From the NCBI RefSeq assembly GCF_004004565.1, contig NZ_SACM01000004.1, positions 62,001 through 126,000 on the forward strand: a stretch of 64,000 bases of DNA, in the 5' to 3' direction. The stretch comes from Inhella crocodyli. Lineage in GTDB: Bacteria; Pseudomonadota; Gammaproteobacteria; Burkholderiales; Burkholderiaceae_C. This document shows positions 1 to 64,000 of this stretch, one piece after another. The notes under the pieces are model-generated. The model had not been told where the DNA came from and searched no databases. It worked only from the letters and a program-made list of their open reading frames with translations. A program made the position numbers and the translations under genes. Within the stretch, counting starts at the first letter, position 1. Every line of letters begins with the position of its first letter.

Positions 1-78
1 CTCAGCAAGTACGCCCCGCACTACAGCGTGGTGCTGTACTTCAGCGACGTGACGGTGCTGCGCGCCGAACGCTACTGA
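1..78 (+). CDS. C-terminal end of an unidentified protein (5' truncated by window)
   Basis: The window opens inside a reading frame that gives 25 codons ending in VLRAERY and a TGA stop at 76-78. The following transglycosylase gene starts at the A of this stop (TGATG, one-base overlap), so the two are almost certainly co-transcribed and translationally coupled. The visible tail is too short to assign to a family. Third codon positions are strongly G/C, as in the neighbouring genes, which supports real coding sequence. Confidence 0.6.
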   Translation, partial: LSKYAPHYSVVLYFSDVTVLRAERY

Positions 79-1055
79 TGCGACAGGCGCTGTGGGCCCT
101 GGGCCTGCTGGCCAGCGCGGTGCAGGCACAAAGCCCGGCGCCCGCGCTGCGCCTGGAAGACCTGCCGCGCTACACGCCGCCGCCGCAAGAGCAGGGCACG
201 GTGGTGCCAGAGCAGGTGCTGCGCTGGCGCGAGGAGGCCATCGCCCTGGAGCACGGCGAGCACGGCCTGCGCGACCCCGAGCGCGCCGCCCAGCTCTACT
301 GCCGCGCCGCACGCTTCGGGGACGCCGAATCGCAGTTCAACTTGGCCTGGATGCTGACCAACTCGCGCGGCATCCTGCGCGACGAGGCCCAGGCCGCGCA
401 CCTGTTCGCCGCGGCCGCCGAGCAAGGGATGCCCCAGGCGCAGAACATGATGGCCCGGCTGGGCGAGCCCTTGGGCCCCCCACCGCCCTGCTTGCGCCCG
501 CCTGACGGCGACCCACCGCCCTTGGCCGCCAAGACCGCCCCCGCCAAAGGCGCCAAGCCCGCCGAGCGGCCCTGGCCCGCGCCCCCGGCCCAAGCGCCCG
601 AGGTCATCGTGCGCTTCGTGAACCTGGTGGCCCCGGAGTACCAACTGGCCCCGGCCTTGGTGCTGGCCATCGTGGCCACCGAGTCGAACTTCAACCCCAA
701 CGCCGTGTCGCCGAAGAACGCGCAAGGCCTGATGCAGTTGATCCCCGACACCGCCAAGCGCTTCGGCGTGCGCAACCTGATGGACCCGACGCAGAACCTG
801 CGCGGTGGCATGGCCTACCTGCGCTGGCTGCTGGCGTACTACGAGGGCGACATCAGCCTGGCCGCCGCCGCGTACAACGCGGGCGAGGGCGCGGTGAACC
901 GCTACCGCGGCATCCCGCCCTACGCCGAGACCCGGCTGTACGTGCGCAAGATCCTGGCGCACCTGGGCGGCCGGCGCGACCACCCCTTCGACGCCAAGGT
1001 CACCGACCCCTCGCCCGCACTGGCCCTCATCCGCGGACCCAGCCGCTGGCAGTGA
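78..1055 (+). CDS. Sel1-repeat lytic transglycosylase (SLT domain)
   Basis: This 325-residue protein probably cleaves the MurNAc-GlcNAc glycosidic bond of peptidoglycan in the periplasm, leaving 1,6-anhydro ends. An N-terminal signal peptide (about residues 1-18, ending AVQAQ) precedes Sel1/TPR-like helical repeats at roughly 65-130. A proline-rich linker follows at about 131-172, then an SLT (goose-lysozyme-like) domain at about 178-300. The SLT signature is clear: ATESNFNPNAVS carries the likely catalytic Glu202, followed by GLMQLIP and AYNAGEGAV. The start overlaps the upstream stop by one base. The Sel1 part may mediate protein contacts, as in other Sel1-SLT fusions. Family assignment is firm; which SLT subfamily it belongs to and its physiological role are not. 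Confidence 0.93.
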   Translation: MRQALWALGLLASAVQAQSPAPALRLEDLPRYTPPPQEQGTVVPEQVLRWREEAIALEHGEHGLRDPERAAQLYCRAARFGDAESQFNLAWMLTNSRGILRDEAQAAHLFAAAAEQGMPQAQNMMARLGEPLGPPPPCLRPPDGDPPPLAAKTAPAKGAKPAERPWPAPPAQAPEVIVRFVNLVAPEYQLAPALVLAIVATESNFNPNAVSPKNAQGLMQLIPDTAKRFGVRNLMDPTQNLRGGMAYLRWLLAYYEGDISLAAAAYNAGEGAVNRYRGIPPYAETRLYVRKILAHLGGRRDHPFDAKVTDPSPALALIRGPSRWQ

Positions 1056-1068
1056 CCGCGCGGCGCGC

Positions 1069-1107
1069 AAAAAGAAACGGGCGGCCCGCTGCTCGCAGGC
1101 TGCCCGT
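1069..1107 (-). terminator. Rho-independent terminator of the RRM gene
   Basis: Reading leftward, a stem of 10 base pairs with one mismatch (ACGGGCAGCC pairing with GGCCGCCCGT, 1077-1107) is followed directly by TTTCTTTTT. This suits termination of the leftward RRM gene. Two further GC hairpins lie between it and the RRM stop codon. Confidence 0.7.
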
Positions 1108-1158
1108 GTTCGGGGTGCCGCCCCGCAGGGCGGCTGTCGGCCTGAGGCCGACCGGCGA

Positions 1159-1521
1159 TCAGTAACCGCCGCGGTCGTTGCCGCCGCGGTAGCCACCGCC
1201 ACCGCCGCCACCGTAACCGCCGTTGCCACCCGGGCCACGGCCGTAGGGGCTGGCGAAGCCGGCAGGACGCGGCTCACGCGGACGGGCCACGTTCACCACG
1301 GCCGGACGGCCTTCCAGGGCCTGGCCGTTCATGCCGTTGATGGCGGCTTGCGCTTCCGCGTCGGTCGCCATTTCGACGAAGCCGAAGCCCTTCGAACGGC
1401 CCGTTTCGCGGTCCATCATGACTTTGGCCGAATTGACCGTGCCAAATTGCGCGAACGCTTGATGCAGGGATTCGTCGCGCACGCTGTAAGCGAGGTTGCC
1501 GACGTAGAGCTTGTTGTTCAT
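1159..1521 (-). CDS. Glycine-rich RRM RNA-binding protein
   Basis: This 120-residue protein has a single RNA-recognition motif at residues 1-80: RNP2 is LYVGNL (5-10) and RNP1 is KGFGFVEM (44-51). The tail from about residue 90 is rich in Gly, Tyr and Arg, like the Rbp proteins of cyanobacteria and the RRM proteins of several betaproteobacteria. Such proteins bind single-stranded RNA and are often cold-induced; that role is inferred here. The gene stands alone, is read leftward, has its own terminator at 1069-1107 and is divergent from the gene at 1693. About 170 bases separate the two starts, leaving room for a long 5' leader. Confidence 0.93.
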   Translation of the reverse strand: MNNKLYVGNLAYSVRDESLHQAFAQFGTVNSAKVMMDRETGRSKGFGFVEMATDAEAQAAINGMNGQALEGRPAVVNVARPREPRPAGFASPYGRGPGGNGGYGGGGGGGYRGGNDRGGY

Positions 1522-1692
1522 GGGGATGCCCCTAACCTATTCAATGCACACAAAAACCAGAACGGAGCTTCAACCCATCACAACCAACGAATCAACGCAT
1601 CCAACCGGCCGTTGCATTATTCGGGTCCTTCATGACGAATGACAGTCAAGTGCCGGTGGCTGTTGGTTTTATGCCCCGAGAGAAAACCCGCA

Positions 1693-2475
1693 ATGCCCCC
1701 CAAAGCTAGGGATTTGGCCGCCCCCCGCATCGCCAGCCTGGTGCCTTCGGCCACCGAGTTGCTCGTCGCGCTGGGTCTGGGGCCCTGGCTGGTGGCGCGC
1801 ACCGGCTTTTGCACCCACCCCCGCGCCGCGCTGGCCGAGGTGCCCAAGGTGGGTGGTACCAAAGACGTCCACCTGGCCCGCCTGCAGGCGCTGGCCCCCA
1901 CGCACGTGGTGCTGAACGTGGACGAAAACACCGTGGCCACCTTCGACGCGATGGCCGACTGGGGCATCGAGCGGCTCGTCACGCACCCGCAGGGCCCGGA
2001 CGACGTGCCGGCGCTCGTCGAGCAATTGGCGGCGCCTTTCGCCCACCTGCCCGGGGTGCGCGCGCGTGCCGACGCGCTGCGCGCCGAACTCGCCCTCGCG
2101 CTCAGCGAGCCGCCCCTTCACCCACCGCGAACGGTGCTGTACCTGATTTGGCGCGCCCCCTGGATGGGGGTGGCCCAGGACACCTACATCGCCCGCCTGC
2201 TGGCCCAGGCGGGCTGGTCCCCGTTGCCCGCGGTCCGAGGCGGCGAACGCGGTGCCGCCCGCTACCCCACCCTGGTGCCCGGGGACCCCGTGTGGGGGCA
2301 GGCGGACGAGGTCTGGCTGTCCAGCGAGCCTTACGCCTTCGAAGCGCACCACCTGGCCGAGGTGCAGGCCCTGGCGCCGCAAGCGCGCGTGCGCCAGGTG
2401 GACGGCGAGCTGTGCAGTTGGTGGGGCGCGCGCACGGCGGCCGGTCTGGCGTATGTGCGGAGCCTGCGCGACTGA
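1693..2475 (+). CDS. Cobalamin-binding-like protein (BtuF/TroA-fold helical backbone metal receptor)
   Basis: The 260-residue product matches the periplasmic-binding fold of BtuF-type proteins. It opens with RIASLVPSATELLVALGLG, continues with GFCTHP and GGTKDVHLARLQALAPTHVV, and ends with a WWGART segment. The start at 1693 is preferred over an in-frame ATG at 1639, because homology begins a few residues after it. No signal peptide or lipobox is visible, unlike E. coli BtuF, and no BtuC/D genes are adjacent. It may therefore act in the cytoplasm, or the family name may mislead about its function. It could bind a corrinoid or another metal chelate; the ligand is unknown. Confidence 0.85.
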   Translation: MPPKARDLAAPRIASLVPSATELLVALGLGPWLVARTGFCTHPRAALAEVPKVGGTKDVHLARLQALAPTHVVLNVDENTVATFDAMADWGIERLVTHPQGPDDVPALVEQLAAPFAHLPGVRARADALRAELALALSEPPLHPPRTVLYLIWRAPWMGVAQDTYIARLLAQAGWSPLPAVRGGERGAARYPTLVPGDPVWGQADEVWLSSEPYAFEAHHLAEVQALAPQARVRQVDGELCSWWGARTAAGLAYVRSLRD

Positions 2476-2496
2476 GCCCGCCACCACAATCGCCGC

Positions 2497-3120
2497 ATGG
2501 ACCTCTACAAACCCCTGGTCGCCCTGCTGGCGATGGTGAACCCGATCGGCATCCTGCCCTTCTTCATCGCGTTCACCCAAGAATTCGACCGCACGCAGCG
2601 CAAGCAAACCATCCGCGTGGCGGCCTTCACCAGCTTCATGGTCATCGCTCTGTCGGCGCTGCTGGGCCTGAAGCTGATCGAGTTCTTCGGCATCTCCATC
2701 GCCAGCTTCCAGGTGGGCGGCGGCACCCTGCTGCTCATCACCGCGCTGCAAATGCTCAACGCCAAGCCGCCCGAAGGAGGGCAGGTCGAAACCGAGGGCG
2801 CCGGCGCCAACATCGCCGTGGTGCCCCTGGCCATCCCGCTGCTCACCGGCCCGGCCACCATTTCGACCATGGTGATCTACGCCCAGAAGTCCAAGCTGTG
2901 GTGGGAGCAGGCCGTGCTCGTGGGCTACGGCGTGGTGGTGGCTTTGGTGGTGGTGCTGGTGTTCAGCGCCGCCGGCAAGATCGCCCGGGTGCTGGGCACC
3001 ACGGGCATCAACATCATGACGCGGCTCATGGGCCTGATCCTGGCCGCGCTGGCGGTGGAGTTGCTGCAAAGCGGCCTGATCGACCTGTTCCCGATCCTGG
3101 GGGCCAAGGGCGTCCGGTGA
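2497..3120 (+). CDS. MarC/YhgN family integral membrane protein
   Basis: This 207-residue protein has about six predicted membrane helices. It carries MarC-family hallmarks: an N-terminal LLAMVNPIGILPFF segment, a second conserved PLAIPLLTGPATISTM segment near residue 115, and the ending GLILAALAVELLQSG. MarC proteins were once linked to multiple antibiotic resistance, but that link was not confirmed; they are annotated as NAAT-type transporters of unknown substrate. The gene follows the previous one closely. Its stop overlaps the GTG start of creB by 4 bases (GTGA), so it is probably translated together with the two-component system. Confidence 0.92.
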   Translation: MDLYKPLVALLAMVNPIGILPFFIAFTQEFDRTQRKQTIRVAAFTSFMVIALSALLGLKLIEFFGISIASFQVGGGTLLLITALQMLNAKPPEGGQVETEGAGANIAVVPLAIPLLTGPATISTMVIYAQKSKLWWEQAVLVGYGVVVALVVVLVFSAAGKIARVLGTTGINIMTRLMGLILAALAVELLQSGLIDLFPILGAKGVR

Positions 3121-3770
3121 TCCTGCTGCTGGAGGACGACCCGGCGATCGCGCAAACGGTGGTGTTCGCGCTGCAGCGCGAGGGGCTGGCCGTCGAGCAC
3201 CACGCCTGGTTGGCCGGGGCCCGTGCGGCCTGGGCGCAGCGACCGCCCCGCGTGGCCGTGCTCGACATCGGCCTGCCCGACGGCTCGGGCTTGGACTGGC
3301 TCAAGGCCTTGCGCCAGCAGGGCGACGCCACCCCGGTGCTGCTGCTCAGCGCCCGCAGCGAGGAGCTCGACAAAGTGCTCGGCCTGGAACTGGGCGCCGA
3401 CGACTACCTGGCCAAGCCCTTTGGCGTGCGCGAACTCGTGGCCCGCGTGCGCGCGCTGCTGCGCCGCAGCGCCGCGGCCCAGCCCGGACCAGCCGGTCTC
3501 GTGGTGGGCGAACTCGACGCCCACGTGCAAGGCCGCCGCCTGGACCTGACCCGGCGCGAACTCGCCCTGCTGCAGGCCCTGCACGGCGCGCAAGGCCGCA
3601 CGCTCAGCCGCGAGCAGTTGCTGGACGCCGCCTGGGGCCCTGGCAGCGAGAGCTTGGACCGCACCGTGGACACCCACATCAAGACCCTGCGCGCCAAGCT
3701 GCGCGAGGCGGGTTTGGGCGACGACGCCATCCGCACCCACCGGGGCCTGGGCTACGCCTTGGACCGCTGA
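3117..3770 (+). CDS. creB: CreB response regulator (OmpR family)
   Basis: This is a 217-residue DNA-binding response regulator. The receiver domain (1-115) has the acidic pair after LLLE, phospho-acceptor Asp50 in VLDIGLPDG, and Lys100 in LAKPFG. The C-terminal winged helix (about 120-217) ends with RTVDTHIKTLRAKL and IRTHRGLGYAL. The start is GTG at 3117, set by the 4-base overlap with the marC-like gene; no ATG lies nearby. The order regulator, sensor kinase, CreD-type membrane protein matches creBCD of gammaproteobacteria, which governs a response to cell-wall and metabolic stress. The usual creA is absent and a MarC-like gene occupies its place. A CreB-type binding tag lies ahead of creD. 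Confidence 0.92.
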   Translation: MILLLEDDPAIAQTVVFALQREGLAVEHHAWLAGARAAWAQRPPRVAVLDIGLPDGSGLDWLKALRQQGDATPVLLLSARSEELDKVLGLELGADDYLAKPFGVRELVARVRALLRRSAAAQPGPAGLVVGELDAHVQGRRLDLTRRELALLQALHGAQGRTLSREQLLDAAWGPGSESLDRTVDTHIKTLRAKLREAGLGDDAIRTHRGLGYALDR

Positions 3771-3771
3771 G

Positions 3772-3851
3772 ATGGAACGACCCCCAGTCTCGCCGTCGCT
3801 CGCCACCCCCCAAGGGGGCGCTCAGTGGCTTCGGGCGGCCGGGCGCCACTG
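3772..3851 (+). repeat. Intergenic palindromic repeat of the Comamonadaceae type
   Basis: The creB-creC gap holds the pattern GGAACGACCCCCAG, a CTCGCCGTCGCTCG segment, CCCCCCAAGGGGG, then GCTCAGTGGCTTCGGGCGGC. It contains a CCCCC-AA-GGGGG palindrome. From memory, this modular element recurs between genes in Comamonadaceae genomes. A 17-base core of it (3808-3824) recurs exactly at 51154-51170. It does not code for protein and may fold in the creBC transcript. Confidence 0.65.
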
Positions 3852-3853
3852 AC

Positions 3854-5281
3854 ATGCATTTGGGCTTTCGCGTCCTGCTCGCCTTCTTCGTGCTGAGCGG
3901 GCTCACCGCCTGGTTCATCCTGCGCGTGGTGCTGGGCGAGGTGAAGCCCAACGTGCGCGAGGTGATGGAGGACCTGCTGGTCGACACCGCCAACCTCGTG
4001 GCCGAGATGGCCGCCGACGACCTGGCCGCCGGCCGCGACTTGGCGCCGCTGGCAGCCCGCCTGCAGCGCTTCGGCCAGCGCGAGCTGAACGCGCAGATCT
4101 GGGGCCTGCAAAAGGAACGCCTGGACCTGCGCATCTACCTCACCGACGCCCAAGGCCGCGTGCTGATCGACACCGGCAGCCCCAGCGCCGTGGGGCAGGA
4201 CTACGGCCGCTGGAACGACGTGCTGCGCACCTTGCGTGGCGAGTACGGCGCCCGCGCCACGCGCACCCAGCCCGAAGACGACGCCACCCTCGTGTTGCAG
4301 GTGGCCGCGCCGGTGCGCGACGCGCAAGGGCGCGTCATCGGCGTGGCCAGCGTGGGCAAGCCCGTGGCCTCGCTGGCGCCGCTCATCGCCCGCACCGAGC
4401 ACCGCGTGTGGCGCCTGGGCCTGGCCCTGCTCGGGGCCTCGCTGCTGCTGGGCGGCGCCGTCACCGCCTGGCTGGTGTGGAACGTGCGCCGCCTGCGCAC
4501 CTACGCCACGCAGGTGCAGGCCGGCAGCGCGCTCCAGGCCCCCGTGCTGGCGGGCGAGCTGGGCGAGTTGGCCCAGGCCATGGACGCCATGCGCCGCCGG
4601 TTGGAGGGGCGCGACGACTGGGAGCGCCGCGTGCGCGCGCTGACGCACGAGTTGAAGAGCCCCCTCACCGGCCTGCGCGGCGCCGGCGAGCTGCTGCAAG
4701 AGCCCCTGCCCGACGCCGACCGCGAACGCTTCGCCCGCCAGGTGGTGGAGCAAAGCGACCGCCTGCACGCGCTGGTCGAACGCCTGCTGGCCCTGTCCAA
4801 GCTCGAAGCCCAAGGCGCCCCCAGCACCACGCCCACGCGCCTGGACGAGGCCCTGCGCCAGGCCCTGCGCGAGCTGCGCCCGCGCTGCGAGCAGCGGGAG
4901 TTGCGGGTGGTCGAGCTCCAGCCTTGGCCCGCCGTGACGGTGGATGCCGACCCCGAGGCCCTGGCCCTGCTGCTGCACAACCTGCTGGGCAACGCCGTGG
5001 ACTTCGCGCCCACCGGCAGCGCGATCGAGCTGGACCTGCAGCGCCACGGCCTGGATGCCACGCTGAGCCTGCGCGACCACGGCCCGGGCGTGCCCGAGGC
5101 CCTGCTGGCGCAACTGGGCGAGCCCTTCGTGGCCAGCACCAAGCCCGACGGCCGCAAGGGCAGCGGCCTGGGCCTGGCCATCGCCCGCCAGGTGGCCACC
5201 CTGCACCGAGGGCGCCTGGCCTTCGACAACGCGCAGCCGGGTTTTCGCGCGCGCTTCACGCTGCCTTCACACAGCCCCTGA
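3854..5281 (+). CDS. creC: CreC sensor histidine kinase
   Basis: This is a 475-residue inner-membrane sensor kinase. A membrane helix at about residues 5-27 and another at about 185-210 enclose a periplasmic sensor region with a PAS/CHASE-like part (RIYLTDAQGRVLIDT). A HAMP-like linker follows (about 211-262), then the dimerisation domain with phospho-acceptor His265 in LTHELKSPLTGLRG. The ATPase domain has the N box NLLGNAVDFAP and the G box GSGLGLAIARQVA. Length and architecture fit CreC. It lies 83 bases after creB, across the intergenic repeat. The last codons overlap the CreB tag that serves creD. It is expected to phosphorylate CreB Asp50. Confidence 0.92.
   Translation: MHLGFRVLLAFFVLSGLTAWFILRVVLGEVKPNVREVMEDLLVDTANLVAEMAADDLAAGRDLAPLAARLQRFGQRELNAQIWGLQKERLDLRIYLTDAQGRVLIDTGSPSAVGQDYGRWNDVLRTLRGEYGARATRTQPEDDATLVLQVAAPVRDAQGRVIGVASVGKPVASLAPLIARTEHRVWRLGLALLGASLLLGGAVTAWLVWNVRRLRTYATQVQAGSALQAPVLAGELGELAQAMDAMRRRLEGRDDWERRVRALTHELKSPLTGLRGAGELLQEPLPDADRERFARQVVEQSDRLHALVERLLALSKLEAQGAPSTTPTRLDEALRQALRELRPRCEQRELRVVELQPWPAVTVDADPEALALLLHNLLGNAVDFAPTGSAIELDLQRHGLDATLSLRDHGPGVPEALLAQLGEPFVASTKPDGRKGSGLGLAIARQVATLHRGRLAFDNAQPGFRARFTLPSHSP
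5255..5270 (+). promoter_or_regulatory. CreB binding site (cre-tag) upstream of creD
   Basis: The sequence TTCAC GCTGCC TTCAC is an exact match to the TTCAC-N6-TTCAC tag described for CreB and BlrA regulators. It lies at the 3' end of creC, 66 bases before the creD start, where a creD promoter would sit. A third TTCAC follows at 5286-5290. I found no other copy with this spacing among the TTCAC sites I read in the window. Confidence 0.8.
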
Positions 5282-5335
5282 TCGCTTCACAGGCCCGGCC
5301 GAGCATGGCCGCTTCTCAACACCAAGGAGCGATGC

Positions 5336-6658
5336 ATGCGACGGGAAGCGTGGGCCAAGGCCCTGGGCTTGATGGCGGTGGGGCTGGGCCTGACGGTGGT
5401 GCTGGCCCGCATCGATTGGCTGGTGACCGAGCGGCAAGCGCGACAACAAGAAGCGCAAGAGCAAGTGGCCCAGGCCACCGCGGGGCCGCAGCTCATCGCC
5501 GGGCCCTACCTGCGGCGCGAGTGCACCGAAGAATGGACGGCGGTGGAAACCACCGACGACGCACGGGGCAAGCTGGAGCGCCGCAGCCGCCAACGGCGCG
5601 ACTTCGCACTGCGCAACACGCCGGCCTCGCTGCAAGTGCAAGGCGAACTCAAGCCTCAGCAGCTGGAGCGCGGCCTGTTCAAGGTCAACACCTTCGTCGC
5701 GCCGCTGCACCTCAGCGCCCGGTGGGACAGCGCACCCGACCTCAGCCCGCGCAGCGACAAACTGGAAGGCAGCATGCGCTGCGGGCCGGTGGCAATCACG
5801 CTGGACGTGTCCGACGCGCGCGGGCTGCGCAGCGTGGGTGTGTTGGCACAGGGCGCCGCGCTGAACGCACGCCCTGGCAATGGCAGCGGCGGTGCCGGCC
5901 TGCACGCTGTACTGCCCCCCAGCCCCGCTCAGCCCGAGGGCCCGCTTCAGGTGGACCTGCGTCTGGAACTGCTGGGCACCGAATCCCTGCGCCTGCTGCC
6001 CGCCGCCAACGCGGTGCAAGCCCAGATCCGTTCGGCCTGGCCGCACCCCAGCTTCCACGGCCGCTTCTTGCCGGTGGACCGCAACGTGAACGACACCGGC
6101 TTCACCGCCACCTGGCGCGTCACCGAGCTGGCCAGCACCGCCGCCGCCGATTTGCGCGCCGGCAAGGCCAGCGAGGACCTGCTGGGCGTGTCGCTGATCG
6201 ACCCGGTCAGTCCCTACTCCTTGAGCGACCGCGCCCTCAAGTACGGCTTCCTGTTCATCGCCCTGACCCTGGCCGCCGTGATGCTGGCCGAGCTGCTGGG
6301 CCGCCACCGCCTGCACCCGGTGCAGTACGGCTTCGTGGGGCTGGCGCTGGCGCTGTTCTTCTTGCTGCTGCTGGCGCTGTCGGAGCACCTGGCCTTCGGC
6401 ATCGCCTACGCGCTGGCGGCGGCCGCGGCGTCCACCTTGCTGGCGCACTACGGGCGCGGCCTGTTCGGGCACTGGCGGGGCGGCGCACTGCTGGGCGCGG
6501 GGGTGGCGCTGCTCTATGGCGCGCTGTACGTGGTGCTGAACCTGGAGAAGGCCTCGCTGCTGCTGGGCACCCTGTTGCTGTTCGCCCTGCTGGCCGCCGC
6601 GATGCGCGCCACGCGCGACGTGGACTGGTACCGCTTGGGGCAGCCTGCGGCCCACTGA
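5336..6658 (+). CDS. creD: CreD inner-membrane protein
   Basis: This 440-residue protein has one N-terminal membrane helix (about 10-28), a long periplasmic region with mostly beta-type segments, and four to six helices in the last 140 residues (from GFLFIALTLAAVML on). It shows CreD family hallmarks: LLGVSLIDPVSPYSLSDRALKYGFLFI and HPVQYGFVGLALALFFLLLLALSEH. In E. coli creD is the most strongly CreB-activated gene and affects envelope properties and colicin tolerance; its biochemical role is unknown. The start at 6 bases after an AAGGAG ribosome site is preferred over an out-of-frame ATG at 5332. The cre-tag at 5255-5270 implies CreB control. Confidence 0.93.
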   Translation: MRREAWAKALGLMAVGLGLTVVLARIDWLVTERQARQQEAQEQVAQATAGPQLIAGPYLRRECTEEWTAVETTDDARGKLERRSRQRRDFALRNTPASLQVQGELKPQQLERGLFKVNTFVAPLHLSARWDSAPDLSPRSDKLEGSMRCGPVAITLDVSDARGLRSVGVLAQGAALNARPGNGSGGAGLHAVLPPSPAQPEGPLQVDLRLELLGTESLRLLPAANAVQAQIRSAWPHPSFHGRFLPVDRNVNDTGFTATWRVTELASTAAADLRAGKASEDLLGVSLIDPVSPYSLSDRALKYGFLFIALTLAAVMLAELLGRHRLHPVQYGFVGLALALFFLLLLALSEHLAFGIAYALAAAAASTLLAHYGRGLFGHWRGGALLGAGVALLYGALYVVLNLEKASLLLGTLLLFALLAAAMRATRDVDWYRLGQPAAH

Positions 6659-6678
6659 AGTCCACCGAGCACCCATGA

Positions 6679-6710
6679 AAAAGCCCGCCGGGTGGCCTCG
6701 GCGGGCTTTT
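6679..6710. terminator. Bidirectional terminator between creD and the M17 peptidase gene
   Basis: A perfect 11-base stem (AAAAGCCCGCC with GGCGGGCTTTT) around a 10-base loop has A and T runs on both sides. It can end both the creD transcript and the converging leftward peptidase transcript. Confidence 0.85.
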
Positions 6711-6726
6711 GCGCGTGGGGTCGGCC

Positions 6727-8109
6727 TCAGGCGCTGTAGCGGCGCTCCAGCCAATGCAGCAGGGTGCGAATCGTCTGCGCCTCGCCACCCACGGGGCGGC
6801 CCGGGCGGGCCAGCGGGTTCCAGGCGAAGAGGTCGATGTGCAGCCAGGGCTGGTCGGCGGGGATGAAGCGTTCGAGGAACAGGGCCGCGGTGATGGCGCC
6901 GGCCAGCGGGCTGCTGCCGCTGTTGCTGATGTCGGCCACGGGCGTGTCGATCAGCACCTGGTAGCCCTGCCACAGCGGCAGGGGCCACAGCGGGTCCTTC
7001 TCGGCCAGGCCCAGGTCGGTCAGCTCGCGGCCTTGGGCCGTGTCGCGCGTGAACAGCGCGGGCAGCTCGGCGCCCAGGGCCACGCGGGCGGCGCCGGTGA
7101 GGGTGGCCATGTCCACGATCAGGTCGGGCTTGCCTTCGGCGGCGTAGGTCAGCGCGTCGCACAAGATGACGCGGCCTTCGGCGTCGGTGTTGCCGATCTC
7201 GATGGTCTGGCCGCTGCGCGTGCGGAAGATGTCGCCGGGGCGGAAGGCGTTGCCGCTGATGGCGTTCTCCACCGCCGGGATCAGCAGCTGCAGGCGCACC
7301 GGCAGCTTGAGCGCCATCACCAGCATGGCCAGACCGATCGCGTTGGCCGCGCCGCCCATGTCCTTCTTCATCAGGCGCATGCCGTCGGCGGGCTTGATGT
7401 CCAAGCCACCACTGTCGAAGCACACGCCCTTGCCCACCAGGCTCAAGAGCGGCGCCTTGGCGTCGCCCCAGGTCAGTTCGATCAGGCGGGGCTGGCGGTC
7501 GGCCGCGGCGGCGCGGCCCACGGCGTGGATGGCGGGGAAGTTGGCCTTCAGCAGGGCCTCCCCCTCCCACACCTTGACCTTGGCCTTGTGCGCCTTGGCC
7601 AGCACCTTGACCGTGGCCTCCAGGTGCTGCGGGCCCATGGCCTCGGCGGGGGTGTTGACGAGGTCGCGCACGGCCGTCATGGCGCCGGCCACGGCGATGC
7701 CGCGCTCGGCCTCGGGGCCCTGCGCCAGCAGCAGCTCAGCGCCCACGCGGCCGCGGGCTTTGTAGGCGTCGAACACGTAGTCGCCCAGGCTCCAGCTCAG
7801 CGCGGCGGCTTGGGGGTCCACGGCCAGACCGTCGGCGTGCAGGCGGTAACGGCCCGTGGGCAGGCTCTGGGGCAGGGCGGCCAAGGCGTAGGGGTCGTCG
7901 CCCGCGCGCACGCCGGCCAGCACCAGGGCGAGTCCGCCCTTGTCGTCGGGCAGCAGGGCGTGGCTGTCGGCCTTGCCGGTGAAGCCCACGGTCTTGGCCC
8001 AGGCGCGCTGCGGCGCGCTCAAGGCCTGGCTGTCCTTCGCCCAGGTGGCGGTGCTGGTGACAAAGATCGGCGTGCTGGCGGGCAGCTTCTTGGCGAGCGT
8101 GACGGTCAT
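6727..8109 (-). CDS. Leucyl aminopeptidase family protein (M17)
   Basis: This is a 460-residue cytosolic metallo-aminopeptidase that should remove N-terminal residues from peptides. The catalytic C-terminal domain carries the two-metal site signatures VGKGVCFDSGGLDIKP (about 225-240), MKKDMGGAAN (Lys249/Asp250) and NTDAEGRV (307-314). The N-terminal third is divergent, as is usual in M17. The start MTVTLAKK at 8109 is chosen because conserved sequence begins there. An in-frame ATG 33 bases upstream (8142) has a purine-rich stretch too close to it. The gene is divergent from the S9 peptidase at 8195 and ends at a shared terminator. It is shorter than E. coli PepA and could be called PepB-like. 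Confidence 0.92.
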   Translation of the reverse strand: MTVTLAKKLPASTPIFVTSTATWAKDSQALSAPQRAWAKTVGFTGKADSHALLPDDKGGLALVLAGVRAGDDPYALAALPQSLPTGRYRLHADGLAVDPQAAALSWSLGDYVFDAYKARGRVGAELLLAQGPEAERGIAVAGAMTAVRDLVNTPAEAMGPQHLEATVKVLAKAHKAKVKVWEGEALLKANFPAIHAVGRAAAADRQPRLIELTWGDAKAPLLSLVGKGVCFDSGGLDIKPADGMRLMKKDMGGAANAIGLAMLVMALKLPVRLQLLIPAVENAISGNAFRPGDIFRTRSGQTIEIGNTDAEGRVILCDALTYAAEGKPDLIVDMATLTGAARVALGAELPALFTRDTAQGRELTDLGLAEKDPLWPLPLWQGYQVLIDTPVADISNSGSSPLAGAITAALFLERFIPADQPWLHIDLFAWNPLARPGRPVGGEAQTIRTLLHWLERRYSA

Positions 8110-8194
8110 GGCGCGGTGCGGTGTGGGGGTGAAAAGCGGCATTCTCCGGCCCGCGCTGGTAGCGTGCCGGCTTTCCAACCGGAACCCCTCCCCC

Positions 8195-10612
8195 ATGCCC
8201 AAGCTCCCGCGTTTCAGCGCCCTGGCGCTGGTCGTCGCCGGCCTGTGGGCCAGCGCCCCCGTGCTGGCCCAGTCGCCCACCTACCAAGAGCCCTCGGCCG
8301 CCATGCGCGCGGTGCTGGACGCGCCGGCCCTGCCGCAGCACAGCCTGTCGCCCGACCAGCGCTGGCTGGCCAGCGTCACGCTGCGCCGCCACCGCCCCGT
8401 GGCCGAGCTGGCCCGCCCCGTCACCCGCCTGGCCGGCCTGCGCCTGGACGCCCGCGCCAACGGCCCGGCGCTGATCAGCCCGATCGAGGCCCTGAGCCTG
8501 AAGCCCGCCACCGGCGGCGCCGAAGTGCCCGTGCCCCTGCCCGCGGGCGGCGGCTTCCACGGCCTGCGCTGGTCGCCCGACGGGCAGCGCCTGCTGCTGA
8601 ACCGCCGCACGGAGGCCGGCACCGAGCTCTGGGTGGCCGAGGTGGCCAAGCCCGTGCTGCGCCGCCTCCAAGGCGTGTCGGTCAACCAGGTGCTCGACAA
8701 CGACCCCGCTTGGCTGGGCACCGACGAGTTGGTGGTGCTGAGCGTGCCAGCCAAGCGCGGCGCCGCTCCTGTGGCCGGGGCCCCCACGGGCCCGACCATC
8801 CAAGAGTCCATGGGCAAAACATCGCCCGAGCGCACCCTGCAGAACCTGCTGACCAACCCGCAGGACGAGGCCCTGTTCACCCACCTGGCCACCAGCCAGC
8901 CGCTGCGCGTGAACCTGAAGACCGGCGCCACCCGCCCCATCGGCGCGCCCGGCCTGTACACCCGCGTGCAAACCGTCGGCAACGCCAGCGCGCTGCTCAC
9001 CGAGCGCCTGGTGCCGCCCTTCAGCTACCAAGTGGCCTGGAACGACTTCCCCACGCAGGTCAGCGTGCTCGACCTGAACGGCAAGCCCCTGCGCGAGCTG
9101 GCCCGCGTGCCGCTGAAAGAAGGCGTGCCCGTGGAAGGCGTGGTCACCGGGCCGCGCCAGTTCTGGGCCTCGCCCCTGGCCGACGGCGCCGTGTACTGGG
9201 TCGAAGCCCTGGACGGCGGCGACCCCGCCACCAAAGTGCCGCACCGCGACCGCCTGATGCGCCTGGACGCGCCCTACACCGGCGAGGCCCGCGAGCTGCA
9301 CAAGACCGCCGGCCGCCTGATGGGCCTGAACTTCGCCGAAGGCGCGGCCCGCGCCATGGTCAGCGAGTACGACCGCGACCGCGTGTGGCTCACGGTCGAC
9401 TGGCTGGCCCTGGACGGCAGCGCCGCCCCGCTGCGCCTGCAAGACCGCTCCCTGCGCGACCGCTACCGCGACCCCGGCCAGCCGCAATTGCGCGTGCTCA
9501 CGGCCAACGGCCGCGCGGTGATTCGCCAAGACCAAGGCGCGCTGCTGCTGGCCGGTGCTGGCGCCAGCCCGGGCGGCGACCGCCCCTTCCTCGACCGCTT
9601 CGAGCTCGCCACGCAAAAGGCCACGCGCCTGTTCCAGGCCAGCCCCACGCATTACGAGCAAGCCGTGGCCCTGCTGCCCAGCGGCCAGTTGCTGACGCGC
9701 CGCGAAACCTTCGCTGAGCCGCCCAACCTCGTGCTGCGCAGCGGCGATGGCTTCGCCGACATGCAGGCCCTCACCGCCAACGCCGACCCCACGCCCTCCT
9801 TGCGCGGCATCCAGCGCGAGCGCATCCAGTTCAAGCGGCCCGACGGCGTGCAGCTCAGCTTCTGGCTCTACCTGCCCCCGGGGCACAAGGGCAAGAACGC
9901 GGGCGACGCCCGTCCCACCTTCGTGTGGGCCTACCCGCAGGAGTTCACCGACGCGGCCACGGCCAGCCAGGTCAGTGGCAGCACCAGCCGCTTCAACACC
10001 TTCGGCAGCACCAACCCGCTGATGCTCTTGCTCGACGGCTACGTCGTGCTGATGGACGCCACGATGCCCGTGGTCGGCGACCCCAAGACGGTGAACGACA
10101 GCTTCATCGAGCAGATCACCGCCAACGCCCAGGCCATCATCGACAAGGCGGTGGAGCTGGGCGTGAGCGAGCGCGACAAGATGGTCGTCGGCGGCCACAG
10201 CTATGGCGCCTTCATGACGGCCAACCTGCTGGCCCACACCGACCTGTTCAAGGCCGGCATCGCCCGCAGCGGCGCCTACAACCGCACGCTGACCCCTTTC
10301 GGCTTCCAGGCCGAGCGCCGCACCCTGTGGGAGGCCCCGAACAGCTACCTCAAGCTGTCGCCCTTCTTGGTGGCCGACAAACTCAAGGAGCCCATCCTCT
10401 TGATGCACGGCGAGTCCGACGACAACCCCGGCACCTTCCCCATCCAAACCCATCGCCTGTACCAGGCCCTGGCCGGCACCGGGGGCAACGTGCGCTTCGT
10501 GAGCCTGCCCTTCGAAGGCCACGGCTACAGCGCCCGTGAGAGCCAAGGCCACGTGCTGTGGGAAATGAGCGAGTGGATGAAACGGCACACCGGGGGCGTG
10601 CCCGCTCGCTGA
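8195..10612 (+). CDS. S9 family serine peptidase, glutamyl-endopeptidase-like
   Basis: This 805-residue protein has a signal peptide (about 1-25, ending PVLAQ), a long beta-propeller-like middle, and a C-terminal alpha/beta-hydrolase domain of the prolyl oligopeptidase family. Catalytic residues are visible: Ser669 in GGHSYGAFM, Asp742 or 743 in HGESDDNPG, and His776 in EGHGYSARES. The segments GIARSGAYNRTLTPFGFQ and MPVVGDPKTVNDSF resemble plant and bacterial glutamyl endopeptidases (S9D) more than classical prolyl oligopeptidases. It probably degrades peptides in the periplasm. The gene is followed by a perfect palindromic terminator. Family is certain; substrate preference is an inference. 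Confidence 0.92.
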   Translation: MPKLPRFSALALVVAGLWASAPVLAQSPTYQEPSAAMRAVLDAPALPQHSLSPDQRWLASVTLRRHRPVAELARPVTRLAGLRLDARANGPALISPIEALSLKPATGGAEVPVPLPAGGGFHGLRWSPDGQRLLLNRRTEAGTELWVAEVAKPVLRRLQGVSVNQVLDNDPAWLGTDELVVLSVPAKRGAAPVAGAPTGPTIQESMGKTSPERTLQNLLTNPQDEALFTHLATSQPLRVNLKTGATRPIGAPGLYTRVQTVGNASALLTERLVPPFSYQVAWNDFPTQVSVLDLNGKPLRELARVPLKEGVPVEGVVTGPRQFWASPLADGAVYWVEALDGGDPATKVPHRDRLMRLDAPYTGEARELHKTAGRLMGLNFAEGAARAMVSEYDRDRVWLTVDWLALDGSAAPLRLQDRSLRDRYRDPGQPQLRVLTANGRAVIRQDQGALLLAGAGASPGGDRPFLDRFELATQKATRLFQASPTHYEQAVALLPSGQLLTRRETFAEPPNLVLRSGDGFADMQALTANADPTPSLRGIQRERIQFKRPDGVQLSFWLYLPPGHKGKNAGDARPTFVWAYPQEFTDAATASQVSGSTSRFNTFGSTNPLMLLLDGYVVLMDATMPVVGDPKTVNDSFIEQITANAQAIIDKAVELGVSERDKMVVGGHSYGAFMTANLLAHTDLFKAGIARSGAYNRTLTPFGFQAERRTLWEAPNSYLKLSPFLVADKLKEPILLMHGESDDNPGTFPIQTHRLYQALAGTGGNVRFVSLPFEGHGYSARESQGHVLWEMSEWMKRHTGGVPAR

Positions 10613-10636
10613 GGCGCCCGAGTCCGCCCATACTGG

Positions 10637-10669
10637 GGCCTCCAACCCGGCCGGGTTGGAGGCCTTTTT
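10637..10669 (+). terminator. Strong rho-independent terminator of the S9 peptidase gene
   Basis: A perfect 28-base palindrome (10637-10664; each arm begins GGCCTCCAACCCGG) is followed by five T residues. Confidence 0.88.
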
Positions 10670-10689
10670 CATGCAATGGGGAGACTCCG

Positions 10690-11385
10690 ATGAACCGAGT
10701 TCGATCCGCGGCCGCCTTGGCCCTTGCTGGCGCGCTCAGCGCCTGGACCCCGACGGCGATGGCCGGTGCGCCCATGGCCACCGAAGACGCCGACGTGCTG
10801 GCCCCGAGCGAGTGCGAGTGGGAGAGCACCGCCAACCGCACCACCGTGAGCGGCTTCAGCGTCCGCACCCTGGCCACCAAGGCGGGCTGCGGCCTCGTGC
10901 CTGGCACCCAATTGGCCTTCGGCCTGGCCCGCACCACGGCCGAGGGCGAATCGGCCAATGGGCTGGGGCTCACCGGCAAGACCGCCCTGATCCCTCGCCG
11001 CGACGGCGGCTTCGGCCTGACCCTGGCCTACGGCTTCGCCTGGGCCAAAGAACCCGGCGACAGCCTGCGCTACGCCGCCACCACGGTGACGCTGGTGGCC
11101 AGCCAGGGCGTCGGCGATTGGACCTTCCACGGCAACCTCGGCGTGACGCGATTCCGTGCCGAAGGCGACAGCCGCAGCACCTGGGCCTTGGGCGCCGAAT
11201 ACGCGCTCAGCCCCGCCGTGTCGGCCTTGGTGGAGACCTACGGCAGCGAAGGCAACGGCAGCGCCTGGGGCGCGGGCCTGCGCTGGGCGGCCAGCCAGTC
11301 CTGGAGCTTCGGCCTGATGGCCTCGCAGACCCAGCGCAGCCCCAAGGCCAAGGACGTGCTGCTCAGCGCCAAGCTGGCGTTCTGA
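10690..11385 (+). CDS. Predicted outer-membrane beta-barrel protein, copy 1
   Basis: This 231-residue exported protein of unknown function has a signal peptide (about 1-28, ending TAMAG). The rest alternates polar and hydrophobic residues in strands typical of a small beta-barrel and ends in aromatic Phe (SAKLAF). The start follows a GGGAG ribosome site by about 6 bases. It is a paralogue of the protein at 20031-20732. Both begin their mature part with PMAT..DVL, keep two Cys around a GF(S) segment, share an ETYG(S/A)EG motif and a W(S)(F/V)G(L/A)M strand, and close with a terminal Phe. No domain name is claimed. Confidence 0.8.
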   Translation: MNRVRSAAALALAGALSAWTPTAMAGAPMATEDADVLAPSECEWESTANRTTVSGFSVRTLATKAGCGLVPGTQLAFGLARTTAEGESANGLGLTGKTALIPRRDGGFGLTLAYGFAWAKEPGDSLRYAATTVTLVASQGVGDWTFHGNLGVTRFRAEGDSRSTWALGAEYALSPAVSALVETYGSEGNGSAWGAGLRWAASQSWSFGLMASQTQRSPKAKDVLLSAKLAF

Positions 11386-11392
11386 AGCGGGA

Positions 11393-11412
11393 GGCCGCGC
11401 TCGCGCGCGGCC
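11393..11412. terminator. GC hairpin between convergent genes
   Basis: A perfect 8-base stem (GGCCGCGC / GCGCGGCC) with a 4-base loop fills the 31-base gap between two convergent stop codons. There is no T run, so efficient intrinsic termination is doubtful. Confidence 0.4.
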
Positions 11413-11416
11413 CCGT

Positions 11417-11818
11417 TCACTTCAACTCGAAGCGCACCGCGGCCGGCTTTTGCCCGGCCAGCGTGATCGTGGCCAGCACCTTGCTGCCCGCGCCCAGCTG
11501 GAAGGGCCCTGCCGCTTCCAAGGCGTTTTTGCCCGTGGGCTTGAGCACGGCCTCGGTCTTGGTTTTGCCGGTCAGCAGCGTCAGCTTGCCGGTGGCGCCG
11601 GCCGTCGCCGTGGGCTGGCCGTGGTCGCTCACGTAAATCACCAGGCGCTCGGGCTTGGCCACCAGCTCCCAGTCTTGGTGGCCGATCAAGGTCATCACCC
11701 CGCCGTGGCGCGGTTGGTGGTCTTTGGCGTGGTCGTGCACGTGGGGCTCGCTGGCCGCCACGGGCGCGGCGGCCAACGCCAACAAGAGGGGCAAGGCCAG
11801 GGCAAAACGGTTCTTCAT
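11417..11818 (-). CDS. Small His-rich periplasmic protein at the end of the metal efflux operon
   Basis: This 133-residue protein has a clear signal peptide (1-22, ending APVAAS). A histidine cluster at the mature N-terminus follows (EPHVHDHAKDHQPRHGG), then a beta-rich body. The His cluster suggests binding of Zn, Cu or a similar ion in the periplasm. It is the last gene of the leftward efflux cluster, 26 bases after the RND pump stop. Similar small proteins with HGG near the N-terminus occur beside RND metal pumps and are thought to be periplasmic metal chaperones; that role is an inference. Confidence 0.85.
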   Translation of the reverse strand: MKNRFALALPLLLALAAAPVAASEPHVHDHAKDHQPRHGGVMTLIGHQDWELVAKPERLVIYVSDHGQPTATAGATGKLTLLTGKTKTEAVLKPTGKNALEAAGPFQLGAGSKVLATITLAGQKPAAVRFELK

Positions 11819-11844
11819 GGCAAGGTTCTCCAAGGGGTGGGGCA

Positions 11845-14800
11845 TCAATAGACCTGCCCGTCGGCGTCGGCCGCCAGGCGTTCGATGGGGGCGCGCCCGA
11901 AGCGCCAGACCATCGCGGGGGTGAGGAAGCTGTCGAGCAAGGTGGCGCTGACCAAGCCGCCGAAGATCACCACGGCCACCGGGTACAGCACCTCGGTGCC
12001 GGGCTGACCGGCCTCGAACAGCAGCGGGGCCAGGGCCAGGGCGGCCACCAAGGCCGTCATCAGCACGGGGGTCAGGCGCTCCAGCGAGCCGCGCGTGAGC
12101 ATGGCCGTGTCGAAGCGCTCGCCCTCGAAGGCGCACAGGTTGATGTAGTGGCTGACCTTCAAGATGCCGTTGCGGATGGCGATGCCGGCCAGGGTGACGA
12201 AGCCGATGAGCGCCGCCACCGACAGCGGCTGGCCGCTGAGCTTGAGCCCGATCACCGCGCCCACCAGGGCCAACGGGATGTTGGCCATGATCAAGAGCGT
12301 CAACACCCCGCTGCGGTAGCGGCTGTACAGCACCAAGAACACCAAGGCGGCCGACACGAGGCTGAGGAGCCCGATCAAGCGGCTGCTTTCTTCCTGCGCC
12401 TGGAACTGGCCGCCCAGCTCGATGAACATCCCTTCGGGCAGGCGGTGCTGGGCCACCACGGCGCGAAGCTCGGCCACCACCTCGGACAGCGGGCGCTGCG
12501 AGGCGTTGGCCGAGATCACGATGCGGCGCCGGCCGTCGTCGCGGCTGATCTGGTTGGGGCCGTCGCCCTCGACGATGGTGGCCAGCCGGCTCAAGGGCAC
12601 GCGGCCCGCGGGCGTGTCGATCAGCAGTTGCGGCAGGGCCTGCAGCGTGCGCGCCGGGTCGCCCAGGCGCAGCACCAGGTCGAAGCGGCGGTTGCCCTCC
12701 ACCACCTGCGTCACGCGCTCGCCGTCCACCAACTGCTGCAGCTCGGCCAGCAGGCGACCGGGTGGCAGGCCGTAGGCGCGCGCGGCCTCGTGGTCCACGC
12801 GCACCTGGATCTGCGGTGCGAGCACCTGCTTCTCCACCTCCAGGTCGGCGATGCCCGGGATGCCCGCCAGCTTCCCCCGCAGCGCCTCGGCCTGGCCGCG
12901 CAAGGTGTCCAGGTCCTCGCCGAAGACCTTGATGGCGATGGCGCTGCGCACGCCCGAGAGCATGTGGTCCAGCCGGTGCCCGATGGGCTGCCCCACCGCG
13001 ATGGCCGCGGGCAGGGGGCTCAGGCGCAGGCGAAGGTCGGCCAGCACGGCCTCCAGCGGTCGCGTGCTGCGGCGCAGGGCCACGTCCAGCTCCGACACGT
13101 GCACGCCCTCGGCGTGCTCGTCCATCTCGGCACGGCCCGAGCGCCGGCCGACGTGGACCACCTCGGGCACGACCTTCAGCAGCCGCTCGGCCTGCCGCGC
13201 CACCCGCACCGACTCGGCCAGGGTCGTGCCCGGATTCAGCCGCAGGCCGATGACGAGCGAGCCCTCGTTGAAGGGGGGCAAGAAGGTCGTGGGAAAGAAA
13301 GGCACCAGGGCCACCGCCCCCATGACCGCCAACGCGCCCGCCGCCAGCACGGCGCGGGTGTGCGCGAGCACCCAGCCCAGCGCCACGGCGTAGCGCGCCT
13401 TGAGCCAGCGCACCAAACGGGGCTCGGCGTGGTCCAAGGTCTTGAGCTGGGGCAGCAGGTAGTAGGACAGCACCGGCGTGAGCGTGATCGACACCAGCAT
13501 CGACGCCAAGATGGAGGTGATGTAGGCCACGCCCAGGGGCACGAACAAGCGCCCCTCGATGCCCGGCAGCAAGAACAGCGGCACGAAGACCAGCACGATC
13601 ACCACCGTGGCCACCACGATGGCGCTGCGCACCTCCAAGGTGGCTTTGGCAATCAAGGCCACGGCGCTCAGCGGGGTGGCCGCTTGCCGGTTCTGTTTGA
13701 GGCGGCGCAGCACGTTCTCCACGCCCACCACCGCGTCGTCCACCAACTCGCCAATGGCGATGGCCAGGCCGCCCAGGGTCATGGTGTTGATCGACAGGCC
13801 GAAGTGGCGGAACACCAGCACCGTGGTCAAGATCGACGCCGGAATCGCCACGAGCGAAATCAGCGTGGTGCGCGCGTTGGCCAGGAACAGGTAGAGCACG
13901 ACGGCCACGATGGCCGAGGCCGCCATCAGCTTGCCTTGCAGGTTGCCGATGCTGGCTTCGATGAAGCTGGCTTGCCGGAAGGTGACCCGCGGTGCGGCCA
14001 TGCCCGCGGGCAGCGAGGGCTTCAGCGCCGCCAGCGCCGACTCGATCGATCGGGTCAGCGCCACCGTGTCGGCCCCGGGCTGCTTCTGCACGGCCAAAAC
14101 CACGGCGGGCTGCCCGTTGAAGCCAGCGTCGCCCCGCTTGATGGCGGGCGCGAAGCGCACGGTGGCGACCTGGCTCAGCAGCACCGACTGGCCATGGACC
14201 CACGCCACCGGCAGCTGCTGCAGATCCTCCAAGCGCGTCGTGCGCCCCAGGTGGCGGATCAGGTACTCCCGCGCGTTCAGCTCCAAGAAGCCGCCGCTGC
14301 TGTTGCTGGCGTGGCCTTGCAGGGCCGCGCGCAACTGTTCCACGCCGACCCCCAGCTGCGCCATGCGCACCGTGTCGGGCTGCACTTGGTACTGCCGCAC
14401 CTCGCCGCCGATGGGCACCACCTGCGCCACGCCCGGGATGGCCAGCAAGCGCGGCCGCAGCACGAAGTCGGCGTACTCGCGCGTCGCCATGGCGCTGATC
14501 TTGGTGTCGTCGATGGGCAGCGCCACCAGCATCACCTCGCCCATGATGGAGCTGATGGGGCCCATGGCCACGTGCTGCACGCCCGCCGGCAGGGCCTCGC
14601 GCGCCGTGTCCAGGCGCTCGCCCACCATCTGCCGCGCGCGGTACAGGTCCGTGCCCCACTCAAAGGTCACGTAGACGAAGGACAGGCCGACCGAGGACAC
14701 CGAGCGCACGGCCGTGACGCCGGGCAGGCCGCTCATGGCCTGCTCCAGCGGCAGGGTCACCAGCTGCTCGACCTCCTCCGGCGCCATGCCGCCCGCCTCC

Positions 14801-14952
14801 ACCTGCAGGGTCACCTGCGGGCGGTCCAGGCTGGGGAAGACGTCCACCGGCGTGCGCGTGAGCGTGATCGCCCCCAGCGCCATCATGGCCAGGGCCACGG
14901 CCAGCACCAGCAGGCGGTTGCGCAGGCTGCTTTGAACCAGAAAGTCGAACAT
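11845..14952 (-). CDS. Heavy-metal efflux RND pump (CusA/CzcA family)
   Basis: This 1035-residue inner-membrane proton/cation antiporter has the 12-helix RND layout, with two large periplasmic loops. The N-terminus (NRLLVLAVALAMMALGAITLTRTPVDVFPSLDRPQV) and the fourth-helix motif AIGELVDDAVVGVENVLRRL are typical of HME-RND pumps. That helix carries acidic Glu and Asp residues expected to relay protons. It differs from the DFG motif of classical CzcA, so substrate specificity (Zn/Cd/Co versus Cu/Ag) is not settled by sequence alone. The start lies 3 bases after the membrane-fusion protein stop. It should form a tripartite complex with the products of 14956-16065 and 16637-17896. Confidence 0.93.
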   Translation of the reverse strand: MFDFLVQSSLRNRLLVLAVALAMMALGAITLTRTPVDVFPSLDRPQVTLQVEAGGMAPEEVEQLVTLPLEQAMSGLPGVTAVRSVSSVGLSFVYVTFEWGTDLYRARQMVGERLDTAREALPAGVQHVAMGPISSIMGEVMLVALPIDDTKISAMATREYADFVLRPRLLAIPGVAQVVPIGGEVRQYQVQPDTVRMAQLGVGVEQLRAALQGHASNSSGGFLELNAREYLIRHLGRTTRLEDLQQLPVAWVHGQSVLLSQVATVRFAPAIKRGDAGFNGQPAVVLAVQKQPGADTVALTRSIESALAALKPSLPAGMAAPRVTFRQASFIEASIGNLQGKLMAASAIVAVVLYLFLANARTTLISLVAIPASILTTVLVFRHFGLSINTMTLGGLAIAIGELVDDAVVGVENVLRRLKQNRQAATPLSAVALIAKATLEVRSAIVVATVVIVLVFVPLFLLPGIEGRLFVPLGVAYITSILASMLVSITLTPVLSYYLLPQLKTLDHAEPRLVRWLKARYAVALGWVLAHTRAVLAAGALAVMGAVALVPFFPTTFLPPFNEGSLVIGLRLNPGTTLAESVRVARQAERLLKVVPEVVHVGRRSGRAEMDEHAEGVHVSELDVALRRSTRPLEAVLADLRLRLSPLPAAIAVGQPIGHRLDHMLSGVRSAIAIKVFGEDLDTLRGQAEALRGKLAGIPGIADLEVEKQVLAPQIQVRVDHEAARAYGLPPGRLLAELQQLVDGERVTQVVEGNRRFDLVLRLGDPARTLQALPQLLIDTPAGRVPLSRLATIVEGDGPNQISRDDGRRRIVISANASQRPLSEVVAELRAVVAQHRLPEGMFIELGGQFQAQEESSRLIGLLSLVSAALVFLVLYSRYRSGVLTLLIMANIPLALVGAVIGLKLSGQPLSVAALIGFVTLAGIAIRNGILKVSHYINLCAFEGERFDTAMLTRGSLERLTPVLMTALVAALALAPLLFEAGQPGTEVLYPVAVVIFGGLVSATLLDSFLTPAMVWRFGRAPIERLAADADGQVY

Positions 14953-14955
14953 CGG

Positions 14956-16065
14956 TCAGCGCACCTGGTTGAGCAAGGTGGCGCCCTGCACGACGACGCG
15001 ATCGCCATCGCTCAAGCCCTGCGTGACGGCCACGCGCGCGCCGTCCAAGGGCTGCGTCAGCACCACCTTGGGCACGAAGCGCTCGGGCGCCTGCTTCACC
15101 CACACGATGGTTTGGTTGGCGGCGTTCTTCATCAAGGCCTGCGCCGGCACGGCGTGGCCGGTGACGGTGCTGCGCGTTTGCAGCACCACGCGCACCGGCT
15201 GGCCCAGGGCCAGGCCCTGAACGCCGCCGAACTGCATCGGCAGCGCCTGCTCGCGCAGCCGCGTGCTGGCGCCCAAAAAGCGCAGGGCTTGCGGCGCCCC
15301 CGACGCGTTCACCAAGAAGGCGTCGCCCACGTCCTGGGCGACGCCCAGGTCGTAAGCCAGGGCCTCGATGCGCAGGCGCTGTGGGTCCACCACCTCGAAG
15401 ACCGGGTCGCGCGCGTCCACCACCTGGCCGGCCAGGGCCTGACTGGCGGCCACCACGCCGCTGACCGGTGCCACCAAGGCCTCGCGCCCGCCCAGGCCCT
15501 GGCGCAGCGCGGCGCCGCGGGCCCGCAGGCTTTGCAGCTCGCTCTCGGCGGCCTCGATCTCGCGGCGGGGCACCGTGTCGGCCAGGACCTGCAAGCGCGC
15601 CAGGCGCTTCTCGGCCAGGGCCTGGGCCGCCTGCAGCTCGGCCACCTGGGCGGCCTGGGCCGAGCGCTCCAGCGCGCCGGCCACCGGCTCCACGTAGGCC
15701 AGCACCTGGCCGCGCTGCACCCGTTGGCCCAAAGCCGGGAAGCCCTGCGGCGGCGCCACCAGGCGCCCGGCCTGCGTGGCCTGCACCGGACCGCCGGCGT
15801 TGGGGTCCATCACCACCACGCCCTGCAGCTCGGTGGCCTTCGGCAGCGCGGCCTGCTGGACCGGCAGCGTGCGCAGGCCCATCAGGCGCTGCGCCGATTT
15901 CGGCAGGAAGACCGTGCCATCGGGCTGGCGCTGCGGGCCGTTGCTGTTCACCGCCGCGGGGGCGTCGCCATGGTCTTCGTCGCCATGCGCCAGCGCCGGG
16001 CCAGCGGCCAAGAGCGCAAACAGGGCGAACAGGGTGGCCTGGGCGGCCATCGTCACGCGCTTCAT
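14956..16065 (-). CDS. RND efflux membrane-fusion (periplasmic adaptor) protein, CzcB/CusB type
   Basis: This 369-residue adaptor has a signal peptide (about 1-24, ending GPALA). A His/Asp-rich mature start (HGDEDHGD) looks like a metal-binding tail. Lipoyl and coiled-coil hairpin parts follow (GRLVAPPQGFPALGQRVQRGQVLAYVEP, then an Ala/Glu/Arg-rich helix pair), and a beta-barrel region ends the protein. It links the RND pump to the outer-membrane channel. A GGAGGT ribosome site precedes the start. The ATG overlaps the TGA of the upstream accessory gene by 4 bases, so the two are coupled. Confidence 0.93.
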   Translation of the reverse strand: MKRVTMAAQATLFALFALLAAGPALAHGDEDHGDAPAAVNSNGPQRQPDGTVFLPKSAQRLMGLRTLPVQQAALPKATELQGVVVMDPNAGGPVQATQAGRLVAPPQGFPALGQRVQRGQVLAYVEPVAGALERSAQAAQVAELQAAQALAEKRLARLQVLADTVPRREIEAAESELQSLRARGAALRQGLGGREALVAPVSGVVAASQALAGQVVDARDPVFEVVDPQRLRIEALAYDLGVAQDVGDAFLVNASGAPQALRFLGASTRLREQALPMQFGGVQGLALGQPVRVVLQTRSTVTGHAVPAQALMKNAANQTIVWVKQAPERFVPKVVLTQPLDGARVAVTQGLSDGDRVVVQGATLLNQVR

Positions 16066-16613
16066 GCGGCACCTCCGAACCCAGCGGCACGGCGCCGGGC
16101 GAGCGCCTTGCGCCCCGCCACGCCCAAGCCCAGCAGCAAGCCCAGGCCCAGCACGGCCCCGGCCGCGGCGCCCCAGCGCTGCCCGGTAGCACCCGCAGCC
16201 GGCGCGTCGTGCGCCTCCCCATGCACGTCCAGCTCGGCGGCCAGCAGGTCCACGTCGTCGCCGTCGGTCACGGTGGCGGCCACGGCGTGCACGCCGGCCT
16301 CCAGCGGGGCCGGCAGGGCCACGGTGTAGCTGCCATCGGCTTGGGCTTGCGGCTTCAAGGGCCGGCCGCCCAGCTCCAGCTCCACGGTCGCCGCGGGACG
16401 CGGCTCGTTGGTCGCGGCGCGGTCCAGGTACAGGGTGAGGGTCTTGCCATCCAGCACGCCGACCAGCTCGAACAGGTCGGAGCTGGCCGCGAAGCGCGGC
16501 AGGGCGTGGGCGGTGGCGGCGGGCGGGGCCTCGCCGTGGTCGTGACCCGGCCCGGCGTGGGCAGCGGGGGCGACCAAGGCCAGGGCCAAGGCAAGAAGGG
16601 CAGTGGTTTTCAT
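16062..16613 (-). CDS. Membrane-anchored accessory protein of the metal efflux operon
   Basis: This 183-residue protein has a signal peptide (ending PAAHAG), a short His-containing mature start (GPGHDHGE), and an Ig-like beta region (FELVGVLDGKTLTLYLDR...VELELGG). A C-terminal membrane helix lies near residues 147-168, followed by a basic RKALARRR tail. Similar domains sit at the N-terminus of some CzcB-type adaptors, so this may be a stand-alone version anchored in the inner membrane. An alternative in-frame ATG at 16640 would overlap the upstream stop (ATGA) and add nine residues. The 16613 start gives a more typical signal peptide. Confidence 0.83.
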   Translation of the reverse strand: MKTTALLALALALVAPAAHAGPGHDHGEAPPAATAHALPRFAASSDLFELVGVLDGKTLTLYLDRAATNEPRPAATVELELGGRPLKPQAQADGSYTVALPAPLEAGVHAVAATVTDGDDVDLLAAELDVHGEAHDAPAAGATGQRWGAAAGAVLGLGLLLGLGVAGRKALARRRAAGFGGAA

Positions 16614-16636
16614 GGGGCGATGGCGGTGAAAGGCGC

Positions 16637-17896
16637 TCATTGCGGGAGCAGGCCCAGGCTTTGGCGCTGCTGCGCGATGGCCCGGTTGAGGTCGATGCGG
16701 GCCCGCGCCAGTTCGCGCTGGGCATGGGCGGCGTCTTGGTCGACGCGCAGGCGCGTGGGCAGGTCGGTCTCGCCAAGGCGGAAGGACTTGTCGAAAAACG
16801 CCCGGGTCTCGGTGGCCAGGCGCGCGCGCTCGGTGGCCGCGGCCAGCACGGCGCGGGCGGCCACCAGCGCGGCGGCCGCGCTGTGGCGCTCGGCGTCGAC
16901 GCGTTCGCGCTCGCGCGCCAACTGGGCTTCCAACTCGGTGCGCTCGGCCGCGGCGGCCGACAGGGTGGCGCGGTGGCGCTCGCTGCGGCCCAGGGGCCAG
17001 CGCAGGCCCAAGGTGACCGAGCCGGCGCTGGGCTCGCCGCGCGCCGACCGGTCCCGGCCTTGCAACAAGGTCAGCTCGGGGTTGGCGCGCGACTGCGCGG
17101 CGGCCAGCGCCTCGGCGCGCTGGGCCGAGGCCGCCTGGGCCGCCAGCGCTTGCAGCAGTGGGTGCGCGGGCACCGCGGCGTCGGGCGCTGGCTCGGGCTC
17201 TGGTGCGTCGGCGGGCTGCAAAGGCTCGCCCGGGGCCAGGCCCAGCAGCGCGCGCAGGGCCTGCTCGCTGGCCACGGCCTGCGCTTGGGCCAGGGCCTGC
17301 TCGGCCTGCGCCTGCGCGCGGGCGGCGTCGGCCTGGTGCCGGTCGGCACGCGACAGGTCGCCGGCTTGCACGCGCCGGGCCACGTCGTCCGCCAGCGCCT
17401 GGCTGGCCTGCAACCGCTCCTGTGCGGCGCGCAGGTCCTCGCGGTCGCGCTGCAGGGCCCACCAGCGCTCGCGCAGCGCCTGCGCCAGCTGCCACTGGGC
17501 CAGCAGCGCGCGGGCGTCCACCGCCTGCAGTTGGGCTTCGGCCAGGCCTTGGGCGCGCTCGCGCTCGCCCGGCAGCCACAGGGGCACGGCCACGCCGACT
17601 TCCAGTTCTTGGGCGCCTTCGCGGCGGTGCCAGCGGTCGCTGCGCACCGAGGCCTCGACGGCCACGGGCTCGGGCGTCCAAGCGCGGCTGGCCTCCCGCT
17701 GCGCCAGACCGCTGGCCCTGCGCTCGGGCAGGGCTTGTGCTTCGGGCTGACGCGCCCAGGCGCGCTCGAAGGCCTGCGGCAGGCTCAGCGTGGGGGCGGG
17801 CTCGGCCGCCCCGGTGGCGAGGTTGGGCCAGGCCGCCCAGGCCAGCGCCCATGCGCACAGCCCGGGCCAGCGGCCCCGTGTGGAGATGCGATGCAT
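16637..17896 (-). CDS. Outer-membrane efflux channel protein (CzcC/TolC family)
   Basis: This 419-residue protein has an N-terminal signal segment (about 1-29, ending NLATGA), then two repeats of long Ala/Gln/Arg-rich helices, as expected for an outer-membrane factor. Recognisable parts are LPQAFERAWARQPE at the start, VAVPLWLPGERERA, SVTLGLRWPLGR and the closing RARIDLNRAIAQQRQSLGL. It should trimerise as the outer-membrane exit duct for the RND pump. The start MHRISTRG at 17896 is chosen because it begins the signal peptide; the open frame extends further upstream without homology. Confidence 0.9.
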   Translation of the reverse strand: MHRISTRGRWPGLCAWALAWAAWPNLATGAAEPAPTLSLPQAFERAWARQPEAQALPERRASGLAQREASRAWTPEPVAVEASVRSDRWHRREGAQELEVGVAVPLWLPGERERAQGLAEAQLQAVDARALLAQWQLAQALRERWWALQRDREDLRAAQERLQASQALADDVARRVQAGDLSRADRHQADAARAQAQAEQALAQAQAVASEQALRALLGLAPGEPLQPADAPEPEPAPDAAVPAHPLLQALAAQAASAQRAEALAAAQSRANPELTLLQGRDRSARGEPSAGSVTLGLRWPLGRSERHRATLSAAAAERTELEAQLARERERVDAERHSAAAALVAARAVLAAATERARLATETRAFFDKSFRLGETDLPTRLRVDQDAAHAQRELARARIDLNRAIAQQRQSLGLLPQ

Positions 17897-18005
17897 CCGA
17901 TGCTCCAAAGTGAACGGCAGGTCACAGGGCGATCGGCGAGCAGCCGCCTGCAGGGCCCACAAGGGCCGCAGGGCGAGCGAGGTCAGGGTCGGGAACCCCC
18001 GCCGA

Positions 18006-18347
18006 TCAGGCGAGGGGCGCCCACTGAGGGCGTTCGGGCCGCGGCGCCAGGGGCGCGGGGCCGGCCGGCGGCAGGGGCGCGGCGTCGGGCGCGGCCGGGG
18101 CCACGCCGGTGACAACCGGCGGCTGGCTCAAGACGGCCGAGAAGTGGTGGCAGGCGCTGTGGCACTCCCGGTCGGGGGTGCTGGCGTCGTCCGGGGCCGC
18201 ATCGTGGCAATGGCCTGCTTCGGCTTGCGGGCCCTGCATCGCGTGGTCCGCGGGGCCCTGGTGCTGCGTGCACACGGGCACCGCCAGCGCCCACGCGCTT
18301 TGCAGGGGCAGCATCACGGCCAGCAACAGGGACAGAAACCAACGCAT
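18006..18347 (-). CDS. CzcI-like periplasmic protein
   Basis: This 113-residue protein starts MRWFLSLLLAVMLPLQSAWA, a signal peptide. Cys and His then come as C(T)QHQGPADHAM, GHCHD and ECHSACHH, and the C-terminus is RPERPQWAPLA. The last motif and overall size match CzcI of Cupriavidus-type czc operons, a small periplasmic protein linked to control of cation efflux. It lies between the CDF gene and the outer-membrane channel gene. The ATG at 18347 is preferred to a TTG two codons earlier. Metal binding by the Cys/His groups is inferred. Confidence 0.82.
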   Translation of the reverse strand: MRWFLSLLLAVMLPLQSAWALAVPVCTQHQGPADHAMQGPQAEAGHCHDAAPDDASTPDRECHSACHHFSAVLSQPPVVTGVAPAAPDAAPLPPAGPAPLAPRPERPQWAPLA

Positions 18348-18385
18348 GGCCAAAGTCTAGGCGAGTGAGGGAAATCGGGCGAGCG

Positions 18386-19021
18386 TCAGGCTTTCGCGGG
18401 GGGCGGTTCGCCGCGCAACTCTTGCCGCGCCTGGGCCAGCACGCTGCGCGAGGCCGACAGCGCCAGCACCGCCATCACCCCGGCCACCGCCAGGTCGGGC
18501 CAGGCCGCACCGGTGCCAAAGACGCCCAAGGCCGCCCCCATCACCGCCACGTTGCCCAGGGCGTCGTTGCGGCTGCACAGCCACACCGAGCGCATGTTGG
18601 CGTCGCCATCGCGCCAGGCGTAAAGGAGGGCCGCCACGGCGACGTTCACGACCAAGGCCAGCGCGCCGACCACGCCCATGGTCAGGGGCTCGGGCACGAC
18701 GCCGCTGTGCAGGGTCCAGGCCGTCTTGAGCAACACGAACACCCCAAACGCCCCCATCGACAGGCCCTTGACCAGCGCCGCCTGCGCCCGCCGGCGCAAG
18801 GACATGCCCAGCACCAGCAGGGAGACCCCGTAGTTCGCCGCATCGCCGAAGAAGTCCACGGCGTCGGCCAACAGCGACACCGAGCCGGAGGCCAGCCCAC
18901 TGGCCAGTTCCACCAAGAACATCGCCGCGTTCAGGGCCAAGGCCACCCACAGCACCCGGCGGTAACGGGGCCCGGCGGGTGGGGCGGAGGCGGTGCAGTG
19001 GTCGTGGCAGTGGGCGCTCAT
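18386..19021 (-). CDS. Short cation diffusion facilitator (CDF) transporter
   Basis: This 211-residue inner-membrane protein has about six helices and a His/Cys-rich N-terminus (SAHCHDHC). The second helix holds ADAVDFFGDAANY, the CDF site in which the first His is Asp. The fifth holds SRNDALGNV, where a conserved Asp is Asn. The C-terminal cytoplasmic domain of ordinary CDF proteins (about 300 residues) is missing. It should export a divalent cation to the periplasm for further removal by the RND system. The ATG at 19021 follows an AGAAG ribosome site; an ATG two codons upstream is possible. It is the first gene after the CadR-type promoter. Confidence 0.87.
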   Translation of the reverse strand: MSAHCHDHCTASAPPAGPRYRRVLWVALALNAAMFLVELASGLASGSVSLLADAVDFFGDAANYGVSLLVLGMSLRRRAQAALVKGLSMGAFGVFVLLKTAWTLHSGVVPEPLTMGVVGALALVVNVAVAALLYAWRDGDANMRSVWLCSRNDALGNVAVMGAALGVFGTGAAWPDLAVAGVMAVLALSASRSVLAQARQELRGEPPPAKA

Positions 19022-19048
19022 GGGCATCTTCTGCAGTGCAATGGCAGG

Positions 19049-19079
19049 ATTGGAAACCTTGCAGCAGGTGCAAGGTCAA
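19049..19079 (-). promoter_or_regulatory. MerR/CadR-type operator-promoter for the metal efflux operon
   Basis: Read leftward, a -35 box TTGACC (19079-19074) and a -10 box TCCAAT (19054-19049) are separated by 19 bases, the over-long spacing of MerR-controlled promoters. Between them lies a perfect inverted repeat with 8-base arms, ACCTTGCA and TGCAAGGT, around 5 bases (19056-19076). The CDF start codon follows about 28 bases on. Confidence 0.85.
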
Positions 19080-19098
19080 GCCCCGCCCTGGAGCCCCC

Positions 19099-19512
19099 AT
19101 GAAGATCGGCGAACTGGCCCAGGCCACCGACACCCCGGCCGCCACCATCCGCTTTTACGAGCGCGAAGGCCTGATGCCCGCCGCAGCGCGCAGCGCCGCC
19201 AATTACCGGCACTACGGCCCGGCCCATGTGCAGCGCTTGGCCCTGATCCGCCGCTGCCGCGGCCTGGACATGCGCCTGGACGAGGTGCGCGCCCTGCTGG
19301 CCCTGTGGGACGAACCCGCCGCCCCCTGCGACGAGGTGAACCGCGTGCTGGACGCCCACCTGGCCCACGTCCAGGCCCGCCTGCGCGAGCTGCGCGCCCT
19401 GCAAAAGGAACTGCTGGCCCTGCGGCAGCGCTGCCAAACGCCCCAGTCCGCGGGCGCCTGCGGCATCCTGCGGGGCCTGACCGAAGCCGCCCCGGGGCCG
19501 GGCGCGGCCTGA
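19099..19512 (+). CDS. cadR: CadR/PbrR-type MerR family metal-responsive regulator
   Basis: This is a 137-residue transcription factor. The N-terminal helix-turn-helix (KIGELAQATDTPAATIRFYEREGLM) is followed by a dimerisation helix and a metal-binding region. Cysteines stand at 77 (APCDEVN), 112 and 121 (GACGIL), matching the three-Cys pattern of Cd/Pb sensors of the CadR/PbrR branch. It is divergent from the efflux operon and probably binds the inverted repeat at 19056-19076, which also covers its own promoter region. Metal binding would untwist the 19-base spacer and activate efflux. Cd, Pb or Zn are all possible inducers. Confidence 0.9.
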   Translation: MKIGELAQATDTPAATIRFYEREGLMPAAARSAANYRHYGPAHVQRLALIRRCRGLDMRLDEVRALLALWDEPAAPCDEVNRVLDAHLAHVQARLRELRALQKELLALRQRCQTPQSAGACGILRGLTEAAPGPGAA

Positions 19513-19513
19513 A

Positions 19514-19529
19514 AACTTTCTGCAAAGTT
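19514..19529. repeat. Small A/T-rich inverted repeat after cadR
   Basis: AACTTT CTGC AAAGTT is a perfect 6-base inverted repeat just after the cadR stop. It stands out as A/T-rich in this GC-rich sequence. It could be a weak terminator or part of a promoter or operator for the short gene at 19610. Confidence 0.4.
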
Positions 19530-19609
19530 GTGTCAACGGGTTGCCGCGGCCTCGCGTTGCGGCTCACATCGGTCCTTCCCGTCGGGCCGGTTGAGTCGAG
19601 AAAAACACC

Positions 19610-19798
19610 ATGTTGATCACCGCACAGCCCCGCTCCAACGTCCTGCAACGCCGCCCGCTGCCGCAAGGCCTGTTGGACGCTTTGCCCGAAGGTGCCTTGG
19701 CCGACAAGGGCCCGAAGCACGTCGGTTTCGACGCGCCCTTCTTCGGCGCCGGCCGCCGTGGCGCCGAACGCGCCCAGCGCCTGGACCGCAAGCGCTGA
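19610..19798 (+). CDS. Short hypothetical protein (62 aa)
   Basis: This small frame begins MLITAQPRSNVLQRR and ends RAQRLDRKR. It is basic, with no signal peptide or membrane segment. Support for coding comes from strong third-position G/C preference. It also fills a stretch without other genes and ends 34 bases before a good terminator (19833-19864). No clear Shine-Dalgarno sequence precedes the ATG. I do not recognise the family and assign no function. Confidence 0.5.
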   Translation: MLITAQPRSNVLQRRPLPQGLLDALPEGALADKGPKHVGFDAPFFGAGRRGAERAQRLDRKR

Positions 19799-19832
19799 CA
19801 CCGCCTCAGCCCTTCCAAACCTTTCAACAGCG

Positions 19833-19864
19833 AGCGCCGGCCAGTGAGCCGGCGCTTACTTTTT
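19833..19864 (+). terminator. Rho-independent terminator
   Basis: A perfect 9-base stem (AGCGCCGGC / GCCGGCGCT) with a 6-base loop is followed by TACTTTTT. It ends the transcript of the short gene at 19610. Confidence 0.8.
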
Positions 19865-20030
19865 GGCTGGAGGAATCCCCAGCCCCCGGCGCCGGCACCG
19901 CCCGCAATCACGGGTTAACCCCAGGCAATCGCGCTTCCTCCCTCGAATCCCGCACTTGGTCGCCTTTCGCGCGCCAAACCGGTTCGGCGACGACACGATG
20001 AGAACCCCTACCACTCATCTTCTTGTCGTC

Positions 20031-20732
20031 ATGAAACGTCTTCTGATCGCTTCCGCCGCCCTTCTGTCGATTTCTCTGGCCCACGCCGCCGGCCCCATGG
20101 CCACCTTGTCGGGCGACGTGTTGAGCAAGGGCGATTGCGAAGTCGAAGGCCTGCTGGGCCGCACCAACGCCAAGATCGGCGGCTTCAGCACGCACGCCAC
20201 CAACCTGGGCCTGCGCGCCGACTGCGGCCTGCTGGAAGGCAGCCAGATCGGTCTGATCGGCAACCGCATCAAGTTCGAAGGCGAAAAGGCCGACACCCTG
20301 AGCCTGGTCAGCAAGACCCGCCTGTGGGACGACGCCCAGTTCGGCGGCAAGCTGGCCTTGACGCTCGGCATCCACGGCGTGCGCGACCGCAACCTGGACT
20401 TCGACTACGCCGCCAGCGACATCGGCCTGGCCTACACCCAGACCCTGGCCGAGAAGCACAAGGTCCACGTCAACGCCGACGTCAGCATCGCCAAGGGCGG
20501 TGACAACACCACCGGCTGGGCCCTGGGTTACGAGTACGCCGTGGCGCCGAACGTGTCGCTGCTGGCCGAAACCTACGGCGCCGAAGGCAGCAAGCCCACG
20601 CAAGCCCTGGGCGTGCGTTGGAGTCCCGCCAAGGACTGGTCGGTCGGCGCCATGGTCGCCCGCCCCCGCCTGGACAACGGCATCAGCGGCCGCATGACGC
20701 AGTTCAACACCACGGTGGCCTACCGCTTCTGA
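20031..20732 (+). CDS. Predicted outer-membrane beta-barrel protein, copy 2
   Basis: This 233-residue exported protein has a signal peptide MKRLLIASAALLSISLAHAA and a body of alternating strands ending in TTVAYRF, a typical barrel C-terminus. It is a diverged paralogue of the product of 10690-11385. Shared features are PMAT..DVL at the mature start, two Cys about 40 residues apart flanking a GGFS/SGFS segment, LAETYGAEG versus LVETYGSEG, and a W(S)(V/F)G strand near the end. The start at 20031 opens the signal peptide; an upstream in-frame ATG at 19998 is less likely. It stands alone between two terminators. Function unknown. Confidence 0.8.
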   Translation: MKRLLIASAALLSISLAHAAGPMATLSGDVLSKGDCEVEGLLGRTNAKIGGFSTHATNLGLRADCGLLEGSQIGLIGNRIKFEGEKADTLSLVSKTRLWDDAQFGGKLALTLGIHGVRDRNLDFDYAASDIGLAYTQTLAEKHKVHVNADVSIAKGGDNTTGWALGYEYAVAPNVSLLAETYGAEGSKPTQALGVRWSPAKDWSVGAMVARPRLDNGISGRMTQFNTTVAYRF

Positions 20733-20772
20733 GCGGCGCCGCATCGCCCCGCCCGGGGCGCTGACCGAGCGA

Positions 20773-20808
20773 GCGAGGGACGCCCCGGCGGGGTGCCCTC
20801 GCTTTTTT
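20773..20808 (+). terminator. Rho-independent terminator of outer-membrane protein copy 2
   Basis: The stem GCGAGGG / CCCTCGC has an inner CCCC/GGGG pairing separated by a small internal loop. It is followed by six T residues. Confidence 0.8.
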
Positions 20809-20886
20809 CATGGCCCACGCGCCCAGGCAACGCCTCCCCCGAACGCGCGGCCCCGGGGCCGCAGGCCGGCTGGCAGACTGCGCGCC

Positions 20887-22179
20887 ATGCCCACCCCCTC
20901 CCCCTGGCGCTGGCCGCGCCGCCTGCTGGTCTTGGCCCTGGTCGCCATGCTGGCGGCCACGGCCCTGGCCCTGCAAACCGGCCCCAGCCTGCCCGCGCCC
21001 GAACCCAGCCTCGGCCACACCAGCGGCCCCTGGGCCCACGCGCAGCGCTGGCTGCAGCAACTGCAGGTCCAGCGCCAGCGGCCCGGCGCCCGAGCCGGCC
21101 TGTGGCTGGCCGAGGCCGACCTCAACGCCCTGGTCGCCCCCGCCCTGGCCAGCGCCCGGCCCGGCGCCCGCGCCCACCTCGACCTGGAGACCGACTTTGC
21201 CCAGCTGCGCGCCAACTGGCCCACCGCTAGCGGCGCGCTGTGGCTGAACCTCGACCTGCGCTTCGACATGGCCGAGCAGCGCCCCGGCCTGTGGCCCCGC
21301 TTGGTTTCGGCCCGCCTGGGCCGCCTGCCCCTGCCGCCCGCGTGGGTCGATGCCGCCGCCCAGCGCGCGCTCGACGCCAAGCTGGGCCCCGCCTGGCGCG
21401 AACTGCCCGCCGCCATCACCGGCTGGCAGGCCTTGCCGGGTCGATTGCGCGTCAACTGGGCGCAAGACCGAGCCAATTGGCGCCAACTCGCAGGAACGGC
21501 CGGCCGCCTGCTGCCCGCGCCGGAGCGCGAGGCCCTGACCGCCCACCACACCGCCTGGCAGGCCCTACTGGCGCAACCCGCCACCGCCGACCGCACCTGG
21601 GCCGTGCCCCAGGCCTTGCAAGCCCTGGCCCGCCCCGCATTGACCCGCGTCCAAGAGGGCCGCACCCAGGCCGAGCCCGAGCTGCGCGCCCTGCTGCTGA
21701 CCCTGGCCCTGCACGCCGTGGGCCGCTCCCCCGCGCCCCTGCTGGACCAAGCCAGCCCCAACCCACCGCCCTTGCGCTTGGTGATGGCCGAGCGCGACGA
21801 CATGGCCCAGCACTTCCTGATCTCCGCCTGGCTGGCCTGGCAGGGCAACGAGCAGTTCGCCCAGGCCCTGGGCCTGGGCAAAGAACTGGCCGATGCGCAA
21901 GGCAGCAGCGGCTTCTCGTTCAACGACCTGGCCGCCGACGAAGCCGGCAGCACCCTGGGCCGCCGCGCCGCCGCCAACCCCGCTGGGATGCTGGCCGCGC
22001 TGGCCACCGGCGTGCCCGAAGCCGGCCTGTTCCCCCGCGTGGACGACCTGCCCGAGTTCTTGAGCGAGCCCGAGTTCCGCCGCCGCTTCGGCGGCGTGGG
22101 CGCCCCGGCCTTTGATGCCGAGCGCCAAAAGATCCGCAAGCGCATCGCGGCCTTGCCGCTGTACCAGGGGTGGCCGTGA
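20887..22179 (+). CDS. Uncharacterised exported or membrane-anchored protein (430 aa)
   Basis: An N-terminal membrane helix (about 12-32, RLLVLALVAMLAATALAL) is followed by a large Ala/Arg/Trp-rich soluble part. The C-terminal third is best conserved in character: HFLISAWLAWQGNEQFAQALGLGKELADAQGS, then GFSFNDLAADEAGSTLGRRA. I recall this motif set in uncharacterised proteins of other proteobacteria, without a known function. No catalytic motif is evident. It probably faces the periplasm. Upstream is a terminator, so it has its own promoter; a hairpin with a short T run lies about 130 bases after its stop. Confidence 0.8.
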   Translation: MPTPSPWRWPRRLLVLALVAMLAATALALQTGPSLPAPEPSLGHTSGPWAHAQRWLQQLQVQRQRPGARAGLWLAEADLNALVAPALASARPGARAHLDLETDFAQLRANWPTASGALWLNLDLRFDMAEQRPGLWPRLVSARLGRLPLPPAWVDAAAQRALDAKLGPAWRELPAAITGWQALPGRLRVNWAQDRANWRQLAGTAGRLLPAPEREALTAHHTAWQALLAQPATADRTWAVPQALQALARPALTRVQEGRTQAEPELRALLLTLALHAVGRSPAPLLDQASPNPPPLRLVMAERDDMAQHFLISAWLAWQGNEQFAQALGLGKELADAQGSSGFSFNDLAADEAGSTLGRRAAANPAGMLAALATGVPEAGLFPRVDDLPEFLSEPEFRRRFGGVGAPAFDAERQKIRKRIAALPLYQGWP

Positions 22180-22305
22180 GACTGCCTTCAACTCAGGGGT
22201 TCGTCGCCATAGCCGAGTGGCTCCATAGCCGAATCCATGGCGCGGCCCAATTCGGTTGGCGGTGCGGGCAGACAGCCACTCTGGTGAGCCCAGTCGACCT
22301 CCAGC

Positions 22306-22327
22306 CCGTCACTTCGTGACGGTCTTT
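22306..22327 (+). terminator. Hairpin with short T tail, possible terminator
   Basis: CCGTCAC TTC GTGACGG is a perfect 7-base stem followed by TCTTT. It lies between the 430-residue protein gene and the membrane protein gene at 22392. The T run is short, so strength is uncertain. Confidence 0.5.
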
Positions 22328-22391
22328 GCGGACAGGTCAAGAAGCAATGCGGCCGAAAATCAGACTGTTCCGCTGACGTTCAAATTGCCCC

Positions 22392-22796
22392 ATGGAACCC
22401 AATCGCGCACCGTCAACCTTTCGAGCCATCGCCTTCGTGGTGGCTGTGATGACCTTGGGTACGGCTCTGTTCTGGCATGGATTCTTTGGTTGGCGTGAGG
22501 GAGCCATCTACGTACCTGGCAAGAGCCAGCCGTCCTTCATCGCCACCCCTTCGGGCAACACGGCGGCCAGCTTCTACAGCCACACCTTTGGGTTCATGGG
22601 TGTCGGTGGATTGCTGGTATTGATGGCGCTTTGGATTACCTGGAGCGCCTTCTTCTCCTCGTCACCCAAACGACCCCAAGTGTTCGCTCTCCTCGCAAGT
22701 CCCGCAAGAACACATGGCACCAACTTGCCTTGGTGGTTGTTTTGGGGGGTTGTTGTGGCGTTCGTGGTGCTGTTGCTTTGGACGGCACGGCCCTGA
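22392..22796 (+). CDS. Small membrane protein of unknown function
   Basis: This 134-residue protein has three predicted membrane helices: about 12-30 (IAFVVAVMTLGTALFWHGFFG), about 66-86 (FGFMGVGGLLVLMALWITW) and about 113-131 (WWLFWGVVVAFVVLLLW). The loop after the first helix contains YVPGKSQPSFIATPSGNTAASFYSH. Codon use is visibly less G/C-biased than in the flanking genes, and no ribosome site is clear, so recent transfer is possible. I do not recognise the family. Confidence 0.68.
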   Translation: MEPNRAPSTFRAIAFVVAVMTLGTALFWHGFFGWREGAIYVPGKSQPSFIATPSGNTAASFYSHTFGFMGVGGLLVLMALWITWSAFFSSSPKRPQVFALLASPARTHGTNLPWWLFWGVVVAFVVLLLWTARP

Positions 22797-22854
22797 AGCC
22801 AAGGTTCGGCCCGAACAGAATTGAGGGCCAAGCCACGCCCTTTGCAACTCAATC

Positions 22855-22885
22855 GGCCATGGAGTGACGCCTTCACTCCATGGCC
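22855..22885. repeat. Perfect 13-base inverted repeat
   Basis: GGCCATGGAGTGA and TCACTCCATGGCC pair perfectly around a 5-base loop (CGCCT). No T run follows on either strand, so an intrinsic terminator is unlikely. It lies between two small genes of atypical composition. It may be an operator, an RNA stem or a remnant of a mobile element end. Confidence 0.7.
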
Positions 22886-22976
22886 AGGTACCGAAGGGCA
22901 AGCAGCAAGACCCAACGCCACCGCCGCTACCCGAACGTCTCCGTCCATGCCACCCGTCAATCCGACCGAAGGACAC

Positions 22977-23288
22977 ATGCGTCAAGCCTTGCCCAAGAAG
23001 GTCGTGCTGCTGGCATCCCGCCCATATACGGACTCTGATGCGCCCATGCTTCTGGCCCTGATCCGGCGCCCCATCGCGTTGTTCTGTGCTGCCGGCGTGG
23101 ACTGCACAGGGTGGGAGGACGCCTTCGACTGGCTGCTCACGGACCCGCTCGCCGAAGGCTCGCCCCACATTTCGACCACCAGCCATCCAGAAGAAAGGCT
23201 GGCCGAGGTTATGGCGTTCGCCGGCGCGTGGCCCATTGACGAAACGAACAGTGTCGAGTTGATCGAAGTGCACGCCCAGGTGAAATGA
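22977..23288 (+). CDS. Hypothetical protein (103 aa), possibly DUF7684-like
   Basis: This small cytosolic protein begins MRQALPKKVVLLASRPYTDSD and contains RPIALFCAAGVDCTGWEDAFDWLL and HISTTSHPEERLAEVMAFAGAWP. The start at 22977 follows a GAAGGA ribosome site by 3-4 bases; in-frame codons upstream look non-coding. The CxxWED...TTWH/TTSH pattern faintly recalls a domain of unknown function seen in scattered bacterial hypothetical proteins, but I am not certain. Composition is atypical for the window. No function can be given. Confidence 0.65.
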   Translation: MRQALPKKVVLLASRPYTDSDAPMLLALIRRPIALFCAAGVDCTGWEDAFDWLLTDPLAEGSPHISTTSHPEERLAEVMAFAGAWPIDETNSVELIEVHAQVK

Positions 23289-23347
23289 GTTTCGGCAGTC
23301 GCGTCGCACCGCGATAGCCTGGGTGCGCCAATCCCAGGAAGCCCACC

Positions 23348-23755
23348 ATGAAGTCCACCCACCTGCTCGTCGCGGCCCTGCTGCTGGCCGTCAGTTCAGT
23401 CGCCGCCGCGCAAACGGCCAGCGCACCGACAACGGCCACCCGCCCAGCGCAGGACCTGCGCTTCGTCGTCGTTCACGCGCCCGGCCCGGGCTGGGACAGC
23501 ACCAAGTCCGTGTTCGAGCAACCCGGCCTGCAAGCCCACATCGAGCACTACCGGCAATGGCAGTTGCAGGGCAAGCTGGAGCTGGGCGGCCCCTTCATGG
23601 ACGGGGCGACTGGCGGGATGATGCTGCCGGTGGCCGGCGTGCCCGAGGCCGAGGTGCGCCGCTTCGCGGCCGAAGACCCCGCGGTGAAGGCCGGGCTGCT
23701 GCGGGCCGAGGTGCGGCCTTGGCTCATCGGCATGCGCCGCTCGCCCAAGCCTTGA
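23348..23755 (+). CDS. Exported YCII-related domain protein
   Basis: This 135-residue protein has a signal peptide (1-21, ending VAAAQ) and a YciI-like alpha/beta barrel domain. The domain begins FVVVHAPGPGW and contains HIEHYRQWQLQGKLELGGPFMDGATGGMMLPVAGVPEAEVRRFAAEDPAV. YciI-type proteins are usually cytosolic with a His/Asp pair. Here HIEHYRQW and the GGPF loop are kept, but the protein is exported. The activity of the family is mostly unknown. It is monocistronic, with a typical GC-rich codon pattern. Confidence 0.83.
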   Translation: MKSTHLLVAALLLAVSSVAAAQTASAPTTATRPAQDLRFVVVHAPGPGWDSTKSVFEQPGLQAHIEHYRQWQLQGKLELGGPFMDGATGGMMLPVAGVPEAEVRRFAAEDPAVKAGLLRAEVRPWLIGMRRSPKP

Positions 23756-23872
23756 CGCACCACCCCTGACCCACGGACTCGGGGCAACCCGGGGTGAGTT
23801 CTGGCAGCTGGCGCGCCAGCCCCTAGGCTGACGCCCACGACCCTCCCCCGGCGCTTGCGCGCCCGCACGACC

Positions 23873-25921
23873 ATGACCTCCCCCTTCCGCCCCCTGCGCC
23901 GCACGGCGCTGGCCGCCGCCCTGCTGGCCGCCTCCTTCGCCCTGTCGGCCCAGCAAGCCGCGGCCCCCGCCCTGCACTCGGGCATCGACCGCAGCGGCAT
24001 GGACCCGGCCGTGCGCGTGCAGGACGACCTGTTCCGCGCCGTGAACGGCGGCTGGCTGGCCAAGACGCCCATCCCGGCGGACAAGGCGGAGTACGGCACC
24101 TTCGTGCAATTGGCCGACCAGAGCGACCGCGACATCAAGGCCATCGTGGAGCGCCTGGCGCGCACGCCGCAGGCCAAGGCCAGCGTGGCCGAGAAGGTGG
24201 CCCACTTCTACAAGGCCTACACCGACACCGCCGGCATCGACCGCGCCGGCCTCGCCCCCCTGCGCCCGCTGCTGGCCGAGGTGGAGCGCCTGCAAACCCG
24301 CACCGACCTGTCGCGCTACCTGGGCCAGCAGCAGGGCGTGCTGAACCTGCCCATCGGCCTCGGGGTGATGGCCGACTTCAAAGAGCCCAACCTCAACCGC
24401 CCGCTGACCTGGCAAGGCGGCCTGGGCCTGCCCGACCGCGACTACTACCTGAAGGACAGCGACGAGCGCTACGCCAAGGCGCTGAACGACTACCGCGCTT
24501 ACCTGCTCAAGATCGCCACCCTGGCCGGCCTGAAGAACCCGGCGCAAGCGGCCGACGACACCCTGGCGCTGGAGCGCCAGATCGCCACCGCGCACTGGGA
24601 CAAGGTCGCCAACCGCGACATGGTCAAGATCTACAACCCGCATACGCCGGAGTCGGTGGCTGCGCTGGCGCCCGGCCTGGACTGGCCGGTGTTCCTGCAA
24701 GCGGCGGGCTTGGGCGGCACGCCCAAGTTGTCGGTCTCGCAGCCCAGCACGACCACGGCCGTGGCCAAGATGGTGGCCGAGGTGCCCATGGCGCAGTGGC
24801 GCCACTACCTGCAGCTGCGCTGGATCGACGCCACGGCCGACACCCTGCCCAAGGCCTTCCGCGACGCGCACTTCGCCTTCCACGGCACGGCGCTGAAGGG
24901 CACCACCGAGCCCAAGCCGCGTTGGCAGGCCGGCATCGACCAGGTCAACGCCGCCCTGGGCGAGGCCCTGGGCCAGCTCTACGTGGCCGAGCACTTCCCG
25001 CCCGCGGCCAAGCAGCGCATGGTGACCCTGGTGCGCAACCTGCTGGCGTCGTACGGCGACAGCCTGGACGGCCTGACCTGGATGGGCCCCGAGACCAAGG
25101 CCCGCGCCCGCGCCAAGCTGGCCAGTTACCAAGTCAAGATCGGCTACCCCGAGAAGTGGCGCGACTACGGCGCGCTGCAGGTCAAGGCGGGCGACGCCAT
25201 GGGCAACGGCCTGCGCGCCGCGCGCTTCGAGTGGGCGCGCCAGGTGGCCAAGGCCGGCCAGCCGGTGGACAAGACCGAGTGGGGCCTGACGCCGCAAACG
25301 GTCAACGCCTACTACAACCCCTTCGCCAACGAGATCGTGTTCCCCGCGGCCATCCTGCGCCCGCCCTTCTTCGACATGCAGGCCGACGACGCCGCCAACT
25401 ACGGCGCCATCGGCGCGGTGATCGGGCACGAGATCAGCCACGGCTTTGACGACCAGGGCAGCCAGTTCGACGCCGACGGCGCGCTGCGCAACTGGTGGAC
25501 CGACGCCGACCGCGAGGCCTTCAACAAGCTGGGCGAGCAGCTGGTGGCGCAGTACGAGAGCTACGAACCGCTGCCCGGCAAGAAGCTCAACGGCCGGCTG
25601 ACCCTGGGCGAGAACATCGCCGACCTGTCGGGCCTGCAAATCGCGCAGAAGGCCTACGTGAAGAGCCTGGGCGGCCGGCCGGCGCCGGTGATCGACGGGC
25701 TGACGGGCGAGCAGCGCTTCTTCTTCGGCTGGGCACAGGCCTGGCGCGAGAAGTCGCGCGAGAACCGCATCCTGCAGCTGCTGACCACCGACCCCCACTC
25801 GCCCCCGGTGTTCCGGGCCAACGGCGCCGCCATCAACCACGACGGCTTCCACGAGGCCTTCGGCACGAAAGAAGGCGACGGCATGCACAAGCCGCCGGCG
25901 CAGCGCATCAAGATCTGGTGA
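23873..25921 (+). CDS. M13 family (neprilysin/PepO-like) zinc endopeptidase
   Basis: This 682-residue exported metallopeptidase has a signal peptide (about 1-26, ending ALSAQ), then the M13 N-terminal domain starting VRVQDDLFRAVNGGWLAKTPIP. The zinc site is HEISH (519-523) with third ligand Glu580 in ENIADLSG. The family C-terminal CxxW is represented by the conserved RANGAAINHDGFHEAFG region, without the usual Cys. It should cleave short peptides in the periplasm. The start at 23873 opens the signal peptide; the ATG at 23855 adds six residues with little support. Monocistronic and convergent with the serine hydrolase gene. Confidence 0.94.
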   Translation: MTSPFRPLRRTALAAALLAASFALSAQQAAAPALHSGIDRSGMDPAVRVQDDLFRAVNGGWLAKTPIPADKAEYGTFVQLADQSDRDIKAIVERLARTPQAKASVAEKVAHFYKAYTDTAGIDRAGLAPLRPLLAEVERLQTRTDLSRYLGQQQGVLNLPIGLGVMADFKEPNLNRPLTWQGGLGLPDRDYYLKDSDERYAKALNDYRAYLLKIATLAGLKNPAQAADDTLALERQIATAHWDKVANRDMVKIYNPHTPESVAALAPGLDWPVFLQAAGLGGTPKLSVSQPSTTTAVAKMVAEVPMAQWRHYLQLRWIDATADTLPKAFRDAHFAFHGTALKGTTEPKPRWQAGIDQVNAALGEALGQLYVAEHFPPAAKQRMVTLVRNLLASYGDSLDGLTWMGPETKARARAKLASYQVKIGYPEKWRDYGALQVKAGDAMGNGLRAARFEWARQVAKAGQPVDKTEWGLTPQTVNAYYNPFANEIVFPAAILRPPFFDMQADDAANYGAIGAVIGHEISHGFDDQGSQFDADGALRNWWTDADREAFNKLGEQLVAQYESYEPLPGKKLNGRLTLGENIADLSGLQIAQKAYVKSLGGRPAPVIDGLTGEQRFFFGWAQAWREKSRENRILQLLTTDPHSPPVFRANGAAINHDGFHEAFGTKEGDGMHKPPAQRIKIW

Positions 25922-25956
25922 CGCGCCGAGGGCTTGGCGCTGGTCGCCCACCCCGC

Positions 25957-26976
25957 TCAGGCGGGGCAAGCGGCGGCGCTGAGCAGGTCGAAGCTCAGGC
26001 CGCGGCCCTGCCAGATCTCGCCAAAGTCCAGGCCCTCGGCCTCGGTGAACACGATCACGGCCAGGCCCTGCGCCGGCACCATCAGGTTGCGCACCTGCAA
26101 GGCGCCCAGCAGGCCGCGCCGTTCGACGATGGCCACCGGATCTGGGCAACCGGCCAGCGGTGCTTCGAAGGCCCAAGCGCCCAGCGCGGCGTAGCCCCAG
26201 CGCGGTTCGCCCCGCCACAGCTCGGCGCGCGACGCGGCCGACACCAGCCGGCCGCGCATCAGCGCGTCGTCGAAGGCCCAGAGCTCGCGCGCCGTGCCCA
26301 CCAGGGCGGCGCCCGCGCCGTAGGTGGCCGGGTTGGGCAAGGCGCCCTCGCCGCCGCTCCAGCGCACCTGGCGCCAGCCCAGGGTCGCGCCCAGGCGCTG
26401 TAGCAAGGCGTCGATCGACTGCCCCGACGCGCGCTCCAGCACGGCCTGCATCACCCAGGTGTCGCAGGCGTGGTACGCGAAGCGCTGGTTGGGCGCCGCT
26501 TCGGGCGCCTGCGTGCAATGGGCCAGCGCGGCCTCGCGGTGCGCGACCATGGGGCCCAGTCGGGTGTTGAAGTCGGCAGGAACCTCGCGCAGGCCCGAGG
26601 TGTGCTGCAGCAGGTGGCGCGACGTCACGCTGGCCGGAAAGGGCCAGGTGGGGGCCAGCAGCGGGGCCACGGGGGCGTCGAGCTGCAGCCGGCCGGCCTC
26701 GACCTCTTGCATCGTCAGCACGGCGGTGACCTGCTTGCTGACCGAAGCCCAGCGCCACACCCGGCCCACCGTTCCGCCGCCGGGTGCCGCTTCGAAACGC
26801 ACGCCCTCGGGGCCGGCCACCAGCACCTCGCCCACCAGGCCTTGGCGTTCGGCGGCGGCCACCGCCTGGGCCAAGCGCGCGGGCTCTGGGGTCGCCGCCG
26901 CGGCATGGGCCGCCAGGGCCCACGCCCAAAACAGCGCCAGCCAGCGGGTGGAGGAGGTCGTGGCGGATCGGGTCAT
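25957..26976 (-). CDS. Serine hydrolase, class C beta-lactamase fold
   Basis: This 339-residue protein has a signal peptide (about 1-28) and a penicillin-binding-protein-like transpeptidase fold. The SxxK motif is SVSK (78-81) after RWAS, and HLLQHTSGLREVP is the usual segment after it. Where active class C enzymes have Tyr-x-Asn, this one has FAYHACD, so the Asn is replaced. A KTG-type third motif is not obvious. It may be an esterase, a D-amino-peptidase or a weak beta-lactamase-like protein; antibiotic resistance should not be assumed. The gene is alone and convergent with the M13 peptidase gene. Confidence 0.88.
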   Translation of the reverse strand: MTRSATTSSTRWLALFWAWALAAHAAAATPEPARLAQAVAAAERQGLVGEVLVAGPEGVRFEAAPGGGTVGRVWRWASVSKQVTAVLTMQEVEAGRLQLDAPVAPLLAPTWPFPASVTSRHLLQHTSGLREVPADFNTRLGPMVAHREAALAHCTQAPEAAPNQRFAYHACDTWVMQAVLERASGQSIDALLQRLGATLGWRQVRWSGGEGALPNPATYGAGAALVGTARELWAFDDALMRGRLVSAASRAELWRGEPRWGYAALGAWAFEAPLAGCPDPVAIVERRGLLGALQVRNLMVPAQGLAVIVFTEAEGLDFGEIWQGRGLSFDLLSAAACPA

Positions 26977-27087
26977 GGCGGGGCTCCAGGGGAAGTGCAG
27001 GCGATCCTAGGCAGCCCACCCCGGCCCGCGCCCGGGCCCGCGACCGATTGAGAAAAGCGCGCCCTGGGTTGAGGGCTCGACCGGTCT

Positions 27088-27678
27088 TCAGGCCTCGGGG
27101 AAGGTCCAGCGGCCCAGGCGCACCAGGTCGGCCAAGGGCAGGCGGTCGTTGGGCACTTCGCGGGCGCGCAGGTCCTCGCTCAGCGGGGCGTTGGGGTCGG
27201 GGCGGCCGATGGCGACCACGCAGTCGATGCGGGCGTGCTCGCCCAGGCCGATGGCGGCGCCGACCGTGGCGGCGTCGAAACCGCCCATGGCGTGCGCGGC
27301 CAAGCCCTGCGCCTGGGCCTGCAAGGCCAGGCTCATCCACGCCGCGCCGGCGTCGAAGGCGCTGCCGCCCAAGGGCTTGCGCTCGCCGCGCTTGATCGAA
27401 CTGGTCAGGCTGCAGGCCACCAACAACGCGCCGGCACGCTGCGCCCAAACCTGGTTGCTGGGCGCCAAGCCGGCCAGCACGGCGGCGAACTCGGGCGTGC
27501 CGCCCAGGGTCAGCACGTAGCGCCAGGGCTGGCTGTTGCCGCTGCTCGGCGCCCAGCGGGCGGCTTCAAGACAGCGCAGGGCCTCGGTCTCGCTCAGGGG
27601 CTGGCCGTCGAAGCCACGGGGGCTCCAGCGCGACAAGAACTGGGGCTCGATGGGGTGGGTGGGGGTGCGAGGGTTCAT
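27088..27678 (-). CDS. Nitroreductase family protein
   Basis: This 196-residue cytosolic flavoprotein belongs to the FMN-dependent nitroreductase fold. Hallmarks are FLSRWSPRGFDGQPLS near the N-terminus, then ARWAPSSGNSQPWRYV (FMN phosphate and ribityl contact). DAGAAWMSLALQAQAQGLAAHAMGGFD and VVAIGRPD follow later. It probably reduces quinones or nitro-aromatics with NAD(P)H; the true substrate is unknown. The start MNPRTPTHP at 27678 is preferred over an ATG 9 bases upstream. It is divergent from the TSUP permease gene with only 43 bases between starts, so their promoters overlap. Confidence 0.92.
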   Translation of the reverse strand: MNPRTPTHPIEPQFLSRWSPRGFDGQPLSETEALRCLEAARWAPSSGNSQPWRYVLTLGGTPEFAAVLAGLAPSNQVWAQRAGALLVACSLTSSIKRGERKPLGGSAFDAGAAWMSLALQAQAQGLAAHAMGGFDAATVGAAIGLGEHARIDCVVAIGRPDPNAPLSEDLRAREVPNDRLPLADLVRLGRWTFPEA

Positions 27679-27721
27679 GGGGGCCATTCTTGACGAGGGG
27701 GCGGCGTAGAGTCGCGCCCCC

Positions 27722-28492
27722 ATGCTTGACACCCTCTTGGTCATCGCGGCTTCTCTGCTGGCCGGCTGCATCGACGCCATCGCCGGTGGCGGCGGCCTGG
27801 TGCTGGTGCCGGCGCTGTTCAGTGCCTTCCCCGGCACGCCGCCCGCCACCCTGTTCGGCACCAACAAGGGCGCGGCCATTTGGGGCACCGCTTTGGCCGC
27901 CTGGCGCTACGCGCGCCGGGTGGAGCTGCGCTGGCACGCGCTGGCCCCGGCCATCGCCTGCGCGCTGACCGGCAGCGCCTTGGGCGCCTGGGCGGTGACG
28001 CACATCGACGCCGCCCGCCTGCGCGTGGCCCTGCCCTTCATCCTGCTGGCCGTGCTGGTCTACACCCTGGCCAAGAAGGACCTGGGGCAGACCCACGCGC
28101 CGCGCTGGGCCGGCCCCCACGAGGCGCTGGTGGCCAGCGGCATCGGGCTGGGCATCGGCTTTTACGACGGCGTGTTCGGCCCGGGCACCGGCAGCTTTTT
28201 TGTGTTTCTGTTGGTGAGGGGCCTGGGCTACGACTTCTTGCACGCCAGCGCCAGCGCCAAGCTCTTGAACACGGCCACCAACGCCGCCGCGCTGACCCTG
28301 TTCGCCGCCACCGGCCACATCTGGTGGGGCCTGGCCGCCGCCATGGCCGTGGCCAACATGCTGGGCTCGGTGCTCGGCACGCACCTGGCGCTGACGCGCG
28401 GGGCCGGCTTCGTGCGCACGGCTTTCTTGTTGGTCGTGGCCGCCTTGATCGTGCGCACCGGCTGGGATGCCTGGAAGTTGGTCGCGCTGTAG
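27722..28492 (+). CDS. TSUP (TauE/SafE) family membrane permease
   Basis: This 256-residue inner-membrane protein has about eight helices in two repeated halves. Each half has a family motif: AGCIDAIAGGGGLVLVPALF with GTNKGAA near the N-terminus, and GFYDGVFGPGTGSFFVFLLV in the second half. TSUP proteins export or import small sulfur-containing or organic anions such as sulfite, sulfoacetate and related compounds. The substrate here is unknown and no sulfur genes are adjacent. The start is the first ATG after the divergent nitroreductase gene. Confidence 0.92.
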   Translation: MLDTLLVIAASLLAGCIDAIAGGGGLVLVPALFSAFPGTPPATLFGTNKGAAIWGTALAAWRYARRVELRWHALAPAIACALTGSALGAWAVTHIDAARLRVALPFILLAVLVYTLAKKDLGQTHAPRWAGPHEALVASGIGLGIGFYDGVFGPGTGSFFVFLLVRGLGYDFLHASASAKLLNTATNAAALTLFAATGHIWWGLAAAMAVANMLGSVLGTHLALTRGAGFVRTAFLLVVAALIVRTGWDAWKLVAL

Positions 28493-28528
28493 CATCGGTC
28501 CAACCTTGTCTCGAAGAGGCCTCTCGCC

Positions 28529-29347
28529 ATGTCCGTCGATCCCGAACTGCGCAACCTCGACATCGAAATCCCCGCCCAACCCGAGGTGCTGGTCAAGCTC
28601 TCGGTACTGATGGCCGAGGACGAGATCGACCTGCTGGCGGTGTCCGCGCTGGTGGAAGGCGACATGGCCCTGGCCGCCGCCGTGCTGAAGGCGGTGAACT
28701 CCTCGCTGTACGGCCTGCGCGGTCGCGTGCAAACCGTGCACCAGGCGCTGACCTACCTCGGCATGCGCGAGGTCTCGGCCATCGCCTTCGAGATGAGCCT
28801 GCGCGCCGCCTTCCCGCCGGCGGCCGAGCTCGGCCCCGTCTGGGACCGCGCCGCCAAGCGCGGCCTGATGATGGGCCGCATGGGCCAGATGCTGGGCATC
28901 GACCCCTGGGCCTCGCACTCCGCCGGCCTGTTCGAAGAATGCGGCAAGGCCGTGCTGTACCGCCATGCGCCCCAGCACTACCCCGCCATGCTGCGCGCCG
29001 CCGCCAGCGACGGCGAACTGGCCGGCCTGGAGCACAGCGCCTTCGGCGTGAGCCACGACGCCCTGGGCGCCGCGCTGTGCGAAAGCTGGGGCTTGGCGCC
29101 GGCGGCCGTGGCCAGCGTGCGCCACCACATCTTGGTGCAGGCCTGCGGCGACATGCCCGACGCCCTGCAACGCCGCGGCGTGGCCGCGATCTCCGGCTTC
29201 GCCCACGCGCTGATGGCCCTGCCAGAGGGCGAGCTGGAAGCCCGCGTCAAGCAGCTGTGCCAGCAGGCGCAGATCGACGAGGCCGCCGCGCTGCGCGCCG
29301 CCCGCCGCGTGCAAGAACAGTTGGAAAACGCCGCCGCCAACGGCTGA
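28529..29347 (+). CDS. HDOD domain signalling protein
   Basis: This 272-residue cytosolic protein consists of one HDOD domain (about 10-210). It has LPAQPEVLVKL-like opening, ALAAAVLKAVNSSLYGLRGRVQTVHQALTYLGMREV, the degenerate metal region HSAGLFEECGKAVLY, and a helical tail. HDOD domains resemble HD phosphohydrolases but usually lack catalysis, and act as protein-binding modules in signalling, motility and c-di-GMP circuits. No second output domain is present. It lies 10 bases before cutA and may be co-transcribed with it. With three cyclases elsewhere in the window, a signalling role is plausible but unproven. Confidence 0.92.
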   Translation: MSVDPELRNLDIEIPAQPEVLVKLSVLMAEDEIDLLAVSALVEGDMALAAAVLKAVNSSLYGLRGRVQTVHQALTYLGMREVSAIAFEMSLRAAFPPAAELGPVWDRAAKRGLMMGRMGQMLGIDPWASHSAGLFEECGKAVLYRHAPQHYPAMLRAAASDGELAGLEHSAFGVSHDALGAALCESWGLAPAAVASVRHHILVQACGDMPDALQRRGVAAISGFAHALMALPEGELEARVKQLCQQAQIDEAAALRAARRVQEQLENAAANG

Positions 29348-29357
29348 GCGCCGGGCC

Positions 29358-29684
29358 ATGGCCCTGCTGCTGGCCCTCACCACCGTCGCCACCGCCGACC
29401 AGGCCCGGGCCCTCGCCCAGCGCCTCGTCCAGGCGCGCTTGGCGGCCTGCGTGCAGCTGCAGGCCATCGAGTCGGTCTACCGCTGGGACGGCGCCGTGCA
29501 GCAGGAGCCCGAGTGGCGCTTGCTGATCAAAACCACCGAGGCCGCCTGGCCCGCGCTGCAGGCCGCCGTGCTGGACCAGCACCCCTACGCCACCCCAGCG
29601 CTGCTGGCTTGGCCAGCGACGCACGCCAGCGAAGCCTTCGCGGCCTGGGTGGCGGCCGAGGTCGACCCCAACGCGCCCGGCTGA
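29358..29684 (+). CDS. cutA: Divalent cation tolerance protein CutA
   Basis: This 108-residue protein has the trimeric ferredoxin-like CutA fold. It shows the typical ARLAACVQLQAIESVYRWDGAVQQEPEWRLLIKTT pattern in the first half and HPYATPALLAWPA in the second. CutA was first linked to copper tolerance in E. coli; its exact role is unsettled. The length matches the family. The start is 10 bases after the HDOD gene stop, which suggests one transcript. Confidence 0.92.
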   Translation: MALLLALTTVATADQARALAQRLVQARLAACVQLQAIESVYRWDGAVQQEPEWRLLIKTTEAAWPALQAAVLDQHPYATPALLAWPATHASEAFAAWVAAEVDPNAPG

Positions 29685-29706
29685 GGGCGGCGCGGCGGCT
29701 TGCCAC

Positions 29707-29736
29707 GGGGCCGCTTCCTAGAATCGGCCCCTTTCT
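29707..29736 (+). terminator. Hairpin with short T run between cutA and psd
   Basis: GGGGCCG and CGGCCCC form a perfect 7-base stem around 11 bases and are followed by TTTCT. The loop contains TAGAAT, which could instead be a -10 box for psd with no good -35 at the right distance. Both roles are possible. Confidence 0.42.
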
Positions 29737-29754
29737 CCCTGCCCAGGCATCGCC

Positions 29755-30612
29755 ATGGACGCCGAAGACTTCAAGACGATGCTGCCGCAGCACCTGCTGC
29801 CCAAACGCCTGCTGACCGAGTTGGCCGGCGCCTTCGCCCGCCGCCAAGGCGGTGCGCTGACGCAAACCGCCATCCGCCGCTTCATCGCCCGCTATGGCGT
29901 GAACATGGCCGAGGCCGCGAACCCGGACCCCGCCAGCTACGCCAGCTTCAACGAGTTCTTCACCCGCCCCCTCAAGGACGGCTCCCGCCCGCTGGCCGAC
30001 GCGACCTGGATCTGCCCCGTGGACGGCGCCATCAGCGCCTTCGGCCCGGTGAAGAAGGACCAGGTCTACCAGGCCAAGGGCCACGGCTACAGCACGCGCA
30101 CCCTGGTGGGCGGCGACGCCGGCCTGGCCGCGCAGTTCGACGACGGCCACTTCGCCACCCTCTACCTGAGCCCCAAGGACTACCACCGCATCCACATGCC
30201 CTGTGCGGGCACGCTGCGCGAAATGATCTGGGTGCCCGGCAGCCTGTACTCGGTGAACCCGGCCACGGCCAAGGCCCTGCCGGGCCTGTTCGCCAAGAAC
30301 GAGCGCGTGGTCTGCGTGTTCGACACCGCGCACGGGCCCTTCGTGCTGGTGCTGGTGGGCGCCACCATCGTGGGCAGCATGGCCACGACCTGGCACGGCG
30401 TGGTGAACCCGCCCCGCCACAAGGACGTGAAGCGCTGGACCTACGAGAACCAGACCATCGCCTTCCAACAAGGCCAGGAGATGGGCCGCTTCCTGCTGGG
30501 CTCCACCGTGGTGATGCTGTGGCCCAAGCGCACGGACAGCCCCCTGCAGTTCAACCCCGACTGGGCGCCCGCGCGCCCCATCCGCCTTGGCGAAGCCATG
30601 GCCACGATCTGA
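29755..30612 (+). CDS. psd: Phosphatidylserine decarboxylase
   Basis: This 285-residue membrane-associated enzyme converts phosphatidylserine to phosphatidylethanolamine. The proenzyme cleaves itself at the LGST motif (248-251), and Ser250 becomes the pyruvoyl prosthetic group. The self-cleavage triad is complete: Asp90 in PVDGAIS, His147 in YHRIHMP, and Ser250. Length is normal for the proteobacterial type I enzyme. It is followed after 8 bases by trpS, so the two may share a transcript. Confidence 0.95.
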   Translation: MDAEDFKTMLPQHLLPKRLLTELAGAFARRQGGALTQTAIRRFIARYGVNMAEAANPDPASYASFNEFFTRPLKDGSRPLADATWICPVDGAISAFGPVKKDQVYQAKGHGYSTRTLVGGDAGLAAQFDDGHFATLYLSPKDYHRIHMPCAGTLREMIWVPGSLYSVNPATAKALPGLFAKNERVVCVFDTAHGPFVLVLVGATIVGSMATTWHGVVNPPRHKDVKRWTYENQTIAFQQGQEMGRFLLGSTVVMLWPKRTDSPLQFNPDWAPARPIRLGEAMATI

Positions 30613-30620
30613 GTTTGAGC

Positions 30621-31928
30621 ATGAGCACGCGAGTCCTGACCGGCATCACCACCACCGGCACCCTGCACCTGGGCAACTACGTCGGCGCGCTGCGCCCGGC
30701 GATTGCCGCCTCCCAAGCGCCGGACGTGGAGAGCTTTTTCTTCATGGCCGACTACCACGCACTGATCAAGTGCGACGACCCCGACCGGGTCGAGGCCAGC
30801 CGCATGCAGATCGCCGCCACCTGGCTGGCCGCCGGCCTGGACACGCAGCGCGCCCTGCTGTTTCGCCAGAGCGACGTGCCCGAGGTGTGTGAGCTGACCT
30901 GGCTGCTGACCTGCGTCACCGCCAAGGGGCAGATGAACCGCGCGCACGCCTACAAAGCCGCCGTGGACGCGGCCGTGGCCGCCGGCGAGGAGCCCGATTC
31001 GAACGTGACGATGGGCCTGTACAGCTACCCCATCCTGATGGCGGCCGACATCCTGCTCTACAACGCGCACCGCGTGCCCGTGGGCAAGGACCAGGTGCAG
31101 CATATCGAGATGGCGCGCGACGTCGCGCAGCGCTTCAACCATCTGTATGGGCAAGACTTCTTCGTGCTGCCCGAGGCCGAGGTCGAGGCCGAGATGGAGC
31201 TGCTGCCGGGCCTGGACGGCCGCAAGATGAGCAAGAGCTACGACAACGTCGTGCCCCTGTTCGAAGGCGGCGCCGAGGCGCTGCGCAACGCCGTGGCCAA
31301 GATCGTGACCGACTCGCGCGGCCCCGGCGAGCCCAAAGAGCCCGAGGGCACGGCGCTCATTCAGATCTTCGACGCCTTCGCCACGCCCACGGAGCGCGCG
31401 CAAATGCGCGCCGAGCTGCGCGCCGGCCTGGCCTGGGGCGAGGCCAAGCAGCGCCTCGTGGCCCAGATCGAGAAAGAGCTCGGCCCCATGCGCGCGCGCT
31501 ACGCCGAGCTGATGGCCGACCCCGAGCGCATCGAGGCCGAGTTGCAGCGCGGCGCCGAGCGCGCCCGCGCCATCGCGCGCCCCCTGCTGGCCCGCCTGCG
31601 CGAGGCCGTGGGCCTGCGCCGCAGCCGCGTGCTGCCGGGCCAGGCCGCGGCCCCTGCGCCCAAGGCGGCCACGCCACCCCTGGTCAAGCAGTACCGCGAG
31701 GCCGACGGCCAGTTCTACGTCAAGCTCACCCAGGGCGACGAGGTGCTGGCCCTGAGCCCGGGCTTCGCCAGCGGCCGCGACGGCGCGCAGTGGCTGGCCG
31801 CGCTCAAGGCCGGCGAGGCCGTGGCCCTGGCCCAGCAAGGCGACGCCGCCGCGCTGGCCGCCGCCCTGGCCACGCTGCGCGAGCAGGACGCCGAACGCGA
31901 AAAGGCCAAGGCCGCCAAAGCCGGCTGA
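30621..31928 (+). CDS. trpS: Tryptophan--tRNA ligase
   Basis: This 435-residue class Ic aminoacyl-tRNA synthetase charges tRNA-Trp. The HIGH-type motif is TLHLGNY (14-20) and the KMSKS motif is exact (202-206), preceded by LPGLDGR. It is longer than the common form of about 330 residues. An extra C-terminal part from about residue 345 (PPLVKQYREADGQFYVKLTQGDEVLALSPGFASGRDGAQWL) looks like a small added domain, a form I recall from betaproteobacteria. The start at 30621 lies 8 bases after psd, with weak ribosome-site features (GAGTTTGAGC). Confidence 0.95.
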   Translation: MSTRVLTGITTTGTLHLGNYVGALRPAIAASQAPDVESFFFMADYHALIKCDDPDRVEASRMQIAATWLAAGLDTQRALLFRQSDVPEVCELTWLLTCVTAKGQMNRAHAYKAAVDAAVAAGEEPDSNVTMGLYSYPILMAADILLYNAHRVPVGKDQVQHIEMARDVAQRFNHLYGQDFFVLPEAEVEAEMELLPGLDGRKMSKSYDNVVPLFEGGAEALRNAVAKIVTDSRGPGEPKEPEGTALIQIFDAFATPTERAQMRAELRAGLAWGEAKQRLVAQIEKELGPMRARYAELMADPERIEAELQRGAERARAIARPLLARLREAVGLRRSRVLPGQAAAPAPKAATPPLVKQYREADGQFYVKLTQGDEVLALSPGFASGRDGAQWLAALKAGEAVALAQQGDAAALAAALATLREQDAEREKAKAAKAG

Positions 31929-31950
31929 GCGCTTGGGCGACGATGCCGCC

Positions 31951-34458
31951 ATGAGCGACGCCGCCGCCCCCAGCGCCTTTTCCGCCGGCCAACGCCTGGG
32001 CGCTTGGTCCCTGCTGCGCCCCCTGGGCCGCGGTGGGATGGGCGAGGTGTGGCTGGCCGAACGGGCCGACGGCCTGTACCAGGGCCAGGCCGCCATCAAG
32101 CTGCTGCGCAGCGACGTGGGCGGCATCGACCTGGCCCAGCGCTTCGCCCGCGAGCGGGCCCTGCTCGGGCGGCTGAGCCACCCCGGCATCGCCAAGCTGC
32201 TCGACGCCGGCATCGACACCGAGCTCGGCGCCTACCTGGTGCTGGAGCACGTGCCGGGGCAAGACCTCAGCGCCCACGTGCGCCAGCAGCGCCTGCCGGT
32301 GGCCGAGCGCGTGCGCCTGCTCATCGAGGTGGCCCGCGCCGTGGAAGCCGCGCACGCCCAGCTGGTGGTGCACCGCGACCTCAAACCCGGCAACGTGCTG
32401 GTCACGCCCGAGGGGCACACCAAGCTGCTGGACTTCGGCATCGCCACCCTGCTCGACGACAGCGGCGCACCGGCCGCCCAGCTGACCCAGGTGGCCGGGC
32501 GGCGCATGACCCCGGCCTACGCCGCGCCCGAGCAAATCGCCGGCGAGGCCGTGGGCACCGCGGCCGACGTCTACGCGCTGGGCGTCATCGCCTTCGAGTT
32601 GCTGACCGGCCTGCTGCCCCACGGCCAAGACCTCAGCACGCGCACCCAGTTCGAGCACGCAGTGCTGCACGGCGAGCTGCCCCGCATGGCCGCGCTGCGC
32701 ACCGTGCCCGAACGCTCGCAGGGCCCGGGCCGCCCGCCGGATGCCGCGCGCGCCTTCGGCGACTTGGAGGCCGTCTGCGCCAAGGCGCTTCGCAAGCAGG
32801 CTGCCGAGCGCTACCCCAGCGTCAGCGCCTTCATCGACGACCTCCAGCGCTGGCAGCAGGCGCAGCCGGTGAGCGTGCGCCGCGAGGACTGGCAGCACCG
32901 CACCCGCCTGTGGCTGCGCCGCAACCGCGCGCTGGCCCTGGGCGGCAGCCTGGTGCTGTTGGCGCTGAGCGGTGGATTGGCCGCCAGCCTGTGGCAGCAC
33001 CAGCGGGCCCAGCAGGCGGCGCGGGAGGCCGAGCTGGTCAGCGGCTACCTGACCGAGCTGCTGGGCGCCGCCAGCCCCGACCTGCACGGCGGCCGCCAGC
33101 CCACGGTGCTGCAGCTGCTGGACCGGCAGCGCGCCACGCTGCGCGAGCGCTTGGGCGGCGAGCCGGCGGTGCGCGACCGCGTCACCGCCACCCTGGTCAA
33201 GACCTACCACGCGCTGAACCGCTTCGACATCGCCGTGGCCCTGGCGCAAGACCGCCTGGACGACGCCCGCCGCCAATGGGGGCCAAGCGACGCGCGCGCG
33301 CAAGACGCCACGGTGGAGCTGGCGCGCATCCACACCGCGCTGGGCTCGCCCGCGCCCGTGGTGGCGCTGCTCGCGCCGCTGCGCCCCGCGCTGGTGGCGC
33401 GTTTTGGCGAGCACAGCGCCGAGGTCACCTCGGTCGACTACCAACTCACCGTCGCCCTGGCCCGCTTGGGCCGCTTCGACGAGGCCGAGCGCATGCTCGA
33501 ACACGCCCGCGCCGCGCAGCCCAAGCTCTACCGGCCGACCGACTTCGAGTTCGTGTTCTTCGGCCAGTACGAGCAGGTGCTGCGCAGCTTGCAGGGCCGG
33601 TGGCTGGAGGCCGAGCGCCTGCTGCTGGACATGCTCCAGCGCAGCCGCCCCATCCCGCCCCAGTTCCAGCGCTTTGGCTTCGTGCTGGAGCGCAGCCTGG
33701 CCACCGTGCAATGGCGGCTCTTGCGCGACGACGGCCCCGCGGCCGTGGCCCGCACCGAGGCCCTGCTGGCGCGCATCCATGCCTTCACCGGCCCCGGCAG
33801 CGAGCTGGCCTTGGGGCTGCGCCAGGCGCTGGCCCAGCACCTGCAGCAACTGGGCGACTTCGACGGCGCGCTGGCGCAGTGGCGGGCGATCGAGGCCGAA
33901 ACCGCGGCCGCTGGGGTGAACCACCCCTTGGCGACCGTGCCCCGGCAGATCGGCCGGCTGGAGGCCGAGGTGCTGGCCGCCGGCGCGGCCGCCCCCCGGC
34001 ACGCGGCCGAGGCCGAGGCCTTGCTGGCGCAGTTGGACGCCACGCCCGCGCTGAGCGGCCCGCGGCGGGCCGACGCCCTGCTGGCCCTGGCCCGCGTGGC
34101 CAGTGCCCCCGGTGCGCCCCACCCCACCTTGCAGGCCCGCTTGGCCCAGGCCCTGGCCGACCCGCAGCTCGGCCAAGCCCTTCTGCCCGCCCTGCAGGCC
34201 CGCATCGCGGCCTTCGAAGCCCTGCGACAGGGCGATGCCCAAGCCCAGCAGCGGGCCGCCGAGGCCGCCATGCGCCACCTGGACGGGCTGACGGAGGCGC
34301 AAGGCATCGCCGGCTGGGCCGCGCGCCTTCACGTGGCGTGCCGGCAGCCCGCCGGCGCCCCGGTCTGGGCCCATGCGCACGCCGCACGCCCCCCCGGGCT
34401 GCCCCCCCACCCCCTGGATGGGGTGCGACCGGGTGCCCCATGCCCTTGGCGTTTTTGA
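31951..34458 (+). CDS. Membrane-anchored Ser/Thr protein kinase with TPR-like periplasmic region
   Basis: This 835-residue protein is a Hanks-type kinase. The N-terminal kinase domain (about 17-300) has the glycine loop LGRGGMGEVW, Lys50, Glu68, the catalytic HRDLKPGN (141-148), DFG (161-163) and TPAYAAPEQ. One membrane helix lies at about 320-342, and a long helical region with TPR-like pairs follows, probably periplasmic. All catalytic residues are present. The last about 45 residues (from RLHVACRQPAG) are Pro/Ala/His-rich and do not look folded. The ATG at 31951 is preferred over a TTG at 31933. It follows trpS by 22 bases; no cognate phosphatase gene is nearby. Confidence 0.9.
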   Translation: MSDAAAPSAFSAGQRLGAWSLLRPLGRGGMGEVWLAERADGLYQGQAAIKLLRSDVGGIDLAQRFARERALLGRLSHPGIAKLLDAGIDTELGAYLVLEHVPGQDLSAHVRQQRLPVAERVRLLIEVARAVEAAHAQLVVHRDLKPGNVLVTPEGHTKLLDFGIATLLDDSGAPAAQLTQVAGRRMTPAYAAPEQIAGEAVGTAADVYALGVIAFELLTGLLPHGQDLSTRTQFEHAVLHGELPRMAALRTVPERSQGPGRPPDAARAFGDLEAVCAKALRKQAAERYPSVSAFIDDLQRWQQAQPVSVRREDWQHRTRLWLRRNRALALGGSLVLLALSGGLAASLWQHQRAQQAAREAELVSGYLTELLGAASPDLHGGRQPTVLQLLDRQRATLRERLGGEPAVRDRVTATLVKTYHALNRFDIAVALAQDRLDDARRQWGPSDARAQDATVELARIHTALGSPAPVVALLAPLRPALVARFGEHSAEVTSVDYQLTVALARLGRFDEAERMLEHARAAQPKLYRPTDFEFVFFGQYEQVLRSLQGRWLEAERLLLDMLQRSRPIPPQFQRFGFVLERSLATVQWRLLRDDGPAAVARTEALLARIHAFTGPGSELALGLRQALAQHLQQLGDFDGALAQWRAIEAETAAAGVNHPLATVPRQIGRLEAEVLAAGAAAPRHAAEAEALLAQLDATPALSGPRRADALLALARVASAPGAPHPTLQARLAQALADPQLGQALLPALQARIAAFEALRQGDAQAQQRAAEAAMRHLDGLTEAQGIAGWAARLHVACRQPAGAPVWAHAHAARPPGLPPHPLDGVRPGAPCPWRF

Positions 34459-34504
34459 GGGCATTCCCTGGGGAATAAGCCCCAAAGGAGTGCACTCTCT
34501 AGAT

Positions 34505-34529
34505 CCGCCCCGGGCAAGCCCCGGGGCGG
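34505..34529. repeat. Perfect 10-base GC inverted repeat upstream of the acyl-CoA synthetase gene
   Basis: CCGCCCCGGG and CCCGGGGCGG pair perfectly around CAAGC. It lies 47 bases after the kinase stop and 58 before the acyl-CoA synthetase start. No T run follows, so it may be a leader stem or a factor-aided termination site. Confidence 0.5.
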
Positions 34530-34587
34530 TCCTCACGGGTTTGCAAGCAAACTCGCGCCCCCGAGCCGTCCACGACAAGAGCGTTCC

Positions 34588-36270
34588 ATGAGCACAGCCA
34601 TCCCGCCCGATCACCTCGCCCTGCAGTCGCTGTATTACTGGGAAACCGCGCAACCCAACCGGGTGGCGCTGACCCAGCCCATGGGAGGGGGTGCGATCAA
34701 GGACTTCACCTGGGGCCAGGTCGCCGACGAAACCCGTCGCATGGCCGCTTACCTGAAGGCCCAAGGTTGGCCCGAGGGCAGCAAGGTCGCCATCCTGTCC
34801 AAGAACTGCGCCTGGTGGTTGATGACCGACCTGGCCATCTGGATGGCCGGTTACGTGTCGGTGCCCCTGTACCCCACGCTGGCCGCCGGCACCATCACCC
34901 AGATCTTGGAGCACAGCGAGGCCAAGCTGTGCTTCATCGGCAAGCTGGACGGCTGGGAGGGCATGAAACCTGGTGTGCCGGCCGACCTGCCCTGCATTTC
35001 GTACCGCCTGAGCCCCGACGACGTGCGCGCCCGCTACCAAAGCTGGGACGAGATCGTGGCCGACACCCAGCCCCTGCGCGGCCAACCGGTGCGTGGTGCC
35101 GACGAACTGGCCACCTTGATCTACACCAGCGGCACCACCGGCGCGCCCAAGGGCGTGATGCACACCTTCGGCAACTTCGCCTGGGCGCTGATGACCGGCC
35201 TGGGCCGCGTGCCGATGTCCCAGAACGACCGCATGCTGAGCTACCTGCCGCTGGCCCACGTGGTCGAGCGCGTGCTGGTCGAGCACGGCTGGTTGCGCAC
35301 CGGCATGCACGTGTTCTTTGCCGAGTCGCTGGAGACCTTCACGGCCGACCTGAACCGCGCCAAGCCCACGATCTTCTTCAGCGTGCCGCGCCTGTGGGTG
35401 AAGTTCCAGCAGGGCATCCAGGCCAAGATGCCGCAGGCCAAGCTGGACAAGCTGCTGCGGATCCCGCTGCTGAACATCGTCATCCGCAAGAAGGTGCTCA
35501 CCGCCCTGGGGCTGGACAAGGCCCGCTTCTGCGCCGGGGGCGCTGCCCCCATGCCGGCCGAGTTGCTCAAGTGGTACCGCCGCCTGGGCCTGCCCATCAT
35601 GGAAGGCTACGGCATGACGGAAAACCTGGCGGTCAGCCACATCACCTTGCCGGGCCACGACATGACGGGCACGGTGGGCCCGGCCTACGACGGTGTGCAG
35701 GTGCGCATCGACAAGAAGACCGGCGAGGTGCAGATGAAGAGCCCTGCCGTGATGAAGGGCTACTACAAAGAGCCCGACATGACCGCCGAGGCCTTCACCC
35801 ACGACGGCTGGCTGCGCACCGGCGACAAGGGCCAGCACGACGAGCGCAAGTGCCTGAAGATCACCGGCCGCGTGAAGGACCTGTTCAAGACCAGCAAGGG
35901 CAAGTACGTGGCCCCGGCCCCGATCGAAGACAAGCTGGTGATGAACAACGCGCTGGAAGCCTGCGCGGTGGTCGGCGCCAACATGGGCCAGCCCATCGGC
36001 CTGGCCATGCTCAGCGCCCACGGCGTGGAAGAGGCCAGCAGCAACCCCGAGGGCCTGAAGACCGCATTGGCCGAGCACGTGGCGGCCATCAACGCCAAGC
36101 TGGACCCGCACGAGCAGATGGACTGCTTGGTCGTGTTCAAAGAGCCTTGGACGGTGGACAACGGCTTCGTGACGCCGACCTTCAAGGTCAAGCGCAACCG
36201 CGTGGACGAGGTCTATGGCGCGCAGTACGAGGCCTGGGCCGACAGCCGCCAGAAGGTCATCATCCAGTGA
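34588..36270 (+). CDS. AMP-dependent long-chain acyl-CoA synthetase
   Basis: This 560-residue adenylate-forming enzyme activates a carboxylic acid, probably a fatty acid, to its CoA ester with ATP. Motifs are IYTSGTTGAPKGV (phosphate loop, about 178-190), LPLAHVVER, MEGYGMTE (about 345), WLRTGDKG and ITGRVKDLFKTSKGKYVAP. These fit the FAA1/long-chain group. A Lys near the C-terminus in TPTFKVKRNRV is the likely catalytic Lys. The gene has its own leader and a good terminator. The wax ester synthase gene at 42277 in this window would use acyl-CoA of the kind made here. Confidence 0.93.
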   Translation: MSTAIPPDHLALQSLYYWETAQPNRVALTQPMGGGAIKDFTWGQVADETRRMAAYLKAQGWPEGSKVAILSKNCAWWLMTDLAIWMAGYVSVPLYPTLAAGTITQILEHSEAKLCFIGKLDGWEGMKPGVPADLPCISYRLSPDDVRARYQSWDEIVADTQPLRGQPVRGADELATLIYTSGTTGAPKGVMHTFGNFAWALMTGLGRVPMSQNDRMLSYLPLAHVVERVLVEHGWLRTGMHVFFAESLETFTADLNRAKPTIFFSVPRLWVKFQQGIQAKMPQAKLDKLLRIPLLNIVIRKKVLTALGLDKARFCAGGAAPMPAELLKWYRRLGLPIMEGYGMTENLAVSHITLPGHDMTGTVGPAYDGVQVRIDKKTGEVQMKSPAVMKGYYKEPDMTAEAFTHDGWLRTGDKGQHDERKCLKITGRVKDLFKTSKGKYVAPAPIEDKLVMNNALEACAVVGANMGQPIGLAMLSAHGVEEASSNPEGLKTALAEHVAAINAKLDPHEQMDCLVVFKEPWTVDNGFVTPTFKVKRNRVDEVYGAQYEAWADSRQKVIIQ

Positions 36271-36299
36271 CCACCGACCCGCGGGCCTGAGCCGGCACG

Positions 36300-36326
36300 A
36301 CGCGCCCTGCGGGGCGCGTTTTCTTT
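36300..36326. terminator. Terminator between the acyl-CoA synthetase and diguanylate cyclase genes
   Basis: An 8-base stem (ACGCGCCC / GGGCGCGT) with a 4-base loop is followed by TTTCTTT on the plus strand. It ends the synthetase gene and could also affect the converging leftward transcript. Confidence 0.8.
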
Positions 36327-36344
36327 GGGCCGACGGTCAGCGGG

Positions 36345-38372
36345 TCAACCGCCGGCCGGGCTGGCCAGCACCTGCACCAGGCTGAGCCGCGCGGCGCTGG
36401 CGGCGCCGTCGAAGTCCGACTCCACCTGGGCCAGCGACACCTCGTCGTTGACGTGCAAGCCGGCGATGCCGATGGCCCGGCGCCGGCCGCGGTTCTTGGC
36501 GGCGTACAGGGCCAAGTCGGCCCAGTTCAGCGCGCGCTCCCAACCGAGGGTCACGCCCAGGGGCGGGATGGGCAAGGTCACGAAGCCCATCGAGCAGGTC
36601 ACATCGAGGGTGTGCCCATCGGGCAGGGTGATGGGCGTGCCACACAGGACCGGCATCAGGCGCTCCACCCACTGCTTGGTGTAAGTGCCTTTGAGGGTGG
36701 GGGCGTAGACCAGGTACTCCTCACCGCCCCAGCGCACCACCATGTCGCCGTCGCGCACCGCCTGGCTGAGGCGGTCGGCCATGGTCTTGATGACCACGTC
36801 ACCGCCGGCGTGGCCATGGCCGTCGTTGATGCGCTTGAAGTGGTCGATGTCGATCAGGACCAGGCTGCCCTCCAGCGCCTGCGCGCCGCGTGCGGCCATG
36901 ACGGCGTGGAACTGGCGGCGGTTGGCCAGGCCCGTGAGCGCGTCGCGCTCGCTCAAGGCCTTCAGCAGGTCTTGGTTGTGCCGCAGCTTGCGAAAGGCCA
37001 CCCTGGCACGCATCCAGAACATGCCGCCCAGGCCCAAGCACAAGGCCAGCAGAACGCCGGCGGCCACCGCCACCTGGCGCAGGGTGTCTTGGTTCTCGAG
37101 GGTTTGCTGCGTGACCTCGTTGCTGCTCTTGGCCAGCGCCAGCTCCGCCTCTTTCTGTGCGCTGCCCAGGCTTTGACGCACTTCCTCCAGAGCCTGCTCC
37201 TTCGCCTGGGCCTGGTGCGCCTGCATGAGCTTGCGCTCGGCGTGGAACAGCGCCAGGGCCTCCTTGTACTGCCCTGCGCGCGCCCAGGCGTCGCCCAGTT
37301 CGCGCAGGCCGGCGGCGCGCTCGGCCACCCGCTCCTGGGTGGGCATCTCTTGCAGCCGGGCGAGCTGGCTCCGTGCCGCGTCGAAGGCGCGCTCGTCGAT
37401 CAGGGCCAGGGCGAGGTTGTGGCGAACGGCCGGCTCGGACACGTCGTCGAAGCGCTGCAACACGGGCAGCGCTAGCTCGGCCAGCTGGCGCGCCTCCTTC
37501 GGGCGGCCCTGGTGCACGTGAAAGTCGGCCAGGTTGCCCCGCAACACGGCCGCCAGGCGCAACTGCTTGTCGGCCAGCGCCAACTCCAGGGCCTCCTCCA
37601 GCAACTCGCCCTGGCGGGGCCGTTGGTCGCGCTGGGCCGCCATGCCGGCTTGGTAGTTCAGCAGCAAGACCCGTCGGCGCGTGCTCAAGCCTGGCAAGGC
37701 CAAGGCCTCGGTGAGCGTCGCGTCCACCTTCGCCGCTTCGTCGTGCACCTGGTGGAAATCGGCCCGCTCTAGGTAGAGCTGGGCTTGCAGGTCGACGGCC
37801 CGTCGCTGCCGGGCCCAGGCCATGGCCCGCTCGATGCGCTCCAGTCCGGCCGCCCCACCGCCTTGGGCCAGGCCCTGACGCGTGGCCAGGGCCACGAGGT
37901 CGACCCACAACGGCAAGGGACAGGCCTCGCGCTGCGCGGCGGCCTCCGGGATCGGCGTGGGGCACAGGGGCGAAACGACGGCCATGGCCTGGTCCACCCA
38001 GGCGGCGGCCCGCTCGGACTGCCCTTCGCGGCGGGCCAAGAGGGCCCGCACATGAAGAGCCAGCGCGTCGGCCGGGGGCTGAGCACTGGGGTACAGGGTG
38101 CGCACCGCGGCAAGGTTGCCGCGCGAGAGCTGGATGCGGGCCTCGGTGTAGCGCAACCAAGGGCGGGACTCGGGACTCACGGGCTCGCTGCGCAAGCGCC
38201 GCAGGGCCTCGTCGGGCTGCTCGAGCCCCAGCTCGACCAATTGGCGCAGGTGCGCGATCACCTCGGCCGGCAAGGGCGGCGGTGCCGCGGCCTCTTGCGC
38301 CCCGACGCCCCAAGCCCCCAAGAGGGCCCAGCCCGTGACCACCCACCGTGCCCAGCCTGCCCACCGGCTCAT
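36345..38372 (-). CDS. TPR-transmembrane-GGDEF diguanylate cyclase A
   Basis: This 675-residue protein has a signal peptide (ending GVGAQ) and a large periplasmic region of TPR-like helices (about 30-480). A membrane helix follows (about 490-515, VAVAAGVLLALCLGLGGMFW), then a cytosolic GGDEF domain. The active-site loop is GGEEY, a variant with Tyr in the last position. The inhibitory RxxD site is present (RDGD, five residues before the loop), and DIDHFKRINDGHGHAGGD fits an active cyclase that makes c-di-GMP. Its ATG overlaps the stop of cyclase B by 4 bases (ATGA), so both are coupled. A periplasmic signal sensed by the TPR part is inferred. Confidence 0.9.
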   Translation of the reverse strand: MSRWAGWARWVVTGWALLGAWGVGAQEAAAPPPLPAEVIAHLRQLVELGLEQPDEALRRLRSEPVSPESRPWLRYTEARIQLSRGNLAAVRTLYPSAQPPADALALHVRALLARREGQSERAAAWVDQAMAVVSPLCPTPIPEAAAQREACPLPLWVDLVALATRQGLAQGGGAAGLERIERAMAWARQRRAVDLQAQLYLERADFHQVHDEAAKVDATLTEALALPGLSTRRRVLLLNYQAGMAAQRDQRPRQGELLEEALELALADKQLRLAAVLRGNLADFHVHQGRPKEARQLAELALPVLQRFDDVSEPAVRHNLALALIDERAFDAARSQLARLQEMPTQERVAERAAGLRELGDAWARAGQYKEALALFHAERKLMQAHQAQAKEQALEEVRQSLGSAQKEAELALAKSSNEVTQQTLENQDTLRQVAVAAGVLLALCLGLGGMFWMRARVAFRKLRHNQDLLKALSERDALTGLANRRQFHAVMAARGAQALEGSLVLIDIDHFKRINDGHGHAGGDVVIKTMADRLSQAVRDGDMVVRWGGEEYLVYAPTLKGTYTKQWVERLMPVLCGTPITLPDGHTLDVTCSMGFVTLPIPPLGVTLGWERALNWADLALYAAKNRGRRRAIGIAGLHVNDEVSLAQVESDFDGAASAARLSLVQVLASPAGG

Positions 38373-40468
38373 GCGGTCCCCCCAGCCACCAGCGCTGGCC
38401 CCCGCCACTGCCCCAACTCGATCGCCCCCCGCTGCACCGCGGCCTCGGCCTCGGCCAGCAGGGCGAGCAGGTCGTCGGCGCGCGCGTTCGGGGCCGACTC
38501 CAAGCTCCAAGCCTGGTTGCGGCCGTGGGACTTGGCGCGGTACATGAGCTGGTCGACCAGCTCCAGGGCCGCCTCCCAGGACACCACGCCCTCCACCTCG
38601 GGCAAGGGGAAGCGGGCGAAGCCCATGGACACGCTGACGGGCACCGCGCTGCCATCGGCGAGCGTCACCGGCGTGCTGGCGATGCTGGCCAGCACGCGCT
38701 GCGCCAGGGCCCGGGCCGCCGCGCCGTCTTGCGCGTCGGTCAGCACCAAGAACTCCTCACCGCCCCAGCGCAAAACGGCGTCGCCGTCGCGCACCGCTTG
38801 GCGCAGGCGCTCGGCGAGTTCGACCAAGACCTGGTCGCCGCCGGCGTGGCCGTGGGTGTCATTGATCTGCTTGAAGTGGTCGACGTCGACCAGGAACAGG
38901 CTGCCCACCGAGCCCTTGGCACGGCGCGGCTCGGCCAGCAGGCGCTGCAGCTGGTGGCGGTTGCCCAGGCCGGTGAGCGGGTCGCGCTCGCTTTGCTCGG
39001 CCAGCACCTCGTTGCTCTTGGCCAGCTCGCGGTTCGCGTCGCGCGTGCGGCGCGACAGGTTCAGCAACAGCGCCACGCCGGCCACGCCGCAGGCCAAGAG
39101 CAGGCCCCACAGCGCCAACTGCAGGCGGCGGGCCTCGGCCAAGGCGCCGTTCAACTCGTTCGCCTTGATCAGGGCCTCTCGCTCGGCATTCTTGCGGTCG
39201 TCGTCGTACTTCTGCTGCGCCTCGACCACGGCCTTGCGCCGGTCGTCGCGCTCCAAGGTGTCGGCCAAGCCGCGGTACTCGGTGTAGGCCTTCACCGCCC
39301 CGGCGAGGTCGCCCGCCCGCTCCAGGTACTCGCCCAATTCATGCAGGCCCTCGGCCACGCTGGTGACGTTGCCGTCGTCGCGCTCGATCTGGATGGCCTG
39401 CAACACCCGGCCGCGGCCCTCGTCGACCTTGCCCATGGCGATCTGCGCCACGCCCATGTTGTGCATGGCCAGGGCTTCGTTGCCGCGGTCCTTGGTTTCC
39501 AAAGCCAGCTTGTGGGCCTCGCTGGCCAGCTTGAACGCGCGGGGGTAGTCCTTGTTGCGCAGGCCCAGGTCGGCCAGGTTGCCCAGCATCAACGCGCGCG
39601 TGCGCAGGTCCTGGTCGCGGTCGGCCAGGGCCAGCACTTTTTCGTAGGCCGCCGCCGCCTCCGCGTACCGCTCCTGGTCCGTCAGGATGGTCCCTTGGGT
39701 GAGGTAGATATTGCTCAGCAGGGCTTCATTCGATGGCACCTTCGCCAGCGCCAATGCCAAGGCCTGGTCGGACCAGTGGCGCGCTTGCTCGGAGTCGCCC
39801 TTGCGGCGATGAACATTGGCCAGGCTGTTCATCGCGCCCGCGACGCGCCGCGGGCTCTCGGTCTTCTCCGCCGCGCGCAAGGCAATCAGGCGCAACTCCA
39901 TGGCGTCGTCGAGCTTGCCCACCTCCTCGGCCAAATCGGCCCGAGAGGCAAACCAGCGCAAGCGCCACACCGGGGGCAGGCGCTCCTCTTCGGCGGGGGT
40001 GAGGCCGACGGCGGCGAGGGCCGCATTGGCCTTGGCCAGGTCGCGTCGGCCCCAGTGCATACCCTCCAAGGCCAGCTGCCAAGCCAGCCGCCCCAGGGCG
40101 GCCCGTGTGGGTTCGGGATCGTGGATCCACGCCCCGAACTCCGGCTCCAAGGCCAGCAGGGCTTCCGCGTTGCGCTCGTAGTTGTGGATCGCCGCCAACT
40201 GCCACAGCACCTCCAAGCGCTGCACGTCGCGTTCCGGCAGCGTGCGGCGCAGGGCCGCCAAGGACTTCAGCGCCTCGGGGTGCGCTTTGGCGGGCATGAG
40301 GGCGATCGCCTCCAACTGCTCGTCCACGCTCGGCGCGGCCCCCGCGGGTTGACCCAGCAGGCAAGCGACAAGGACGCCCAGCCACCCCAGGCGGCGTCGG
40401 AGAGAGGGGGCAATGAGGTTCAAGGCAACGAGTATGGCGCGGGCCGGCCCCCTTGGGAGGGGGGGCAT
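38369..40468 (-). CDS. TPR-transmembrane-GGDEF diguanylate cyclase B
   Basis: About 699 residues: an N-terminal signal or anchor (LGWLGVLVACLLGQPAGA), a TPR-rich periplasmic region with several clear repeats (AMNSLANVHRRKGDSEQARHW, ALMLGNLADLGLRNKDYPRAF), and a membrane helix LALWGLLLACGVAGVALLL. A GGDEF domain with exact GGEEF and the RxxD inhibitory site RDGD closes the protein. VDVDHFKQINDTHGHAGGD is intact, so it should be an active, feedback-inhibited cyclase. The start is uncertain: the ATG at 40468 lacks a ribosome site, and a TTG shortly downstream, nearer the signal peptide, is possible. It lies 19 bases after the hydrolase gene. Confidence 0.87.
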   Translation of the reverse strand: MPPLPRGPARAILVALNLIAPSLRRRLGWLGVLVACLLGQPAGAAPSVDEQLEAIALMPAKAHPEALKSLAALRRTLPERDVQRLEVLWQLAAIHNYERNAEALLALEPEFGAWIHDPEPTRAALGRLAWQLALEGMHWGRRDLAKANAALAAVGLTPAEEERLPPVWRLRWFASRADLAEEVGKLDDAMELRLIALRAAEKTESPRRVAGAMNSLANVHRRKGDSEQARHWSDQALALALAKVPSNEALLSNIYLTQGTILTDQERYAEAAAAYEKVLALADRDQDLRTRALMLGNLADLGLRNKDYPRAFKLASEAHKLALETKDRGNEALAMHNMGVAQIAMGKVDEGRGRVLQAIQIERDDGNVTSVAEGLHELGEYLERAGDLAGAVKAYTEYRGLADTLERDDRRKAVVEAQQKYDDDRKNAEREALIKANELNGALAEARRLQLALWGLLLACGVAGVALLLNLSRRTRDANRELAKSNEVLAEQSERDPLTGLGNRHQLQRLLAEPRRAKGSVGSLFLVDVDHFKQINDTHGHAGGDQVLVELAERLRQAVRDGDAVLRWGGEEFLVLTDAQDGAAARALAQRVLASIASTPVTLADGSAVPVSVSMGFARFPLPEVEGVVSWEAALELVDQLMYRAKSHGRNQAWSLESAPNARADDLLALLAEAEAAVQRGAIELGQWRGPALVAGGTA

Positions 40469-40487
40469 CCCGGTGCCGGGGCAAAGT

Positions 40488-41399
40488 TCACGCGGCATGG
40501 GGCCAGGGGCCCTGTGACAAGCGAGCCACGCCATGGGACAGCCGGCTGAACAGGGCCTCGGGCAGGTCGTGCCCCCAACCCTCGACGACCTCGAAGCGCG
40601 CTTGCGGCAGCAGGCGCGCCAGGTGCTGGCCGTGGGGCAGGGGCAGCATGGGGTCGGCGCTGCCGTGGACGATGGACACCGGCACGGCGCAACGGGTGGC
40701 CAGGGCGCGCAGCCAGCGGCTGCGATCGCCGTCGTGGGCGATCGCCAGCAGCTGCCGCAGCGTGGCCTGGGGGCGCCAGGCGCGCGCGGCCGAGGCCTCG
40801 ACCTTGGCGCGCAGCGCGGCTTCCGGCGTGGGGTAGGCCGGGCCGCTCAAGGCGCGGTACAGCTGCGTGTAGTGCGCCAGGGCCTGCTCCCGCGTGCGAG
40901 GGCGGCGCAGCATCAGGGCACGCAGCTTGGGCGCGGGCAGTGGCAGGTGGCGCGCGCCGCTGCTCGTCATCCACAGGTGCAGGGCACGCACACGCGTGGG
41001 GTGGCGCCAGGCGAGGTGCTGGGCCACCATGCCCCCCATGGACACGCCGAGCACCTGCGCGCGCTCGTGGCCCAGTGCTGCCAGCAGGCCGGCGGCGTCG
41101 TCGGCCAACTCGGCCAGGGTGTAGGGCGCCGGCACCGGCCAGCGCAGGGCGTGGCGAAAGGCGGCGTACACCAAGGGGGGCGTGCGCAGGTGGTCCATGG
41201 GCGTGGAGCGCCCGATGTCGCGGTGGTCGTAGCGGATGACGCGAAATCCCTGCGCCGCGAAGGCGTCGACCAGGCCCTGCGGCCAGGCGATGAGCTGCAG
41301 ACCCAAGCCCATGATGAGCAACAAGGGCTCGCCATCCGCCGGGCCGTCCAGCTGGACGGCCAGCTCATGCGCGCCCACGCGCACGAGGCTTTCGCTCAC
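40488..41399 (-). CDS. Alpha/beta hydrolase (esterase-like)
   Basis: This 303-residue cytosolic hydrolase has the oxyanion and early strand segment LLLIMGLGLQLIAWP, then RVIRYDHRDIGRST, the nucleophile elbow GVSMGGMVAQ and the final His in EGWGHDLP. The acid is probably Asp in HGSADPMLP. The GTG start at 41399 is set by a 4-base overlap (GTGA) with the upstream hydrolase gene, so the two are coupled. It could hydrolyse lipid esters or lactones. In this context, beside a wax ester synthase, a role in acyl-lipid turnover is a fair inference. Confidence 0.88.
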   Translation of the reverse strand: MSESLVRVGAHELAVQLDGPADGEPLLLIMGLGLQLIAWPQGLVDAFAAQGFRVIRYDHRDIGRSTPMDHLRTPPLVYAAFRHALRWPVPAPYTLAELADDAAGLLAALGHERAQVLGVSMGGMVAQHLAWRHPTRVRALHLWMTSSGARHLPLPAPKLRALMLRRPRTREQALAHYTQLYRALSGPAYPTPEAALRAKVEASAARAWRPQATLRQLLAIAHDGDRSRWLRALATRCAVPVSIVHGSADPMLPLPHGQHLARLLPQARFEVVEGWGHDLPEALFSRLSHGVARLSQGPWPHAA

Positions 41400-42211
41400 C
41401 GGAACAACCAGCGCAGCGGCGCCGGCGGCGCGAAGGGCTTCCAACGGCCGCTGGGCTGGGCCAGGCGGTCGGCGACGGCGTACAGCGCCAAGGGGTTCAC
41501 ACCCAGGCCGATGTGGCTGGCGGGCACGTGGACGTTCTCCACCTGGGGGGCCGGGGCATTGACGCTGCAGCGCCAGGCCACGACCCCGTCGGTGCGCGAG
41601 TAGATGCTGGTGCAGGGCACGGGCGGGGGCTCGCGCAGCGCGTCGAGCTGCTCGGGGTCGCTGCTGCTGTGCCCGCTGACCAGCTCGAAAAAGCGCCAGG
41701 CGTTGGTGGCGCGGGGGTGGCCGGTGAAGGGCGTGCCCAGGGTGACCACGCTGCGCACCATCTCGGGCACGCGTTTGGCCACCTCGCGGGCGTACAGGCC
41801 CCCCAAGCTCCAACCCACCAGGCTGACGCGACGGTGGTAGCGCGCGTAGGTGGCGCGCACGTCGGCCTCGCACTGGTCGAGCACGCCCGGGCGGGGCCCG
41901 AAATTGAAGCCCTGCTGCCAGGGCAGGGCCACGTGGCCAAGCTCGTCCAGCAGGTTGCGCAGGGGCAAGGTGGTCAGGTCGTTGGCGCCCAGGCCGGGGA
42001 AGACCAGCACCGGGTGCGTGTCGCCGCGTGGAAGGCGGCGCAGCAGGGGGCCGGCGGCGGCCATGGCGGCCAGCTCCCAGGGGGCGCGCGCCTCCATCAT
42101 CATCAGCAAGGCGTTGGGGGGCGACAGGGCGTCGAAGGCCTCGCGCACGCGCTCGGCGTCCGCGCCCCGGGGCGAGTCGGCCGAGGCCGACGAGGTGCTG
42201 GCTTGGAACAT
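41396..42211 (-). CDS. Alpha/beta hydrolase, lipase-like
   Basis: This 271-residue protein begins MFQASTSSASADSPRG. It carries a lipase-type fold: THPVLVFPGLGANDLTTLPLRNLL, then the nucleophile elbow SLVGWSLGGLYAREVAKR, TLGTPFTGHPRATNAW, YSRTDGVVAW for the acid, and a likely His in VPASHIGLGVNP. It resembles proteins found next to WS/DGAT wax ester synthases. No signal peptide is evident, so it may act in the cytoplasm on storage lipid. Its stop overlaps the GTG start of the next hydrolase. It lies 65 bases after the wax ester synthase gene. Confidence 0.88.
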   Translation of the reverse strand: MFQASTSSASADSPRGADAERVREAFDALSPPNALLMMMEARAPWELAAMAAAGPLLRRLPRGDTHPVLVFPGLGANDLTTLPLRNLLDELGHVALPWQQGFNFGPRPGVLDQCEADVRATYARYHRRVSLVGWSLGGLYAREVAKRVPEMVRSVVTLGTPFTGHPRATNAWRFFELVSGHSSSDPEQLDALREPPPVPCTSIYSRTDGVVAWRCSVNAPAPQVENVHVPASHIGLGVNPLALYAVADRLAQPSGRWKPFAPPAPLRWLFR

Positions 42212-42276
42212 CGTCCCGATGCTAGGCCGATGGCGCCCGGGGCGCAGCGGCATTTGCCCCAGTTTGGGGCCTTTTC

Positions 42277-43743
42277 TCAGTCGGCCGCGGCCAGTTCGAT
42301 GAATCCGTCGTACGCGGCGCGCAGATGCCCGGCCAGGGCGTCGATCTCGGGCAGCGCCTCACCGCAGGCGATCAGGCCCACTTCCAAGTGCTTTTCGTAG
42401 GTCTGGACGGTGACGTTCAGCGCGATGCCGTGCACCACGATGCTGGCCGGGGCATTGGTCAGCATGCGGGCGCCCGCCAGGTACAGGGGAACGTTGGGGC
42501 CCGGCACGTTGCTGATCACGAGGTTGACGATGGGCGGGATGCGTTCGGCCACGCCGCCCCAGGCGCGCGCCGCCGTGGACAGCAGCCAAGGCAGGCCGAT
42601 GGACGGGAAGTCGGTCGGCATCAGGCTCTTGAGCGCGCCCAGACCGCCTTTCATGTGCTCGGTGGCGGCGCGGATGTGGGCAAAGCGCTTCTTGGGATCG
42701 GCGATGTGCGTGCCCAGGCTCAGGCTGGTCATCGTGACTTGGTTGCCGGCGCTGGTGTCGCCGGCTTCGCGCATGGACACGGGCACGGCGGCGATGAGCG
42801 GCTTGCGCGGCAACTCGCCCGCGTCCTTCAGCAACTCGCGCAGCGCGGTGCTGCACAGGTAGAGCACCGCGTCGTTCAGGCTGGCGCCCAGGGCCTTGCG
42901 GGCCGCCTGCAGGGCAGGCAGCGGCAGGCTGATCGACGCGAAGCTGCGCGTGGCCGACACCGCCACGTTGAAGCGCGTGCGCGGCGCCAAATTCAGCATG
43001 CTGTGCGAGGCCGCGGATGCCACCTTGCCCGCGCCGGTGAAGCGGGCCAGCACGTTCTTGGCCGTCCGCGCCAGCGTGTGACCGGCGGCGCTGCCGGCCA
43101 CCTGCGTCAGCGTGCCGGCCGAGGCCGGCAGGGACTTGGCCAGGTCGATGAACTGCTTGGCCTGCTCGCTCAGCGCCAGGCGCCATTGGTCGACGGTGCC
43201 GAGTTGCACCTGCTTGGCGCGGCGGCGGCCCGGGGCGGGCAGCTCGCGCGGCTCGGGCGTGAGGTCCAGCAGCACCTCGGCCAGGGCGACGGCCGATTGG
43301 CCGTCGACGGCCGCGTGGTGCAGCTGGGTGTACAGGGCCACGCGCTTGCGCCCGTTGTCGCCGGGGGTCAGGTCTTCGAAGACGTGGAACTTCCACAGCG
43401 GCCGGTCGCGCGGCAGCAGCTCCACGTGCAGGCGCGCCACCTCGGCGTGCAGCGCGGCCAGGCCCGCGCCCGGCTCCAGGGTGTGCGGCACCACGTGCAC
43501 GCGCAGGTCGGGCATCACGTCCACCCACACCGGGTTGACGAGGTTGAGCGGCAGCTCGGCCAGTTGGCGGCGCAGCGCCGGTGCGTGCGGCAGCCGGGCC
43601 TGCAGGTGCTTGCGCAGCGCGTTGATCCACCGCCCGCGGAAGCCCGGCGGCAGCTCGAAGAGATGGAGCGCGCCGACGTGCATCGGCATCTCCGGCGTTT
43701 CCAGGTGCAGAAACAGGGCGTCGAGGCCCGGCACTTGCTTCAT
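42277..43743 (-). CDS. Wax ester synthase/diacylglycerol acyltransferase (WS/DGAT)
   Basis: This 488-residue bifunctional acyltransferase joins acyl-CoA to a long-chain alcohol or diacylglycerol, giving wax esters or triacylglycerol. The catalytic motif HHxxxDG is exact as HHAAVDG (142-148), preceded by PLWKFHVFE. The family motifs SLNDAVLYLCSTALRELL (ND motif), ISNVPGPNVPLYLAGA and a PVSMR segment are all present. Length is typical. It heads a leftward unit with two hydrolases and two cyclases. The acyl-CoA synthetase at 34588 could supply substrate. Neutral lipid storage by this organism is an inference. Confidence 0.93.
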   Translation of the reverse strand: MKQVPGLDALFLHLETPEMPMHVGALHLFELPPGFRGRWINALRKHLQARLPHAPALRRQLAELPLNLVNPVWVDVMPDLRVHVVPHTLEPGAGLAALHAEVARLHVELLPRDRPLWKFHVFEDLTPGDNGRKRVALYTQLHHAAVDGQSAVALAEVLLDLTPEPRELPAPGRRRAKQVQLGTVDQWRLALSEQAKQFIDLAKSLPASAGTLTQVAGSAAGHTLARTAKNVLARFTGAGKVASAASHSMLNLAPRTRFNVAVSATRSFASISLPLPALQAARKALGASLNDAVLYLCSTALRELLKDAGELPRKPLIAAVPVSMREAGDTSAGNQVTMTSLSLGTHIADPKKRFAHIRAATEHMKGGLGALKSLMPTDFPSIGLPWLLSTAARAWGGVAERIPPIVNLVISNVPGPNVPLYLAGARMLTNAPASIVVHGIALNVTVQTYEKHLEVGLIACGEALPEIDALAGHLRAAYDGFIELAAAD

Positions 43744-43779
43744 CGATGGCTCCCGGCCCCAAGCGGGGTCCGAGCCATC

Positions 43780-45470
<1,691 letters not shown>

Positions 45471-45474
<4 letters not shown>

Positions 45475-46496
45475 TCCAGGCCTCGCAGCTTCGGGTCGAG
45501 CGCGTCGCGCAGCGCGTCGGTGAACAGGGCGAAGGCGGTGACGAACACGGCCATCGAGAAGGTCACGGCGGCCAGCTGCCACCAGTAGCCGAGGATCAAT
45601 TCGCTTTGTGCTTCGGACAGCATCGTGCCCCAGCTGACCTGGTCGACGCTGACGCCCAGCCCGAGGTAGCTCAAGATGACTTCGCTCTTGATGAAGCCCA
45701 CCACCAGCAGGCTCAGCTGCACCAGGGACACGTGCGAGACGTTGGGCAGGATGTGCTTGAAGATGCGCGAGGGCACGCTGGCGCCGATGGCCTCGGCCGA
45801 GCGCACGTACTCGCGCTGGCGGTGCTTCATGAACTCGGCACGCACCAGGCGGTACACGCCGGTCCACCCGGTCAGGCCCAAGATCATCACCACGCTCAAG
45901 ATGCCGCGGCCGAAGATCACCGCGAAGGCAAAGATCAGCAAGATGGACGGGATGGCGGTGAAGACGTTGTAGACCCACTCCAAGAGGTCGCCCACCTTGC
46001 CGCCGAAGAAGCCGCTGATGGCCCCGAGCAGCGTGCCGATGGTGGTGGCCACCAAGGCGGCCAGCAGGCCCACCACGATGGACACCTCGGCGCCCTTGAT
46101 GACCTTTTGCAGGATGTCGCGGCCCAGGCGGTCGCCGCCCAAGATCAAGGTCTCGGCGCGCGGTGCCTCCTCGGTCTTGTACTTCAGGGCGGCCTCGTCC
46201 CATTCTTTGTACTTGGGGGCGAGGGGGTCGATGTCGGAGATGTCGACGTTCGGTCCCTTGGGCACGGCGATCACGCCCACGGCCTCGGCCGGCTGCGGTC
46301 CCACCAGGTGCGGCGGCGCGTTGGGCACGCCGATTTCCTTCTGCCAGTCCTTGGCGACCAAGTCGGCCGCGGCCAGGACCACGAGCAGCGCGAAGGCGCT
46401 GACGATGGCCAGGCAGACCATGCCGACGCGGTCGGCCTTCAGGCGCTTCCAGGCCAGGGCCCAGACGCCCTGAGATTGCGTTGCGGCGGCACTCAT
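45471..46496 (-). CDS. ABC transporter permease, DppC/OppC type
   Basis: This 341-residue inner-membrane permease has an N-terminal helix (about 27-48), a periplasmic stretch of about 70 residues, then five helices with the coupling motif EYVRSAEAIGASVPSRIFKHILPN. The long loop between helix 1 and GGDRLGRDILQKVIKGAEVS is typical of the DppC branch, somewhat extended here. It overlaps the upstream permease stop and the downstream ATPase start by 4 bases each. It works with the products of 46493-47431 and 43780-45474. Confidence 0.93.
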
Positions 46497-47431
46497 TTCA
46501 GAACGACTCGCGGATCGACCAGCTTGTAGAGCAGGTCGGTGATCAGGTTGACCACCATGGTGATGGCGGCCAGGTAGATGGCAAAGGCCTGGATGACGGG
46601 GTAGTCAGAGCGGTTGACGGCCAGCAGGATCTCGCGGCCCAAGCCTGGGATGGAGAAAAAGACCTCGATCAGGAAGGAGCCCACGAACACGCCCGGCAGC
46701 AGCACCGAGACGTTGGTCATGATGGGGATCAGCGCGTTGCGCAGCACGTGGCGCATCAGCACCTTGCCCTCGGTCAGGCCCTTGGCGCGGGCGGTGCGCA
46801 CGTAGTCGTGGCCCAACTCGTCCAGGAAGAAGCTGCGGTACAGGCGGGTCTGCGGGGCCAGCGCCACCAGGCTGACCACGATGATGGGCAGCGGCGCGTA
46901 GGTGCTGAGGTTGGTCCAGAAGCTGTCGGTCCAGCCCTGCACCGGGAACCAGCCCAGCCGGAAGGCGAACAGGTACTGGAAGACGATCACGTAGACCAGC
47001 AGCGAGATGGACACCGCCACCGTGGTGACCACCATCACCGCGCGGTCGGTCAGGCTGCCGCGCACGTAGGCCACGCCCATGGCCAGGGGGATGGCCAACA
47101 GCACTTCCAGCAACAGGATGGGGATCATCACCGTGAGGGTGGCCGGCATGCGCGACGCGAACAGCTGGCTCACCGGCTCGTTGGTGGCCCAGCTCTTGCC
47201 CCAGTCAAAGGTGACGATCTGCTTGATGAAGATCAGCAGCTGCTCGGCCGTGGACTTGTTCAGGCCCAGCTGTTCACGGATGGACTGGATCTGTTCTTCG
47301 GTGGCCGCCAGGCCGCCCAGGATCTCGGCGGGATCGCCACCGAACCACTTGAACAGGAAAAACACCAGCAGCACGACCCCCAGCAGCGTGGGAATCATTT
47401 GCCACAGGCGCCGGATCAGATAAGCCGCCAT
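46493..47431 (-). CDS. ABC transporter permease, DppB/OppB type
   Basis: This 312-residue permease begins MAAYLIRRLWQMIPTLLGVVLLVFFLFKWFGGDP, the classic DppB start. It has six helices and the coupling motif DYVRTARAKGLTEGKVLMRHVLRNALIPIMT. It is the first gene of the three-gene transporter unit. No solute-binding protein gene is adjacent; the nearest family-5 binding proteins lie at 54532-59920 on the same strand and are candidates. The terminator at 47465-47492 separates it from the preceding leftward operon. Confidence 0.93.
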   Translation of the reverse strand: MAAYLIRRLWQMIPTLLGVVLLVFFLFKWFGGDPAEILGGLAATEEQIQSIREQLGLNKSTAEQLLIFIKQIVTFDWGKSWATNEPVSQLFASRMPATLTVMIPILLLEVLLAIPLAMGVAYVRGSLTDRAVMVVTTVAVSISLLVYVIVFQYLFAFRLGWFPVQGWTDSFWTNLSTYAPLPIIVVSLVALAPQTRLYRSFFLDELGHDYVRTARAKGLTEGKVLMRHVLRNALIPIMTNVSVLLPGVFVGSFLIEVFFSIPGLGREILLAVNRSDYPVIQAFAIYLAAITMVVNLITDLLYKLVDPRVVLK

Positions 47432-47464
47432 GGGTCGGCCCCTTCTTCGTCTAACGCACCCACC

Positions 47465-47492
47465 AACAAAACGAACCCCGCCGAAGCGGGGT
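47465..47492 (-). terminator. Terminator of the sigma/anti-sigma operon
   Basis: ACCCCGC CGAA GCGGGGT is a perfect 7-base stem with a stable loop. Read leftward it is followed by TCGTTTTGTT. It sits 130 bases after the stop of the leftward gene at 47623 and ahead of the ABC operon. Confidence 0.7.
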
Positions 47493-47622
47493 GTGAAAGC
47501 GATCCGAGCTCCCCAAGAGAGCGGGAATCGGCGCGGAGTCTAGGCGAGAAGCCTGGCTTCGCCGATGGGGTAAGCCTGGGTCCGGTGAGGGAATCCGGCC
47601 CCGGGCCTGGGGGACCGACGGC

Positions 47623-48849
47623 TCAGGCCTTGGGCTTGGCGGGGGCGGCGGGCGCCGCCGGCGCGCTGGGGGCGGCCTTGGGGCCGGCCGGCCGGCGCAA
47701 GGGCTGCTGCTCGTAGTCGACCGGCACCTTCATCAGCGCCGGGTCGGGCTCGCCGCGCTTGAGCTGCTCCAGCCGGTAGCTCACCTCGCCGCTGCGCGGA
47801 TCGCTGTCCTTGCTGCTGACGGTGAGCATCAGCTCGGGGCTCTTCCAGACCTCGCGCACGGTGACGATGGGCTTTTCGTTGCCGATCTTGCCGGCCTCGA
47901 GGGTCCACGTGGTGCGCTCGCCGTTCACCTTCACGCCGTCGATTTCTTTGGCCGGCAGGGCCGTGGTCACGCCCTCGCCGCGGGGCATCAGCCCGTGCAT
48001 GGGCAGGGGCGGCAGCGGCGGCATGGGCGGCATCGGGGGCATGGCGCCCATCGCCGGCAAATCGCTAAGGCGGACGACGCGCACCTCGCGGTGGCGCTGC
48101 GGCTCGCCGGCGCCCTCGCGCACCACGATCTCGCGCTCCACCACCACGCCGGGCTCGGCCGCAGCCTTGCCTTCGGGCTTGCCCTCCGCCTTGCCCGGGG
48201 CGGGGGCGCGCTGCCAGTCGAACTGCGCGCGCTGGGCCAGCTCGCGGGCCCATTCGCCCCAGCGTTCGCTGTTGGCGCGCATGCGCTCGCTCAAGGCCTG
48301 GTGCTGCCGCGCCTGGTCCTGGAACAGTTCCGCGTGCGCCGAGCGCACTTGGATCAGGGGGCGGGCGATCTTCTTGTCGGGGTCCAGCACCCACTGGGTG
48401 CGCGCCACCGGGTCGCTCAGGTAGATGCGGCGTGGGCCGCCCTCGACCTGCACCTCGCGCCGGGTGCGGCCCTCGCCGTCGCGGCACAGGGGCGTGCTTT
48501 GGCGTTTGACGATGCGGTTGCCATCGGCCAGCACCTGCACGGTCTCGTGCACGGCGGTGGCGCAGTAGGGCGCCCCTTTGACCACGGCCTCGCGGCCCAG
48601 CTCGCGCCCCGCGAAGCCGAAGAACGGGTCGTCGAACTCGGCCGCCAGCGCCATTTGCGCGGCCATGGGGGCCAGCTCGGCCATCGCGTGCCGCGCTTGG
48701 GCGGCGGCGTGTTGGGCCAGGTCCCGCGCCATGCGGGCGTGCACCTCCACGTCCACCGCGGCGGGTGCCTGGGGGGCTGCCGGCGGGGTTTGGGCGAGGG
48801 CGGGCCCGGCGACCGAGGCGCACAAAAGCAAGGCAGGAATGGTTTTCAA
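47623..48849 (-). CDS. Exported Pro/Met-rich protein of the ECF sigma operon
   Basis: A 408-residue protein of unknown function. The TTG start at 48849 is chosen because AGGAG lies 7 bases upstream and a good signal peptide follows at once (MKTIPALLLCASVAGPALAQ); an ATG at 48879 is the alternative. The middle contains RIYLSDPVARTQWVLDPDKKIARP and a Met/Pro repeat (MPPMPPMPPLPPLPM). The end is Pro/Ala/Lys-rich. It may be a periplasmic sensor or target of the sigma/anti-sigma pair encoded upstream. Met-rich tracts sometimes bind copper or act in oxidation response, but nothing proves it here. Confidence 0.78.
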   Translation of the reverse strand: MKTIPALLLCASVAGPALAQTPPAAPQAPAAVDVEVHARMARDLAQHAAAQARHAMAELAPMAAQMALAAEFDDPFFGFAGRELGREAVVKGAPYCATAVHETVQVLADGNRIVKRQSTPLCRDGEGRTRREVQVEGGPRRIYLSDPVARTQWVLDPDKKIARPLIQVRSAHAELFQDQARQHQALSERMRANSERWGEWARELAQRAQFDWQRAPAPGKAEGKPEGKAAAEPGVVVEREIVVREGAGEPQRHREVRVVRLSDLPAMGAMPPMPPMPPLPPLPMHGLMPRGEGVTTALPAKEIDGVKVNGERTTWTLEAGKIGNEKPIVTVREVWKSPELMLTVSSKDSDPRSGEVSYRLEQLKRGEPDPALMKVPVDYEQQPLRRPAGPKAAPSAPAAPAAPAKPKA

Positions 48850-48875
48850 GGTTCTCTCCTGAAACAACACGGGGG

Positions 48876-49421
48876 TCATTGCACGAAGCGCACGGCCAGC
48901 AGCTGCCCGCTGGGGTGCACCATCAACTCGGCCTGCACGGGCTGCTCGGCCCGCGCGGCGTCGAACGGCAGGCCCATCAGGGCCAGGCGCTCGCGCGGCA
49001 GCTGCGCGGGCACCAAGAGCACGGGCGCCTGGGCCTGCTGGGCCAGGGCGCGGCGCCACTCGTCGTGAGAGACGAGCGGCAGGAAGCCGGTGTCGGCCAC
49101 GTCCATCGGCGTGGGGGCCGGCGCCAAGGCGCGCCCGGGCGGGCCCACCAAGATGGCGCCGAGCACGAGCCCCAGGGCCAAGGCGAAGCCGCCGCCCCAG
49201 CGACCCCAACGGCCCCAAGCCGCGCGGCGCCAGCGCAACGCAGCTCCGCTGGCGGGTTGGGCCGCCAGAACAGGGTGGGCGTCGCGCACCTCGCGCAGGC
49301 GCGCCAGCACCGCGGCGTCGTCGGCGCTGCTGGGGCCTTGCGCGGCGAGCTCGCGCCGGGCCTGGGCCAAGGCCGCACTCAGGGTGCGCGGGCCGGGGGA
49401 GGAATGGGGGGCGGTGCTCAT
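48876..49421 (-). CDS. Probable anti-sigma factor (membrane protein)
   Basis: This 181-residue protein has a cytosolic N-terminal part (about 1-85), one membrane helix (about 89-108, WGGGFALALGLVLGAILV) and a periplasmic tail. The layout and position directly after an ECF sigma gene, with a 4-base overlap (ATGA), suggest an anti-sigma factor. A zinc-type HxxxCxxC motif is not present, so this is from gene context rather than sequence signature. The following exported protein gene starts 26 bases on. Confidence 0.72.
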   Translation of the reverse strand: MSTAPHSSPGPRTLSAALAQARRELAAQGPSSADDAAVLARLREVRDAHPVLAAQPASGAALRWRRAAWGRWGRWGGGFALALGLVLGAILVGPPGRALAPAPTPMDVADTGFLPLVSHDEWRRALAQQAQAPVLLVPAQLPRERLALMGLPFDAARAEQPVQAELMVHPSGQLLAVRFVQ

Positions 49422-50062
49422 GGGGGGTCTCCAGCGCCCAACAGCAGGGCGAGGCGATGGCGCGCGCGGTGCAAGCGCGTGCGCAACACGTCGGTGCTGA
49501 CGCCGGCCACGCGGGCGGCGTCGTCGTAGCTTCGTTCTTGCAGGTCGACCAAGGTCAGCGCCTCGCGCTGGCTCCAGGGCAGGCGGCGGATGGCGGCCCA
49601 CAGCGCGGCACTGTCTTGCGCGCGCACCAAGAGGGCGTCCGTCGCCGGGGCCAAGGGCTGGCCGCTGGCGTCGGCCGGATCGCCGCCCTCGGCCAGGTCG
49701 TCCACCTCGGTGCCGCCGGCGGATTGCACGAGGCGGCGCGCCTCGCGCCAGCGCGCCAGCAGTTGGTGCCGGGCGATGCCGGCCAGGTACGCGCCCAGGC
49801 TGCCCCGGCCGGGCTCGAAGGCCTCGGGCCGCTGCAGCAGCTGGGCGAAGGCCTCTTGCATCGCGTCCAGCGCCGCGGCCTCGTCGCCGCACAAGGCCAG
49901 GGCGTAGCGGTACACGGGGCCGGATTCGCGCCGGTAGAGCAGGCTCAGCGCCGCCTCGTCGCCCGCCAAGGCCCGCGCCAAGAGCGCGGCCTCGTCGCCG
50001 CCCCGACCGGGGGTGGCGGCGACGAATCCGAGGCGCGACAGCCAGCTCATGCGCGACAGCAT
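49418..50062 (-). CDS. ECF-type RNA polymerase sigma factor
   Basis: This 214-residue sigma-70 family protein has region 2 (ALAGDEAALSLLYRRESGPVYRYALALCGDEAAALDAMQEAFAQLL) and region 4 (AAIRRLPWSQREALTLVDLQERSYDDAARVAGVSTDVLRTRLHRARHRL). No region 1.1 or 3 is present, as in ECF factors. The conserved linker is longer than usual, with about 30 acidic and Gly-rich residues. It should direct transcription of its own operon and others in response to an envelope signal relayed by the next gene. ATG at 50062 or 50050 are both possible. Confidence 0.9.
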   Translation of the reverse strand: MLSRMSWLSRLGFVAATPGRGGDEAALLARALAGDEAALSLLYRRESGPVYRYALALCGDEAAALDAMQEAFAQLLQRPEAFEPGRGSLGAYLAGIARHQLLARWREARRLVQSAGGTEVDDLAEGGDPADASGQPLAPATDALLVRAQDSAALWAAIRRLPWSQREALTLVDLQERSYDDAARVAGVSTDVLRTRLHRARHRLALLLGAGDPP

Positions 50063-50134
50063 GGCAGCAAGGCCGGGGGGCAGCAGGGGGTCATGCCCCG
50101 TATGGCAACGAGCCCCTGGCGGCGTTACCTGGTG

Positions 50135-50153
50135 AAAACCCGCAATTGCGGTT
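50135..50153 (-). terminator. Terminator of the channel gene
   Basis: Directly after the leftward stop codon, the 12-base palindrome CCGCAATTGCGG is flanked by A and T residues. Read leftward it is followed by GTTTTC. Confidence 0.6.
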
Positions 50154-51029
50154 TCAGGCCTTGGGGCGGCTCGCCGTGTCTTGCTGGTGGCGCAGCTGCT
50201 GCACGTGGGCCAGCAGGTCCTTGGCGCTTTGGCGGCCGATGGTGGCCTCGGCCAGCAGGAAACCCCCGACCTCGCCGATGCCCACGATGTCGTTCGCGCC
50301 CGCCATCTCCAGGTAGGCGCGCTGCGACGGGTCCAGCAGTTCTGCGATGACGGTCGCCCGGGGGTTGCACTGGCGGACCACCATGCAGTTGACGGCGGTC
50401 AGCGCGTCGGCGTGGGTCTTTTCGCCGTAGTTCGCCAGCACCACCACGGTGTCGGCCTCGGCCAGGGCGGAGCGTTCGATGGCCTCGCCGCGCAACGGGT
50501 AGGGCGAGCGGTTGAAGAACACGAGCGGGTCGCTGCTGGGTTTGGCCTCGAGCTCGGCCACGACCACGACCGGCACCTTGGCCCAGCGCGCCTCGCTGCG
50601 CAGGGTGTGCACGATCTGCGGGCCCTTGAGGTTCCATCCGACGATGACCACGTGGCGTTGAAAGCGGTGCATGCGCAACCCCATGTCTTCGCGCACCTTG
50701 TGTTCGATCAGCAAGGCGGCCGCCAAGGCGCAAAGCAGGGCCGTCAAGAGTTTGGAGCTGAACATCGCAAAGCCCAGGGCCATGCGGCCGGGCAGGGTTT
50801 GCGGCGCGATGCCCACCTCGCCCGAGGTCATCATGGACGCCAGCATGTAGAAGACCGCGTCGCCCACGGTCTGCACGCGGCGGTGGGCGCCGGCCTCGAA
50901 GGCCACCAGCACCAAGGCGCAGCCCAGCCACACGAGCACGAAGATCAGCAGCAGCTGCGTGGCCAGGCGCACCCGGGCCTTGGACATCATCACCAAGAAC
51001 AGGTGCCGAAGTAGGACGCCGGATGGCAT
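50154..51029 (-). CDS. RCK-domain ion channel with atypical pore
   Basis: This 291-residue protein has two membrane helices (about 22-44 and 83-108) with a pore loop between, followed by a TrkA-N/RCK domain with the nucleotide-type motif VVIVGWNLKGPQI. The arrangement matches two-helix K+ channels with a cytosolic RCK gate. The filter is TSGEVG (68-73) in place of TVGYGD, so K+ selectivity is doubtful. A GGAGGGG ribosome site precedes the ATG at 51029. Its relatives may include CASTOR/POLLUX-like channels, but this rests on memory of the RCK layout. Ion selectivity must be treated as unknown. Confidence 0.85.
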   Translation of the reverse strand: MPSGVLLRHLFLVMMSKARVRLATQLLLIFVLVWLGCALVLVAFEAGAHRRVQTVGDAVFYMLASMMTSGEVGIAPQTLPGRMALGFAMFSSKLLTALLCALAAALLIEHKVREDMGLRMHRFQRHVVIVGWNLKGPQIVHTLRSEARWAKVPVVVVAELEAKPSSDPLVFFNRSPYPLRGEAIERSALAEADTVVVLANYGEKTHADALTAVNCMVVRQCNPRATVIAELLDPSQRAYLEMAGANDIVGIGEVGGFLLAEATIGRQSAKDLLAHVQQLRHQQDTASRPKA

Positions 51030-51153
51030 GCGCTGCCCCTCCTTGTCCCGCGCGGGCCGCGGGCGATTCGAATGTAGGCAGCCGCCTGGGTCGCGGCCAA
51101 GGGGGCGGCTTTCACTTGTTCGCGGGCGCGCGGCACTAGTTGGCGCGAAGGCG

Positions 51154-51170
51154 CCCCAAGGGGGCGCTCA
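51154..51170 (+). repeat. Second copy of the 17-base core of the intergenic repeat
   Basis: CCCCAAGGGGGCGCTCA here is identical to 3808-3824. It directly abuts the decayed MipA/OmpV remnant, so the element may mark the left break point of that decay. Confidence 0.6.
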
Positions 51171-51430
51171 TGCCCTTGGGCGCCGTGGGGACGGCCGACC
51201 CCGCCGGGCACAGCAAGGGCCAGAAACTCAAGCTCGGCTGGTAGCAGCGCGTGCCCTTGGGCGAATGGATGCTGGACTTGGGCACCCGGGCCGACTGCCG
51301 CGTGACGCCGCAGCACAGCCTGTTCGCCGACCTCGGCGTGGTGGCCTACGGCGACCGCTTCGCCGCCAGCCCCCTGGTGGACCGCCGCACCGTGCCCAGC
51401 GTGCGCGTGGGCTGGTTGGCGCGGTTCTGA
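51170..51430 (+). pseudogene. Remnant of a MipA/OmpV outer-membrane protein gene
   Basis: One frame reads through the whole stretch with a single internal TAG at 51242-51244. Before it stands ADPAGHSKGQKLKLGW. After it come QRVPLGEWMLDLGTRAD, CRVTPQHSLFADLGVVAYGD and SPLVDRRTVPSVRVGWLARF. The last part matches the C-terminal barrel strands of MipA/OmpV scaffold proteins, including the SPLVDR motif and the terminal Phe. The YYYGV region that should lie in the middle is missing, so there is an internal deletion as well as the stop. The N-terminal half is absent. Non-functional. Confidence 0.72.
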
Positions 51431-51452
51431 CGCGCGCGGCCGGCGCAGGCCG

Positions 51453-52265
51453 TCACAGGCGCTGCCAGTTGCGCACCATCGGGTGGAAGAAGCCGCTGTC
51501 CTGGTAGGCCTGGCGCAGCCGGCCGTCGGCGTGCAGGCGGCGGATGCCCTCGTCCAGGCGCGGCAGCAAGGGCCCGAAGGCCGGGTGCTGGGCGGCCAAC
51601 ACGAAGTGGCGGCTGCCCGGCAGCCCGACCTTGAGGCCGCGCAAGGGCAGCAGGGTCACGCCCTCGGCCTGGATGGCCATGCGCGGCGCGGCCGAGAAGG
51701 GTGCCAGCACCAGGTCGGCCCGTCCGGCGGCGAGCATGCGCACCATCAGGGGCCAGCTGGCCACGTGCTGCACGTCCCGCAGGCCCAGGCGCTGCAAGGT
51801 CGACCAATCGCCGCGCCACTCCCGGTTGCACAGCGCCGCCCAACGCGCCAGCCCCGCGGCCGGGTGCGGCTCGCGCTGCGCCGGATGCTCGGGCAGGGTG
51901 TACAGCCCCGCCTCGAACTCGCCCTCGCGCACCAAGGGCGCGCTGAGTGCCAATTGCACGTCGCCCAGGTCGACGTCGCTGCGGGTGAAGCTGGTGCCGC
52001 CCACCACCCCGTGCAGCGCGCGCAGCTCGGTCAGCAAGCGAGCCGTCGACGGCATCGGCAACAAGCGCACTGGCTGGGACACGGCCCACAGCAGCATGCG
52101 CAACTCGGCCACGTCGCGGCGCAGCGGCCGCTGGGCTTGGTGGTCGGCCAAGACGTCCGCAGGCACCAGCACGGGCAGGCCCTCCTCGGCGCGCGCCCAG
52201 GCCGGGCTGGCCCCGGCCAAGAGGGCGCTCAGCGAGTGACGGCGAGAGCAAAGCGGGGCGGGCAT
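51453..52265 (-). CDS. Periplasmic substrate-binding protein, amino-acid-binding (SBP_bac_3) fold
   Basis: This 270-residue protein begins MPAPLCSRRHSLSALLAGASPAWA, a signal peptide with an Arg pair. Its fold resembles the extracellular amino-acid-binding proteins: SWPLMVRMLAAGRADLVLAPFSA corresponds to the second-lobe motif, and LPRLDEGIRRLHADGRLRQAYQDSGF to the C-terminal helix. No transporter genes are adjacent, so it may be a stand-alone binding or sensing protein. The ATG at 52265 opens the signal peptide; 52289 adds eight residues. The ligand is unknown. Confidence 0.82.
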   Translation of the reverse strand: MPAPLCSRRHSLSALLAGASPAWARAEEGLPVLVPADVLADHQAQRPLRRDVAELRMLLWAVSQPVRLLPMPSTARLLTELRALHGVVGGTSFTRSDVDLGDVQLALSAPLVREGEFEAGLYTLPEHPAQREPHPAAGLARWAALCNREWRGDWSTLQRLGLRDVQHVASWPLMVRMLAAGRADLVLAPFSAAPRMAIQAEGVTLLPLRGLKVGLPGSRHFVLAAQHPAFGPLLPRLDEGIRRLHADGRLRQAYQDSGFFHPMVRNWQRL

Positions 52266-52305
52266 GGCGTTGCGCAGGCAGTAGAGCACGCGAGCCAGGC
52301 CGTCA

Positions 52306-52337
52306 CAACAAAAAGGGCGCGGCTGGCGCCGCGCCCT
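52306..52337 (-). terminator. Terminator of the alpha-amylase gene
   Basis: Read leftward, a perfect 10-base stem (AGGGCGCGGC / GCCGCGCCCT) with a 4-base loop is followed by TTTTGTTG. Confidence 0.85.
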
Positions 52338-52359
52338 ACTTCAGCCTTGGCGGCAGTTC

Positions 52360-54261
52360 TTAGAACTTGAAACTGCCGTCGTTGCGGGACATGGCACCGC
52401 CCGCGGCGCAGGTCGTGAACTCGCGGTTGAGCGAGGTCGTGGCCTGGTCGCCCTCCCAGCGCGTCGCCGTGCCGTTGCGCTTGATGTACTTGTACTGAAC
52501 GGCGGTGGCGGCCGGCAAGGCCACGGTCAAGGTCCAGGGCGAGTTGGCGGTGCTGCCCTGGATGTTGAGCTTGGGCGCGCTGGCCGGAGCCCAGTTGCCC
52601 AAGGCGCCTTGGTTGCCGGCGATGTGCACGTTCTCGCCCCACACCGTGTTGGCGTTGGCGATGGTGAAGGTCACCGCGCAGGTGCCCACCGGGGGGGGTT
52701 GCACGCTGCTCAGGCGCTGCCCTTCGTGCAGGGCCACGCCGGGGAAGGCACCGCCGCCGTCGGCCGGGATGTTGAGCGTGGCCGTGCCGCTGCTGGACAC
52801 CGTCACGCTGTCGCCCGTGCAGCCCGTGCCGGCGGCGTTGCGCTCGCCGGTCAGCACGTTGCAGTAGGTGCCCGCAGGCAGGCCGGTGGCAAAGCTGCGG
52901 CTCCAGGCGCTGGCGCTATTGTTCAGGGCCACGAAGCCCTTGGTGCCGCGGCTGAAGGCCACCTGGCTGCCGGTGCCGGTGGTCCAGTTGGTGATGGGCT
53001 GACCGTTGGTCACCGAGCGGAACTTCACCATGTTGGACACCGGGCGCCAGCGGTGCACGAAGTCCCACACCACGTTGATCTGCGCCACGCCGTTGCTGTA
53101 GGGGCTGACGGTCGGCCGGTCGGCGTCCTTGTTGCTGAAGCGGTAACCCGACTGCACCTGGGCCTCGCCATAGCCTTGGGCCAGCATGAAGACGTTGGCC
53201 AGGTCGTAGCGCGCCGTGCCTTGGGTGTCGTTGGTTTGGCCGGCGATGTAGTTGCTGGCGTTGAGCGAGTCGCCGCTGTGGCGCTCGGTGTCCCAGTTGT
53301 TCAGGAACACGGTGGCCTGCTGCGGGGGCAGGAAGCCCCAGGCCCCGCCCCAGTTGCCCCAGCTGCCCATGGCGGCCGGGATGCTGGCCAGGTTCTGGCC
53401 GTTGGCGTTGCGGAAGGCGTCGCGCATCAAGTACGTGTACTTGAACTCGTTGATGGTGCCGATGCCCGCGTAGTCGGCGCGGTTGGTGGCGCCATCCGGG
53501 ATGATTTCTTGCGTGATCCAGATCTCTTCGCCGGCCAGGGTCTTGGGCTGGCGGGCCTTCACGGCGCTGATGATTTGCGCCAAGGCGGTGGGCGGCATGT
53601 GCTTGGCCGCGTCGATGCGGAAGCCGTCCACGCCCAGTTGCAGCAGCTTCACCAGGTAGTTGGTGATTTGGCCCTGCACGTAGGCGTTTTGCGTGGCCAG
53701 GTCGGGCAGGCCGCCCAGGCGGCAGTTGCGCACGCGGTCCACCGTGGCCGGGCTGTTGTAGTCGCTGCCCTCGATGGTGCAGTTGGGGTTGAAGTCGTTG
53801 CCGCTGAAGAAGGGGTAGCTCAGCGTCGTGCCGTTGAAGGCGCTGCCGTCGGTGGCGGTGCCGGTGCCGTCGGCCATCTGGTTGACGACGACGTCGGCGT
53901 AGACGCGCACGCCGGCGTTCTTGCAGGCCGTGACCATGCTGCGCAATTGGGCCTCGTTGCCCATGCGGCTCGTCAGGTTGACGTAGTTGACCGGCTGGTA
54001 CACGCCCCACCAGCCACCGGCCACCTTGGAGGCGTGCGGCGGCGAGATCTGCACGGCCCCGAAGCCCTTGGGGCCCAGCCATTGCTGGCACTCGGTGGCG
54101 ATGTCGTTCCAGCTCCATTGGAAGAGCTGGACGGAGGTGTCGCGGGGGTTGAGGGCGGAGGCCGGCAGCGACGCGGCGGCCAAGCCGAAGGCGGCCATCG
54201 CGGCCCAAAGGGGCTGCAACCGGCGAAGGGGAGACACGGGGGGGCGGGAAGGGTGAGACAT
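52360..54261 (-). CDS. Secreted alpha-amylase (GH13) with CBM20 starch-binding domain
   Basis: This 633-residue exported enzyme should hydrolyse internal alpha-1,4 bonds of starch. The signal peptide ends near SALNP (about 36). The GH13 barrel spans about 40-430 with DGFRIDAAKH (nucleophile Asp217) and GEEIW (acid Glu245). The conserved region I reads YADVVVNQM and region IV NNWDTER, where His is normally found in both. An all-beta domain C follows. The last about 95 residues (CAVTFTIANANTVWGENVHIAGN to LNREFTTC) are a CBM20 domain. The ATG at 54261 follows an AGGAG site. It is monocistronic and looks like the GH13_32-type bacterial amylases. Confidence 0.94.
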   Translation of the reverse strand: MSHPSRPPVSPLRRLQPLWAAMAAFGLAAASLPASALNPRDTSVQLFQWSWNDIATECQQWLGPKGFGAVQISPPHASKVAGGWWGVYQPVNYVNLTSRMGNEAQLRSMVTACKNAGVRVYADVVVNQMADGTGTATDGSAFNGTTLSYPFFSGNDFNPNCTIEGSDYNSPATVDRVRNCRLGGLPDLATQNAYVQGQITNYLVKLLQLGVDGFRIDAAKHMPPTALAQIISAVKARQPKTLAGEEIWITQEIIPDGATNRADYAGIGTINEFKYTYLMRDAFRNANGQNLASIPAAMGSWGNWGGAWGFLPPQQATVFLNNWDTERHSGDSLNASNYIAGQTNDTQGTARYDLANVFMLAQGYGEAQVQSGYRFSNKDADRPTVSPYSNGVAQINVVWDFVHRWRPVSNMVKFRSVTNGQPITNWTTGTGSQVAFSRGTKGFVALNNSASAWSRSFATGLPAGTYCNVLTGERNAAGTGCTGDSVTVSSSGTATLNIPADGGGAFPGVALHEGQRLSSVQPPPVGTCAVTFTIANANTVWGENVHIAGNQGALGNWAPASAPKLNIQGSTANSPWTLTVALPAATAVQYKYIKRNGTATRWEGDQATTSLNREFTTCAAGGAMSRNDGSFKF

Positions 54262-54357
54262 ACCAACTCCTGGAACCAGAACGATTGAGGGGGTACTGCT
54301 GCGAACGCTGGCCGGGCCCAAGCTCGTTGGATCGGGTCTCTCGGGGTCAGCGGGCGC

Positions 54358-54370
54358 GTAGTTTTCCTAC
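54358..54370. promoter_or_regulatory. Candidate operator upstream of the amylase gene
   Basis: GTAG TTTTC CTAC is a short imperfect palindrome 97 bases upstream of the amylase start. A related half site, TGTAGTT, occurs at about 54424-54430. Sugar-responsive regulators of the LacI type often use such sites. This is only a suggestion from symmetry and position. Confidence 0.25.
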
Positions 54371-54491
54371 AGTCATTCGTTCGACGGAGAGGGGGAACCC
54401 GCGCATTGGCCCCGTGGGTTTCATGTAGTTCCGCAACAAATCGTGAGCGCCGAAATCTGCTGCAGCGCAGCATTCCGGACCCCAGAAACGC

Positions 54492-54515
54492 CGACGGCCC
54501 CCGCAGGGGCCGTCG
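54492..54515 (-). terminator. Hairpin after the solute-binding protein operon
   Basis: CGACGGCCCC CGCA GGGGCCGTCG is a perfect 10-base stem just after the leftward stop at 54532. Read leftward it is followed by GCGTTTCT, a short T run. Confidence 0.65.
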
Positions 54516-54531
54516 ATGCGGCGGTGCACGA

Positions 54532-56325
54532 TCAGCCCCGGGCCAGGCGCTCCAAGTCGATGTCGAGGTTCTGGAACAAATCGACCCAGAACAGCTGCCG
54601 GCGGTAGCCGATGACCCAAGGGTGGGCCATGTCGTTGACGATGCGATGCACGTGCACCTTCATCGGCATGAAGGCCACCTGGATGCGCTTGGCCTCGTGG
54701 AACAGCGCGTCGCGCTCGGGGCCGTCGGGCAGCAGTTGGGCCTTCTCGTACAGGCGGTCGAAGGGCTCGTAGCGGAAGCGCGAGTAGTTCTGCTCGCCGG
54801 CCTGGGGGCCGTACAGGCGCTGCAGCATGCCGATGCCGTCGGGGTAGCTGGCGGTGCTGCCCAGGTACCAGAGCTGCAGCTTGCCGGCGCGCGCCAGCTT
54901 GAGCTGCTCGGGCCACTTGCCGGTGACGAACTTCGGGCGGATGCCGATGGCACGCAGGTTGCGGTTCGACAGCTCGTCGAACTGCCGGCTCAGGGCGTCG
55001 GGCTGGGTGGCGATTTCGACCGTCAGTGGCGTGCCGTCCGGGTGCTCGCGGTAGCCGTCGCCATCGCGGTCCTTGTAGCCGTACAGGTCCAGCAGGGCCT
55101 GGGCCTTGGCCGGGTTGTACTCGCCGTTCTCGCTCTTGAACGCCGGGTCGTAGCCGGTGGTGTGGGGCAGCACCAGGCTCTGCGCCACGATGGCCTGGCC
55201 GCGGCGCACGCGGCGGATCTCGCTTTGCACGTCCATCCCCAGGCTGATGGCGCGGCGCAGGGCCACGCGGTGCGGCTCCATGCCGCCCAGCTGGGGGTCG
55301 TCCATGTTGAAGAAGGTGAACGCGCAGTCGGCCGCGGGCAGGCGGAAGAGCTGGATGCCCTGCTTGGCCAGGTTGGGTGCCACCTGGCCGTTGGGCAGGG
55401 CGACGTTGACGAACTCGGGCGGGATGCGCTCGATGAAGTCGTGCTCTTTGTTGAGGAAGCTGAGCCAGCGCGGCTGGCTCTCTTCGATGGGGCTGATCTC
55501 GACGCGGTCGATCAAGGGCAGGCGCTTGCCCTTCATGTGCGCGGCGATCTTCAGCGCCTCGGGGTCGGTGGCCGTGGTCTCGTAATAGACCTCGCGGTAG
55601 CCGGGGTTGCGCTCCAGCGCGATGAAGCTGCTGCGCCGCCACTGCGCCAGGCGGTAGGGGCCGGTGCCCACGGGGTGGGCGGGGATGTCGTTGCCGTACT
55701 TCTCGACCACCTCGCGCGCCACGGCCCCGAAGAGGTCGCTTTGCGCCAGCACCTCGACCAGGCGCGGGCGCGGGGCCTTGAGGCGGAACTGCAGCGTGTA
55801 CTTGTCGAGGGCGCGCAGGCCTTCGAGCGGCGTGTCGTAGTCAAAGGCCCCCTTGGCGGCCTGCTTGCGGCGCTCGGCCAGGCCCAGGATGCCCTGCTCG
55901 TCCACCGAGGGCCACATGGGGCTGACGGTCTTGGGGTCGGCAAAGCGCAGGAAGCTGTAGACGAAGTCCTGCGCCACCAGCTCGCGCTTCTTGCCGCCAA
56001 AGGCCGGGTCGTCCTGGAAGAACACGCCGGGGCGGATGCGCACGGTGTGCACCGTGAAATCGGCGTTGGTCTCGGGCAGCGCGGTGGCGATGCGCGGCAC
56101 CAGGCGCGCCGGTCGGGCCAGGGGGTCGTAGCCGTACAGGGCTTCGAACAGGTGGCTGGTGACGATGCGCGAGTAGATGTCCGAGATGCGGGCCGGGTCG
56201 AAGCCGGTCTCCGCGATCTGGAAGGCCATGCGGAAAACCTTCTTCGGGGCGTCGGCGCGCACGGTGGCGGGCGTCAGGCCGGCCAAGGCGGAGGCCGCCA
56301 AAACCTCACGGCGCTTGAAACTCAT
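54532..56325 (-). CDS. Family-5 extracellular solute-binding protein, paralogue 3
   Basis: This 597-residue protein has an export signal with an Arg pair (MSFKRREVLAASALAGLTPATVRA) and the SBP_bac_5 fold used by peptide, nickel and opine transporters. Characteristic parts are FRMAFQIAETGFDPARISDIYSR, HPVGTGPYRLAQWRRSSFIALERNPGYR, FNMDDPQLGG and RRAISLGMD. A DxDxDG loop (KDRDGDGYREHPDG) lies about two thirds along. Its start overlaps the stop of paralogue 2 (ATGA). No permease gene is next to it. Ligand unknown; peptide is the default guess for the family. Confidence 0.92.
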   Translation of the reverse strand: MSFKRREVLAASALAGLTPATVRADAPKKVFRMAFQIAETGFDPARISDIYSRIVTSHLFEALYGYDPLARPARLVPRIATALPETNADFTVHTVRIRPGVFFQDDPAFGGKKRELVAQDFVYSFLRFADPKTVSPMWPSVDEQGILGLAERRKQAAKGAFDYDTPLEGLRALDKYTLQFRLKAPRPRLVEVLAQSDLFGAVAREVVEKYGNDIPAHPVGTGPYRLAQWRRSSFIALERNPGYREVYYETTATDPEALKIAAHMKGKRLPLIDRVEISPIEESQPRWLSFLNKEHDFIERIPPEFVNVALPNGQVAPNLAKQGIQLFRLPAADCAFTFFNMDDPQLGGMEPHRVALRRAISLGMDVQSEIRRVRRGQAIVAQSLVLPHTTGYDPAFKSENGEYNPAKAQALLDLYGYKDRDGDGYREHPDGTPLTVEIATQPDALSRQFDELSNRNLRAIGIRPKFVTGKWPEQLKLARAGKLQLWYLGSTASYPDGIGMLQRLYGPQAGEQNYSRFRYEPFDRLYEKAQLLPDGPERDALFHEAKRIQVAFMPMKVHVHRIVNDMAHPWVIGYRRQLFWVDLFQNLDIDLERLARG

Positions 56326-58130
56326 TGGGGCACCTTGCTGGGGTCGAGGTCCACGTACTCCCACCAGTGCTGCCAGAAGACCGGGCGGCGGTAGCCGCTC
56401 AGTTGGGCGCGCTCGATGTCGAGGTGGAAGCGGTGGCCTTTGAACTTGTAGGGCATGTAGGCATTGCCCAGGTCGCGCATGCGCGTGATCAGGGCCTGGC
56501 GCTCCGGCCCATCGGGCAAGGCGCTGATTTGGTCGTAGAGCTTGTCGGCCTCGGGCAGGCTGAAGCGGGCAATGTTGTTGCCCCCGATGTGCACGCTGGA
56601 GAAGCGCGAGGCGGCCGAGCTGATGTCGGGCTGGGCCGACGAGTAGGCCACCATCCACATCTGCGTCTTGCCCCCGCGCGCGGCCTTGAGCTGCTCGGGC
56701 CACTTCTTGGTCTCGAAGGGGATGCACAGGCCGACGCGCTTCATGTCCTTGTTGAACAGGTCGTCGATCTGGCGTTGGATGCCTTCGGGCGTGGTCGACA
56801 TGGCCAGCTTCAGCGGCTTGCCGTCGGGCGCGTCGCGGCAGCCGTCGCCGTCCCGGTCGACGTAGCCGTAGACGTCGAGCAGGGCCTTGGCGCGCGCCGG
56901 GTCGAAGTCGCTCATCGCGCTCTTGAACGCGGGGTCGTAGGCGCTGGTGCCCGGCGGGTAGGTGCCCTGGGCGGGAATGGCCTGGCCGCCGCGCGCCACG
57001 CGGATCTCGCGCTGCACGTCCATGGCCAGGCCGATGGCGCGGCGCAGCGCCACCTTCTCGGGCGTGTAGCCGCCGACCACGGGGTCCTCCATGTTGAAGA
57101 ACATCAGGAAGACGTCGGAGCCCAGCGTGCGGTGCAGGCGCATGCCCTGCTTGGCCAGGTTGGGCGCCAGCTGGCTGTTGGGGGCGGCCACCGAGAAGAA
57201 GGGCTCGGGCACGCGCTCCAGGAAGTCGTGCTCACCGCCCAGGAAGCTCAGCCAGCGCGGCTGGTCTTCGGCGAGGATGCTGATCTCCACGCGGTCGATC
57301 ATCGGCAGGCGCTGGCCCTTGAACTTCGCCAGCAGCGCCTGGCCGGCGGCGTCGTCGGCCGCGGGTTGGGCGTCGTAGCGGCGCTCGCGGTACTGGGGGT
57401 TGCGCTCCAGCGCGATGAAGGAGCTGCGCCGCCACTGCTTGAGCACGAAGGGCCCGGTGCCCACGGGGCGGGCCATGGTCTGGTCGCCGGCGGCCTCGAC
57501 GACCTCGCGCGCCACCGCGCCGAACAGGTCCGACAGCGCAATCTCCTGCGGGAAGCGCGGGTTCGGCTTGTCGAGTTGAAAGCGAACGGTGTAGCGATCG
57601 GGGGCCTGCAAGCCCGTGATCGGCGCGTCGTAGGGGAAGTCGGTTTTGGCCGCGCTGGCCTTGTCGCGCGCCGCCTTCAGGCCCGTGAGGTGCCAGGCCT
57701 CGACCGTGCTCCAGGCCGGTGACGCGGTCTTGGGGTCGGCGAAGCGCTTGATGCTGTAGACGTAGTCGGCCGCAGTCAGCTCGCGCGGCTTGCCGCCAAA
57801 GGCGGGATCGTCCTGGAAGTAGATGCCCGGCTTGACCTTCACCGTCCACACGGTGAAGTCGGCGTTGGGCACCGGCAAGCTCTCGGCCGTCAGCGGCTTG
57901 AGCTGCGCCGGCCGCGCGAGGTGGTCGTAGGTGATCAGCGCTTCGAAGATGTGGGCCGTGACGGTGCGCGAGTAGATGTCGAGGATCTTGGCCGGATCAA
58001 AGCCGGTCTCGGCCACACGGAAGGCGTAGCGCAGGGTCTTCTTCGGTGGCTCGTTGGCCTGCGCCACCGCGTCGGCGCCCAGCACGCCCCCCGCCAAGAG
58101 CCCAGCCAGGGCCAGCACGCAAGCACGCAT
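56322..58130 (-). CDS. Family-5 extracellular solute-binding protein, paralogue 2
   Basis: This 602-residue protein has a signal peptide (MRACVLALAGLLAGGVLGADAVAQ). It is closely related to its two neighbours: LRYAFRVAETGFDPAKILDIYSR, RPVGTGPFVLKQWRRSSFIALERNPQYR, FNMEDPVVGG, and the loop VDRDGDGCRDAPDG. Its ATG shares one base with the stop of paralogue 1 (TGATG), and its stop overlaps the start of paralogue 3. Such tight coupling implies equal production of the three. It differs from the others in carrying a Cys in the DxDxDG loop. The ligand may differ between the three. Confidence 0.92.
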   Translation of the reverse strand: MRACVLALAGLLAGGVLGADAVAQANEPPKKTLRYAFRVAETGFDPAKILDIYSRTVTAHIFEALITYDHLARPAQLKPLTAESLPVPNADFTVWTVKVKPGIYFQDDPAFGGKPRELTAADYVYSIKRFADPKTASPAWSTVEAWHLTGLKAARDKASAAKTDFPYDAPITGLQAPDRYTVRFQLDKPNPRFPQEIALSDLFGAVAREVVEAAGDQTMARPVGTGPFVLKQWRRSSFIALERNPQYRERRYDAQPAADDAAGQALLAKFKGQRLPMIDRVEISILAEDQPRWLSFLGGEHDFLERVPEPFFSVAAPNSQLAPNLAKQGMRLHRTLGSDVFLMFFNMEDPVVGGYTPEKVALRRAIGLAMDVQREIRVARGGQAIPAQGTYPPGTSAYDPAFKSAMSDFDPARAKALLDVYGYVDRDGDGCRDAPDGKPLKLAMSTTPEGIQRQIDDLFNKDMKRVGLCIPFETKKWPEQLKAARGGKTQMWMVAYSSAQPDISSAASRFSSVHIGGNNIARFSLPEADKLYDQISALPDGPERQALITRMRDLGNAYMPYKFKGHRFHLDIERAQLSGYRRPVFWQHWWEYVDLDPSKVPQ

Positions 58131-59920
58131 CAGCGGGTCTCCTGCGCCAGGCGCTCGGTGTCGATGTCGACGTAGGCAAAGAAGTCGCGACGGAACACGT
58201 TGCGCTCGTAGCCCATCAGCCAGGGCTGCGTCAGGTCGTTCCACAGGCGGTGACCGACCACTTTGTAGGGCATGTAGGCGATGGCCAGCTTGGTGGCCTC
58301 GTTCATCACGCGCTGGCGCTCGGGGCCGTTGGGCAGCACGGCCTGCTGCTCGTACAGGGCGTTGTAGGCCGGCAGGTCGAAGCGCGCGTGGTTGGCCTGG
58401 CCGGCGTTGGGGCCGTAGGCGATGGCCAGGTGGTAACCGGCGTCGGGCGTCGTGGCCACCCAGGCCACGCCCCACATCATGAGCTTGCCCGCGCGGCTGG
58501 CCTTGAGGTTCTCGGGGAACTTGCCGAACTTGAAGTCGATGCGGATGCCCACCGCGGCCATGCTCTTCTGCCAGATCTCGGCGCGCGCGCGGTCCTCGGC
58601 CGTCTCTTGCAGGTTCATGGCCAGGCGCAGGGGCGTGCCATCGGGGCGCTCGCGCCAGCCGTCGCCGTCGCGGTCTTTGAAGCCGTGCAGGTCCAACAAG
58701 GCCTTGGCCTTGGCCGCGTCGTGCTCGTTCATCAGGCTCTTGAACGTGGGGTCGTAGCCCCAGGTGCCGGGCGGCATCAAGCCCTGGGCCGGGATCATCT
58801 GGCCGCGGCGAACGAGACGGATCTCCTGGTCGGTCTGGTAGGCCAGCGAAATGGCGCGGCGCAGTGCCACTTGGTGGACGTCGTAGCCCCCCACCATCGG
58901 GTCCTGCATGTTGAAGAACACGTGGTTGATGTCGGGGTTGACGTAGGGCACCTTGGCGATGCCGCGCTTGACCAGGTTGGGCGCCAGTTGGCCGTTGGGA
59001 AGGGCCACGGGCGCGAACTCGCCCGGCAGCTCTTGAATCAGCTCGGCCTCGCGGTTGAGGAAGCTCAGCCAGCGAGGCTGCGATTGCTCGATGATGGCGA
59101 TCTCGACGCGGTCCACCATGGGCAGCGGGCGGCCCTTGAACTTTTGCGCCACGGCCTGCAGGTCGGGTCGGTCGGCCGGGGCCTCTTCGGCGTAGCGCTC
59201 GTCGCGGAAGTTCGGGTTCTTCACCAGCACGATGCGGCTGGAGCGGCGCCACTCGTCGCGCTTGAGCATGAAGGCCGCCGTACCGACCGGGTGCTGCGGC
59301 GTCTTGTCGCCGTACATCTCGACCACCTCGCGGGCCAGCGCCGCGGCCAGCGGGTTGGTCAGGTTCTCGACGAAGCGCGGGTCGGGCTTGCCGAGCTGGA
59401 TTTGCCAGGTGTACTTGTCCAACACCTTCAGGCCTTCGACGGGGGTGTCGTAGTCGAAGGGCTTCTTGGACTTCAGCGCCTTTTGCCGCAGCTCCGACAG
59501 GCCCAGCAGCTTGGCGCTTTCAAAGATGTAGAGGTTGGGGCTGTTGGTGGCCGGGTCGTAGTGGCGCTTGATGGAGTACACATAGTCGGCCGCCACCAGC
59601 TCGCGCTTCTGGCCTTTGAAGGCCGGGTCGTCGGAGAAGTACAGGCCCGGGCGCACCTTGAAGGTGATGGTCTTGAAGTCGGCCGAGACGGTGGGCAGCT
59701 CGCAGCCGGCGGGCTCCATGCGGTAGGGGCGGGCCAGGTAGGCCCAGCGCAGGGGCGCGTCGAAGATGGCCGTGTTGACGATGTTTGAGTACGAATCGGA
59801 CACCCGCGCCGGGTCGAAGCCGGTTTCCGCCGCGCGGAAGGCGTAGCGCAGCACCTTGTCTTGCGCCTGTGCCGACAGCACCACCAACGCGGCCAGCGCC
59901 GCCACCCAGACCTTCTTCAT
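58130..59920 (-). CDS. Family-5 extracellular solute-binding protein, paralogue 1
   Basis: This 596-residue protein, first of the three, has a signal peptide MKKVWVAALAALVVLSAQAQ. Shared features are LRYAFRAAETGFDPARVSDSYS, HPVGTAAFMLKRDEWRRSSRIVLVKNPNFR, FNMQDPMVGG and KDRDGDGWRERPDG. A GAAGGTGAAGG tract lies just before the ATG. A TACACT box (59993-59988, leftward) about 68 bases upstream of the start could be the -10 of the operon promoter. It is divergent from the cyclase gene at 60078. The three proteins probably serve the same or related permeases, with the transporter at 43780-47431 a candidate. Confidence 0.92.
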   Translation of the reverse strand: MKKVWVAALAALVVLSAQAQDKVLRYAFRAAETGFDPARVSDSYSNIVNTAIFDAPLRWAYLARPYRMEPAGCELPTVSADFKTITFKVRPGLYFSDDPAFKGQKRELVAADYVYSIKRHYDPATNSPNLYIFESAKLLGLSELRQKALKSKKPFDYDTPVEGLKVLDKYTWQIQLGKPDPRFVENLTNPLAAALAREVVEMYGDKTPQHPVGTAAFMLKRDEWRRSSRIVLVKNPNFRDERYAEEAPADRPDLQAVAQKFKGRPLPMVDRVEIAIIEQSQPRWLSFLNREAELIQELPGEFAPVALPNGQLAPNLVKRGIAKVPYVNPDINHVFFNMQDPMVGGYDVHQVALRRAISLAYQTDQEIRLVRRGQMIPAQGLMPPGTWGYDPTFKSLMNEHDAAKAKALLDLHGFKDRDGDGWRERPDGTPLRLAMNLQETAEDRARAEIWQKSMAAVGIRIDFKFGKFPENLKASRAGKLMMWGVAWVATTPDAGYHLAIAYGPNAGQANHARFDLPAYNALYEQQAVLPNGPERQRVMNEATKLAIAYMPYKVVGHRLWNDLTQPWLMGYERNVFRRDFFAYVDIDTERLAQETR

Positions 59921-60077
59921 CGCCTTCACCTTCGCCAAAAGCAGCACAGCGCCATCGCCTTGTGGGCGCGGCGCTGAAGAGGCGTCCAGTGTAGAGAGCC
60001 CCGCCCCCCGTTCCCCCTCGGAAAACCCGCCGCGCCGGAAGGGAAAGCCCCCGGCGAGCTGACGGGATACTTGCGCC

Positions 60078-61877
60078 ATGTCCACCGCCCGCGACACGCC
60101 CGCGCTGCGCCTGGCCCACCGCGCCTGGCGCCGCCTGCACCTGCACGCCGACGAAGCCCGCCAACTGGCTGGCCGCGCCGCCCAGCGGGCGAAGGCCGAC
60201 GGCGACGCCCTCGGCGCGGCCCGGGCCGAGCTGGTCAGCGCCTTCCACCAGCTGTACTTCGGCCAGCCCGAGATCGCCGCCGGCCGGCTGGCCGCCGTGG
60301 CGCGCGAGCTCGACGCCCTGGGCGACCGGGCCGGCGACATCCTGGCCCACGTGGGCCGCGCCCGCGCGCTGTGGCGCGGCGGCCAGGCCCAGGCGGCCCT
60401 GGACCTGCTCATGCCCCTGCGCGACGAGGGCCTGCACCTGCTCGGTCCCTCGCAGCGCGCCGTGCTGCTCAATGCGATTGCCGGCTGCCACTCGGCACAG
60501 GGCCGCAGCGCCGAGGCCTTCGCCTACATGTTCCAGGCCCTGCGCGACGCCGGCCCCAAGCGCGGCGACGGTTTCGACGCGGTGCTGCACTGCAACCTCA
60601 GCCACGAGCTGGTGCAGCTGGGCGACGCCGACGAGGCCCTGCTCGCCATCGAGCGCGGCCTGGCCCGCTGCGACGGCCTGACCAACCCGCGCCTGCGCGG
60701 GGTGCTGCTGATCAACCGCGTCATCGCGCTGACCGAGCTCGGCCGCGCCGCCGAGGCCCTGCCCGACGTGCGCGAGATTTGCGCCACGCCCACCGACGCC
60801 AGCGGCCGCGGTCAGGTGGCCCTGCACTACGAAACCCTGGCCCTGGCCGTGCTGCACGCCGGCGAGGCCGAGTGGGGCGCCGACCTGCTGGAGCGCGCCG
60901 CGCCCCTGGTGCGATTGAGCGACGAGCGCGTCGAGTGGGCCCTGGCCCAGGCCAAGCTGGCGCAGCTGCGGGGCGCCCTGCCCAACGCGCTGGCGGCGCT
61001 GGAAGCGGTGCGCCCGCTGCTGAACGCCGAAGGCGATGCCGCCACCAGCCTGCGCGTGCGCTGCGCCCATGCGCTGCTGGAGGCCGAGCTGCACGAGGCC
61101 CTGGGGCAGGCCCCCACCGCCCTGCAGGCCCTGCGGCGCTGGCAAGACTGGCAGCAGCAGCGCCTGCGCCAGGCCTCGGTGGCGCGCTACCAATCGGCCG
61201 CGCTGCAAACCGAGCTGCTGGACCTCCAACACCGCCTGGACCTGAACGAGGCCCAGCGCCGGGCCACGGAGCGCGAGCGCGAGCAGTTGGCCCGCGCCAA
61301 CGCCGCGCTGCAACGCAAGATCGAAGAGGTCGAGGCCCTGCAGGCGGCGCTGCGCGACCAGGCCCTGCGCGACGCCCTCACCGGCCTGGCCAACCGCCGC
61401 CACCTCAACGACAGCCTGCCCGCCACCGTGGCCCTGGCCATCCGCGAGGCCGCCCCCCTGTCGGTGGTGGTGATCGACCTCGACCATTTCAAGCAGGTCA
61501 ACGACCAGTTCGGGCACCCCGCGGGCGACCAGCTCTTGGCCGCCTTTGGCGCGCTGCTGCGCGCCCACCTGCGCCGCAGCGACCAGGCCTTCCGCTACGG
61601 CGGCGAAGAGTTCTGCCTGCTGCTGCCGCACACCCGCGCGCGCGACGCGCAGGCCACCGTGCAAGGCCTGCTGGCCGCTTGGCGCGCCCAGCGCTTCGTG
61701 CTGGATGGCGAGGTGGAGCTGCAGGGCCAGAGCTTCTCGGCCGGCGTGGCCGACACCGAGGCCGCCCCACCCGTGGCCGGCGCCTTGCTGCGCGCCGCCG
61801 ACCAATTGGCCCTGGCGGCCAAGCGCGCCGGCCGGGCCTGCGTCTTGGTCTACGACGCCGTGGCGCCGGGCGCCTAG
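60078..61877 (+). CDS. Cytosolic TPR-GGDEF diguanylate cyclase C
   Basis: This 599-residue protein has no signal peptide or membrane helix. TPR-like helical repeats fill residues 1-360, and a coiled coil (about 370-425) leads to a GGDEF domain at about 430-590. The active loop is exact GGEEF, the inhibitory RxxD site is present (RRSD, five residues before), and VVIDLDHFKQVNDQFGHPAGD is intact, so it should make c-di-GMP. It differs from cyclases A and B in being cytosolic. Its stop overlaps the stop of the converging gene at 61874 by 4 bases. Confidence 0.91.
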   Translation: MSTARDTPALRLAHRAWRRLHLHADEARQLAGRAAQRAKADGDALGAARAELVSAFHQLYFGQPEIAAGRLAAVARELDALGDRAGDILAHVGRARALWRGGQAQAALDLLMPLRDEGLHLLGPSQRAVLLNAIAGCHSAQGRSAEAFAYMFQALRDAGPKRGDGFDAVLHCNLSHELVQLGDADEALLAIERGLARCDGLTNPRLRGVLLINRVIALTELGRAAEALPDVREICATPTDASGRGQVALHYETLALAVLHAGEAEWGADLLERAAPLVRLSDERVEWALAQAKLAQLRGALPNALAALEAVRPLLNAEGDAATSLRVRCAHALLEAELHEALGQAPTALQALRRWQDWQQQRLRQASVARYQSAALQTELLDLQHRLDLNEAQRRATEREREQLARANAALQRKIEEVEALQAALRDQALRDALTGLANRRHLNDSLPATVALAIREAAPLSVVVIDLDHFKQVNDQFGHPAGDQLLAAFGALLRAHLRRSDQAFRYGGEEFCLLLPHTRARDAQATVQGLLAAWRAQRFVLDGEVELQGQSFSAGVADTEAAPPVAGALLRAADQLALAAKRAGRACVLVYDAVAPGA

Positions 61878-62662
61878 CGTGCGAGGCGCCCCACGTAGCG
61901 GTACTCGTCCAGGTAGGCCCAGAGGTACTGGTCCAGGTAGCGCTGCTGCGCCGGCGTGAAGCGCAGGGCGGCCACCGCGGCCGGGTCCTCGCGGCCGTCG
62001 GAGCTGTCCATGCGCTGCAGGTGGAAGAAGGTCATGTCCTTGCCACCGAAGAAGCCTTTCAGGTACTCGTGCCGCGGCCGGGCGGTGCCCATGTCGAACA
62101 CGTGGCCGGCCAAGGCGGTGAGCGGCCCGGGGCCGGCCAGGGCATCCGCACCCAGCGCCGGCCAGTCGCCGGCGGGCGGCGCGAAGGGCGCCACCGGCTG
62201 CGCGGGCATCACCGGGTGGGCGCGCAGCGCGGCGACGTAGGCCGGGTCCAGGCCCGCGCCTTCGGCCCCGCGCAGCACGATGTTCAGGTAGCGCTGGGTG
62301 GGCAAGCAGGCCTCGTTCAAGAAGGAGGCGTCGCCCACGTAGGTCAGGGCGCTTTGCTGCCCTTGGTCGGTGTGCACGGTGACCTCCACCCGGTGGTAGC
62401 CGTGGCCGCAGGCCTCGGTGGCATCCAGCGGGCCCAGGGCCTCGTCCTCGCAGCGGTGCAGCACGCCGCAGACGCGGTCGCCAGGGTGCGCCGAGGGCTC
62501 GACGTTGCCCACGCCGCCCTCGTGGCGGAAGAAGTGCTCGACGTTGAAGCGCAGGCGCCAGCCCGGCAGTTCGGCGCGGCAGGAGGCCAGGGCCTGCACC
62601 CCCTTGGCCCGCAGGGCCGTGAGGTTCATGTTGGAGCCGTAGCCGAAGTACCAAAACGCCAT
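61874..62662 (-). CDS. Gamma-glutamylcyclotransferase-like protein
   Basis: This 262-residue protein begins MAFWYFGYGSNMNLTALRAKGV, the YGSN signature of the gamma-glutamylcyclotransferase (AIG2/GGCT) fold. LHRCEDEALGPLDATEACGHGYHRVEV contains the probable catalytic Glu of the family, in DATEA. A C-terminal extension of about 110 residues (from GLDPAYVAALRAHPV) includes a further conserved-looking part, FDMGTARPRHEYLKGFFGGKD. The family releases 5-oxoproline from gamma-glutamyl amino acids or has related acyl-transfer roles; the real substrate here is unknown. The gene converges with cyclase C. Confidence 0.87.
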   Translation of the reverse strand: MAFWYFGYGSNMNLTALRAKGVQALASCRAELPGWRLRFNVEHFFRHEGGVGNVEPSAHPGDRVCGVLHRCEDEALGPLDATEACGHGYHRVEVTVHTDQGQQSALTYVGDASFLNEACLPTQRYLNIVLRGAEGAGLDPAYVAALRAHPVMPAQPVAPFAPPAGDWPALGADALAGPGPLTALAGHVFDMGTARPRHEYLKGFFGGKDMTFFHLQRMDSSDGREDPAAVAALRFTPAQQRYLDQYLWAYLDEYRYVGRLAR

Positions 62663-62763
62663 GGGGAAACCGCCGTTGCTGCGCCCTGTTCAGCGGGCGG
62701 CGGCGACGCTAGCATGCCCCGTTGCCCGGCGGCCTCCCGCGGCCGGCACTCCCGGAGGTCGCC

Positions 62764-64000
62764 ATGCCCATGCCCCGCCCCGCGCGCTATGACTTCGTCG
62801 TCGGCCGCCGCAGCGATTCGAACGCCTACCAAGTCTGGCGATTCGACCCCGACACCCCCGAGCTGCTGCACCCGATGCCGCTGTCGGACAAGGCGAGCTT
62901 CCCCGCGTCGCACACCCTCGTGCCCATCGGGCGCTACCTGCTGGAGTACGGCCCGGCGCAGTTGTCCGAGTACAGCGCGGTGTTCCCCTACCGCCTGTTC
63001 GAGTTCGACCCCAACAGCCCCGACCCCCTGGCCGGCAAGCCGGTGCAAAAAGGCCTGTGGCCGCGCTCCAAGTTCTGGATGTACCGCCCCGACTTCGCCA
63101 ACCCGGGCGGGGCCAAGGAAGGCTTCGACACCGCCAACGACCTGATGCTGGTGCCCCTGGGCAGCTTCCTGCTGCACCTCATCCCCACCATGGGCCGCAC
63201 CACTTACCACCTCTGGAACTTCGACCCCAACCCCTTCCCGCACCACTACAGCGACCCGCTGCCGGCGCCTTACACGCCCACCGGCTCGATCGAAGGCCTG
63301 CACGCCAACAGCCAGCTCATCCCGTTGGGCAACTACGCGCTGGAGTGGACGCCGGGCAAGGACGGCAGCGACTACTACCTCTGGAGCTTCGACCCCCAAG
63401 GGCGTCCGCCGCTGGCCATGCCGGCCGTCCAACAGGGCCGTTGGACGCACCTCACCGACCAAAGCCGCCTGATCGCCGTGGGCGAGCAGGTGCTGGACTG
63501 GAACCCCGGGGACCGCAGCTGGCGCCTGTGGGACGTGGACGTGCGCCAGGCCGACCCGCTGGTCGGACCGGTGCGGCATGGCGTGCTGCCCGCCAGCGTG
63601 GACACCAACACCACGCTGCTGGCCGTGCAGCCGCCCCTGCCCATCGACGACGCCCGCGCGCAGATCCCCGGCACGGTGGACTTCATGCGCAGCCGCATCG
63701 AGCACGTGGTCTACCTGATGCTGGAGAACCGCTCCTTCGACCACGTGCTGGGCTGGCTGTACGAGCAGGGCGAGACGGGCATCCGCTTCGTGGGCCACGA
63801 CAAGCCCTTCGACGGCCTCAAGCCCGAGATGAACAACCTCAACCCGCGCAACGGGAACCAGCCGGTCTACGTCCAGAAGTACATGAAGGGCGATTTCGGG
63901 CAGGAGGAGAACCTCGACTTCTTGCCCAACGACCCGTACCACGACAAGTCCGACGTGATGCGGCAGTTCTTCTTCGACCACCGCGACGGCTACGCGCAGC
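62764..64000 (+). CDS. Phospholipase C-type phosphoesterase with N-terminal propeller-like repeats (3' truncated by window)
   Basis: The window ends after 412 codons with no stop. The ATG follows a GGAGG ribosome site. Residues 20-290 contain repeats alternating (L)IPLGxYxLEW (around 52, 127, 185 and 236) with YxLWxFDP (21, 75, 147, 204 and 252), which suggests a beta-propeller. From residue 310 the alkaline phosphatase-like phosphoesterase domain begins with RIEHVVYLMLENRSFDHVLGWL, the ENRSFDH metal and phosphate site of bacterial phospholipase C and acid phosphatases. No signal peptide is seen. It may act on phospholipids or other phosphodiesters. The catalytic core beyond residue 412 is outside the window. 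Confidence 0.85.
   Translation, partial: MPMPRPARYDFVVGRRSDSNAYQVWRFDPDTPELLHPMPLSDKASFPASHTLVPIGRYLLEYGPAQLSEYSAVFPYRLFEFDPNSPDPLAGKPVQKGLWPRSKFWMYRPDFANPGGAKEGFDTANDLMLVPLGSFLLHLIPTMGRTTYHLWNFDPNPFPHHYSDPLPAPYTPTGSIEGLHANSQLIPLGNYALEWTPGKDGSDYYLWSFDPQGRPPLAMPAVQQGRWTHLTDQSRLIAVGEQVLDWNPGDRSWRLWDVDVRQADPLVGPVRHGVLPASVDTNTTLLAVQPPLPIDDARAQIPGTVDFMRSRIEHVVYLMLENRSFDHVLGWLYEQGETGIRFVGHDKPFDGLKPEMNNLNPRNGNQPVYVQKYMKGDFGQEENLDFLPNDPYHDKSDVMRQFFFDHRDGYAQ

Follow-up and report, generated by a model that had tools for sequence, protein, structure and literature searches.

The window, a stretch of 64,000 nucleotides, ends within a gene that joins an N-terminal repeat domain to a PF04185 phosphoesterase, and a recurring small group of signalling and metabolic genes adjoins relatives of this fusion in at least seven bacterial phyla, suggesting a multi-gene system not yet described. 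It is this conserved neighbourhood that appears to be new: the literature consulted, of partial coverage and with few subscription journals, held no description of the fusion or of the gene set. We rate slightly above an even chance the reading that the protein is a catalytically intact phosphoesterase of the NPC/AcpA/PC-PLC type carrying a five-bladed propeller, and one component of a conserved set with sensor, lactamase-like, AIG2-like and UDG-fold-like proteins. Such a set would be a concrete multi-gene unit, sparse yet common to distant phyla. Its propeller, lactamase-like and UDG-fold-like members carry little or no annotation, and their strict co-occurrence turns several unannotated proteins into one testable system.

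The reading frame opens with the ATG at 62764 and runs past the edge of the window. Completed from the genome contig, as an earlier note on this DNA had advised, it encodes 797 amino acids (L002:6765-9158, the stop side lying at L002:9158), with the repeat domain at residues 1-290 followed by the phosphoesterase domain. The protein had been described as devoid of signal, and inspection by eye of the N terminus MPMPRPARYDFVVGRRSDSN agrees: no signal peptide is visible and no alternative signal is present upstream. Elsewhere in the window, three successive and mutually similar ORFs on the minus strand (54532-60472) look like extracellular solute-binding proteins of peptide ABC transporters. Immediately upstream of the AIG2-like gene, the plus strand at 60078-61877 encodes a protein of 599 aa whose C-terminal region is GGDEF-like and which is distinct from the large sensor of the gene set.

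Features of the fusion gene and its divergent neighbour (window positions; residue numbers are those of the encoded protein)
Feature	Position	Strand	Basis or remark
Propeller-phosphoesterase gene, residues 1-412 of 797	62764..64000	+	Remainder beyond the window, on contig C12 to 127157 (L002:9158)
N-terminal beta-propeller domain, residues 1-290, probably five blades	62764..63633	+	AlphaFold2, Foldseek; no Pfam or PDB sequence match
Blade 1, residues 10-37, lacking the first strand; probably closed by the strand at residues 283-288	62791..62874	+	DSSP of the model
Blade 2, residues 51-100 (LVPIGRYLLE ... LFEFDP)	62914..63063	+	Model, motifs
Blade 3, residues 129-177 (LVPLGSFLLH ... LWNFDP)	63148..63294	+	Model, motifs
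Blade 4, residues 184-227 (LIPLGNYALE ... LWSFDP)	63313..63444	+	Model, motifs
Blade 5, residues 235-274 (LIAVGEQVLD ... LWDVDV)	63466..63585	+	Model, motifs
Closing strand, residues 283-288	63610..63627	+	Model
Start of the PF04185 domain with E321, N322 (ENRSFDH) and H393	63697..64000	+	Pfam, NPC4 alignment
AIG2/gamma-glutamylcyclotransferase-like gene, divergent, adjoining the fusion gene	61874..62662	-	Pfam PF13772, PF06094

At least four copies of a pair of motifs had been noticed ahead of the catalytic domain, and the repeat domain indeed holds four copies of the first, at residues 52, 129, 185 and 236 in blades 2 to 5, and five of the second (VWRFDP at residue 24, LFEFDP at 78, LWNFDP at 150, LWSFDP at 206 and LWDVDV at 255). 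The spacings of the first motif (77, 56 and 51) agree with the 50-75 residues or so proposed at that time. A chance repeat is ruled out, as shuffling these 300 residues 20,000 times never gave two copies of either motif. The structure prediction that had been suggested for this region, run with AlphaFold2 on residues 1-303 and 49 aligned sequences, gave a confident model of a beta-propeller consisting of nearly nothing but strands (pLDDT 89.4, pTM 0.87). Used as a Foldseek query against the PDB, the model returned beta-propellers as leading matches, with TM-scores of only about 0.4, which would fit a propeller of different blade number. Strand order, matches and repeats are together consistent with radially repeated four-stranded blades. 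From the repeats and the strand order of the predicted structure we infer five blades and their closure, a number that differs from that of the matched structures. These include 6-phosphogluconolactonase-like, LRP6 YWTD, kelch and WD40 propellers, to which the sequence identity is about 10%. None of the 49 members of the repeat-domain set matched a Pfam propeller model and no PDB chain was matched in a sequence search, the propeller being undescribed in protein-family databases; Pfam matches of the set to CDI and DUF905 concern unrelated families and were judged spurious.

Homologous repeats were found on two proteins that, unlike the fusion, carry no phosphoesterase (profile scores 117 and 71 bits). 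In a different Burkholderiales genome, G158, a very long open frame of 2550 aa on the minus strand (L005:9416-16360) has a subtilase domain and five such repeats at its C-terminal end, and the repeats also begin the Streptomyces plasmid protein WP_271668456 (L006:5962-7392), before a weakly M35-like HExxH domain (HETVHF), a putative metallopeptidase. A serine peptidase gene lies about 1.6 kb away from the latter gene. The occurrence of the repeats on subtilase and M35-like proteins indicates that the propeller is a mobile module that tends to accompany hydrolases.

The phospholipase-type domain reported to follow the repeats is present as PF04185 over residues 312-686 (E 2e-62, 211.8 bits against a gathering score of 23 bits), with ENRSFDH at residues 321-327 (window 63724-63744). 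Among PDB structures its nearest sequence relative is NPC4 of Arabidopsis (8hav, E 9e-46 over residues 312-727), in which replacement of E23, N24, H79, T158, H264, D299 or E300 by alanine abolished or strongly reduced activity (PMC9837106). In the alignment these residues map to E321, N322, H393, T463, H581, D616 and E617, and with all seven present the window enzyme is predicted to be active. NPC4 shares the PF04185 domain and this full catalytic complement but has no N-terminal propeller, the match covering the catalytic part only, whereas the window protein is part of a set of signalling genes. Phosphocholine-specific phospholipase C (TIGR03396) and the Burkholderia acid phosphatase (TIGR03397) belong to the same superfamily and match parts of the catalytic region, but with 113 bits against a curated cut-off of 580 and 61 bits against 363, respectively; unlike them, the window protein has a propeller and lacks, as judged by eye, the Tat signal peptide that is part of the TIGR03396 definition. 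Scores so far below both cut-offs place it in a separate branch of the superfamily.

We looked for the same fusion in other genomes, as had been proposed. Searches with single propeller sequences found no phosphoesterase fusion beyond the window genome, one of them returning only the G158 repeats, and relatives were reached indirectly, using the G158 repeats as query and then an alignment-based search. Searching the phylum sample with the G158 repeats recovered two further fusions (G566 and G605), and the collection-wide scan yielded about 50 further species in at least seven phyla (Pseudomonadota, Bacteroidota, Acidobacteriota, Gemmatimonadota, Myxococcota, Cyanobacteriota and Thermodesulfobacteriota), some carriers being metagenome bins whose individual phylum labels may be wrong. 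Within the order sample the window genome is the only carrier among 300. The propeller-phosphoesterase fusion is an old, sparse family and not a unique protein, and the some 50 species rule out a domain peculiar to the window species. Nearly all members start no more than about 15 residues before the propeller and lack a signal peptide by eye; G566 is the only one with a Tat-like N terminus, and members from a marine gammaproteobacterial group are extended at the N terminus by a further domain of about 375 aa. The new enzyme type envisaged in the earlier note stands in part: the fusion has no signal and a repeat domain unmatched in Pfam and the PDB, but it is shared by many species, there is nothing unusual about the PF04185 domain that forms its catalytic half, a Tat-like signal occurs in one relative, and the propeller is joined to other hydrolases too.

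The alignment of catalytic residues also separated two forms of the protein. In 25 relatives N322 is replaced by S and E617 by K, and D616 is changed to S as well in four of these and in both second copies. NPC4 being inactive with either N24 or E300 changed to alanine, these 25 relatives, half of the family, are predicted to be pseudoenzymes. In a FastTree phylogeny of the catalytic domain they group as a single clade (support 1.0), which retains the full propeller-phosphoesterase architecture. In Winogradskyella and Cyanobium intact and degenerate copies are adjacent, the degenerate Cyanobium copy being fused to a domain that is encoded by a separate neighbour gene elsewhere. With key catalytic residues missing from 25 relatives, catalysis would not be what the family as a whole conserves, and the split offers a built-in test of binding versus catalysis.

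Gene neighbours, whose inspection had also been recommended, form one conserved set among the relatives. Neighbour genes were clustered, with undercounting on incomplete contigs, and the counts given are for the 36 loci that had 6.5 kb or more of flank to either side. A kinase-AAA_16-GAF sensor of 1700-1800 aa lies beside the fusion in 30 of the 36 loci, a metallo-beta-lactamase-like protein of 240 aa in 31 and an AIG2/gamma-glutamylcyclotransferase-like protein in 28, while the UDG-fold-like protein (NEXT) is found in 22, separate in 16 and in 6 fused to the phosphoesterase as the additional N-terminal domain seen in the marine group. In the window genome the set is split between two sites of a single contig, the genes for the sensor (60% identical), the lactamase-like protein (70%) and NEXT standing together about 101 kb from the fusion gene. 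The lactamase-like gene, present in the window genome, was recovered from 27 of 27 relatives' genomes tested, in several of them away from the phosphoesterase gene, as against 4 of the 299 other genomes of the order sample (one weakly), a comparison not matched for taxonomy as the 27 genomes span many orders. Even so, no other finding speaks as strongly for a functional unit as this co-occurrence. Near two of the four order-sample genes the other partners were not found, indicating that the lactamase-like gene occurs outside the set too.

These counts bear on a rival explanation, an ordinary phosphate- or lipid-scavenging phospholipase or phosphatase with the propeller as accessory binding domain and neighbours placed by chance. 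The typical PF04185 domain, which has secreted PLC and acid phosphatase among its relatives, and the Tat-like signal of G566 would agree with it, but it is already disfavoured by the co-occurrence of the partner genes, which are retained across phyla even when unlinked; it fits neither the absence of signal peptides from nearly all members nor a monophyletic inactive clade with intact architecture, and we regard it as very unlikely.

Among the partners, the sensor has as its terminal domain a class III cyclase in most genomes, that of the window included, and GGDEF in most marine gammaproteobacterial loci. It shares the kinase-ATPase-cyclase order of the TOMM kinase/cyclase fusion (TIGR03903) but scores 104 bits where the cut-off is 706, and adds GAF and, in many relatives, the GGDEF output. 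Pfam Lactamase_B_5 matches just 2 of 20 lactamase-like members. The AlphaFold2 model of a 344-aa NEXT member (pLDDT 85, pTM 0.87) had family-4 and UdgX uracil-DNA glycosylases as top Foldseek matches, at E 0.0065 and above and with TM-scores of up to 0.64 by target length; with no match below E 0.001, the uracil-DNA-glycosylase-like fold is tentative, a lead only. In NEXT, APG and, further along, NHP are conserved, and these two motifs may correspond to those of the glycosylases. Signal-peptide-like starts of this partner in several genomes, together with the Tat-like start of G566, make an envelope location possible for some members.

A regulated self-damage or anti-phage set could be imagined from these partners, in which the sensor would detect infection or stress and set loose a phospholipase inside the cell, joined in some genomes by DNase II and a DNA-glycosylase-like protein, to break down the cell's own membrane and DNA. 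Characterised relatives of these hydrolases are secreted or lysosomal, and here the hydrolases have no visible signal peptide; DNase II (PF03265) in 11 loci, the tentative fold of NEXT, the AAA_16 and cyclase domains of the sensor and the patchy distribution over many phyla point the same way. We nevertheless find it quite improbable: PADLOC returned no set-specific anti-phage model and only generic kinase and cyclase matches in the sensor, half of the family is predicted inactive, and inspection of nine loci, made without background comparison, revealed no consistent defence neighbours.

Other neighbours fit self-damage badly and would rather suggest metabolism. In four loci the gene after that of the sensor encodes a glutathione synthetase, GCS2 being adjacent to it in two; in four further loci the sensor gene is followed by aminotransferase genes. 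Together with the conserved AIG2-like gene and the near-general lack of signal peptides, they could reflect synthesis or turnover of a small gamma-glutamyl or glutathione-derived compound by ligases (GCS2, GshB), cyclotransferase and lactamase-like enzymes, the fusion removing a phosphate or phosphoester under sensor control. This too seems unlikely, as most loci show neither ligases nor aminotransferases within the flank seen, and a biosynthesis has no obvious place for DNase II or for the pseudoenzyme clade.

Under the reading we prefer, that of a phosphoesterase component of the conserved set, the Ser/Thr kinase-AAA-GAF-cyclase (or GGDEF) sensor would integrate a stress or ligand signal and produce a nucleotide second messenger, phosphorylate partners, or both. 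The propeller would dock the phosphoesterase, probably inside the cell, onto a substrate or partner, where it may cleave a phosphodiester or phosphomonoester by the two-step route of NPC4, with T463 as putative nucleophile forming a phospho-threonine, an acidic or metal site composed of E321, N322, D616 and E617, and participation of H393 and H581. Proteins of the sister clade, with their active site broken, would act through binding alone. A broader proposal, which we hold to be rather unlikely, is that of an undescribed, horizontally spread signalling-effector system, in which one sensor architecture with exchangeable output, cyclase or GGDEF, would control active and inactive propeller-phosphoesterases, side by side in some genomes, as well as the lactamase-, AIG2- and UDG-fold-like proteins, and which would turn on its own cell in response to stress, for suicide or in defence.

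A protein of about 590 aa with no Pfam match was also observed next to the fusion gene or the cassette in six loci (L034, L036, L037, L042, L046 and L027), and it is fused to the propeller-phosphoesterase in Cyanobium (L048:10690-14616).
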